Shown here one piece after another: positions 1 through 35,901 of a DNA stretch of 35,901 nucleotides (the stretch's first letter is position 1; each line of letters starts with the position of its first letter). Source of the stretch: an uncultured Lachnospiraceae bacterium (GTDB taxonomy: Bacteria; Bacillota; Clostridia; Lachnospirales; Lachnospiraceae); assembly GCA_947169935.1 (NCBI GenBank), contig CAMVRS010000017.1, forward strand, positions 1 to 35,901, read 5' to 3'. The notes beneath the pieces were generated by a model that had not been told where the DNA came from, searched no databases, and saw nothing but the letters and a program-made list of their open reading frames with translations. The position numbers and the translations under genes are program-made.

Positions 1-189
1 GGCTTTTTTTCGAATTTCATTTTTTTAGTTATGTACATGTGGTTAAGTTAAGGTATATACTAACTTCGATTATTTGTCAATAACTATTTTATATTACTTC
101 CCACATCTGCCCCATGTTTTTGAAACCGCCGTCGGGCTTGTCAAGTATATAAGCAGGAGATGTTTATATCAGTAAGGCTGTGCTACCCG
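1..189. other. Gene-free left edge
   Basis: No credible coding region is visible here. The first ten bases end in a run of seven T, which looks like the tail of a plus-strand terminator cut by the window edge. A probable minus-strand promoter is described separately. Between the AAA gene's stop codon and that promoter I see no convincing hairpin with a T-tract, so the terminator of the AAA gene is not identified. Confidence 0.5.
52..80 (-). promoter_or_regulatory. Probable promoter reading off the left edge
   Basis: On the minus strand TTGACA (80..75) is followed after 17 bases by TATACC (57..52). It would start transcription near base 45, toward a gene outside the window. The -10 region is flanked by six-base inverted arms, AAGTTA (45-50) and TAACTT (61-66), around GTATATAC, which could be a repressor site. 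The gene served is not visible. Confidence 0.4.
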
Positions 190-2799
190 CTACTGTGGAA
201 GCGTGATATCTTCTGCGCGGAATGTAGTAAGCATCGGGTTGTCTGCCTCCATATCCGATGTTGAAAAAGCATGCTGCATCAAACTTCTCTCATACAGACT
301 TCTGACAAATCGTGCATTACCGAAATGCCGGTTATCCTTTGATACTGTTGTCAGGATGCTCTCTACCTTCCGGTATGCCTCATCATCAGCACTCATCCCA
401 TTCTTTGCCAGCAGCCGCCGAAAGATCTCCATCAGCTCATCAACCGAATAATCCGGAAACTCGATGGTACGGCCGATACGTGACTTCATACCGCTGTTTG
501 ACTTTTCGATAAACTCCTTCATCTCATCGGTATATCCCGCAAATATAACTACCAGACGGTCACGGTTGTTTTCCATCTGCTGGATAAGTTCTGCGATACA
601 TTCCTCTTTATACTGGTCTGCGCGGCCGCTTGTATACGGATTCAGCTGATATGCCTCATCAATAAACAGAACGCCGTTGTATGCTTCTTCGCATCGTCTT
701 GCAGTCTTCGGCGTCGTCTGGCCAAGATATTCTCCGATCAGGTCTTTGCCGGAGCAGATCACCAGCTTGTTTTCCTGTATGAAACCAATGCTGTATAGTA
801 TTTCCGCTACCAGCCTAGCTACTGTTGTTTTACCTGTACCTGCACTGCCACTGAATACCATGTGCATATTTGCACGTTCGGATGACTTTTTCTTAAGTTT
901 CATATTAAACTTTACATACTCGTATACCTGTTTTAACTCTTCTTTGACATCCTTAAGGCCTACCAGGCGGTTTAATTCCTCGAAAATCTGTTTCTCTGTA
1001 CGGGGGGGCTCAATGTACGGAATATCTTCCGGCTCCAGAGCATCAGTAAAATCAGTCACATCACTGAAGTGATTGAAGATGATGTTTTCGTATGTCCGGT
1101 CGATATAGCCGGCTTTGTCCGAACCTGACGACCGGTACGACTGACGTACATAATCACCCAGTCGTGCATACATCTCTTCGGATATATCAAGTGAACGGCT
1201 GATCTTGTCGGCCAGCTTTTCCGTAACTGTACCCGGGCTCAGATCTCTAAGGTTATATCGTCTTGAAAACAGTTTTCTCAGCTCCTGTTTGTCTTCCAGG
1301 AACATATCCATCCTGTATTTTTCTCCTGTAACAACCAATGCAATATCTTCGCTTCGCTTTTCTATCGAATTGATCAGCGTATAGTAATATTCTCCATGTT
1401 TCGGATCCTGATCCAGCAGGTAGAAATCTTCCAGGATCATAGTAGTTCCTCTGGGTGCTTTTTCGATTTCCCCGGCCAGTTCGTGCACTGTGATCTGTGC
1501 CATATTTTTTTTAATGTTTTTACTCTGGCTTGAAAAATATGCAAATTTAAAAACCGCATTTCCTACAATCGATGTCAGTGTTTTTATAATATCCTTATCC
1601 GAAGATGTAATGATCATGCGGATCGGCAGCGTGGGTGTGCCGCTGTATTTAGTACTGATAACAATATAATTCAAAAGACGTATAAAATCTGCCCTTTCCT
1701 CTTCTTTAAAAGGAATATCCCTGATCTTATCTAAATAAGATGTAAGCAGCTCGTTTTTCGGAATGGTTAATCCTGCGATGGTTGACTGTAACGCCGCATT
1801 ATATGCAATATCCTGAACTGAGTATGGATATTTGTCTTTCAGTGTATAAAAATATGCAGCAAGCAAAGCAGGATCCTGTTTAAATGCCCGTCCTCCGTCG
1901 GATTTTGTTGCTTTATCCCAAAGATCTGATACAGGAACTTCATAAGGATAACTGTCCTGTTTCCAAAAATCCAGAATGCTGTCATATAGTATCCGGTGAT
2001 CATTACGGTCGGTAAGATTTATGTATCCATAACGGACCATACCGTTATCTGTCTTCGCCCGGAAGAATCCGTCCCGGATCATAATATATGCACCATGTGC
2101 ACTTTTAGAATCAATATCCCTGATATCATCCTTATTTAGCGGTTTATCCTGCTTGCTTTTAAGATTCCCGAATCGTATCGGTGTATTTCCAAGCATACGC
2201 AGAAAAACGCTCTCGGGATTCATGCCACAATTTTTAGAGAGATATATCACTGCGCCACATAACGTGACCGGACAGATATGATAATTTTTAGGGTTTTTCC
2301 CGCGGCAAAACCCGCATCTGTCATAAAAAGTATTCGGAATGCGATTCTTGTTAATATATGTAAAGTAAAAAAAGTCTTTTGTATATATGTCTGCAGAATA
2401 TAACTGCTCAAGTCTGGAAAACTTATCACCGTCCGCATAGCCAAGCCGGGCATCATTACAAAAGCACGCCTTATACCGGATTTCAAAGTCTTCTTCCTGT
2501 TCTTCCAAAAATACAATTTCTGTCTTAAACAGATAATAAGCAAACAGGATCACATCTTTGTCATTAGCCGCGTTTGAATAAACCGATTCCAGCATTTCCC
2601 TGTATCTTCGGATTCTTGCCGCTTCATCCTCGGAGCTTCCCATACTATTGCCTGCTGCTGTTGTTGCCTGCGGTGCATTCCGAACCGGAGGAACACTTTG
2701 CACCGGCGGCACGTTTTGTCCCTGTTGTACGAATGTCTGTGACTGAACAGGCTGAGCCTGATATGGCTGGGGTGCACCCGGATTTTTCTGATTAAACAT
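190..2799 (-). CDS. CbxX/SpoVK-type AAA ATPase with a degenerate second AAA module
   Basis: An 869-aa protein whose C-terminal third (about residues 600-860) is a CbxX/CfxQ/SpoVK-family AAA domain. Walker A is GSAGTGKTT with K657, and Walker B is LFIDEA with D714/E715. Residues 1-55 are Pro/Gln-rich and probably disordered. A Cys cluster, C162, C165, C176 and C181 with H174 nearby, looks like a zinc site. Residues about 395-530 resemble a second AAA fold: there is a Walker B-like MILEDF segment near 456, but no P-loop. The start is supported by GAGGAG eight bases upstream. Family members remodel protein complexes (Rubisco activase CbbX, EccA of type VII secretion, SpoVK). The target here is unknown, and no secretion gene is adjacent. 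No signal peptide or membrane span is seen, so it is probably cytoplasmic. Confidence 0.85.
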   Translation of the reverse strand: MFNQKNPGAPQPYQAQPVQSQTFVQQGQNVPPVQSVPPVRNAPQATTAAGNSMGSSEDEAARIRRYREMLESVYSNAANDKDVILFAYYLFKTEIVFLEEQEEDFEIRYKACFCNDARLGYADGDKFSRLEQLYSADIYTKDFFYFTYINKNRIPNTFYDRCGFCRGKNPKNYHICPVTLCGAVIYLSKNCGMNPESVFLRMLGNTPIRFGNLKSKQDKPLNKDDIRDIDSKSAHGAYIMIRDGFFRAKTDNGMVRYGYINLTDRNDHRILYDSILDFWKQDSYPYEVPVSDLWDKATKSDGGRAFKQDPALLAAYFYTLKDKYPYSVQDIAYNAALQSTIAGLTIPKNELLTSYLDKIRDIPFKEEERADFIRLLNYIVISTKYSGTPTLPIRMIITSSDKDIIKTLTSIVGNAVFKFAYFSSQSKNIKKNMAQITVHELAGEIEKAPRGTTMILEDFYLLDQDPKHGEYYYTLINSIEKRSEDIALVVTGEKYRMDMFLEDKQELRKLFSRRYNLRDLSPGTVTEKLADKISRSLDISEEMYARLGDYVRQSYRSSGSDKAGYIDRTYENIIFNHFSDVTDFTDALEPEDIPYIEPPRTEKQIFEELNRLVGLKDVKEELKQVYEYVKFNMKLKKKSSERANMHMVFSGSAGTGKTTVARLVAEILYSIGFIQENKLVICSGKDLIGEYLGQTTPKTARRCEEAYNGVLFIDEAYQLNPYTSGRADQYKEECIAELIQQMENNRDRLVVIFAGYTDEMKEFIEKSNSGMKSRIGRTIEFPDYSVDELMEIFRRLLAKNGMSADDEAYRKVESILTTVSKDNRHFGNARFVRSLYERSLMQHAFSTSDMEADNPMLTTFRAEDITLPQ

Positions 2800-2859
2800 A
2801 ATAGTTTTCTCCTCAAATAAAAAATATTCTATTTCGTTTTTCCCGATACAATTAGTTTT

Positions 2860-2889
2860 ATTATATAGCTACGTAATACATTTATACAA
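2860..2889 (-). promoter_or_regulatory. Probable promoter of the AAA gene
   Basis: TTGTAT (2889..2884), an 18-base spacer, then TATAAT (2865..2860) on the minus strand. It lies in the gap upstream of the AAA gene, and its -35 overlaps the last codons of the phosphotransferase gene. No terminator is seen between the two genes, so readthrough is also possible. Confidence 0.45.
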
Positions 2890-5326
2890 GTATGGATACG
2901 CTGCCTGTACCGGCATCAACCAGCACCTTGTCCCCGTCTTTAAGCTTAAGAGTAGCATCACCTGTTGCCAATACTGCAGGTATCTTATATTCCCTGGCTA
3001 CAATGGCAGCATGCGAAAGCGTTCCGCCCGTATCGACCACCACTCCCGCTGCCAGTGCAAAAAGCGGAGTCCATTCCGGATCTGTATAAGGACATACCAG
3101 GATATCGCCTTTTTCCAGCTTATGGAATTCGGCAGGCGAATGTACTACGCACACTTTCCCGTTAACCTGCCCTTCGGATGCACCTATACCTTTGACGGAA
3201 TCATCATCTCCGGCCAGAGCATCACGCATGCATTTATCCCAGTATGCGACAGCAAATGCACGTTTCTTTTTCCTGTTTTTTATAATATCTTCCTTTGCTC
3301 CCAGCTTTCCTTTTTTGCATACCTCATACAATTCATTTTCAAAGAGATAAAGCAGATCGTTATAAGGTACCGCCATCAGATCCGCCAGCTTGTGAAGCAG
3401 ATATCTGCAATGTTCAAACTCCGATTCCCACAGATACTGGGTAGCTTCCCTGATGTAATGATAATGTCTTAAGCCCCTTACCCTATTTGCAAATTCCGTA
3501 TACTTTTTGCCGGAAAACACTTCTTTAGCCTTGTCCATCAGCTCTTTGAAATTCTTTTCCGCTTCCGCTTTATCAGTTACCGCTTCGCCGCCGCTCTTTA
3601 ACATGGGTCTTAAAGTATTTATGAATCTGTCCGGATTCTCCCTGAAGCTTTCGGATATAAAACAGTAACAGTTAAAATCAGACTTGCTTCCGTATACCGC
3701 CAGAAATCTTTCAAACCTTCTTCCAAGTACAGGGTACGAAGCGCATATGGTTTTATAGTCTTTGGTCTTAACACATTCAGCCATCTTTTCATCGTTATTT
3801 ATAGATATACAAAGCTCTTTCATATCACGGTTCATATCCGCAGTCACATAACTTAAACCCTCAAGAACATCATAGGCATTCAGCTTTTTATCAATTTTCC
3901 TTAAATACTTCGTTACCTTTCCGCTTTCAACGGCATTGGGCATCAATGCATAGAGGAATCTGTCATAAGCAGTTTTTCCTATCAGATCATGCATTCTTTT
4001 AAGGGATTCCCCTATCTCGGCTGTATTGATAAGCACTGTCTTTCTTTCTGCATCAAATCTGTCCCTGCATTTCTTAAGCGAATCATTTGCGCATTTGATA
4101 TTACTGTCCACATTCTTAACCATCTTAAGATACTTAGGTATGGAAAAGATGTTCTTATTAAGCTTCGCCTTTGACGACGCCATATAGGAAACGCCATCCT
4201 TATCGATGGGGTTCATTCCTCCTACAAACTCTATTCCTATCTGATTAAACAGAATATTTTTCTGTTCACCGACAAAACCGCCGAAATCATGATCAAGCGG
4301 ATAATAAGGAGTGGGATTCTTTTCGAGATTAAACAGCACGCTTTCTCTCATGGAACCCTTTGCAGGCTTAACTTTCGGATATGCTTCAAAATCCGCCTCT
4401 GTAAAAGCCCCTTCATTATTCCCACTTAAGGTAGTGATGCTTCTGGCCTGCAGGATGTATATCTCTTTACCCCGTACAGCCCATTCTATATCCATGGGAT
4501 GTCCGTAATGCTCCTCTATCCTTATACCTTCCTTCACAAGAGCCGATATCATCTTTTTATCCAGCACGGCTTTCTTCTGTCTTTTCTCATCAACCTCGCA
4601 TCTTACCGTGCCCTTATCTTCCCTGCTGTAGATTATCTCTTCTTTTTTGCTGCCTATTATCTGCTTTATCAGCTTACCTTCTTTTGAACATATATACTCG
4701 TCAGGGCTGACGATTCCTGATACCACGGCTTCTCCCAGGCCATAGGCTGCATTGATATGTACATTATCCTTATTTCCTGCCGGATCGGAAGTGAACATGA
4801 CTCCCGCAGCTTCGCTCTCCACCATTTCCTGGATTACAACAGCGAGTGCTACTTTTTCCTTATCGTAGCCCGAGTTCTTTCTGTAACTTACAGCCCTGTC
4901 TCCCCATAAAGAGGCGTAACACATCTTAACCTTTTCCAGAAGATCCGTGATCCCGATAACATTCAGATATGTTTCCTGCTGTCCCGCAAAGCTGGCATCC
5001 TCCAGATCCTCTGCAGTTGCTGAAGATCTGACAGCTACCCTTACATCATCTCCCATAGATGTATAAAACTCTGTGATCTCTTTCTTTATATCTGAAGGAA
5101 GCTCACCGTTTATTATCGCTTCACGGAGTTCTTTACCGTTTTCATACTTTTCCGGATCTATCACATTTTCGGACATATATTTATCATACGCCTGTGACAG
5201 CAGTACGCCGCCCTTAGGGATATTGATCCCGGCGGATGTCATCTCACCTAAGTTTGCACCTTTTCCGCCGGCGGATGGGATGTCTTCTTTTTTTATGTTG
5301 TTGAAAGATAAGATATATTCGGACAT
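2882..5326 (-). CDS. Rifampin-phosphotransferase-like / PEP-synthase-like dikinase
   Basis: An 814-aa protein. Residues 1 to about 310 are a PEP synthase/pyruvate phosphate dikinase ATP-binding domain, with GGKGANLGEM near the start and a RSSATAEDLEDASFAGQ motif. About 320-710 is a helical central domain. About 720-814 is the swivelling phosphohistidine domain, with GGTLSHAAIV and catalytic H772 lying 42 residues from the end. The PEP-binding TIM barrel of true PEP synthase is absent. This order and length match rifampin phosphotransferase (ATP, rifampin and His domains), which inactivates rifamycins by phosphorylation. The start is ATG at 5326, with TAAGGAGG just upstream. The frame stays open 107 codons further, but that stretch lies inside the MATE gene and is not family-like. 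It follows the MATE gene by 11 bases, with its SD overlapping the MATE stop. The true substrate is not proven. Confidence 0.8.
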   Translation of the reverse strand: MSEYILSFNNIKKEDIPSAGGKGANLGEMTSAGINIPKGGVLLSQAYDKYMSENVIDPEKYENGKELREAIINGELPSDIKKEITEFYTSMGDDVRVAVRSSATAEDLEDASFAGQQETYLNVIGITDLLEKVKMCYASLWGDRAVSYRKNSGYDKEKVALAVVIQEMVESEAAGVMFTSDPAGNKDNVHINAAYGLGEAVVSGIVSPDEYICSKEGKLIKQIIGSKKEEIIYSREDKGTVRCEVDEKRQKKAVLDKKMISALVKEGIRIEEHYGHPMDIEWAVRGKEIYILQARSITTLSGNNEGAFTEADFEAYPKVKPAKGSMRESVLFNLEKNPTPYYPLDHDFGGFVGEQKNILFNQIGIEFVGGMNPIDKDGVSYMASSKAKLNKNIFSIPKYLKMVKNVDSNIKCANDSLKKCRDRFDAERKTVLINTAEIGESLKRMHDLIGKTAYDRFLYALMPNAVESGKVTKYLRKIDKKLNAYDVLEGLSYVTADMNRDMKELCISINNDEKMAECVKTKDYKTICASYPVLGRRFERFLAVYGSKSDFNCYCFISESFRENPDRFINTLRPMLKSGGEAVTDKAEAEKNFKELMDKAKEVFSGKKYTEFANRVRGLRHYHYIREATQYLWESEFEHCRYLLHKLADLMAVPYNDLLYLFENELYEVCKKGKLGAKEDIIKNRKKKRAFAVAYWDKCMRDALAGDDDSVKGIGASEGQVNGKVCVVHSPAEFHKLEKGDILVCPYTDPEWTPLFALAAGVVVDTGGTLSHAAIVAREYKIPAVLATGDATLKLKDGDKVLVDAGTGSVSILV

Positions 5327-5337
5327 TTTATGCCTCC

Positions 5338-6690
5338 TTATAGATATTTCTTCCATGCGCGTAAGCCAATAACAAGCGACAGGCAAAGCGCGGCTATGGA
5401 AGCTGCGGGTCTGCAGAAGACGAATCCGTCGATACCGAAGATACCCGGAAGGATCAGTACCGAAGGGATCAGGAACAGGCCGTTTTCCGATATCGTAACA
5501 AGAGTAGCCTCCCCGAACCTTCCGATATTCTGCAGAAACATCCCGCATAATATATAAAAGCCCATGAACGGAAGCACCATGCAATGCGCACGTATAAGCC
5601 TTACCGCCATGGCGATAACCTCCGCATCCTGTGTGAACTTTCTGCATAATGTTTCTCCGGCAATTATCAATACTATCACGGAAACAACCAGGAAAACACT
5701 TACCGTGATCAGCGCATACTTAAAAGCGGTTTTTATCCTGTCGTACTTCTTTGCCCCGTAATTGATGGCGCATACAGGCTGAAAGCCCTGTCCGAATCCT
5801 ATCACAAGGGCGTAGGCTATATATGAGATGCGCAGTGCTATTGTAAGGGCGGCTATGGCATAATTCCCGAAAACCGCAGCCGCATTATTAAGCATTACAG
5901 ATGAGATACTGCTGATCCCCTGTCTGCAGAAATTGGGCGCACCGCCTGTAAGTATCTCCTTTATATTTTCAACATTCAAAGATGCCTTCTTCAGATCTAT
6001 CCTGATGTTTCCATTCCTGAATGTTATCATAAACAGCACGATAACACCAGCGATCTGACCGATCATACTTGCAATGGCGGCTCCCGCCACATCCATCTTA
6101 AGCCAGAGGATGAATACAGGATCCAGCAGCATATTTAAAAGCATCCCGACCAACAATCCACTCATGCAGTCTTTTGCAGAGCCCGCAAGTCGCAGCTGGT
6201 TATACAGTACGTTTGATATGAGCATAAATGGAACCGTAATGATAGTTATGCGAAGATATCTTACCGTAGCATCATACAATTCCCCGCTGCCTGCACCTAA
6301 AAGTGACGCAAGAGGCCTGATAAGAAACAGGCCTGCAGCAAGGATCACAATACCGGTGAGGATCGCCATCATTACCCCTGTAGCCGCCATTCTTTCTGCC
6401 GACTGTGTATCTTTTTTACCCAGACATCTGGAGATGTAATTCCCGCTTCCGTATCCGAACCAGAAACCTATGGCCTGTATCACCGATACAAAAGAAAAGA
6501 CTATACCTACAGATGCGGTAAGATCTACGTTATCCAGCTTACCCACGAAATAAGTATCCGTCATTGAATAGACGGTGCTCACTATCATACCTATCATGGA
6601 AGGGACCGCCATCTTTACAAGCAGCGGATAGACAGGATCGTTGGTTAGTCTTTGGATTTTTTCTTCTCTTTTTTTCTCGTCGTTTGGCAT
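5338..6690 (-). CDS. MATE-family multidrug efflux transporter
   Basis: A 450-aa polytopic membrane protein with about 12 hydrophobic segments after a charged N-terminus (MPNDEKKREEKIQRL). The sequence is typical of the MATE/DinF-NorM group, including PVYPLLVKMAVPSMIGMIV at the start of the first repeat. The family exports cationic drugs and other small molecules by Na+ or H+ antiport. An AAAGGA element precedes the start. The gene overlaps the end of the TetR gene by 46 bases, and its stop codon sits inside the ribosome site of the phosphotransferase gene. The three are therefore very likely co-transcribed and translationally coupled. The context suggests export plus chemical inactivation of the same class of compound. 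The substrate is unknown. Confidence 0.92.
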   Translation of the reverse strand: MPNDEKKREEKIQRLTNDPVYPLLVKMAVPSMIGMIVSTVYSMTDTYFVGKLDNVDLTASVGIVFSFVSVIQAIGFWFGYGSGNYISRCLGKKDTQSAERMAATGVMMAILTGIVILAAGLFLIRPLASLLGAGSGELYDATVRYLRITIITVPFMLISNVLYNQLRLAGSAKDCMSGLLVGMLLNMLLDPVFILWLKMDVAGAAIASMIGQIAGVIVLFMITFRNGNIRIDLKKASLNVENIKEILTGGAPNFCRQGISSISSVMLNNAAAVFGNYAIAALTIALRISYIAYALVIGFGQGFQPVCAINYGAKKYDRIKTAFKYALITVSVFLVVSVIVLIIAGETLCRKFTQDAEVIAMAVRLIRAHCMVLPFMGFYILCGMFLQNIGRFGEATLVTISENGLFLIPSVLILPGIFGIDGFVFCRPAASIAALCLSLVIGLRAWKKYL

Positions 6691-7283
6691 TTGGGGGTTC
6701 CTTTAAAAAACTTGTCTGTCTCTGCTTCACAGAATACTTTATAAATCTCCTTAAAGTGCTTCTCATTTATAAGCTCAGAGTTTATAAAAAGTATTCCTGC
6801 GGCGCTGCCTACGCTTAAGAGCATATCTATATCGCAGTCAATCTCATATCCGTTCTCTTCCCAGTATGCTATCAGCTTTTTAAGAAATTCCCTGTATATC
6901 TTCCGGCTCTTACCTTTTCCGTTTTTCGAAAAATAATTTATCGTATCGCTTTCGCTGTTAACAAAAGCCTTATTCTGCTTAAGATGCATACCCTCTTTAT
7001 ACATCAGATCCACGATAAATCCCCGGGGATCCGCAAGCGTCTTTTCTTTTTCCGCAAGCATTGCATCCGTCTTCTCCCTCACCCTCAGAAGGAAAAGATC
7101 TTCTACAAATTCATCTTTATCTTTATAAAAAGTATAGAAACCGCCCTGGGCGATCCCTACCTCTGACGTGAGCTGTCTTATGGATATTTCCTTAATACCG
7201 TTCTTTGCCAAAAGCTTAAGGCCGGTCCTTCGCAGTTTTTCCTGTAATGCATCTCTCTCTTCTTTGGTAAATGCTTTTCCCAT
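6645..7283 (-). CDS. TetR-family transcriptional regulator
   Basis: A 212-aa protein with a TetR N-terminal helix-turn-helix: the region ISIRQLTSEVGIAQGGFYTF (about residues 33-52) is the classic recognition segment. It is followed by a divergent helical ligand domain. The start was chosen at ATG 7283 because AAGGG lies eight bases upstream. An in-frame ATG at 7325 lacks a ribosome site and would lie almost at the predicted transcription start. It is the first gene of the operon and is followed, with overlap, by the MATE pump. An 11-bp inverted repeat straddling its promoter is the likely self-binding site, so a ligand would be expected to relieve repression of pump and phosphotransferase together. 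Confidence 0.9.
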   Translation of the reverse strand: MGKAFTKEERDALQEKLRRTGLKLLAKNGIKEISIRQLTSEVGIAQGGFYTFYKDKDEFVEDLFLLRVREKTDAMLAEKEKTLADPRGFIVDLMYKEGMHLKQNKAFVNSESDTINYFSKNGKGKSRKIYREFLKKLIAYWEENGYEIDCDIDMLLSVGSAAGILFINSELINEKHFKEIYKVFCEAETDKFFKGTPKCQTTRKKEKKKSKD

Positions 7284-7329
7284 ATCGTAGCCCTTCAATG
7301 TTTTATTGAGGTTAGTTGTATGCAACTTT

Positions 7330-7362
7330 AGCTATGAACATATTATATCATTGTTCATAGCT
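7330..7362. promoter_or_regulatory. Inverted-repeat operator of the TetR operon
   Basis: Perfect 11-bp arms, AGCTATGAACA (7330-7340) and TGTTCATAGCT (7352-7362), are separated by 11 bases. The spacer contains the -10 region, and the right arm lies in the spacer between -35 and -10. Binding of a TetR dimer here would block the promoter. The size and symmetry suit TetR operators. Assignment to this regulator is inferred from position. Confidence 0.65.
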
Positions 7363-7368
7363 TGTCAA
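7340..7368 (-). promoter_or_regulatory. Promoter of the tetR-MATE-phosphotransferase operon
   Basis: On the minus strand a consensus TTGACA (7368..7363) is followed by TAATAT after 17 bases (7345..7340), or by TATAAT after 15 bases (7347..7342). It starts directly after the terminator of the upstream iron operon and is overlapped by the inverted repeat. Confidence 0.65.
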
Positions 7369-7369
7369 G

Positions 7370-7407
7370 AAAAAGATCCTTCGGGCTAAACCGCGAAGGA
7401 TCTTTTT
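7370..7407 (-). terminator. Terminator of the iron operon
   Basis: Perfect 14-bp arms (7370-7383 and 7394-7407) end in a T-run on the minus strand, two bases past the P-type ATPase stop codon. The stem begins with AAAGATCCTTCG, the same 12 bases that open the dispersed palindromic repeat elsewhere in the window. Confidence 0.85.
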
Positions 7408-7409
7408 CT

Positions 7410-9491
7410 CTACATCCCCGGCATCAGGTCCGTAAGACTCTTAAGCCCCAGTGCTACCGTGGATCCGTTATGCAGCATCGCAGATGTGGCCGGCGGCATG
7501 ATGCCTGCTATACCCAGCGCTATCAGCGCCGTATTAAAACCTACTATAGTCCTGTAGTTAAACCTGATACGTTTCATCAAAAGCACAGCCAGTTCTCTCA
7601 ATATAACTATACTTTCCAGATCTCCGCCGCTTATGGTTATATCGGCTATCTGTCTTGCTATCTCTGCTCCTTCACTTATGGCAATGCCTGCATCCGCAGC
7701 AGAAAGAGCCGGTGAATCATTTATACCGTCACCTACCATTATCACATGGCGCCCGTCGGCTTTAGCCCTCTCGATGTATCCTGCCTTATCCTCCGGAAGC
7801 ACCTCCGCATAATACTCACTTATCCCGGCTGATGATGCTATGGCCGCTGCCGTACGTTCACTGTCACCGGTCATCATCACCACATGCTTAAAGCCCTGTT
7901 GCTTAAGCTTTTCAACAACAACAGCACTTTCCTGTCTCATAGGATCCTCTATCAGTATTACCGCGCAGAGCTTTCCGTCCTTTGCAAAATACAGATGCGA
8001 ACATTCTGCCGGCAGCTCATCAAAACGCTTTTGGTAATCTGCAGGTATCGTAACGCCTTCGTCTTCAAACACAAAATGATAACTGCCAATCACGGCTTTC
8101 TTATCATCTATATACGATGCTATCCCGTGAGCAACTATATATTCGGCTCTGGTGTGCATCTCATCATGCAGAAGGCCTTTTCCTGCCGCAGCATCCACTA
8201 CAGCCCTGGCTACGGAATGGGGGAAGTGTTCTTCAAGGCATGCAGCCTGCCGCAGCAGTTCATCCTCTATTTCATCGCAGAAGGAAACTACCTGTCTTAC
8301 GGTAGGTGCTGCTTTTGTAAGCGTCCCCGTCTTATCAAATACTATGGTATCCGCATCGGCTACAGCTTCTAAAAATCTTCCGCCCTTAACGGTGATGCCG
8401 TGATCTGACGCCTCTCTTATAGCCGAAAGAACGGACAGCGGCATGGCCATCTTAAGCGCACAGGAATAATCAACCATAAGCACCGATACCGCTTTTGTCA
8501 CATTACGGCTGAAAAGCCATGTGAGTCCCGATGCCAGAAATGTATATGGCACAAGCCTGTCTGCAAGTCTCTCCGCCTTACCTTCCAGTGAAGACTTAAG
8601 CTTCTCCGATTCTTCGATCATCTTAACGATCTTATCAAAGCGTCCGCAGCCTTCAGTCTGTGTCACACGTATCGTGATCTGGCCTTCTTCAACCACCGTG
8701 CCGGCAAATACCACAGAACCGTTATCCTTTCGAACAGCAGAGGATTCTCCGGTCATGGAAGCCTGATTGACCATAGCCTCGCCGTCACATACTTCGCCGT
8801 CGAAGGGGATCATATTTCCCATCTGCACAACCACTTTATCACCGCAGACTATCTTTGATGAATCGGTAAGCACTTCACCTGTATCGGTTGCCAGCCACAC
8901 TTTATCGACATTTAAAGACATCCTTCGGGCCAGGTCATCAACAGTGCGTTTATGTGTCCATTCTTCAAGAGTATCGCCTATGCCCAGCAGGAACATAACG
9001 CTGGATGCGGTTTTATAATCTCCTGTAACCAGCGCGGCTGTGATGGCTACAGCATCAAGCAGCTCAACTCTTATCTTACCTTCCTTCAGGGATTTAAGCC
9101 CGCGGAGTATGTACTTTATGGCTTTGATCCGCTCCCAGATCCTTCGTATCGATAAAGGAAGTATCAGACGCTTTGCATAATGAAGTACGATATCCGTGAT
9201 TATCTTTTCCCTGTACATAGCCGAAAGCTCACGTCCGGAACTTTCGGCAATCCTGTCCGGAACTACAGCATCATCAAAAGAAAAGGCTTTAAGTATTTCC
9301 AGCGCACGTCCTCTTTCACAGTCATATATCACAGCCACATCCGCAGTGCGCTCGTATATGCATACTTCTTTTATCTCCGCAAAGCCCTGTAAATAGTGAT
9401 CAAGGGTATCAGCTTCCGCGAATGACATACGCTTCATCGGAAGATGTACCCTTAACCTGGATCTTATCTCGTGCTTTATCTGTATTTTCAT
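7410..9491 (-). CDS. P1B-type metal ATPase, FezB-like (P1B-6) candidate
   Basis: A 693-aa P-type ATPase. It has the actuator motif TGES near residue 246, the phosphorylated D386 in DKTGTLT, HFPHS in the nucleotide domain, and GDGINDSPAL near residue 585. The N-terminus has no CxxC metal domain but an Arg-rich segment, HEIRSRLRVHLP (H7, R10, R12, R14). The metal-pathway helix reads YSCALKMAMP (C344, P351) in place of CPC or SPC. From memory, these traits fit the P1B-6 group, whose member FezB loads iron into ferrosome organelles; a Mn or Zn exporter is the alternative. Its start abuts the stop of the DUF6110-like gene (TAAATG), and it is the last gene of the feo operon. Ferrous iron as cargo is inferred from this context. 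Confidence 0.85.
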   Translation of the reverse strand: MKIQIKHEIRSRLRVHLPMKRMSFAEADTLDHYLQGFAEIKEVCIYERTADVAVIYDCERGRALEILKAFSFDDAVVPDRIAESSGRELSAMYREKIITDIVLHYAKRLILPLSIRRIWERIKAIKYILRGLKSLKEGKIRVELLDAVAITAALVTGDYKTASSVMFLLGIGDTLEEWTHKRTVDDLARRMSLNVDKVWLATDTGEVLTDSSKIVCGDKVVVQMGNMIPFDGEVCDGEAMVNQASMTGESSAVRKDNGSVVFAGTVVEEGQITIRVTQTEGCGRFDKIVKMIEESEKLKSSLEGKAERLADRLVPYTFLASGLTWLFSRNVTKAVSVLMVDYSCALKMAMPLSVLSAIREASDHGITVKGGRFLEAVADADTIVFDKTGTLTKAAPTVRQVVSFCDEIEDELLRQAACLEEHFPHSVARAVVDAAAGKGLLHDEMHTRAEYIVAHGIASYIDDKKAVIGSYHFVFEDEGVTIPADYQKRFDELPAECSHLYFAKDGKLCAVILIEDPMRQESAVVVEKLKQQGFKHVVMMTGDSERTAAAIASSAGISEYYAEVLPEDKAGYIERAKADGRHVIMVGDGINDSPALSAADAGIAISEGAEIARQIADITISGGDLESIVILRELAVLLMKRIRFNYRTIVGFNTALIALGIAGIMPPATSAMLHNGSTVALGLKSLTDLMPGM

Positions 9492-9746
9492 TTACGCCTC
9501 TTCTTCAGTCTCTTTTTCAGACTCCGCTGCGGCTCTGTCCTCGTTTATCTGCTTTGCTTCAGCATAGATATCAGAACAGTTTTCTCTTAACACGCTGACC
9601 TGATCCAGCACAGCATCCTTTGCCCTTAAAACTCCTGCTGTAGCATGGGTATAAAGTTTCTTGGCATCTTTGGATGCAAGCAGTTTTATGCCCTCCAGTC
9701 CGAACAATGCTCCCAGTGCAAATAATCCTAATCCTTTAAGTTTCAT
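9492..9746 (-). CDS. Small membrane protein, DUF6110-like, FezA-like candidate
   Basis: An 84-aa protein with a Gly-rich N-terminal membrane helix (KGLGLFALGALFG), then an amphipathic stretch and a charged Glu-rich tail. I recognise the pattern as the DUF6110 type (hydrophobic helix, then SKDAKKLYTHATAG), with moderate certainty. The start is ATG 9746, seven bases after AGGAGG. An ATG at 9752 is only one base from the SD and is rejected. The gene is directly coupled to the P1B ATPase. In ferrosome loci a small membrane protein of this kind accompanies FezB, so a structural or partner role is inferred. It could equally be an uncharacterised ATPase accessory subunit. Confidence 0.7.
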   Translation of the reverse strand: MKLKGLGLFALGALFGLEGIKLLASKDAKKLYTHATAGVLRAKDAVLDQVSVLRENCSDIYAEAKQINEDRAAAESEKETEEEA

Positions 9747-9781
9747 GTACATACCTCCTTAATATTTAATGCCCCGGATTT

Positions 9782-10159
9782 TTATCCGGGCAGCATTTTC
9801 TTCTCATAGTATCTGTTCAGGCACTCATAAGTCTCATCGCTTATAGCGTGCTCTATCTCGCAGGCCTCTTCATCGGCCGTCTTTTTACTTACTCCTATAC
9901 GCCTCAAAAATTTAGCGATCAGCGAATGTTTGCTGTAGACCTTTTCGGCAAAGATCTTTCCCGTCTCTGTAAAACAGATACAGTCATTCTCACCGAAATA
10001 GATCATTTCCTGCTTTCGCAGTTTTTTCATTGCATTACAGACACTGGGTCTGCTGACACCCATTTCTTCCGCCACTTCGGAAGACCTTACTGATCCGTTC
10101 CTTCTGTGGAGTATAAGGATGCTCTTCATGTAATCTTCTGCAGAAGCACTTTTCTTCAT
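9782..10159 (-). CDS. DtxR/MntR-family metal-dependent regulator (operon copy)
   Basis: A 125-aa protein with an N-terminal winged helix (EVAEEMGVSRPSVCNAMKKL) and a dimerisation/metal domain carrying the EACEIEHAIS signature. In this family the Cys, Glu and His of that motif bind Fe2+ or Mn2+. There is no C-terminal SH3-like domain, so it is the short MntR-type. The start is ATG 10159, with AGAGG eight bases upstream; a longer in-frame start at 10201 overlaps the HMA gene and lacks a ribosome site. It sits inside the feo operon between the HMA protein and the DUF6110-like gene. It is a paralogue of the divergent regulator at 13315, and either could bind the TTAGCT boxes upstream of feoA. Confidence 0.88.
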   Translation of the reverse strand: MKKSASAEDYMKSILILHRRNGSVRSSEVAEEMGVSRPSVCNAMKKLRKQEMIYFGENDCICFTETGKIFAEKVYSKHSLIAKFLRRIGVSKKTADEEACEIEHAISDETYECLNRYYEKKMLPG

Positions 10160-10184
10160 CAGGTAAACCTCTAAGAACACAGTA

Positions 10185-10556
10185 TTATTCGATCGAAACA
10201 ACCGTATAACCCAGATCCGTTATCACTTCACGTATCTTCTCATCATCTATCTGCCTGCCAAGTTTAAGCCTGGCAATATCCCTGCTGCGTATCACCTTTG
10301 CATTTATCCCGTCTATGGAATTAAGCGCATTATGTATCCTGCCGGCGCAGCGGTCACAGGTCATGCCTTCAATATGGACCGTTTTTTCCGACAGGACAGT
10401 ATCCAGTTTCCGCGGCTTGATAAGTTTTAACTTACCGCCTCCGCCGCCGCAGCAGGCTCCTTCGCCTTTAAAATGCGGTATCGAATACTTAACCGCCAGG
10501 AACAATATGACAGCTATGACAATGATTATCACGCAATTAGACGTAAACTGATCCAT
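10185..10556 (-). CDS. Membrane-anchored heavy-metal-associated (HMA) domain protein
   Basis: A 123-aa protein with one N-terminal membrane helix (about residues 8-25), a Cys/Gly-rich linker (ACCGGGGG, 34-41), then a complete HMA ferredoxin-like fold. The fold has GMTCDRC with C67 and C70 and ends near the C-terminus. Such domains carry soft metals as chaperones or as separated N-terminal domains of P1B ATPases. Here the ATPase of the same operon lacks its own CxxC domain, so this protein may serve it in trans. That is an inference. An AAAGGAAA element precedes the start. Ferrosome loci often include an HMA protein, which strengthens that reading of the operon. Confidence 0.85.
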   Translation of the reverse strand: MDQFTSNCVIIIVIAVILFLAVKYSIPHFKGEGACCGGGGGKLKLIKPRKLDTVLSEKTVHIEGMTCDRCAGRIHNALNSIDGINAKVIRSRDIARLKLGRQIDDEKIREVITDLGYTVVSIE

Positions 10557-10566
10557 ATGCTTTCCT

Positions 10567-10758
10567 TTAATCTGATATATCCGTATTCATGACCGTCTTA
10601 CTTTTCTTCGCCGCACACTGTGCCGCTTTTGCCTTGGCGCACGCCCCTGCCATAGGGCAGCCAATGCAGTGACTGCCCTTTTTCTTTTCTTTATATATAT
10701 AGGCGCATGCAGCAGAAAATAAGAGTATTATTACAATTGCTGCGATGATGTTTACCAT
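10567..10758 (-). CDS. FeoB-associated Cys-rich membrane protein
   Basis: A 63-aa protein: one N-terminal membrane helix, a Lys-rich stretch (KEKKKG), then a Cys-rich segment C31-x2-C34-x5-C40-x7-C48. This is the usual layout of the FeoB-associated Cys-rich family, which is encoded next to feoB in many Firmicutes and thought to assist ferrous iron uptake. The start was chosen at ATG 10758, nine bases after GAGG; ATG 10764 is too close to the SD. It follows feoB after a 51-base gap that contains a dispersed palindromic repeat. Confidence 0.85.
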   Translation of the reverse strand: MVNIIAAIVIILLFSAACAYIYKEKKKGSHCIGCPMAGACAKAKAAQCAAKKSKTVMNTDISD

Positions 10759-10772
10759 GTACATTTACCTCA

Positions 10773-10803
10773 TTAAAGATCCTTCGCTTCGCTCAGGATG
10801 ACA
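10773..10803. repeat. Dispersed palindromic repeat, copy 1
   Basis: A 31-bp element beginning TTAAAGATCCTTCGC and ending GCTCAGGATGACA. It is identical over 31 bases to the copy at 13190-13220. It can form an imperfect hairpin (ATCCT..GC / GC..AGGAT). It lies seven bases past the feoB stop, in the gap before the Cys-rich gene, so on the transcript it is an intercistronic hairpin. Confidence 0.85.
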
Positions 10804-10809
10804 GAGCCG

Positions 10810-12807
10810 TTAATTTGCTTTTAATCTATACTCCGCAACCATCTTCTTGTTATTAGTAATAATGATAGCTGTGATCACTGCTGCAAATGCAAGCACTGCG
10901 ATGAGGCCGCCTGCAAAGCCTGCACCAAAGCTGCCTGTAGTGAACAGAGTACCGAACTGATATACCAGGAAGCCTACGGTAAAGCCTGTAGCTAACTGAA
11001 GACCTATCGCACCCCACAGCCACTTGGCTGATTTCATCTCGGAATTCATTGCACCCAGAGCTGCAAAGCAGGGAGGCGTATAAAGATTGAACATAAGATA
11101 TGCAAGCGCTGCAACCTTTGTGATACCGATAACTGCTGCAACCGTAGTTCCTTCGCCTACAAGCTCAAGCTCTTCGGGATCTACCAGATTGGTGATCGCA
11201 TATACGGTAGCGATAGTACCAACCACATTCTCCTTTGCGATAAATCCGGTGATAGCTGCTGCCGCAAGCTGCCATGCTGCCACACCTACGATGGGTACAA
11301 GCAGTACTGAGAACGGACCTGCTATCGAAGCAAGAATTGATGTATCCTCCATGCCTTCCTCAACCTCTTCGAAGCTCCAGTTGAAGGCCTGCATGATCTG
11401 TACTATGGTGTTGCAGACAAGGATAACGGTTCCGGCCTTAACGATATAAGCTTTACCGCGCTCCAGCATGGACTTAAGAGCAAAGAGAAGACTGGGTACC
11501 TTGTATTCGGGAAGCTCGATGATAAAGAAGCTCTTTCTGTATTTCATACCGGTAATGGCTTTGATAAGCAGAGCTCCAAGAAGAACCAGCACGATACCAA
11601 GTACATAGCACACAAAGCTTACCCAGGTAGCTTCAGGGAAGAATGCACCTGCAAACAATGCTATAACGGGAAGCTTCGCACCGCAGGGCATGAAGGTTGC
11701 CAGCATTGCCGTTGCTCTTCTTTCTCTTTCATTACGGATGGTACGGCAGGCCATAATTGCAGGGATACCGCAGCCTGTACCGATTACCATGGGGATAACG
11801 GATTTACCGGAAAGACCCACACGCTTAAAGATGGGATCCAGTACTACAGTCGCACGTGACATATATCCGCAATCCTCAAGCAGAGCAATAAGGAAGTACA
11901 TTACCATTACCAGAGGCAGGAATCCCACAACGGCACCTACGCCTCCGATGATACCGTCTACCAGCAGCGCATATAACAAGGGATTTGCATCTGCCATCTG
12001 ATCGCCTACCCAGCCCTGGAAGGCCTCGATACCGCCTGCCAGAAGATCTGCAACCCAGGTACCTACAGTAGTCTGGGAAATGTAGAATACAAGGAACATG
12101 ATACCTGCAAAGATAGGGATACCCAGTATCGGGTGGGTGATGAACTTATCAATGGTATCGCCAAAATTCTTATCCTTTGTGAAAGTCTTACGGACTTCAA
12201 CCTCTTTTACTATATTATTAACAAACTCAAAACGTCTTCTGTCGGAATTTTCCACAGCCTTTTTATCCAGAAGATCCACATCACCTTCATCAAAAGGCGC
12301 TGCCTGCTTTGCTCCTTTAAGCCCTGCTGCCGTACTTACTACGGAAGAAAGGCCCTTGCCTTCGGTAGATACGGTCTCTATAACCGGACAGCCCAGCTTC
12401 TCCGAAAGCATCTTAACATCGATCTTATTACCCTTTTTACCGTTTACATCACTTTTGTTAAGTGCAACTACCACAGGGATTCCCAGCTCCAGCAGCTGTG
12501 TAGTAAAGAAAAGGCTGCGGCTTAAGTTGCTGGCATCTACGATATTTATGATGGCGTCGGGATGCTCATTCTTTACATAAGCACTGGTAATGCTCTCCTC
12601 AGATGTGAAAGGAGACATTGAATAAGCTCCCGGCAGATCTACTGCGATCAGCTCATTTCCGCTTTCATTGTAGTTCTTTTTGATCGGACTTTCCTTCCTG
12701 TCCACCGTAACGCCGGCCCAGTTACCGATCTTTTCGTTCCTGCCCGTCAGCGCATTGTACATCGTGGTTTTTCCGCTGTTCGGGTTTCCTGCTAGTGCAA
12801 TCCTCAT
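10810..12807 (-). CDS. feoB: Ferrous iron transporter FeoB
   Basis: A 665-aa protein. The N-terminal G domain carries G1 GNPNSGKTT (residues 7-15), the G2 region GNWAGVTVD, G3 DLPG and G4 NKSD. After a helical spacer come the two Gate/nucleoside-recognition membrane modules, with hydrophobic segments from about residue 225 to the end and a cytoplasmic ELPEYKVPS segment between them. Its length is normal for the family. It imports Fe2+ across the cytoplasmic membrane, mainly under anoxic conditions. It follows feoA by 17 bases. The operon continues into metal-handling and ATPase genes, so uptake and downstream storage or export appear to be co-expressed. Confidence 0.97.
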   Translation of the reverse strand: MRIALAGNPNSGKTTMYNALTGRNEKIGNWAGVTVDRKESPIKKNYNESGNELIAVDLPGAYSMSPFTSEESITSAYVKNEHPDAIINIVDASNLSRSLFFTTQLLELGIPVVVALNKSDVNGKKGNKIDVKMLSEKLGCPVIETVSTEGKGLSSVVSTAAGLKGAKQAAPFDEGDVDLLDKKAVENSDRRRFEFVNNIVKEVEVRKTFTKDKNFGDTIDKFITHPILGIPIFAGIMFLVFYISQTTVGTWVADLLAGGIEAFQGWVGDQMADANPLLYALLVDGIIGGVGAVVGFLPLVMVMYFLIALLEDCGYMSRATVVLDPIFKRVGLSGKSVIPMVIGTGCGIPAIMACRTIRNERERRATAMLATFMPCGAKLPVIALFAGAFFPEATWVSFVCYVLGIVLVLLGALLIKAITGMKYRKSFFIIELPEYKVPSLLFALKSMLERGKAYIVKAGTVILVCNTIVQIMQAFNWSFEEVEEGMEDTSILASIAGPFSVLLVPIVGVAAWQLAAAAITGFIAKENVVGTIATVYAITNLVDPEELELVGEGTTVAAVIGITKVAALAYLMFNLYTPPCFAALGAMNSEMKSAKWLWGAIGLQLATGFTVGFLVYQFGTLFTTGSFGAGFAGGLIAVLAFAAVITAIIITNNKKMVAEYRLKAN

Positions 12808-12824
12808 TTTTCTCTTTCCCTCCC

Positions 12825-13037
12825 TTAAATATGAATAGCGGCCCCTAATTCAGGGTCGATATTGTACCTGGCATCCTTTATCGATACGACAAGATTTTTC
12901 TTCTTATCCACTACCGTTATCTTCTCCCCGCTGTAACAACCCAGCGAAAAAAGAAAACTTTCCATCTCTTCATCACCATCGGTATCTACTCCGGTAATGA
13001 CATATTCTTTTCCAAGTTCTGCTGCATTAAGATCCAT
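12825..13037 (-). CDS. feoA: FeoA-domain protein
   Basis: A 70-aa single-domain protein with the SH3-like FeoA fold pattern: an N-terminal LNAAELGKEYVITGV strand region, the central LFSLGCYSGEKITVV segment, and a C-terminal DARYNIDPELGAAIHI. FeoA is a cytoplasmic partner of FeoB, needed for full Fe2+ uptake. It is the first gene of the operon. GGAGG lies about 12 bases before the ATG, a rather long spacing, and a second GAGG lies too close. The promoter and three TTAGCT-type boxes lie just upstream. Confidence 0.93.
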   Translation of the reverse strand: MDLNAAELGKEYVITGVDTDGDEEMESFLFSLGCYSGEKITVVDKKKNLVVSIKDARYNIDPELGAAIHI

Positions 13038-13065
13038 TGCCTCTTTTCACCTCCGTTCATAGCTA

Positions 13066-13079
13066 TTAGCTTTAGCTAA
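13066..13079. promoter_or_regulatory. Iron-regulator box 1 (feo leader)
   Basis: The 14-bp perfect palindrome TTAGCTTTAGCTAA followed by C. It resembles the half-site spacing of DtxR/IdeR-type boxes. It lies about 70 bases downstream of the predicted transcription start, inside the feoA leader. Confidence 0.65.
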
Positions 13080-13097
13080 CCGTTGTCCCCAAAAAAA

Positions 13098-13116
13098 GCA
13101 GTTATCCATTAACTGC
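13098..13116 (-). other. Small hairpin in the feo leader
   Basis: Perfect 7-bp arms GCAGTTA (13098-13104) and TAACTGC (13110-13116) with a five-base loop, in the untranslated leader between boxes 1 and 2. There is no T-run, so it is not a terminator. A role in mRNA stability or start-site access is possible, but nothing shows it. Confidence 0.4.
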
Positions 13117-13129
13117 CGCGTTCTTTCTA

Positions 13130-13143
13130 TTAGCTTTAGCTAA
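13130..13143. promoter_or_regulatory. Iron-regulator box 2 (at the feo transcription start)
   Basis: A second exact copy of TTAGCTTTAGCTAA, also followed by C. It lies immediately downstream of the predicted start of transcription. Confidence 0.7.
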
Positions 13144-13152
13144 CTATAAAGG

Positions 13153-13181
13153 AGTATAATTAGCCAGAGCTAACTTGTCAA
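13153..13181 (-). promoter_or_regulatory. feoA operon promoter
   Basis: On the minus strand TTGACA (13181..13176), a 17-base spacer and TATACT (13158..13153) form a near-consensus sigma-A promoter. Box 3 fills most of the spacer. The predicted start near 13146 gives a leader of about 110 bases before feoA. Confidence 0.75.
13160..13173. promoter_or_regulatory. Iron-regulator box 3 (inside the feo core promoter)
   Basis: TTAGCCAGAGCTAA followed by C: a variant of the other two boxes with one half-site mismatch. It is positioned exactly between the -35 and -10 elements, where a bound repressor would exclude RNA polymerase. Confidence 0.65.
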
Positions 13182-13189
13182 GCACTTTT

Positions 13190-13220
13190 TTAAAGATCCT
13201 TCGCTTCGCTCAGGATGACA
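13190..13220. repeat. Dispersed palindromic repeat, copy 2
   Basis: The same 31 bases as the copy at 10773-10803 in the same orientation. It lies in the divergent intergenic region between the feo promoter and the plus-strand DtxR gene. Confidence 0.85.
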
Positions 13221-13232
13221 AGGGGGAACAGA

Positions 13233-13261
13233 TTGATTTTAGGCTGATTTTATGGTATCTT
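13233..13261 (+). promoter_or_regulatory. Possible promoter of the divergent DtxR gene
   Basis: TTGATT (13233-13238), 17 bases, TATCTT (13256-13261). The match to consensus is moderate, and it would leave a leader of about 45 bases before the ATG at 13315. No TTAGCT box overlaps it. Confidence 0.35.
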
Positions 13262-13314
13262 ATATCTTATAAAAACAGGGCGAAAAGCCTGTAAAACTTG
13301 GAGGTTTTATAGCT

Positions 13315-13689
13315 ATGGCACTTCAGGAATCAGGAGAAATGTATCTTGAGACTATATATGTTCTTTCACTTGAATCATCGACAGTACGCGCAATAGACAT
13401 AGGAGAATATATGGGCTTTTCAAAGCCGTCTGTAAGCCGTGCGCTGGGGCTTTTGAAAGATGAAGGCCTGATCAAAAAAGATAAAAACAGTTATATCACG
13501 CTTACCAAGGCCGGTGAGATACTGGCGAAGCGCATCTATGAACGCCATACTGTTTTATCCGGGCTGTTTATGAAACTCGGCGTAGATGAGAAAACCGCCA
13601 CAGAAGACGCCTGCCGCATCGAACATTATATCAGCGATACAACCTTCGATGCGATCAAGGCTCATATGAAGAAACACCAGAAGGGATGA
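13315..13689 (+). CDS. DtxR/MntR-family metal-dependent regulator (divergent copy)
   Basis: The only confident plus-strand gene in the window. It is a 124-aa protein with a winged helix (DIGEYMGFSKPSVSRALGLL, about residues 26-45) and the metal/dimer motif DACRIEHYIS. Like its paralogue in the feo operon it stops before any SH3-like domain. GGAGG lies ten bases before the ATG. It is transcribed away from feoA, and the shared intergenic region holds three TTAGCT-type boxes. A role as the Fe2+- (or Mn2+-) dependent repressor of the feo operon is therefore likely but inferred. Its stop codon is three bases from the stop of the convergent GH-like gene. Confidence 0.9.
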   Translation: MALQESGEMYLETIYVLSLESSTVRAIDIGEYMGFSKPSVSRALGLLKDEGLIKKDKNSYITLTKAGEILAKRIYERHTVLSGLFMKLGVDEKTATEDACRIEHYISDTTFDAIKAHMKKHQKG

Positions 13690-13692
13690 TCC

Positions 13693-15438
13693 TTATCCCT
13701 CAGCTTCTTTCCATTTATATATCCTGAAATTACCGGGCATCAGTAATACTTCTGCTTCATAACCCTTTACCAGCCTGAAACCTTCAAAACGTACTGTTTC
13801 CCTTGCGGGTATTTCATGCCCTGAAAGCACATCAACAATGGCCGATACTTTCTTTGGCGTATGGAACATTACCTTTACTGGATGGTTGTTCGGCTTTACA
13901 TAACGGTAAAGTATCATGCTGCCGTCGTCATAAGTAAAGTTTGAAAAATCTTTCCCTGTTATATATTCACCGCCGCAGAGAACTCTCTTTATCACATCTG
14001 CTGCTGCCGCAGGCATGCGGTACAGGTCGGCATTATTATCGGGAACAGCCATGGTAAAAAGCCTTCCCTTACCGTAAGTACTTCGTATGAACAGACTTGA
14101 ATGATAGTCCCCGTCTCCGCCGTTCAAATACGACCAGGACTCGTTATTACCGTGACGGATCTCCGGGAAGAATACCTTATCCATATGCTCTATGATACCT
14201 GCTCTGTCACCGGTAACCTGATAGCGGGTAACTCCAATGCTCTTTCCGCTCAAGCCCACTTCGGTAAGTCCGGCCTTGTGCAGCTCTTCCTCTGCTCCTC
14301 TTAAGAAGCCCGTAGTGATCACGGCTTCTCCGCCCTTCATTACAAAATCACTTAATTTTGAAACTACATCCGGATCTGCCAGTGAGCTCTCTGTCAGCAG
14401 TATACGCTCTGAGTTTTCGGGGAAGAAAGGCGTGGGATCCATGGGTACGCCCATCATTCCCAGCCTCATCTCCAGATGGTTCTCCCCATCGGAAGCAAAA
14501 GGTATATAAACGGGTATGCCACAGGGCGATCCCACTTTATCCATCATCCCGTCGATCTTTTTAAGCTGTATGCCCATGGCCCCTACAAAAGGATTATCGA
14601 TCAGATCGTTCCACATAAAATGCATCATTTCCTTACCGCCCGCAAAGGCCGTAAGATATGCCTGTTCCAGATATCTGTCGATGGACCAGCAGTCGTAACT
14701 GTCAAACCAGCCGCCGCCGTTCCTGCCGGGCCACGCGTTATCCATATAACGCATCAGTGAATAGCTTAAATATTCAGGCAGATGCTGGTCGGTATAGGCA
14801 GGGCTTCTGGTCTCGGTACCGGTATATGTAGCATCAAAGATATCCCTCTGCACTTCCGGAACGTATCCGGTATAATGATAGGATTCACGCCAGTTGGGAT
14901 ATTTGATCACAACCTTTATATCGGGATTTACGGCCTTCATGGGCTCTACCACAAGCTCCTTGGATACTCCCCTCATCAGCTCGCGGCGGAAATCCACCCA
15001 GCTTCTGTCTCCCTTTTCTTTTATACAGCGCTCACAGGTGCAGTTGGTAAAATAGAAATCATCCAGGATGATCTCCGGGAAAAACTGCGCTGCATACGCC
15101 GATATTTCCTTAAGACGCTCACGCATAGCTGGATCCGTATAGCAGAAAGTGCCGAAAAGCCTCTGTTTTCCCGGCTCTGCCCCTTCAAAATCATTGACTA
15201 TCGTGGTGATGCCGCCGGATACCTCAACTCCTTTTTCCTCAAAAAAGGACTTGATCATATTTATCTGACCCGCCTCTACGTCACATTCGGAGCGGTGCGT
15301 CTCAAGATAAACCTTATCCAGTCCTATATATTTTTCCAGAAAAGCATAGTCGTTGTTTAGTTTTTCTGCTGTAAAGCCGGCCGCTACCTGTGCCGGAATA
15401 TATACAACTGTTTTAAAATGATCGAAATGTTTTCCCAT
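13693..15438 (-). CDS. Glycoside-hydrolase-like protein of unknown activity
   Basis: A 581-aa protein with no signal peptide. I do not recognise a named family. Residues about 10-330 read like a (beta/alpha)8 barrel, with EIILDDFYF (D126, D127) followed by a Cys triad C133, C135, C138 that may bind metal. Residues about 340-440 resemble the glutamine-amidotransferase-like domain of beta-galactosidase-type enzymes (LADPDVVSKLSDFVMKGGEA). A small beta-rich C-terminal domain follows. This order recalls GH42-type and related sugar enzymes, but the catalytic acids cannot be assigned. The start is supported by AAGGAG seven bases upstream. It has its own probable promoter and is convergent with the DtxR gene. 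Confidence 0.7.
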   Translation of the reverse strand: MGKHFDHFKTVVYIPAQVAAGFTAEKLNNDYAFLEKYIGLDKVYLETHRSECDVEAGQINMIKSFFEEKGVEVSGGITTIVNDFEGAEPGKQRLFGTFCYTDPAMRERLKEISAYAAQFFPEIILDDFYFTNCTCERCIKEKGDRSWVDFRRELMRGVSKELVVEPMKAVNPDIKVVIKYPNWRESYHYTGYVPEVQRDIFDATYTGTETRSPAYTDQHLPEYLSYSLMRYMDNAWPGRNGGGWFDSYDCWSIDRYLEQAYLTAFAGGKEMMHFMWNDLIDNPFVGAMGIQLKKIDGMMDKVGSPCGIPVYIPFASDGENHLEMRLGMMGVPMDPTPFFPENSERILLTESSLADPDVVSKLSDFVMKGGEAVITTGFLRGAEEELHKAGLTEVGLSGKSIGVTRYQVTGDRAGIIEHMDKVFFPEIRHGNNESWSYLNGGDGDYHSSLFIRSTYGKGRLFTMAVPDNNADLYRMPAAAADVIKRVLCGGEYITGKDFSNFTYDDGSMILYRYVKPNNHPVKVMFHTPKKVSAIVDVLSGHEIPARETVRFEGFRLVKGYEAEVLLMPGNFRIYKWKEAEG

Positions 15439-15465
15439 GAGAATTCTCCTTCCGGTGGGGGGTGT

Positions 15466-15493
15466 GTTATACTGTTATATGATATGTTATCAA
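15466..15493 (-). promoter_or_regulatory. Probable promoter of the GH-like gene
   Basis: TTGATA (15493..15488), 16 bases, TATAAC (15471..15466) on the minus strand. This is about 27 bases before the ATG of the GH-like gene. Confidence 0.5.
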
Positions 15494-15541
15494 GGAAAAT
15501 AAAAAAACTCTAGTTTTGATAAAAAAATTGGATATATCTAT

Positions 15542-15574
15542 AAGATTCTTCGTCGCTTCGCTCCTCAGAATAAT
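15542..15574. repeat. Diverged relative of the palindromic repeat
   Basis: AAGATTCTTCGTCGCTTCGC followed by TCCTCAGAAT. It has the same layout as the 31-bp repeat (ATTCT...TCAGAAT arms around CGCTTCGCT) but a longer loop and changed arms. It directly abuts a terminator. Relationship is judged by eye. Confidence 0.55.
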
Positions 15575-15598
15575 AAAAAGGACCTCTCCGGTCCTTTT
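15575..15598 (-). terminator. Terminator of the DUF2225 gene
   Basis: Nine-base arms AAAAGGACC (15576-15584) and GGTCCTTTT (15590-15598) with a five-base loop and a T-run on the minus strand. It starts four bases past the DUF2225 stop codon. Confidence 0.85.
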
Positions 15599-15602
15599 GT
15601 GT

Positions 15603-16370
15603 TTATTGTTTCTTAAAACGCTCCAGCATCTCTCGCGCTCTGTTCTTCTGGGAATTGGTAGACTGTTTCGACTGCAGTATACCCGAAACCAGCCTGGTGG
15701 CGTCGCCTGTATTGCCAAAATGCCCGCAGAGGGATGCCAGAAGGAAATCCAGTGCTATCTCATTCATACCGGCTATGGGAGGCGTCTCGCTGCGGCGCGC
15801 TACCATAAAGAGCTCCATGGCACGTTTAAGGTATTTCTCTTCCATCTCGTCATACTTATCATATTTGATCCTTACGGGCCTGTTAAAGGTCTCCGGATCC
15901 CCCATTTCCTCCTTTGCTCCTCTGCAGAGCCAGGCGATCTTAAGTGATATCAGCGCCTTTTCGCTGTCATGAGCCTGTCTTACTTCCGCATTTAAGAGTG
16001 CAATTTTAAAGCGCATTAACGCCTCATCATAAGTATATATCCTCATCGCCTCCGGTATGGGCTTATAATTCTCCGCTATATGTTTGCGGAGCAGCTCCTT
16101 ATGAGGCTTGGCCAGCACGCCGAAATAGCGCTTCAGTACCGCATATCCGCAATTATTACAATGTATCACATCATATTTGATAGTATCAATATCGGTGAAA
16201 ACAGGACGCAGATCCCAGTCCTGTTTTTCCATCCTGGCCTTTCCGGTCATAACGGTAGGAATGCTCAGTTTGCTTTCGCACACCGGGCATACATAACTCT
16301 TCATAAAAATATATGTGCCTTCGTATCTTGCTCCTGGCTTTGTCTTGGGGGGCATTTCACTCAGCGCCAT
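15603..16370 (-). CDS. DUF2225-family protein
   Basis: A 255-aa protein. The N-terminal part has two CxxC pairs, C28/C31 (CPVC) and C71/C74 (CNNC), forming a probable zinc ribbon. The rest is a helical, TPR-like region (about residues 95-250). This is the pattern of DUF2225, a Firmicutes family of unknown function. The start at 16370 is supported by GAGGAG six bases upstream; an internal ATG at residue 23 lacks one. It follows the LytTR/DUF3021 pair after a 51-base gap containing an imperfect hairpin without a T-run, so co-transcription is possible. It is followed by a strong terminator. Confidence 0.82.
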   Translation of the reverse strand: MALSEMPPKTKPGARYEGTYIFMKSYVCPVCESKLSIPTVMTGKARMEKQDWDLRPVFTDIDTIKYDVIHCNNCGYAVLKRYFGVLAKPHKELLRKHIAENYKPIPEAMRIYTYDEALMRFKIALLNAEVRQAHDSEKALISLKIAWLCRGAKEEMGDPETFNRPVRIKYDKYDEMEEKYLKRAMELFMVARRSETPPIAGMNEIALDFLLASLCGHFGNTGDATRLVSGILQSKQSTNSQKNRAREMLERFKKQ

Positions 16371-16389
16371 TAACTTCTCCTCATATTCC

Positions 16390-16418
16390 GATCAGGGTCC
16401 TTTTACGTGGACCGGATC
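16390..16418 (-). other. Imperfect intercistronic hairpin
   Basis: GATC..GGTCC and GGACC..GATC arms around an eight-base loop, between the DUF3021 stop and the DUF2225 ribosome site. On the minus strand it has no T-tract, so it is not called a terminator. Confidence 0.35.
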
Positions 16419-16421
16419 ATT

Positions 16422-16904
16422 TTAATTCTGTTCTATTTTCTTAAGATTATTCAGCTGCCTGTTTAACTTCCTGAGTTCTTTACGGTATGAAAGGAAATTC
16501 ACCAGCCATATGATACCATAAACTGCCGTCATAAGCGCCAGCATGATCACAAGGGATGAAACATTCCCGGCATTATACCAGCGCAGCAAAACTCCCATTA
16601 TGAGGTAAGGTACTATACACATAAAGTAATGGATGAGCGTACATTTTAAAAGTCCCCAGCTTTCAATGCTGTATATCGCCGATCCTCCCATGCATAAAGC
16701 ACCATAGAGTCCCGTGGCGAGCATCTGCAGCGTCAGCGCTGCCATTGGGTTGCCGACTGCATCAATGAACTCCTTTGAGCATATATGATAAGCCCCGTCG
16801 GCATACCCGGCAGAAGATGTTAACGCGCTTATCAGAACTCCGGCCAGGACTCCGTATCCAAAACCGATAGATGAAAAAACTATAACCCTGTGCTTAAATT
16901 TCAT
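16422..16904 (-). CDS. DUF3021-family membrane protein
   Basis: A 160-aa protein with four hydrophobic segments (about residues 8-30, 55-78, 86-107 and 116-139) and a basic C-terminal tail (SYRKELRKLNRQLNNLKK). The layout matches DUF3021, a family almost always encoded beside a LytTR DNA-binding protein. Here the LytTR gene is 15 bases upstream and certainly in the same transcript. In such pairs the membrane protein is thought to restrain or modulate the LytTR regulator. The signal sensed is unknown. Confidence 0.85.
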   Translation of the reverse strand: MKFKHRVIVFSSIGFGYGVLAGVLISALTSSAGYADGAYHICSKEFIDAVGNPMAALTLQMLATGLYGALCMGGSAIYSIESWGLLKCTLIHYFMCIVPYLIMGVLLRWYNAGNVSSLVIMLALMTAVYGIIWLVNFLSYRKELRKLNRQLNNLKKIEQN

Positions 16905-16919
16905 ATCAACTCCCGACCT

Positions 16920-17384
16920 TTATCTGTTATTGATCAGTTTCTTGATCGCCTTAACGCAGCTCCTGGACGCCCAGGACTTGGTCCCGTTCTCAAACTCGAC
17001 GCCTATGGTTCCGGCGATATTGATATCAAAGCTTTTCACCTTATATATATTGATGATCTCCGACTGCGATATCCTTATAAACCTCGTGGGATTTAATTCT
17101 TCTTCAAGCGCCGAAAGCTTTTTTCTGTATACATAGACACCGTTCTCCGTAAGTATCATTATCTTGCGGTTCTCTGTATAGGCCCTTATGATGTCTCTCT
17201 GTGATATGAATTCCAGACCTTCTTCTCCCAAAACCGGAATGGGAGGATAAGCGCTTTCGCTGACATTTTCTATCGCATAAATTATATCTTCAACCTGTTT
17301 ATTCTTTTCTTTGGTCAGTATCTTAACCTTAGGATCGATGCAATTCTCATCAAGGATCACCTCGATATCTACCATGTTGTTCAT
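16920..17384 (-). CDS. LytTR-family DNA-binding regulator
   Basis: A 154-aa protein. The C-terminal half (about residues 60-150) is a LytTR domain: DIIRAYTENRKIMILTENGV, then RKKLSALEEEL, then FIRISQSEIINIYKVKSF, and a final basic helix. The N-terminal part has no receiver domain. The start was taken as ATG 17384, which has GGAG twelve bases upstream. An upstream in-frame ATG at 17468 would place the probable promoter inside the gene. It is paired with the DUF3021 gene. A 7-bp direct repeat with 21-base period lies upstream of its promoter and may be its own binding site. Confidence 0.85.
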   Translation of the reverse strand: MNNMVDIEVILDENCIDPKVKILTKEKNKQVEDIIYAIENVSESAYPPIPVLGEEGLEFISQRDIIRAYTENRKIMILTENGVYVYRKKLSALEEELNPTRFIRISQSEIINIYKVKSFDINIAGTIGVEFENGTKSWASRSCVKAIKKLINNR

Positions 17385-17429
17385 GCTGATCAGTTTCTCC
17401 GATTTATTTAAAAACTTCACATCTATAAT

Positions 17430-17435
17430 ATTATA
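17430..17435 (-). promoter_or_regulatory. -10 element of the LytTR operon
   Basis: TATAAT (17435..17430) on the minus strand. The -35 position has AGTGTG, far from TTGACA, as expected of an activator-dependent promoter. The predicted start is near 17423. Confidence 0.45.
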
Positions 17436-17468
17436 AACCAAAAGACGTTGCACACACTTTTTTCGCAC

Positions 17469-17496
17469 ATTCTGTCGTTTTTCATGCCTATTCTGT
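17469..17496. promoter_or_regulatory. Candidate LytTR direct-repeat site
   Basis: ATTCTGT occurs at 17469-17475 and again at 17490-17496, exactly 21 bases apart. LytTR dimers typically contact two short direct repeats on the same face about two helical turns apart. The pair sits just upstream of the weak -35, at about -46 to -73. Confidence 0.5.
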
Positions 17497-17514
17497 ATAA
17501 ATATGGTTCAAAAT

Positions 17515-17551
17515 ACCCAAAAAGGGCGGCCGGCCAATGCCGTTCGCCCTT
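17515..17551 (-). terminator. Terminator of the phosphatase gene
   Basis: Arms AAGGGCG (17522-17528) and CGCCCTT (17545-17551), with additional GGC/GCC pairing inside and a T-run on the minus strand. It lies shortly past the phosphatase stop. Confidence 0.75.
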
Positions 17552-17577
17552 CGTTGATACCTGATATAATAAACACT

Positions 17578-18333
17578 TTATACAACCAGCTCTACGGGAA
17601 ATACTTCCATGTCATCCAGACGGAGGAAAAGCGCACCGCTTTTTATACCGTTTCTGCCCATAAAGGAGCAGCCGCCGTCTATGTCGATCAGATTGCCCTG
17701 TTTATATATCTCCAGCCTGTAAAAATCCTCATCTGAAGTATAGCTGGCACGTATTCTCTGGACGGGCACATGGCCTATGATAAAGGTATAATCATAATCC
17801 TTATAGATGTCTGTTCCATGGGTAGCCCTTTCTTCGCGGAAAAGAGACTTCCAGACTATCCTCCAGGTTTCCATATAGGAAAGCTCGCGGCATTTTTTGT
17901 TCTCAAAGTCCGGGTTGTAGTAGGAATGGGTAAGGCAGAATTTCTTTCCACCCACTTCCAGGGTCTTTATCACATACCGGTTCCTGAGCCACGCCAGAAG
18001 GGCTTTCCTGCTCTTTTCCGTCAGGTCCAGATAATGGTCATAAGTAACATTTCCTCCGTTTAAGAAAAGCCACAGATCATAATCCTCGCCGTCACATGCT
18101 TCTTTACCGTCAGGATCTACTGAATTGAGCATCATGTGCTCATGATTGCCTATCAGCAGATCCATATTCTTATTTCTCTTTATACACTGGAGCAGTTTTA
18201 TCCCGTCTTCGCCTCTGTCTATAGCATCCCCGATAACATACAGCATGTCATCATCAGAGAATCCTATCTTTTTAAGCCCCTCCTTAAAGAGTTTATACTG
18301 CCCATGCAGGTCCGAAACTACATAAGTAGCCAT
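17578..18333 (-). CDS. PPP-family metallophosphoesterase
   Basis: A 251-aa protein with the bacterial PPP/calcineurin-like signature: DLHG (D8, H10), GDAIDRG (D36) and GNHE (N63, H64, E65), followed by later metal-binding histidines in the C-terminal half (SYYNPD, then IIGHVPV). These two-metal enzymes dephosphorylate proteins (PrpE, PrpA/B type) or split dinucleoside tetraphosphates. The substrate cannot be told from sequence. A GGAAG element precedes the start. It follows the C11 protease gene by 52 bases and has its own terminator, so the two may share a transcript. Confidence 0.88.
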   Translation of the reverse strand: MATYVVSDLHGQYKLFKEGLKKIGFSDDDMLYVIGDAIDRGEDGIKLLQCIKRNKNMDLLIGNHEHMMLNSVDPDGKEACDGEDYDLWLFLNGGNVTYDHYLDLTEKSRKALLAWLRNRYVIKTLEVGGKKFCLTHSYYNPDFENKKCRELSYMETWRIVWKSLFREERATHGTDIYKDYDYTFIIGHVPVQRIRASYTSDEDFYRLEIYKQGNLIDIDGGCSFMGRNGIKSGALFLRLDDMEVFPVELVV

Positions 18334-18385
18334 TATCTTCCAGCTTACCTTTCCTTATCTTTGTTGCCCTTCCCTGTAACAGGCC

Positions 18386-20539
18386 TTAGTCTTCATAGAA
18401 GCTTACTTCTCCGTCTGTTACATTGAACATCTCAAAATCAGTCAGATAATAATCACCGTAAACATCATCTATACAGAACGCATAGAGATAATCGCCGTCA
18501 TCCATGAAATTATATTCGATCTGTAAAGCGCCCTTTACGGTGAAATCATTACCATGATAGAAGAATTCCTCATCATCTCCCTCAAGCTCGAAAGCGTAGT
18601 ACAGAGGAGTTATCACATCTCCGTTCTGCAGCTTGTAGATATCCCTTGCCGCCATACCGCTTTCATCGATACCGTCCCAGGTGCCGTCTACCACTATGCT
18701 GCCATCATAGAACTGGCGCAGACGCAGGTTGGTCTCCTCACCGTTGAGTCTTATGGGAGAAGTATATACGATGTATTCATCGGTAACGTCAACTATATAG
18801 GTAGCCAGATTCTGTCCGTCGGAAAGTGAAAGCCAGTATCCGTCAAAGTTATCGCAGAATATACCCTCATCCCAGTCGGCGTTGATATCGTAGGTCTCAC
18901 CCAGCTCTATCGCATCCTCTCCGTCCTCGGAAAGCTGATAAACATAAGCATATACATCAGCAGCATAGTAGAGTCCGTCCTCATCAAGCGCAAACCAGAA
19001 GTCACCTTCGTCATCCAGTGTAGGCTCGACATCAAAAGTGATAAGTGAGCTTTCTCCGGTCTGCTCGAAGGAATCGATATAATCCCAGTAGCTGTCGTCT
19101 TCGTCTTCCTCACCCCAGTACCATTCGTCATCATCATCAAACCAGCTGCTGTCATCATAAGAAGAATAATTACCGACGCTGCCCTGTCCCTGTCTGTCGA
19201 CAAAGGAAAGGTAATAAGGGCTCACACATACATCTGCAAACATCCCCATTTCGTTGGAACCCTGAATACTTAAGGGATAATAAAGTGAAAGACCGCCGGC
19301 ATTCTTATGATCCCTGCCGTGTATCTGATATACCACAGCCTTATTCAGGGCGCTTATAACGCTCTTTGCATTTGATGAATAATCGCTGCAGGCATTAACC
19401 AGGCCAGCCAGGTCAACCATGTTGGTATAACCTTCCGACTTATTATTACCGCCGAAATTGTCGGCGCTTTCGATCCCACGGATCATGCTCGCAAGTGATG
19501 CCGCATCATTGCCGGCTTCAAATATATCCTTGGAGAAATCATTAAAGCTGGTCAGCACATCATCTATGGCTTCCAGATCTATAACGGAAAGAGTAGCCTG
19601 ATCTTCGGAATCTATCTCCTCGCACATATCATAGAAGGAATCGCATACCACCTTACCCATGGAAGCTCCGTCTGCTCCGCCCCCGGATATATGCTCGCCC
19701 ATAGCCTGATAATCCCAGCCGTATCCGGGCTCGATCTCTTCCGATCCGTACATATAGCTTGCATAAGGAGCCAGCACATTTGCTGCCTCAAGAGTGCCCA
19801 TAAGGCAGGCGTCAAAACCTATGAAATCAAAAGGCGCGGTGAGCTTATCGGAAACTGCATTAAGCGCGGTATCGATATCACGCAGGGAAAGGGAATCATC
19901 ATCATACAGCTCGTCAAAGCATACGCCGTTGATACTGCCGCTGCCGTGATCCCAGAATATCAGTCCCATATGCTCTGCGGGATACTCACTTAACGACCAT
20001 GAGAGGAAATCCTCCAGCGTTGACTCCTGTCCCATGCTGGTGATCTTTCCGGACCACGCCTCGGAAACTTCGCCGTTCTCCAGCACGAATCTTTCAAGCT
20101 TTGAGGGATCTACTATATCATTATCCCAGTCTTCGGTACCACCGGTCTGTACTACATAGCGGATGTTTCCGCCTTCGGTACCGTCGAGCATCTCCTGCAT
20201 ATCCATGGTAGCCATACCGCCGCCGCCCGACTCCAGATTGGTACCGCAGAGATATACAAGTATAGTCCAGTCACCGTTACTGCCCATACGCTTACTGCCC
20301 AGGCTTTTGCGGTCAATGGTCATCTTGCCGCTGCTGCGGTTAACGGAGAGCCTTGTAGCCAGATCGGATTCATGCTCCTTCTTTGCTGCAGGTTCCTTAT
20401 CCTCAGGCTCTTCTTTTGTTTCTACCGGTTCCGTTGTTACTTCGGGCTCTTCTGCTTCCTCGTCCCACTCATCATCCTCGCAGGCGCAAAGGCTCATAGC
20501 TGCCAGAAGTGCAAGCATCCTTACTGTCCACTTTTTCAT
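18386..20539 (-). CDS. Clostripain-family (C11) cysteine protease, lipoprotein
   Basis: A 717-aa protein. The signal peptide ends in a lipobox-like LCAC, with C20 the likely lipidated Cys. An acidic Glu/Pro-rich linker follows (about 21-60). The catalytic domain runs from DWTILVYLCGTNLES and has H198 in WDHGSG and C245 in FDACLMG, the His-Cys dyad of peptidase family C11. After about residue 430 there is an Asp/Trp/Tyr-rich stretch and a C-terminal beta-rich domain of unknown function, to residue 717. C11 enzymes cleave after Arg or Lys and often self-activate. The lipid anchor places it on the outer face of the membrane. Upstream lies another lipoprotein gene with a terminator between them, and a separate promoter is predicted. 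Confidence 0.9.
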   Translation of the reverse strand: MKKWTVRMLALLAAMSLCACEDDEWDEEAEEPEVTTEPVETKEEPEDKEPAAKKEHESDLATRLSVNRSSGKMTIDRKSLGSKRMGSNGDWTILVYLCGTNLESGGGGMATMDMQEMLDGTEGGNIRYVVQTGGTEDWDNDIVDPSKLERFVLENGEVSEAWSGKITSMGQESTLEDFLSWSLSEYPAEHMGLIFWDHGSGSINGVCFDELYDDDSLSLRDIDTALNAVSDKLTAPFDFIGFDACLMGTLEAANVLAPYASYMYGSEEIEPGYGWDYQAMGEHISGGGADGASMGKVVCDSFYDMCEEIDSEDQATLSVIDLEAIDDVLTSFNDFSKDIFEAGNDAASLASMIRGIESADNFGGNNKSEGYTNMVDLAGLVNACSDYSSNAKSVISALNKAVVYQIHGRDHKNAGGLSLYYPLSIQGSNEMGMFADVCVSPYYLSFVDRQGQGSVGNYSSYDDSSWFDDDDEWYWGEEDEDDSYWDYIDSFEQTGESSLITFDVEPTLDDEGDFWFALDEDGLYYAADVYAYVYQLSEDGEDAIELGETYDINADWDEGIFCDNFDGYWLSLSDGQNLATYIVDVTDEYIVYTSPIRLNGEETNLRLRQFYDGSIVVDGTWDGIDESGMAARDIYKLQNGDVITPLYYAFELEGDDEEFFYHGNDFTVKGALQIEYNFMDDGDYLYAFCIDDVYGDYYLTDFEMFNVTDGEVSFYED

Positions 20540-20562
20540 TTTCTCTCCCTCCCTTATACTAG

Positions 20563-20592
20563 AAAAGCGGCAGGAAATAATCTGCCGCTTTT
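20563..20592 (-). terminator. Terminator of the acidic lipoprotein gene
   Basis: Eleven-base perfect arms AAAAGCGGCAG (20563-20573) and CTGCCGCTTTT (20582-20592) with an eight-base loop, ending in T on the minus strand. It would also work on the plus strand. Confidence 0.85.
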
Positions 20593-20593
20593 A

Positions 20594-20622
20594 ACTATAC
20601 TACCAAAACTATTGTCTTACAA
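20594..20622 (-). promoter_or_regulatory. Probable promoter of the C11 protease gene
   Basis: TTGTAA (20622..20617), 17 bases, TATAGT (20599..20594). The predicted start near 20587 falls within the first arm of the terminator. Transcripts begun here would therefore lack part of that stem and escape termination. Confidence 0.45.
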
Positions 20623-20627
20623 GCTTT

Positions 20628-21167
20628 TTACTGAAGTGCGTTGTAGATCTCGTCTGCCTCAGCCTCGGTAAGACGGCCTGCTGCATAGATGTTACCCTCA
20701 TCATCTACAATGTAGATATCCTCGCCATCCTCGTAATAACCGATCTGGGTCTGGCCTACAGTTACAACAAGGTACTCGGTGCCATCATCCAGGGTAGCGT
20801 TCTCAACAACATACTCAGCGAGTACTTCGTTGGTGCCGTCGTTAACGTAAGCAACATCACCAGCTGCGCCCTCGTAGAAAGCGATCATGAAGTCGCTGCC
20901 GTTTCCGTCATTTGCATAGAAACCGTCTACGAAAGAGATGTCAGCTGCTTCCTCAACATCCTCAGCTACATCTTCTGCTGTTTCCTGAACATCCTCAGCT
21001 ACGTCTTCTGCAACATCCTCAGCTACTTCCTTAGCATCATCAACAACTTCATCTGCAGCTGCCTTTACGGAATCTGCAGTCTCTGCTGCGCCGTCATCGC
21101 TGCATCCGGCCAGAACAGCTACGCTCATTGCTCCTGCAAGTACCAGTGCTAAAAACTTCTTTTTCAT
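20628..21167 (-). CDS. Acidic lipoprotein with helical AEDV repeats
   Basis: A 179-aa protein. The signal peptide ends in LAGC, with lipidated C22. Residues about 28-75 are an Ala/Glu/Asp/Val-rich region built on repeated AEDV units, probably a long acidic helix that acts as a stalk. Residues about 76-179 form a small beta-rich domain (ISFVDGFYANDG, then later IYIVDDEGNIYA). I do not recognise the family; a surface-exposed lipoprotein is all that can be supported. It has a strong promoter, an SD (GGGAGG) and its own terminator, which suggests a well-expressed single gene. Confidence 0.82.
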   Translation of the reverse strand: MKKKFLALVLAGAMSVAVLAGCSDDGAAETADSVKAAADEVVDDAKEVAEDVAEDVAEDVQETAEDVAEDVEEAADISFVDGFYANDGNGSDFMIAFYEGAAGDVAYVNDGTNEVLAEYVVENATLDDGTEYLVVTVGQTQIGYYEDGEDIYIVDDEGNIYAAGRLTEAEADEIYNALQ

Positions 21168-21227
21168 AACTCATTTCCTCCCTTTTTTGAAAAGCTTTTT
21201 CTCTAGCTTTTTTATCTGACAGGGGGG

Positions 21228-21256
21228 ATTATAGCACCGTATTTTACCCGTATCAA
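21228..21256 (-). promoter_or_regulatory. Strong promoter of the acidic lipoprotein gene
   Basis: TTGATA (21256..21251), 17 bases, TATAAT (21233..21228) on the minus strand. The predicted start is near 21221, leaving a leader of about 54 bases with AAGGGAGG before the ATG. Confidence 0.65.
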
Positions 21257-21305
21257 TCTGAATAATTCCTAAAATATTTAACAAATTCATCCATATTATT
21301 GGCAA

Positions 21306-21351
21306 TGTTTACAAACAGGCTACATTTTATTCACATTTTGTTCACAAACAG
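21306..21351. repeat. Direct repeat TGTT(T/C)ACAAACAG
   Basis: TGTTTACAAACAG (21306-21318) and TGTTCACAAACAG (21339-21351) are 33 bases apart and match at 12 of 13 positions. They lie about 85 to 130 bases upstream of the lipoprotein transcription start. The second copy covers the stop codon of the GH36 gene. The core is nearly palindromic. This may be a regulator site, but no protein is assigned. Confidence 0.4.
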
Positions 21352-23396
21352 ACCGCTATTGCCTCAAATTCGGCCTTTAATGCAACCGTAAGCATGCCGT
21401 TTTCAAGGCTTACCTCATTGTCCTCGCTGCACATGATCTTCTTTACCGCGCTGCCTTTAACCGGAATGCTTACCTTATCCGGATGTTCTCCCCCAAAGGT
21501 ATGGATGACCACAAGGCTTTCATCCTGCGTGCTCCTGCAAATTGCCTGCCAGCCTTCGGGATGGCGCCAGCTTGCGGATACGCTGCCGTAAAACTCCGAT
21601 CTGCCGTCCCGTATGATATGTCTTACATCCTTAAAGAAGGCTATGCCCTCATCGACCTTTGCCCACTGGTCTGCGGACAGCTCCGAAACATCTCCGGAAA
21701 GACACATCACGCCCAGGAAGGTATTTATAAGGGAATAGTTGATGCGGCGCAGACTGTCTTTTGCCCGCAGCACCGCCCAGATCTGGGACTGGCCGGGAAG
21801 TATCAGTCTGTGGAGCTGGGCCGCTATTATGGGTATCTCCGCACATTCATGAGCGTCGGAGAAAGAAGCCATATCCGCAACAGCCATCAGTGAGGGCTCC
21901 AGACGGTGACCGCCCGAAGCGCAGTTTTCTATCCATAATTCCGGCATATCCCTGCGCATGCGCCTGAAGAACTCCAGCGTTCCCTGCATATTGCGGCGCA
22001 GGCCTTCGCCCAGACCGTCCTCATCATCACAGCCCGTACCTATACAGTCATTGTAATCTATCTTGGTATAGCCAAAACCGCAGCGTTTTAACAGCCCCGT
22101 AACACGCTCATCCAGGAAGTCCTGTACCTCCTTTTTACGCATATCCAGAAAACGCCTGTTATCGGTATCTATCACCGTGCCGTTTCTCTTAAGCAGCATA
22201 TCCTCCTGCTTAAAGATATCCGCATCCGCAGCGCAGGTCTCGGGCTCGAACCAGATACCCGGGATCATGCCGTGGGAACGTATCATATCCGCCGTCGCCT
22301 TAAGGCCTTCAGGGAAAAGCACCTTTTCCTCGGGAATCCAGTCGCCGCCGCAGTTAAACCAGGGCGCCCCTTCCTTTCCGTACCAGCCGGCGTCTATCAC
22401 CAGAAAATCTATGCCGTGGCCCTCGATGGCCGAGGCTACCTTTTCGAGATTTGCATGGGAAGGATTTCCCCAGGTAGCGCAGTATTCATTAAACAGTACC
22501 GGAAGATCCGCATCAGGCCTGGGCATGTTCCTGCGCTGCACGGTAAGAAGCCTCTGGCTGACACTGTCCACACCGCCACGGCCTGTGGTAACGTAAGCTT
22601 CCGGAGTTACAAATGCTTCGCCGGGGGCAACGGACTTTGACCAGTGGCCGAAATCTTCATCCGCCAGGGAAGCCATCATATTGATAAGGTCATCGCGCCG
22701 GCGTATCTCCATCTGCCAGGATGAAGGGCAGGCAAGCTGCATCGCCCAGGTCACGTTATTCTTTGTATCTTCTATGGCCGCAAAAGGAAAATATCCCCTC
22801 ACCGGCATCGAACCCACCTGTCCGAATTTGACTATGCGGTGGGCATGCCCCGTCCAGGAACGCTCCAGCATGGCTTCTTCTATGCTTTCCGTCTTAAGCC
22901 TTCCTTCACCGCTCCAGAAGCTGCAGGCCCGATGGAGCAGCAGGGTATCGTGGGCGTCGCCCTCGGTAAAAGGCGTTATACCGCCAATATTAAGACTGGA
23001 GAGCAGATCCAGGATGACAGGCTTATCCGAAGCATTCTCAAAACGTACATAACTTACCAGAGCTTCCAGCCCTTCTTCCCATTTGATCACATGGAAAGCC
23101 TTCCTTCCGGTATCATCTGCCAGTTCAGTAACAACTTCATTGCCTTCTCTTTCCTGACATACCAGATGCATGCGGTCCGTAGCGGATGTTGTGGAAAGGG
23201 TTATGCCGTTTCCGTAGCCGTTGGCAAAATGATCGCCGCGTGCATGAAGCTGTACCAGTGGCTCAAGATAGTAATTGCCTTCCTTTACTTTATCCTCCAT
23301 GCCCTCGGGCACAAGGCTTAAGCCTATATGATCGTTATCATCGGTCCAATAGATGAGCCGGATGTCGCCGAATAAAAACTCGCTATACTTCTTCAT
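21342..23396 (-). CDS. GH36 alpha-galactosidase
   Basis: A 684-aa protein without signal peptide. An N-terminal beta-sandwich is followed by the GH36/GH-D barrel: LVIDAGWYG near residue 340, the nucleophile D447 in KIDYND, and the acid/base D514 in SDAHE. A C-terminal beta domain ends the protein. Family members release terminal alpha-galactose from melibiose, raffinose or galactosylated glycan fragments. The location is cytoplasmic, so it should act on imported oligosaccharides. AAGGAG lies upstream of the ATG. The gene is 55 bases after the GH74-like gene, with copies of the palindromic repeat in the gap. Together they could process xyloglucan- or galactomannan-derived oligosaccharides, which is inferred. 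Confidence 0.9.
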   Translation of the reverse strand: MKKYSEFLFGDIRLIYWTDDNDHIGLSLVPEGMEDKVKEGNYYLEPLVQLHARGDHFANGYGNGITLSTTSATDRMHLVCQEREGNEVVTELADDTGRKAFHVIKWEEGLEALVSYVRFENASDKPVILDLLSSLNIGGITPFTEGDAHDTLLLHRACSFWSGEGRLKTESIEEAMLERSWTGHAHRIVKFGQVGSMPVRGYFPFAAIEDTKNNVTWAMQLACPSSWQMEIRRRDDLINMMASLADEDFGHWSKSVAPGEAFVTPEAYVTTGRGGVDSVSQRLLTVQRRNMPRPDADLPVLFNEYCATWGNPSHANLEKVASAIEGHGIDFLVIDAGWYGKEGAPWFNCGGDWIPEEKVLFPEGLKATADMIRSHGMIPGIWFEPETCAADADIFKQEDMLLKRNGTVIDTDNRRFLDMRKKEVQDFLDERVTGLLKRCGFGYTKIDYNDCIGTGCDDEDGLGEGLRRNMQGTLEFFRRMRRDMPELWIENCASGGHRLEPSLMAVADMASFSDAHECAEIPIIAAQLHRLILPGQSQIWAVLRAKDSLRRINYSLINTFLGVMCLSGDVSELSADQWAKVDEGIAFFKDVRHIIRDGRSEFYGSVSASWRHPEGWQAICRSTQDESLVVIHTFGGEHPDKVSIPVKGSAVKKIMCSEDNEVSLENGMLTVALKAEFEAIAVCL

Positions 23397-23411
23397 ATTG
23401 GTCTCCTTATA

Positions 23412-23465
23412 AAAGATCCTTCGCTGCGCTCAGGATGACAGGGGAGTGCGCTCAGGATGACAGGG
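23412..23465. repeat. Dispersed palindromic repeat, copy 3, with partial tandem copy
   Basis: 23412-23440 matches the 31-bp repeat with one mismatch. A 19-base part, TGCGCTCAGGATGACAGGG, occurs twice, at 23425-23443 and 23447-23465. The second, partial copy overlaps the 3' end of the GH74-like gene and forms its last codons and stop. Confidence 0.8.
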
Positions 23466-25707
23466 CTGCTTCTTCTCCTACGATCACGCCCATGCTGCCG
23501 CTTCCGATGAAGAAACGTCCGCGCTTTCTGCTGTCGCCCTCGATGCTGTTGACTTCACCGAAGAGATGCTTATCATCATTGAGTTTTTCCCAGCTGCTGC
23601 CTTCATCGCCGCTGCGGTAAAAACCGTATTTTCCGTCTATGATACCGCTGATGTAGATCATCTTTGCGCCGCCGATATAGGCTTCGTCCTTTATTCCCAG
23701 TCCGCAGCGGTATACTGTGTCGCCCTCTTTGGTAAGACAACGCGCCTTAAAGCTGTCATCTTCTTTAATATATTCCAGTTTCCACAAGCCATGCTCCCTG
23801 AGGGCTATATAGAATGTTCCGAAAAAGCCCGCACTCGGACGTATCTCCGTGGGATCCGCGCAGTCTATCAGTCCAAACTCTATACCCGCAGGCAGAGGTG
23901 AAGGAAGCTCTCTGAAGTTCCTTGCGCCGTCGCTGCTGACATAAAGGCGGCTGTTTTCTCCAAAAGCATAAAAGTATGCCGGATCGGTCCTGTCGGAAAA
24001 CATCTTAAACTTCGGACGCTCTTTATTCTCCGAAAGATAGCTTATCTCTATCAGCCTGCCTTCACAAACTGCGTTATCGGCCCACAGGCAGATACCTTCT
24101 GCCAGTGTACAGGCTAAGGTGCCGGCGTCTGCCGAAAGCGCCACCCAGCCGGGATTTGTATTGGGATTCTCTATCCCCCGGCAGATCCCGTCAATGCGTT
24201 CATTTATGCCATAAGGAAGGGGCAGACGTACCCAGCTCTTTGCACTGTCCCCTGAAAATATGATCCCGCCCTTGGTCTCGCCGGTCCAGTTGCCCCTGGC
24301 CGCCACTGCTATCGTTGAAGGAGCCTTATCGGGAAAATCCGCATTGATGCAGGTGATATAGCGGTTGCCGTTTTCATTTGCAAAAGAATTATCACAGGGC
24401 TTACGAAGATCCCTGAAATCGAAGCCCCCCAGATCTCCCAGTATGTCTATAAGCTGTATCTCTCCCGAAGGAGGGCTGTAAAGATTAAGATGCACGGTCT
24501 CTTCGATACCGTCGCAATGATCGGAGAAACTGCGGTCTTCTTTTGAAAAGCCCTCGCTCTTAAAGACTCCGGTTCCGGTGTTGAACCATAGCTCATCCGG
24601 ATCAAAGGGGCTTATCGCCAGGTCCGTCATCCAGTGTATCAGCGAATGGCCTCCATGATGATCGGGACTCATATAGGGCGCATTAAAATGCATATGCCCC
24701 GTATCCATATCGTGAAGGGCTCTCTCCCAGCTGCTGCCCCTGTCATAGGATACCCAGATGATATCCCCGTCATAACGGCAAAGGCCCGATACCGCCAAGA
24801 GTCCCGGCAGCTTATCGCACAGCGCGATCCCGCCAAAGCCGTTTACCGCATTTTCGGGAGTGATATCCTCAAAACCCTTAAATGCGTTAATATCATACCT
24901 TACGACTTTTCCGTCCCTGACCCAGCCGCCGTCACAACTGTATCCCATCCATTGCGCATAGGCGTTGGTATCGCTTACAGAAAAAGTAACATAAAAGTAC
25001 TCATCATCAGCGGCATATCTCTGGGCCACATAACCGGAATACATTTTGCCTGAATTATCTTCCGGCTCCGCAAGCTCCTCAAAACTGTTTCCGCCATCCC
25101 TTGAGATATAAAGGCTGTGTCCCCTCTTATTCCCGTCCTTTTGGGAAATACCGGCCGTGCCTGCTATCAGGGTCTTTTCATCCTCCGATACATATATAAA
25201 AGTAAGATACGCTTCTCCGCATATTTCCTTAAAACTCCAGCTGCCGTCTGTTTCCCGTATGCCCAGACCGTTGCACTGGCTTGCAAAAAAAAGCCTGCCG
25301 GAAGTGCCTTTTACAAGACGTTTTCCGGTTCCGCGGCCGTTTAAGTTTCCGTGAATATAGCAGGGTATTTCTTCGTAAGTGAAAGTCAGGCCTTTATCTT
25401 TAGATGTACAGAGACGTCCGTTATGAAAAGCAGGATCGCAGTATCGGCTGCGCCCGTCACCGCATGCGATATATAATATCCCTTCTTCCGCCGCAATGGC
25501 TATAGGAAAAGTCTCGGAAAGATCCTCCATGCCTGCGTGATAAGTCAGGCAGTGCCAGCGGTCTTCTTCATAGGAATAACGGTAAGTGCCGCCTATATCC
25601 GTGCGGCAGTATAACAGCCCGCGGGCGCTTTTATCATAGGCAAATCCCGTTACATAGCCTCCCCCGGGAATGGGGGCGTTATAGTACTCATAGGGTATAT
25701 TCTTCAT
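23452..25707 (-). CDS. GH74-like beta-propeller glycosidase
   Basis: A 751-aa protein without signal peptide. It starts with the GH74-type signature GGGYVTGFAYDKSARGLLYC, followed by RTDIGGTYRY carrying D37. A second matching motif, GDLGGFDF with D425, lies at the start of the second propeller. In xyloglucanases of family GH74 the two Asp at these positions are the catalytic pair. Repeated SRDGGNSFEE / SSDGARNFRE motifs are the Asp-box blades. Length is normal for a two-propeller GH74 core. A cytoplasmic place is unusual for an endo-xyloglucanase, so it may act on oligosaccharides, or be a propeller protein with another substrate. It follows trkA by nine bases. The last residues (LSS) and stop come from a repeat copy. 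Confidence 0.78.
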   Translation of the reverse strand: MKNIPYEYYNAPIPGGGYVTGFAYDKSARGLLYCRTDIGGTYRYSYEEDRWHCLTYHAGMEDLSETFPIAIAAEEGILYIACGDGRSRYCDPAFHNGRLCTSKDKGLTFTYEEIPCYIHGNLNGRGTGKRLVKGTSGRLFFASQCNGLGIRETDGSWSFKEICGEAYLTFIYVSEDEKTLIAGTAGISQKDGNKRGHSLYISRDGGNSFEELAEPEDNSGKMYSGYVAQRYAADDEYFYVTFSVSDTNAYAQWMGYSCDGGWVRDGKVVRYDINAFKGFEDITPENAVNGFGGIALCDKLPGLLAVSGLCRYDGDIIWVSYDRGSSWERALHDMDTGHMHFNAPYMSPDHHGGHSLIHWMTDLAISPFDPDELWFNTGTGVFKSEGFSKEDRSFSDHCDGIEETVHLNLYSPPSGEIQLIDILGDLGGFDFRDLRKPCDNSFANENGNRYITCINADFPDKAPSTIAVAARGNWTGETKGGIIFSGDSAKSWVRLPLPYGINERIDGICRGIENPNTNPGWVALSADAGTLACTLAEGICLWADNAVCEGRLIEISYLSENKERPKFKMFSDRTDPAYFYAFGENSRLYVSSDGARNFRELPSPLPAGIEFGLIDCADPTEIRPSAGFFGTFYIALREHGLWKLEYIKEDDSFKARCLTKEGDTVYRCGLGIKDEAYIGGAKMIYISGIIDGKYGFYRSGDEGSSWEKLNDDKHLFGEVNSIEGDSRKRGRFFIGSGSMGVIVGEEAALSS

Positions 25708-25716
25708 AAAATCCTT

Positions 25717-27096
25717 TCAGAAAAGCTCTTTATTGAGCATGTCGTTAAGACTGCGGATACGGTTCTTGCGGGAGGCGGTGATTATAACCCTGTCTCCCTT
25801 ATTTATACAGGTATTTCCGGAAGGTATGATCAGCTTGCCGTCCCTTAATATACCGGCTACCAGCACATCCTTCTTAAGCTTAAACGCTTTATCTTTAAAG
25901 GGGATGTCAAGGCACTTAAAATCATCCCCCGCAGGAAATTCCATGATCTCTGCAAGGCCTTCTGCCAGCAGATAGAATTTTCCTATATCCTTTCCGGAAT
26001 CCGCGGCTTCGCGGCTGCGCAGGAAACGCATTGCCATCAGTGCAGAGGTTTCCGCAGGGGATACGGTGATATCAATATTTACCTTATGCAGCAGTTTAAC
26101 GTGCTCCGGCTTATCAACCCTGGTGATGATGGAGGGCATTCTGCAGGACCAGGCGTACATGCTGATCACCAGATTGGTCTCATCAAAATTGGTAAGGGAG
26201 ATGATCATATCCGCCTTCGATACCCGCTCTTCTTCCAGTATCTCCAGGGTGTCGCCTACGCAGTATACCACGTTTATATTGGGGTATTCTTCCATAAGCT
26301 CCCTGCATCTTCCGGAATCACTCTCCAGTATGGTTATATCATGGTGTTCCTTACCCAGCATCTTTAAGAGATAATCGCAGGTGGTGCTGCCGCCGACTAT
26401 AACTATCTTCTTCGCCTTGCTCCTGCTGATACCCAGCTTAACCAGCGTGTCTGCCAGCCGGTCTCCGGCGATCACCACATTGATACTGTCGCCGCTCTTC
26501 AGGACAAAATCACCCCTGGGGATAAAAAGTTTCCCCTCGCGGATGACTGTTACTATCAGTATATCCAGCCCCAGAGACTGCTTGATGTCGATGAGGGACC
26601 GGTCTTTGAGCACACTGTCCTCCAGGATGTTCATATTAAGCACCTGTATCTCCGTATCCCAGAAGCCTTCCAGCTTGGTAAAGCCCGGCATGCCCAGATT
26701 ACCGTAGATCTCCTCTGCCACATCAAGACGGGGTTTCATAAAAAAATCGATATTGTACTTCTTCATCAGATAATCTGCTTCATGCACAAAATCCGGCATC
26801 AGTATACGGGCAGCCGCGAAGCGTGTACCCAAGGCCTTTGCCTGCATACAGCTTAACAGGTTTATCTCGTCGATATGGGTAAGCGCCACGATGGCGTCCG
26901 CCGTATCCGCTCCTGCTGCCAGAAGCGTTTCCCTGGAGGCGCCGCTGCCCACCACGCCGTTCACATTATATTTATCCGTTGCCGCATCCACCAGTCTGCG
27001 GTCCTGATCGATCACAGACACTTCATAGCTTTCATTCGCCAGTGACGCGATCAAAAGGTTTCCGGTCTGTCCCAGACCGACGATTATGATCTTCAT
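25717..27096 (-). CDS. trkA: TrkA-type K+ regulatory protein (tandem RCK domains)
   Basis: A 459-aa cytoplasmic protein with two RCK_N/RCK_C pairs. The first Rossmann motif is VGLGQTGN (residues 6-13) with an acidic SVIDQD strand end. The second begins near residue 230 (IVIVGGSTTCDYLL). Each is followed by a TrkA_C domain. These proteins bind NAD(H) or ATP and gate Trk/Ktr K+ channels or cation antiporters. No TrkH/KtrB gene is in view. The gene overlaps the antiporter by four bases (ATGA), so it may regulate that antiporter instead, which is an inference. It is followed nine bases later by the GH74-like gene. Confidence 0.92.
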   Translation of the reverse strand: MKIIIVGLGQTGNLLIASLANESYEVSVIDQDRRLVDAATDKYNVNGVVGSGASRETLLAAGADTADAIVALTHIDEINLLSCMQAKALGTRFAAARILMPDFVHEADYLMKKYNIDFFMKPRLDVAEEIYGNLGMPGFTKLEGFWDTEIQVLNMNILEDSVLKDRSLIDIKQSLGLDILIVTVIREGKLFIPRGDFVLKSGDSINVVIAGDRLADTLVKLGISRSKAKKIVIVGGSTTCDYLLKMLGKEHHDITILESDSGRCRELMEEYPNINVVYCVGDTLEILEEERVSKADMIISLTNFDETNLVISMYAWSCRMPSIITRVDKPEHVKLLHKVNIDITVSPAETSALMAMRFLRSREAADSGKDIGKFYLLAEGLAEIMEFPAGDDFKCLDIPFKDKAFKLKKDVLVAGILRDGKLIIPSGNTCINKGDRVIITASRKNRIRSLNDMLNKELF

Positions 27097-28397
27097 GCCT
27101 GAACCCTTTCTTTATTATCTCTTTTACTGAGTCTTAAGGCCTTGTGTTTCTCCAGTGCAAAATATACGCGCTTTATGCTCAGTCCCTGTACCAGTACGGT
27201 AAAGAAGATTGTAACATAAGCAACATTGGTAAAGATCTGGTATACATTATCCGGCAGATACTCGGCCGTCTCCAACGCCAGCGCCATGGAAAGACCGCCC
27301 TTCAGCGCCGACCAGGTCATCAGTATCACAAATTCTCCCAGATCGTAATTACCGGGTATCTTTTTGCCGGTAAGAATGGTACTTACAAAAACGCCGTTCG
27401 CCCTTGATAAGATCAGTATCAGCAGGGACGCAGGGATCACGATGACCGCAAAGGGACTTAATTTCATGCTCAGCACCAGCAGGCCTATCATGACAAAAAG
27501 AATGGAATTTAGGATACTCTCTATGATCTCCCAGAAATCACCGTAAAAGTTTTCCGGATCTATGACCGCTGCCGTACGTTTGATCTTATCCATGGAGTAT
27601 GAGAAATACATACCGCAGACCACGGAAGCGATAACGCCGGAAAATCCGAAGTGCTCGCAGATCGCATAGATCGAAGAAACACTAAGTAAAGATATAAGGA
27701 TATATCTTACGGGATTACGGGTAAGCTTCATGAGCCTGAAGAAAACATAAGATACCAAAAGGGCTACGACCACTGCGCCGCCGATCTCCTTTAGCATAAG
27801 GACCAGGAAGTTTCCGTCACCACTGTGTACGATAACGGAACGCACAAATATGAACAGGGTAACGCCCGTGCCGTCATTAAACAGGGATTCGTTCTCTATA
27901 ACAGAGCATACATTCTTTGACAGGCCTATCTTGTTGAGTATGCCCGTAGCCGCGATCGGATCCGTAGGGGATACAACGCAGCCAAGCAGTATGCACATCC
28001 AGACATCCATAGGGATACTGAAAAGTCTGGCAACCAGATAGAAAAAGGCTCCGTAGGTAAAAGATGAAAGCAGCGTAGTCAGCAGAGCCAGAAGTGATAT
28101 GGGACGCAGGTTCTTTTTGAACTTGCCCATGTTAACCTTGCTGGCACCCGCAAAGAGCATAAAGCAGAGCATTCCGTCCATTAGATATTCGCGGAATTTA
28201 AAATCTGCCAGACCGTCGATCATGAGACTGAATGATGTGTCCGGAAAAAGTATCCTTACGATCAGAAGAACACAGGATAATAAAAGTGAAAAGAATATCA
28301 GAGCGATATCACTCTGCATATGGAAGATACGTTCGTTAAGCGTTCCTATGATAACGATATAGGCTAAAATAATTATCAGAAAAACTAATATATTCAT
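27093..28397 (-). CDS. CPA1-type Na+(K+)/H+ antiporter
   Basis: A 434-aa membrane protein with about 12-13 hydrophobic segments and the CPA1 motifs SPTDPIAATGIL (about residues 142-153) and ESLFNDGTGVTLF. Paired Asp in the ND motif are the usual cation and proton site. It exchanges Na+ or K+ for H+ in pH and ion balance. The ATG has no ribosome site, and the predicted transcription start falls almost on the ATG, so the message is probably leaderless. An internal start would cut off the first membrane helix. It is the head of the run antiporter-trkA-GH74-GH36. Confidence 0.92.
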   Translation of the reverse strand: MNILVFLIIILAYIVIIGTLNERIFHMQSDIALIFFSLLLSCVLLIVRILFPDTSFSLMIDGLADFKFREYLMDGMLCFMLFAGASKVNMGKFKKNLRPISLLALLTTLLSSFTYGAFFYLVARLFSIPMDVWMCILLGCVVSPTDPIAATGILNKIGLSKNVCSVIENESLFNDGTGVTLFIFVRSVIVHSGDGNFLVLMLKEIGGAVVVALLVSYVFFRLMKLTRNPVRYILISLLSVSSIYAICEHFGFSGVIASVVCGMYFSYSMDKIKRTAAVIDPENFYGDFWEIIESILNSILFVMIGLLVLSMKLSPFAVIVIPASLLILILSRANGVFVSTILTGKKIPGNYDLGEFVILMTWSALKGGLSMALALETAEYLPDNVYQIFTNVAYVTIFFTVLVQGLSIKRVYFALEKHKALRLSKRDNKERVQA

Positions 28398-28404
28398 GGC
28401 TGAG

Positions 28405-28433
28405 ATTATACCATATTCTGATGCTTATAGCAA
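28405..28433 (-). promoter_or_regulatory. Extended -10 promoter of the antiporter gene
   Basis: TTGCTA (28433..28428), 17 bases, TATAAT (28410..28405) preceded by TGG, an extended -10. Only seven bases separate TATAAT from the ATG. Confidence 0.65.
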
Positions 28434-28445
28434 TTTACACCGATG

Positions 28446-29462
28446 TCAGATAAACCTTTCGAACCATATCCTTGAAAGCTCAAGCCAGCTGTGAACATCG
28501 GCAAACATATCAGCCAGTACCTCGGGCGCAGGCATCTCTCTTGCGGGGCCGGCATTCTGCCCGGATCCTTCTTCCTTAGGCGCAAAGAACTGCTGCATCA
28601 GTTCCTCACGGCGCTGCGGCGTTAAGTTCACTGCTGTATTGTCCTTAACATGCTCCAGAGCTTTGCCCAGCTGCTCGCATACATATTCACCGCCATGCCA
28701 GCCCTTGAACTGTTCAAGGCTGGCTACGGAAAGACCGTGTCCTCCTTTGGGGAATACATACTGTGCATATGGAACACCTTTTTCCTTAAGAGCTTTTGCG
28801 AAAAGATACACGTTTTCCACAGGTACCAGATCATCTTCCAGTGTCTGCCATAAGAAGCAGGGAGGGGTATTCTCCGTAACCTGCTTTTCACAGGAGAAAT
28901 AATCCAGCTCTTCCTGAGCCGGCTCCTTTCCGAGCAGGGCCTGCATGGAATAGATATGCGTATATTTTCCTGATGTGATCACAGGATAACAGAGTATGGC
29001 TCCTTCCGGCCTGTTGGATACAGCATTCAGTTCCGGATCGGGATCCGTGATATCGTCAAAGTGAGTACAGAGACTTGCGCACACATGGCCTCCGGCAGAG
29101 AAACCGCAGACCAGCAGCTTGTCGGGCGCAATATTATATTCCGCAGCATTCCTGCGTATCAGACGCACTGCCCTGGAAAGATCCTCCATGGGCTGGCGCT
29201 TAAGCGGCACCGACATGGTGATATCGTTGGTATAAGTAAGCACGAACACATTCATGCCCATCTTATAATATTCCATAGCGGGGAGCTCCCCTTCATGGGG
29301 CGCCAGCATGCAGTAGCCGCCGCCGGGTACCATTACCATGCATCTGCGCACAGAGTCATCCTCTTCATGCAGAAATGCGCGCACATTAGGCATGAATCCA
29401 TATGCCGCCGCATAAGTATATTCATCATCCTTCCAAAGATCCAGGCGAAACTGTTTCATCAT
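28446..29462 (-). CDS. Alpha/beta-hydrolase esterase
   Basis: A 338-aa alpha/beta hydrolase of the acetyl-esterase/HSL-like type. It has the oxyanion motif VPGGGYCMLAPHEGE (about residues 45-59), nucleophile S122 in GFSAGGH, an acid in LEDDLVPVENV and a catalytic His in KGGHGLS. After about residue 275 there is a C-terminal helical extension. No signal peptide is seen. Relatives remove acetyl or feruloyl groups from xylan fragments. The start codon overlaps the deacetylase stop (TAATG), with GGAGG upstream. A second ATG three bases later has better SD spacing. Pairing with a deacetylase suggests removal of acyl groups from imported sugars. Confidence 0.88.
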   Translation of the reverse strand: MMKQFRLDLWKDDEYTYAAAYGFMPNVRAFLHEEDDSVRRCMVMVPGGGYCMLAPHEGELPAMEYYKMGMNVFVLTYTNDITMSVPLKRQPMEDLSRAVRLIRRNAAEYNIAPDKLLVCGFSAGGHVCASLCTHFDDITDPDPELNAVSNRPEGAILCYPVITSGKYTHIYSMQALLGKEPAQEELDYFSCEKQVTENTPPCFLWQTLEDDLVPVENVYLFAKALKEKGVPYAQYVFPKGGHGLSVASLEQFKGWHGGEYVCEQLGKALEHVKDNTAVNLTPQRREELMQQFFAPKEEGSGQNAGPAREMPAPEVLADMFADVHSWLELSRIWFERFI

Positions 29463-30169
29463 TACACCTCCGCAGTGATAAATCCGGGTTTTTCAAATAC
29501 GACTCCCCGCTCCAGCAGATGATCCAGGAACAGCCTGTAGTACTCAGGTACCAGCTCCTCTGTTTCATCATGGGCATGCAGAAGGAGCAGATGGTTTCCT
29601 CCGTCCCTGAAAAGCGCCTCACGGCCTTCCGGTTCGGGGTCATCCATCCTTTTAAATACATCTTCTTTTGTAAAACCGCTGTCCTTACGGATAAGATATT
29701 CCGTAAAATCGAAAGTCCAGAAAGTATCTATATCTTTATAATGACCGTGTTCTTTCCACCATGAATAGGAAAGCTGTTTATCACATACCTTGTCAAACTT
29801 CTTTTCTGCAAGGTACTTCTGAAATGCTTCCTTATTGTCCCCGCCCTTATCTCCGTAAGGGAAACGGAACGGCCTGTATTTTCTCTCCACGCCTGCATCC
29901 TTATACAGCTTATCAAGCAGCTCTTCGTTCTTTTCTATCTCCTCAACGCCTTCCTCATAAGAAAGCCTGGAAAAGGCAGGATGGGAATAGCTGTGATTGC
30001 CCACTATAATACCGTTCTGCAATGCATAGACCGCATTATCATAAAACTCTTTAACCTTTTCGCCCCAGGCGAACATGATCACCGGGATATTTTTTTCTTT
30101 AAGGTAATCGACTATAGCCGGAGTATTCTGTGAAGCAATGTCATCGATGGTAAGAACAGCTTTAACCAT
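29462..30169 (-). CDS. Polysaccharide deacetylase (CE4/NodB), cytoplasmic
   Basis: A 235-aa protein consisting of little more than a NodB domain. Motif 1 is TIDD (D9, D10), motif 2 is NHSYSH with metal ligands H59 and H63, motif 3 is RFPYG (102-106), and the C-terminal LLLLHAHDE carries the catalytic His. CE4 enzymes remove N- or O-acetyl groups from chitin oligomers, peptidoglycan or xylan. The absence of signal peptide or membrane helix points to a soluble substrate inside the cell. AGGAGG precedes the ATG. It overlaps the esterase start and follows the GGDEF gene by 21 bases, which puts it at the end of the c-di-GMP run. Confidence 0.88.
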   Translation of the reverse strand: MVKAVLTIDDIASQNTPAIVDYLKEKNIPVIMFAWGEKVKEFYDNAVYALQNGIIVGNHSYSHPAFSRLSYEEGVEEIEKNEELLDKLYKDAGVERKYRPFRFPYGDKGGDNKEAFQKYLAEKKFDKVCDKQLSYSWWKEHGHYKDIDTFWTFDFTEYLIRKDSGFTKEDVFKRMDDPEPEGREALFRDGGNHLLLLHAHDETEELVPEYYRLFLDHLLERGVVFEKPGFITAEV

Positions 30170-30190
30170 ACCTTCCCTCCTGAATATGTT

Positions 30191-31606
30191 TTATTTTCTT
30201 GATTTCAATTCCGGATGTTTGAGATAGAATTCATTCTTATCGGCATACATGATCTCATCTGCTTCGTGCAGACCGTCCAGTATATCTCTCTGATCTTCCT
30301 TAAAACTGTAACCTATGGCAAAACTTACATTTCCGTAGGATGCAGAATCCTTCCTGACTCTTTCTATCTTTTTCTGCAGATCTTCACGGGTGATATCGGG
30401 AACCAGTACCAGAAACTCATCTCCGCCTGCCCTGTAGATCTCGTCCCCTATAAATACGTTCTGAAGAACCATTGCCGCATTTTTCAGCAGCAGATCCCCG
30501 GCCTGATGTCCGTCATTGTCATTTGTGGTTTTAAGTCCGTTCAGATCCGCAAATACCACGCCCAGAGTATGCTTATCCTCTGTTTTTTCGGAACCTATGG
30601 AATCTATACGGTTATTCATGGCGTTACGGTTTAATACGCCCGTAAGCATATCCATAGTGCTGAGTCTGTGAAGGCGGTTGAGCAGCTGATAATTGGAGAT
30701 CTCGGAAGCCAGGAAGAATGTGGTAAGCTCCAGGGTTTCCTTTATCCGCAGGGTATTCTTCACTTCAAAATTTGTAGCCCAGATATAACCCAGCAGATCA
30801 CCGCCGACTTTCAGCGCGAACAATACGATACTGTTAACCTGAGCCCTGTGCAGGGATTCATACCATGCCGGGTTTTTCTCTTTAATGGGCGCCATATCTT
30901 CTTCATTTTTAGCAATAAGGCAGGAAGTTCCGGCCAGTATGGCAGACCAGGATACCACAAGATTGAAATGCTCTTCATCACCCCAGTGGTTCATAGGGAT
31001 CCTTCTGGCTGTATCTGCATAAGCCTGAGCCAGCATGGAGCAGCTGCGGCTTGCATAGTCTACAAGGAGAAGGCATACATGCCTTGCATCACAGATCCTG
31101 CGTATATCTGCCACCACGTCATTTACGGTGCCCACAAAATCGTTTGTACCGCGGAGTTTGATACAGGTGTTAAGGACATCAGAAGCAGTCTCCCGCGAAA
31201 GATTCGAAAGGATCCCGTTACTCTGCTCTGCGGAAAGCTGTATGGAATACAGGCAATATCCCAGGTCTTCCTTATCAGATTCAAGGGGAAGCATGTAGAT
31301 ATTAAACCAGGTATCAAAGAATTCAGGATGAACAACGGTATGTATAGGCTGTTTCAGTATTGCACAGCGATAACAGTAATCTTCAAATACACGGTCTTTA
31401 TCGAAATAATTTTCATACTCACTGCCGGATATCAGTTCATGAGAATACATCCTGTTTCCGGTTTCGTGACCTGCTTTAAGCGAATCCAGATAAGCCCTGT
31501 TGCCGCAAATGATACGGATCTTTCCGCAGATCCCGTCGGAAAGCTTTTCTACGGACAATACACAGCTTGTAGTAATAATTCCGTCAACGAATTTTTGGTA
31601 GTCCAC
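30191..31606 (-). CDS. GAF/GGDEF diguanylate cyclase, GTG start
   Basis: A 471-aa cytoplasmic protein. The N-terminal region is PAS-like (about residues 1-125), a GAF-like domain spans about 150-290, a short coiled coil follows, then a GGDEF domain with AGGDEF near residues 391-396 and metal-binding Asp in FADLNGLK. The intact motif implies c-di-GMP synthesis. No RxxD inhibitory site is seen five residues before it. The start is placed at GTG 31606, because AAGGAG lies exactly six bases before it. An in-frame ATG at 31639 would include that SD in the coding part and has no ribosome site. It follows the 56-aa peptide gene. Confidence 0.87.
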   Translation of the reverse strand: MDYQKFVDGIITTSCVLSVEKLSDGICGKIRIICGNRAYLDSLKAGHETGNRMYSHELISGSEYENYFDKDRVFEDYCYRCAILKQPIHTVVHPEFFDTWFNIYMLPLESDKEDLGYCLYSIQLSAEQSNGILSNLSRETASDVLNTCIKLRGTNDFVGTVNDVVADIRRICDARHVCLLLVDYASRSCSMLAQAYADTARRIPMNHWGDEEHFNLVVSWSAILAGTSCLIAKNEEDMAPIKEKNPAWYESLHRAQVNSIVLFALKVGGDLLGYIWATNFEVKNTLRIKETLELTTFFLASEISNYQLLNRLHRLSTMDMLTGVLNRNAMNNRIDSIGSEKTEDKHTLGVVFADLNGLKTTNDNDGHQAGDLLLKNAAMVLQNVFIGDEIYRAGGDEFLVLVPDITREDLQKKIERVRKDSASYGNVSFAIGYSFKEDQRDILDGLHEADEIMYADKNEFYLKHPELKSRK

Positions 31607-31650
31607 ATTTATCTCCTTATCACGCCCGTATGGGCACACTCCATGATGTA

Positions 31651-31821
31651 TTACTCAAGAAAATACTGCATCATCTCATATCTGAGCCTGCTGCCCTCGA
31701 CTATCTCGGGCGGCAATAAAGCCCTCGCCACCAGCTTAAGATCATCCGATTCTATATCCGTACGCTTAAGATTGGCGTAATCACCGTCAATGCTTACTAC
31801 TTCATAATACCAGGTTTCCAT
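31651..31821 (-). CDS. Small 56-aa protein, DUF3006-like in outline
   Basis: A 56-aa reading frame beginning METWYYEVVSIDGDYANL and ending RYEMMQYFLE. GAGGAGAGGAG lies seven bases before the ATG. It fills the gap between two GGDEF genes with correct operon spacing (13 bases from the upstream stop), so it is very likely translated. The sequence (short beta strands, then LPPEIVEGSRL) recalls small DUF3006-type proteins, but I cannot assign it firmly. Function unknown. Its position suggests a partner of the c-di-GMP enzymes or a simple passenger. Confidence 0.7.
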   Translation of the reverse strand: METWYYEVVSIDGDYANLKRTDIESDDLKLVARALLPPEIVEGSRLRYEMMQYFLE

Positions 31822-31834
31822 AGCGCTCCTCTCC

Positions 31835-33169
31835 TCACTGCTCTATGATTATGCCGCCGTAATATTCGGGATTTCCTTCATTGTCGCATAATACAAAAGC
31901 TCTGGGCTGCAATACCACATAGGATCCGTCCGGTCTGCGCGCACGATACTTAAAGTCCTTGGGGTCACCCTTTCCGCTTATCAGTGAATCCACTATCTCT
32001 TTATATTTGGTCAGATCATCGGGATGGACATATTTCTGCCAGGTCTTTCCCGCATGATACATATATTCAGACTCAAAACCGTAATCGTCTGCCAGCAGAG
32101 CGGACCATCTGGAATAATCGTACCTCAGATCGTTTAAGAATATATATCCGCCTCCCGATATAGTGAGCAGCGCATCAAACATCGCATCCAGCTTCCTTTT
32201 CCGGCCGTCCGGGATCGGTACCTCCATTTTAGTCGCATTTCCAAGTTTCCCGGCCGGAAATCCGTTCTTTAATACTCTCTTATTCTCATACATGTCCAGA
32301 TCGGCGCGCTTGAAAACATCCGCAAACTTTGCATCAGACGCAGATTCATATACCGACAGACCGCAGGCGATCACGGGACCGGAACGCGAACGGCCGTTAG
32401 CATAGGATTCCCTTCTTAAATTCTCAAGCAGTTCTTCCCTGATATCAAATTCTTCACCGGTAAGGATCACGACAAATTCATCCCCGCCTATACGGTATAC
32501 CTGGCTGCGGCTGAACACCTCGCAGATCATGCGGCAGGCCCTGCGCACCATCTCATCGCCGAAACTGTGGCCTCTGTTATCATTAAAACGTTTAAGATCG
32601 TTGATATCACACATTACGATACCGAATCTGAGATCCGCATCTGCCTGGCGTATCCTGTTATCTATAGACTGGCTCAGTTCATTGAATGCGCTGTTATTTT
32701 TGATCCCTGTCAGCTCATCCATCCTGGCCCTGCGCTCTATAGACTGGATCCTCTTCCTCTGTTCCTCTTTTTCCCTGACTTCGTCATCAAAGTTTTCCAT
32801 ACAGAACAGGAAATGTTTTTTATCCTTACAGAGTTCGTCGACATGGCGAATATATATTATTTTTCCGTCCATGATTATCCTGCACCCCATGGAATAAGAC
32901 CCGTTCTTTGTTAGATTCCCAATGATGATCTCTTTATCATGAGCGTTCAATACCATATCAAGGTCTTCGGGATGAACGTATTTTTGGGCAGTAGCCCTGA
33001 ACATTGCATAAAAATCTTCCCCTTCTGCAGGGATATGATCTTCAGCGAATATCTGTGAGGGAACAAATACCTTATAACCCCCCGATTCCACATCTACGAG
33101 AATAACGCTGTCGTAATGGGCTGCCAGCGTATCCGCTATCAGATTGAATGATGTCTGATCTATATTCAT
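31835..33169 (-). CDS. PAS-GGDEF-PAS diguanylate cyclase
   Basis: A 444-aa cytoplasmic protein. A PAS-like domain (about residues 15-125) leads through a charged coiled coil (REKEEQRKRIQSIERRAR) to a GGDEF domain (about 145-300), with CDINDLKRFND and intact IGGDEF near 228. A second PAS domain then forms the C-terminus (about 325-444, ending in YYGGIIIEQ). A sensory domain after the GGDEF is unusual, since cyclases normally end with it. The active-site motif is intact, so c-di-GMP synthesis is expected. GGAGG lies ten bases before the ATG. It follows the HD-GYP gene by 38 bases, so maker and breaker of the messenger share a transcript. Confidence 0.9.
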   Translation of the reverse strand: MNIDQTSFNLIADTLAAHYDSVILVDVESGGYKVFVPSQIFAEDHIPAEGEDFYAMFRATAQKYVHPEDLDMVLNAHDKEIIIGNLTKNGSYSMGCRIIMDGKIIYIRHVDELCKDKKHFLFCMENFDDEVREKEEQRKRIQSIERRARMDELTGIKNNSAFNELSQSIDNRIRQADADLRFGIVMCDINDLKRFNDNRGHSFGDEMVRRACRMICEVFSRSQVYRIGGDEFVVILTGEEFDIREELLENLRRESYANGRSRSGPVIACGLSVYESASDAKFADVFKRADLDMYENKRVLKNGFPAGKLGNATKMEVPIPDGRKRKLDAMFDALLTISGGGYIFLNDLRYDYSRWSALLADDYGFESEYMYHAGKTWQKYVHPDDLTKYKEIVDSLISGKGDPKDFKYRARRPDGSYVVLQPRAFVLCDNEGNPEYYGGIIIEQ

Positions 33170-33207
33170 TAAATGTTGTCCTCCGTTATTGATCCGATAT
33201 CATTATA

Positions 33208-35601
33208 TCATGCATTTTTGCCCTGATAAAGCCGTATATTCGTAAGCGCACACTGGTCGCCTGTCAGAGCCAGGTAAACATCTTTGGTATCATCCAGTAT
33301 TGTAGTCGTACTGTATACGGCAATGCCCAGATTTTCCGTACGCATGAATATCTTATTATCTTCCCGGCGCACAGTCACCGTAACATCAAGTCCCTGCTTA
33401 TTTTTCTCCATCCAGTCGTCCCAGTCCGTAAATTCCCTGGTCTGTTCGACGCTGACGTTGTTTTTCACCTGCTCTTCGGATTCCCAGTTTTCCCCGTCCA
33501 GTTTAAGCAGGAAGAACTCACGGAAATTGTCCCCGTCAACCTGTCCGTTATCCGATGCGAAAATGCAGAAGTATGGGCAGTGCCATACCAGACGCGCTGT
33601 AGGATAGCTCATGGTATGGAAACTAAGCGTTATACTGTCACGGATAGGTATACCCTGTGTTGACGCCAGTCTGGGGCCGTCGATCTCGATATTGGGCAGA
33701 TCACCCACCGGACAGTCCCTGGTGTAGCTTATTTCCCTGACGATGCGGGGTATGGCTACAGGCGCAGACTTCTCATCAGCGTTTTCAACACGTATGTTAT
33801 GGATCTCGCAGTGTTCACCGCTTAATGATATAAAAGTATAACGCGCGGTATCGGGCAACGCCAGCACTACCTGGATCTCCTGCTTGCCGCCGCATATACG
33901 CACCATCAGATGATCCCTGTTCCTTATGGCTTCGATCAGATATCTCTGGCCATGCTCGGTATCAGCCACATCCAGGTAATCCGATCTGGTGGCATGATCG
34001 GAATACCTTACATCGCTCTTTCTGATGTGGCCTTCCTTCACCTTTCCGTCCAGCCTGATCTGCGCAAATTCATAATAAAGCAGATCCTTATTTTCTTCTT
34101 CCCCGGGATGTACGATCCCATCCAGGGAGTCAAATACTATCAATGTAGGAAGGCTTTCCTTCAGATCATATCCTTCATCCGGCTGGCTGCACAGCATGAT
34201 ATCGGTCTTCTTCATCGTGATCGCGATACCTTCGGTGCATTCATGATAAATGCTTTCGCAGCGCAGTCCCTTCGCAGATTGGAGATTGGCACCGGACACG
34301 CTTTCTTTCATATGGTATTCGATATCCAGATCGATCATGTGTATCATGATCTTTGCAAACTCCGGATCGAACTGTTTGCCCATGCCCTTTACAAGTTCTT
34401 CCCTGACTATATGCTGCGGTATGGCTTCACGGTAACTTCTGTTGGAAGTCATGGCGTCATATGCATCGGCTACCGCGATTATCCTGGCGATCTCCGGAAT
34501 ATCTTCGCCTTTTTTACCTTCGGGATAACCTTTGCCGTCATAACGTTCATGATGGTAATGCGCTCCTATGCTGAGCCAGGGGGTCTCGCTTATATTCGAA
34601 AGGATCTGGCTGCCCACAACGGGGTGTTTCCTTATCTCATCAAATTCTTCTTTCGAAAGCTTTCCGTTCTTGGAAAGGATCTCCATGGGAACGCCTATCT
34701 TGCCCACATCATGCAGAAGCGCCGCATCATAGACCCTGTCACATTCTTCTTCGGTCCTGCCTATCTCACGGGCTATCATCCTGGAGTATTCGGCAACGCG
34801 CATTGAATGGCCGTTAGTGTATTTATCCTTGGCATCTATGGCGTTTGCCAGCGCCTCCATGACTTCCTTAGTAAGCTTCTTCAGTTTTACACCGGATTCT
34901 TCCACCTGTTCAACATAGGCGTCCAGTTTTTCATTCAGAGCCTGACGGTATACGGTAGCAAGGTAGATATAGTATTCCAGTAAGCACAGCGCCGTTACGG
35001 GATTGGTATACTCAGACACATTACTCATCTCCAGCAGTGCTGCCAGCACCGCCTGGATAAGCAGGGTAGCAAGGATTATCGTCTTTCTTCTGTTGCCTTC
35101 GCTGAATGAACGTATCGAACAGTATAAAAGCATAAGAAGATACAGGAACTGGGTTACATATATCGTTTTGCTTAAAGGTCCGCCGCCCCATTTGTTGCTC
35201 TCGTCTATATGAAAAGCCAGACTGCTGCCGAAAAGCGCAGTAGCATATACGCAGGCGTTTATGATCGCAGGGATAACGCATAAGAATCTGTATCTTTTTC
35301 TATCCAGTATTATGAGCAGCTCGGCAAGTATCACACAGGGACGCATGATATAGCCCATAGTGCTCATGAGCGTACGGGTCTGCACAACATCGGCAGCCTC
35401 GGCAGCCGCCAGACCGCTCACATCCGTATATTTATCCAGCAGTCCGACTATAGTAAGACCCACGATAAGAACGATACTTACGCGGAAAAGATTAGTCGCA
35501 GGTATCTTAACATCCCTGTTCACTATCATCAGCGCCAGCAGAGCGAACAGGATCATGATCGTCATAAAATTAGTAACGTAATAAGTATAAAGCAGTTCCA
35601 T
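33208..35601 (-). CDS. Membrane HD-GYP phosphodiesterase with duplicated C-terminal domain
   Basis: A 797-aa protein. The N-terminal 225 residues contain six or seven membrane helices, then a short coiled coil. An HD-GYP domain spans about 240-435, with H265 in NGHSMRVAEY, the HD pair H297/D298 in LLHDVGKIG, and the GYP motif at 358-360 (GKGYPEG). All key residues are present, so c-di-GMP hydrolysis is expected. The remaining 360 residues are beta-rich and contain two similar units, about 485-605 and 675-795. Each has an (E)F..(I/L)(R/K)LDG segment and ends in L(S/T)G(E/D).C..(..)NIR. They look like jelly-roll (concanavalin-like) domains, but inside the cell. The ribosome site is weak (GGATG). 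The P-type ATPase gene ends 18 bases upstream. Confidence 0.9.
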   Translation of the reverse strand: MELLYTYYVTNFMTIMILFALLALMIVNRDVKIPATNLFRVSIVLIVGLTIVGLLDKYTDVSGLAAAEAADVVQTRTLMSTMGYIMRPCVILAELLIILDRKRYRFLCVIPAIINACVYATALFGSSLAFHIDESNKWGGGPLSKTIYVTQFLYLLMLLYCSIRSFSEGNRRKTIILATLLIQAVLAALLEMSNVSEYTNPVTALCLLEYYIYLATVYRQALNEKLDAYVEQVEESGVKLKKLTKEVMEALANAIDAKDKYTNGHSMRVAEYSRMIAREIGRTEEECDRVYDAALLHDVGKIGVPMEILSKNGKLSKEEFDEIRKHPVVGSQILSNISETPWLSIGAHYHHERYDGKGYPEGKKGEDIPEIARIIAVADAYDAMTSNRSYREAIPQHIVREELVKGMGKQFDPEFAKIMIHMIDLDIEYHMKESVSGANLQSAKGLRCESIYHECTEGIAITMKKTDIMLCSQPDEGYDLKESLPTLIVFDSLDGIVHPGEEENKDLLYYEFAQIRLDGKVKEGHIRKSDVRYSDHATRSDYLDVADTEHGQRYLIEAIRNRDHLMVRICGGKQEIQVVLALPDTARYTFISLSGEHCEIHNIRVENADEKSAPVAIPRIVREISYTRDCPVGDLPNIEIDGPRLASTQGIPIRDSITLSFHTMSYPTARLVWHCPYFCIFASDNGQVDGDNFREFFLLKLDGENWESEEQVKNNVSVEQTREFTDWDDWMEKNKQGLDVTVTVRREDNKIFMRTENLGIAVYSTTTILDDTKDVYLALTGDQCALTNIRLYQGKNA

Positions 35602-35619
35602 ATTATGACATCCGTATTA

Positions 35620-35901
35620 TCAGAGATTTCTTTCCTTCTTTATATCAAGGCGCTCTTTTGCAAGAGTGATAGCTGCATTGATCATCACGCCTGCCACAGC
35701 GATCAGTATTATCGCGGCAATATCCTTGAAGTTCACTGCGGAAAGCTTGAGCAGTGAACGCATCGGAGGAATGAGCAGCACTCCCAGCTGCAGCACTATA
35801 CCGATGAGGGTTATCACGTTAAGCGCTTTATTATTCCAGGATTCCTTTGTTGCAAAAGCCAGACTGCCCTTTGTCTTACATACATAAGCCATGAGCATCT
35901 C
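35620..35901 (-). CDS. P2-type cation ATPase, C-terminal fragment (cut by window edge)
   Basis: The last 93 or so residues of a gene that continues past the right edge. It has two membrane helices (VITLIGIVLQLGVLLIPPM and IAAIILIAVAGVMINAAI), then a basic end with the ERLDIKKERNL tail. The arrangement WNNKALN..L-IPPM-..F matches the cation_ATPase_C region of Ca2+/Mg2+-type P-ATPases. Catalytic motifs lie outside the window, so identity and substrate rest on this tail alone. Confidence 0.7.
   Translation of the reverse strand, partial: EMLMAYVCKTKGSLAFATKESWNNKALNVITLIGIVLQLGVLLIPPMRSLLKLSAVNFKDIAAIILIAVAGVMINAAITLAKERLDIKKERNL

What the first reader, a model, noticed from the sequence alone, without database searches (positions are those of the whole stretch)
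7410..13037. Feo iron-import operon fused to a ferrosome-like (fez) gene set
One uninterrupted seven-gene transcript runs feoA, feoB, FeoB-associated Cys-rich peptide, HMA membrane protein, DtxR regulator, small membrane protein and P1B ATPase. Seen: tight spacing, one strong promoter, one terminator. Known: ferrosome loci (Desulfovibrio, C. difficile) encode a P1B-6 ATPase FezB with small membrane and HMA partners that make membrane-bound iron stores. Inferred: importer and organelle-loading pump are co-expressed, which would explain why an uptake system shares a transcript with a P-type ATPase that would otherwise export what it imports. I have not seen this exact arrangement described.
Basis: partly seen in the sequence, partly recalled or inferred. 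Interest (0 to 1): 0.85.

Follow-up and report, generated by a model that had tools for sequence, protein, structure and literature searches.

The report
Iron importer joined to iron-storage pump
A bacterium, probably from the gut or rumen, appears to make its iron importer from the same seven-gene set as a pump closely related to the one that Clostridioides difficile uses to store iron in tiny membrane sacs, and the same pairing recurs in many related bacteria.

Summary
Seven minus-strand genes (13037-7410) run with gaps of 0-45 bp from a good promoter carrying three TTAGn6CTAA palindromes to a strong terminator: feoA, feoB, a Cys-rich peptide, a membrane HMA protein, a DtxR-type regulator, a DUF6110 protein and a P1B ATPase. 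The last two are a FezA/FezB-type pair. Each of three C. difficile genomes holds one such pair (ATPase 53% identical to the window's), which I equate with fezAB (CD630_05910-05920). A tree puts these ATPases in one fully supported clade apart from Cu and Zn/Cd exporters. DUF6110 lies beside the ATPase in 76 of 78 testable family loci. The ATPase occurs in 160 of 397 genomes of the window's family (inferred: Lachnospiraceae). FeoB lies within 6 kb in 21 of 80 of those loci, all on the same strand, with several FeoB types and orders. The divergent DtxR has iron-type ligands, and no ferritin was found in the 95%-complete genome. Best reading: a ferrosome-type storage pump co-expressed with Feo. 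Storage and the single transcript are inferred. The HMA protein is not shown to be a ferrosome part. The two primary ferrosome papers could not be read, so priority is unproven.

The parts
13153..13181 (-). promoter TTGACA-17-TATACT; the same layout, with an operator between -35 and -10, is seen in congeners L023 and L024
13160..13173 (.). operator 1 TTAGCTCTGGCTAA, in the promoter spacer
13130..13143 (.). operator 2 TTAGCTAAAGCTAA, 30 bp from operator 1, just after the -10
13066..13079 (.). operator 3 TTAGCTAAAGCTAA in the leader; the 30 and 64 bp spacings recur in congener L305
13097..13117 (-). terminator-like hairpin in the leader (possible attenuator)
12825..13037 (-). feoA (70 aa)
   Evidence: PF04023
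10810..12807 (-). feoB (665 aa), ferrous iron importer
   Evidence: TIGR00437 over cut-off
10567..10764 (-). Cys-rich single-TM peptide (65 aa), FeoB_associated-like
   Evidence: (below cut-off)
10185..10556 (-). TM-anchored HMA protein (123 aa) with MTCDRC motif
9782..10159 (-). DtxR-type regulator (125 aa) with a mixed metal ligand set (Asp, Lys, Cys, Glu, His)
9492..9746 (-). FezA-type DUF6110 membrane protein (84 aa; 86 aa if started at 9752)
7410..9491 (-). FezB-type P1B6 ATPase (693 aa): SCALK at 343, DKTGT at 386, EEHFPHS at 420, HN at 674
7370..7407 (-). intrinsic terminator of the operon
13315..13689 (+). divergent DtxR-type regulator (124 aa) with iron-type ligand set M9, C100, E103, H104; candidate for binding the operators

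Best explanation
The last two genes encode a FezA/FezB-type (ferrosome-type) iron-storage pump, appended to a complete feo operon so that Fe(II) import and internal Fe(II) sequestration are switched on together. Shown here by sequence: one same-strand run of seven genes; the ATPase is P1B6-type and lies in one clade with the C. difficile FezB orthologue; its partner is of the same DUF6110 family; DtxR-type palindromes lie on the promoter; feo-fez linkage recurs. Inferred: an iron-loaded DtxR-type repressor, most likely the divergent one, leaves the promoter when iron is low; FeoB then brings Fe(II) into the cytoplasm, the Cys-rich and HMA membrane proteins may buffer or hand on metal, and FezB with FezA moves Fe(II) into a membrane-bound store. 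Placing the pump on internal membranes would remove the paradox of co-expressing an importer with an exporter.
For: Each of three C. difficile genomes has one ATPase of this type (1058-1065 bits; next best ATPase 356 or less), 53% identical to the window's, with a DUF6110 protein (51-52%) directly upstream. PMC11651100 (passage) names fezAB as CD630_05910-05920; PMC6311696 Table 1 (passages) lists these as 'ATPase' and 'hypothetical protein', up in low iron (log2 2.4 and 2.0 RNA, 6.8 and 5.2 protein) and in a fur mutant (2.8 and 1.9; 7.5 and 5.6), with a Fur box for 05920. The tree joins 29 DUF6110-type ATPases at 100/100 apart from 12 others, including E. coli CopA and ZntA. C344, H674, N675 are invariant in 50 of 50 sequences, fitting the HN motif that PMC9374683 gives for P1B6 ATPases, with which DUF6110 is typically encoded. 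FeoB lies within 6 kb in 21 of 80 family loci, all same strand. TTAGn6CTAA upstream of feoA 18 of 23, of unlinked fez 25 of 117, of controls 15 of 225. Neighbours in the family sample: Fur 24, flavodoxin 15, DUF3793 15 of 80. No PF00210 ferritin in the genome; all 14 controls have one.
Against: Organelle, metal and direction of transport are unshown. The equation of the C. difficile pair with CD630_05910-05920 rests on gene order and uniqueness; no sequence of those locus tags was fetched. FezC-like DUF4405 was not found in this genome, although fezXAB/fezAB, the C. difficile set named in the passages seen, does not include it. Most fez loci (59 of 80) have no FeoB within 6 kb, so the link is optional; among named loci 13 of 15 nearby FeoB and among other loci 5 of 6 are on the same strand. 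Of 117 unlinked fez promoters, 81 have neither a TTAGn6CTAA palindrome nor a Fur-box match with at most two mismatches. The genome is 95.4% complete, so ferritin could lie in a gap. The ATPase passes a cadmium subfamily model (TIGR01512).
Confidence: 0.75

Rival explanations
1. The FezAB-like pair works as a plasma-membrane Fe(II) exporter, a safety valve that prevents overload when starved cells with abundant FeoB suddenly meet iron.
For: P1B ATPases are described as metal efflux pumps (PMC9374683 passage); co-expression with an importer also suits a valve; ferrosome work on C. difficile was seen only through citing papers.
Against: The clade contains the C. difficile FezB orthologue, reported as required for ferrosome formation (PMC12574912 passage). 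Promoter layout and the iron-type DtxR predict expression at low iron, when export is least needed. No ferritin was found that would otherwise store the iron.
Confidence: 0.13
2. DUF6110-ATPase is a PacL/CtpC-like metal efflux platform for Zn or Mn, and its place behind feo reflects general divalent-metal homeostasis.
For: PMC9374683 relates DUF6110 to DUF1490 (PacL) and suggests membrane platform assembly; the best NCBIfam regulator models are MntR, below cut-off; a ZIP transporter lies near 6 of 80 family loci.
Against: CtpC has CPC in TM4, these ATPases have SCA in at least 90%. The divergent regulator has the Met/Cys iron-type ligands. Recurrent neighbours are Fur, FeoB and flavodoxin. The C. 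difficile orthologues respond to iron and Fur.
Confidence: 0.07
3. The feo-fez join is incidental: a read-through neighbour with no functional coupling.
For: Within the genus the join is not fixed: 15 of 20 fetched feo regions show no pump, some of them cut short by contig ends; on the tree the linkage label is almost as scattered as shuffled labels (25 changes; shuffled mean 28.3, range 21-34).
Against: FeoB lies within 6 kb in 21 of 80 family loci, all on the same strand, with several FeoB types and orders; with 75 FeoB over cut-off in 40 genomes (my count of the rows) chance would give about 0.5-1% (my estimate). Unlinked fez genes carry the same class of operator more often than controls.
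Confidence: 0.05

Closest known systems
C. difficile ferrosome genes fezAB (fezXAB), CD630_05910-05920
   Same: Same DUF6110 small membrane protein followed by the same P1B6 ATPase type (53% identity, one clade); an iron-sensing repressor is predicted here and Fur is reported there
   Different: In C. difficile no FeoA or FeoB was annotated in the 17 kb of L301 and control is by Fur; here the pair ends a feo operon with DtxR-type operators
Desulfovibrio / Desulfurispirillum ferrosome clusters with FezC, a DUF4405-like cytochrome (PMC10979944, passages)
   Same: Putative ferrous iron transporter FezB
   Different: No DUF4405 match in the window's genome; the FezB proteins of these organisms were not compared here
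Feo operons with Cys-rich peptide, HMA protein and DtxR regulator
   Same: First five genes or parts of them
   Different: A storage-type pump pair is appended
PacL1-CtpC zinc efflux platform of M. tuberculosis (PMC9374683, passages)
   Same: Small one-TM partner encoded just before a P1B ATPase with an HN motif
   Different: CtpC has CPC in TM4 and is proposed to export zinc; here SCA, and an iron-gene setting

Membership tests
Ferrosome (Fez) system | FezB: P1B6 ATPase orthologous to a characterised FezB | tested here: met
   One clade (100/100) with the C. difficile ATPase equated with CD630_05910; 53% identity; the equation with the tag is by gene order and uniqueness
Ferrosome (Fez) system | FezA: small membrane protein encoded beside FezB | tested here: met
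   DUF6110 in window and C. difficile; one predicted TM helix in the window protein
Ferrosome (Fez) system | Membrane-bound iron granules that depend on these genes | not testable with these tools
   Needs electron microscopy and a mutant
Ferrosome (Fez) system | Repression by iron through an iron sensor | tested here: inconclusive
   DtxR-type palindromes on the promoter and an iron-type divergent regulator; response not measured
Ferrosome (Fez) system | FezC cytochrome (described for Desulfovibrio and Desulfurispirillum) | tested here: not met
   No PF14358 match in the genome; the C. difficile set named in the passages seen is fezXAB or fezAB, so this is not a general requirement
P1B6 ATPase | HN motif in TM6 | tested here: met
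   H674 and N675 invariant in 50 of 50 sequences; definition from PMC9374683
P1B6 ATPase | No CPC in TM4 | tested here: met
   SCALK at 343; C344 invariant, S343 and A345 at least 90%
Cu or Zn/Cd exporting P1B ATPases | Place in the CopA or ZntA clade | tested here: not met
   Of the ten outgroup rows whose motif was printed, nine have ACPC or SCPC; L046 has YACG. Against this: TIGR01512 (cadmium) passes its cut-off
PacL/CtpC efflux platform | DUF1490 partner and CPC ATPase | tested here: not met
   Partner matches DUF6110; DUF1490 was not among its Pfam matches; no CPC
Feo operon | feoA and feoB together | tested here: met

The most novel reading that the evidence does not exclude
In much of the window's family (inferred: Lachnospiraceae) the ferrosome replaces ferritin as the main iron store, and feo-fez operons form a vectorial module in which membrane-anchored Cys-rich and HMA proteins pass Fe(II) from FeoB straight to FezB, so that newly imported iron goes into internal vesicles without filling the free cytoplasmic pool.
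Probability: 0.2. Interest if true: 0.85.

Novelty: new variant of a known kind. Interest (0 to 1): 0.62.

Why it matters
[quoted passage not shown] Here a ferrosome-type pump occurs in 160 of 397 sampled genomes of a family that I infer to be Lachnospiraceae, and in a share of them it is wired into a ferrous iron import operon. If confirmed, storage and uptake are co-expressed by design, many gut commensals may bank iron in organelles, and congeners with and without the join offer a direct natural comparison.

Tried and rejected
Grant 2022 and Pi 2023 are not held; their content is taken only from citing papers. A Cd/Zn identity from NCBIfam TIGR01512 was rejected by the tree; that tree warns that E. 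coli ZntA is a long branch and that long branches meet within the outgroup. CD1484/CD1485 as C. difficile fez tags (my recollection) was wrong: CD1485 is a flavodoxin gene. The leader hairpin as a conserved attenuator was dropped: I saw no such hairpin on reading the L023 and L024 leaders (not folded). No Rfam match at gathering scores. The 25 changes of the feo label cannot tell gain from loss; 39 'feo' tips include short named loci while the 47 'no' tips needed long flanks, so the label is unevenly sampled. In one search promoters with under 120 bases held were dropped (feoA 24 to 23, fez 124 to 117), and another pattern, CTAAn6TTAG, was also commoner before feoA (6) and fez (4) than in controls (0). 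The 80 family loci come from the better-scoring listed part of 160, not a random draw; three of them repeat named loci. Fur, flavodoxin and DUF3793 neighbour counts have no control. Hydropathy gave only weak TM calls for the ATPase.
Full report
What is in the window. Pfam places them as FeoA, FeoB, a FeoB_associated-like Cys-rich peptide (below cut-off), an HMA protein with a predicted TM helix, a DtxR-type regulator, DUF6110 and a P-type ATPase. The promoter TTGACA-17-TATACT at 13181-13153 is the best of the region. The terminator after the ATPase folds at -22 kcal/mol, z -5.8; the consensus scan did not list it. A hairpin without a T run covers the dtxR stop codon.

Where it comes from. The window is one whole contig of an unnamed 4.21 Mb genome in 306 contigs, 95.4% complete. 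G012, of the same genus, holds an 8374-base contig whose ATPase is that of L134, named Lachnospiraceae bacterium Tb.RUG.144, also 8374 bases. I infer that the window's family is Lachnospiraceae.

What the pump is. The ATPase passes the general heavy-metal model TIGR01525 and a cadmium model, TIGR01512, but it has SCALK instead of CPC before the DKTGT site. A short subfamily stretch (AACLEEHFPHS and its surroundings, alignment A2) separates its family sharply: of 398 genomes sampled across the phylum, 8 match at E below 1e-38 and the next match is 5e-14. A scan of named genomes for that motif, biased to AT-rich codons, found 94 stretches (80 listed), among them three C. difficile genomes, many Lachnospiraceae, Peptoniphilus, Anaerococcus and methanogenic archaea. 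Each of the three C. difficile genomes has one such ATPase, the next best ATPase scoring a third as much; it is 53% identical to the window's and has a DUF6110 protein directly upstream in all three. PMC11651100 (passage) names fezAB as CD630_05910-05920. PMC6311696, Table 1 (passages), lists these two genes as 'ATPase' and 'hypothetical protein', more abundant in low iron and in a fur mutant in RNA and protein, with a Fur box for 05920. By gene order and uniqueness I take the C. difficile pair here to be fezAB. [quoted passage not shown]

Tree. In a maximum-likelihood tree of 41 ATPases, the 29 of this type (window, C. difficile and others) form one side of a branch with 100/100 support; the other 12 include E. 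coli CopA and ZntA, the other heavy-metal ATPase of the same genome and C. difficile CPC ATPases. The program warns of a long ZntA branch and of long branches meeting inside the outgroup. No authentic Mn exporter was included. [quoted passage not shown] HN (674-675) and C344 are invariant in all 50 sequences of alignment A3.

The pair is constant, the feo link is variable. In the family, 160 of 397 genomes have the ATPase. I fetched neighbourhoods for 80 of these 160. DUF6110 lies beside the ATPase in 76 of the 78 family loci with at least 700 bp upstream; for the named loci it is 61 of 63 and for the other loci 14 of 14. FeoB lies within 6 kb in 21 of 80 family loci, all on the same strand (17 of the 62 with full flanks), and 13 of 80 are in an uninterrupted same-strand run with FeoB; among named loci 15 of 91 have FeoB within 6 kb (13 same strand; stretches are at most 8 kb), among other loci 6 of 14 (5 same strand). 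With 75 FeoB over cut-off in 40 of these genomes (my count of the rows), chance would give about 0.5-1% by my estimate. The linked FeoB proteins fall into identity classes to the window's FeoB of 67-100%, 37-45% and 25-33%, and lie upstream or downstream. On a tree of 166 ATPases the link changes at least 25 times over 86 labelled tips, against a mean of 28.3 (21-34) for shuffled labels: it looks often made and lost, in unknown proportion.

Within the genus. Of 35 genomes, 17 have the pump, in 19 places. I looked at 13 of the 19: in 9 the pump is in the run behind the window-type FeoB (window, L023, L024, L026, L305, L308, L309, L318, L319), in L020 and L025 another FeoB type precedes it, in L022 a FeoB lies seven genes upstream, and L021 shows none. 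L305 has the window's order without the Cys-rich peptide and the same operator spacings (30 and 64 bp). Conversely 15 of 20 fetched feo regions of the genus show no pump in the stretch held, some cut short by contig ends. Three of these (L312, L316, L320) still carry the HMA protein. Directly before DUF6110 an HMA protein was found in 6 of 77 family and 1 of 72 named loci, with FeoB nearby in 5 of these 7. So the HMA protein goes mostly with feo, but L126 and L246 leave a fez role open.

Regulation. The TTAGn6CTAA palindrome occurs upstream of feoA in 18 of 23 cases, upstream of fez genes that start their own unit in 25 of 117, and upstream of 15 of 225 control genes from the same loci; Fur-box matches with at most two mismatches occur in 5, 13 and 5 (Fisher p 2e-14 and 1e-4 for the palindrome). 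Thus 81 of 117 unlinked fez promoters show neither. The promoter layout with an operator between -35 and -10 and another 30 bp on is repeated in L023 and L024. The divergent DtxR has Met9, Cys100, Glu103 and His104, aligned through MntR chains to the site that PMC4805248 and PMC10317159 (passages) describe as iron-type (Met10 and Cys102, with Glu105 and His106, in DtxR), unlike Asp8 and Glu99 in Mn-sensing MntR. The operon's own DtxR has a mixed set. Which of them binds the operators is not shown.

Iron setting. Within 6 kb of the pump in the family sample there is a Fur-type regulator in 24, a flavodoxin in 15, DUF3793 in 15, and at least one iron-associated gene in 44 of 80 loci (no control for these counts). 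The window's genome has no match to the ferritin family PF00210, while all 14 control genomes do, so a ferrosome could be its store; an incomplete assembly or another kind of store remains possible.

Judgement. That this is a FezAB-type pair joined to feo is well supported by sequence. That it stores iron in organelles is inferred from the C. difficile orthologue. In the library searched, the only listed paper that holds both 'feoB' and 'ferrosome' was PMC12004955, whose ferrosome passages do not treat such an operon; among the 10 of 40 papers listed no other holds 'ferrosome'. The two primary ferrosome papers were not readable, so priority cannot be claimed.

Noticed in passing
window 10778-10802, 13195-13219, 23415-23439: Three copies (one with a mismatch) of a 25-bp repeat GATCCTTCGCTTCGCTCAGGATGAC, none in shuffles; one lies between feoB and the Cys-rich peptide gene.
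   Followed up: partly
window 9755-9800 (-): Stable hairpin (-15.9 kcal/mol, z -3.8) without a T run over the dtxR stop codon, at the feo-fez junction.
   Followed up: partly
L079, L100, L121, L125, L127, L141, L143, L145: Methanosphaera, Methanobrevibacter and other Methanobacteriaceae carry the same ATPase at 42-45% identity, with a DUF6110-type protein called beside it in 7 of these 8 (not L125).
   Followed up: partly
L247, L248, L282 and other family loci: A Fur-type regulator, DUF3793 and flavodoxin genes recur near the pump; DUF3793 is a family of unknown function.
   Followed up: partly
window 5338-7325 (-); L308: TetR and MatE genes follow the operon here and also lie downstream of the pump in congener L308, 71% and 78% identical.
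   Followed up: no
window 13693-15438 (-): 581-aa protein without any Pfam match at E 0.001.
   Followed up: no
G000 whole genome: No ferritin-family (PF00210) match in a 95.4% complete genome.
   Followed up: no
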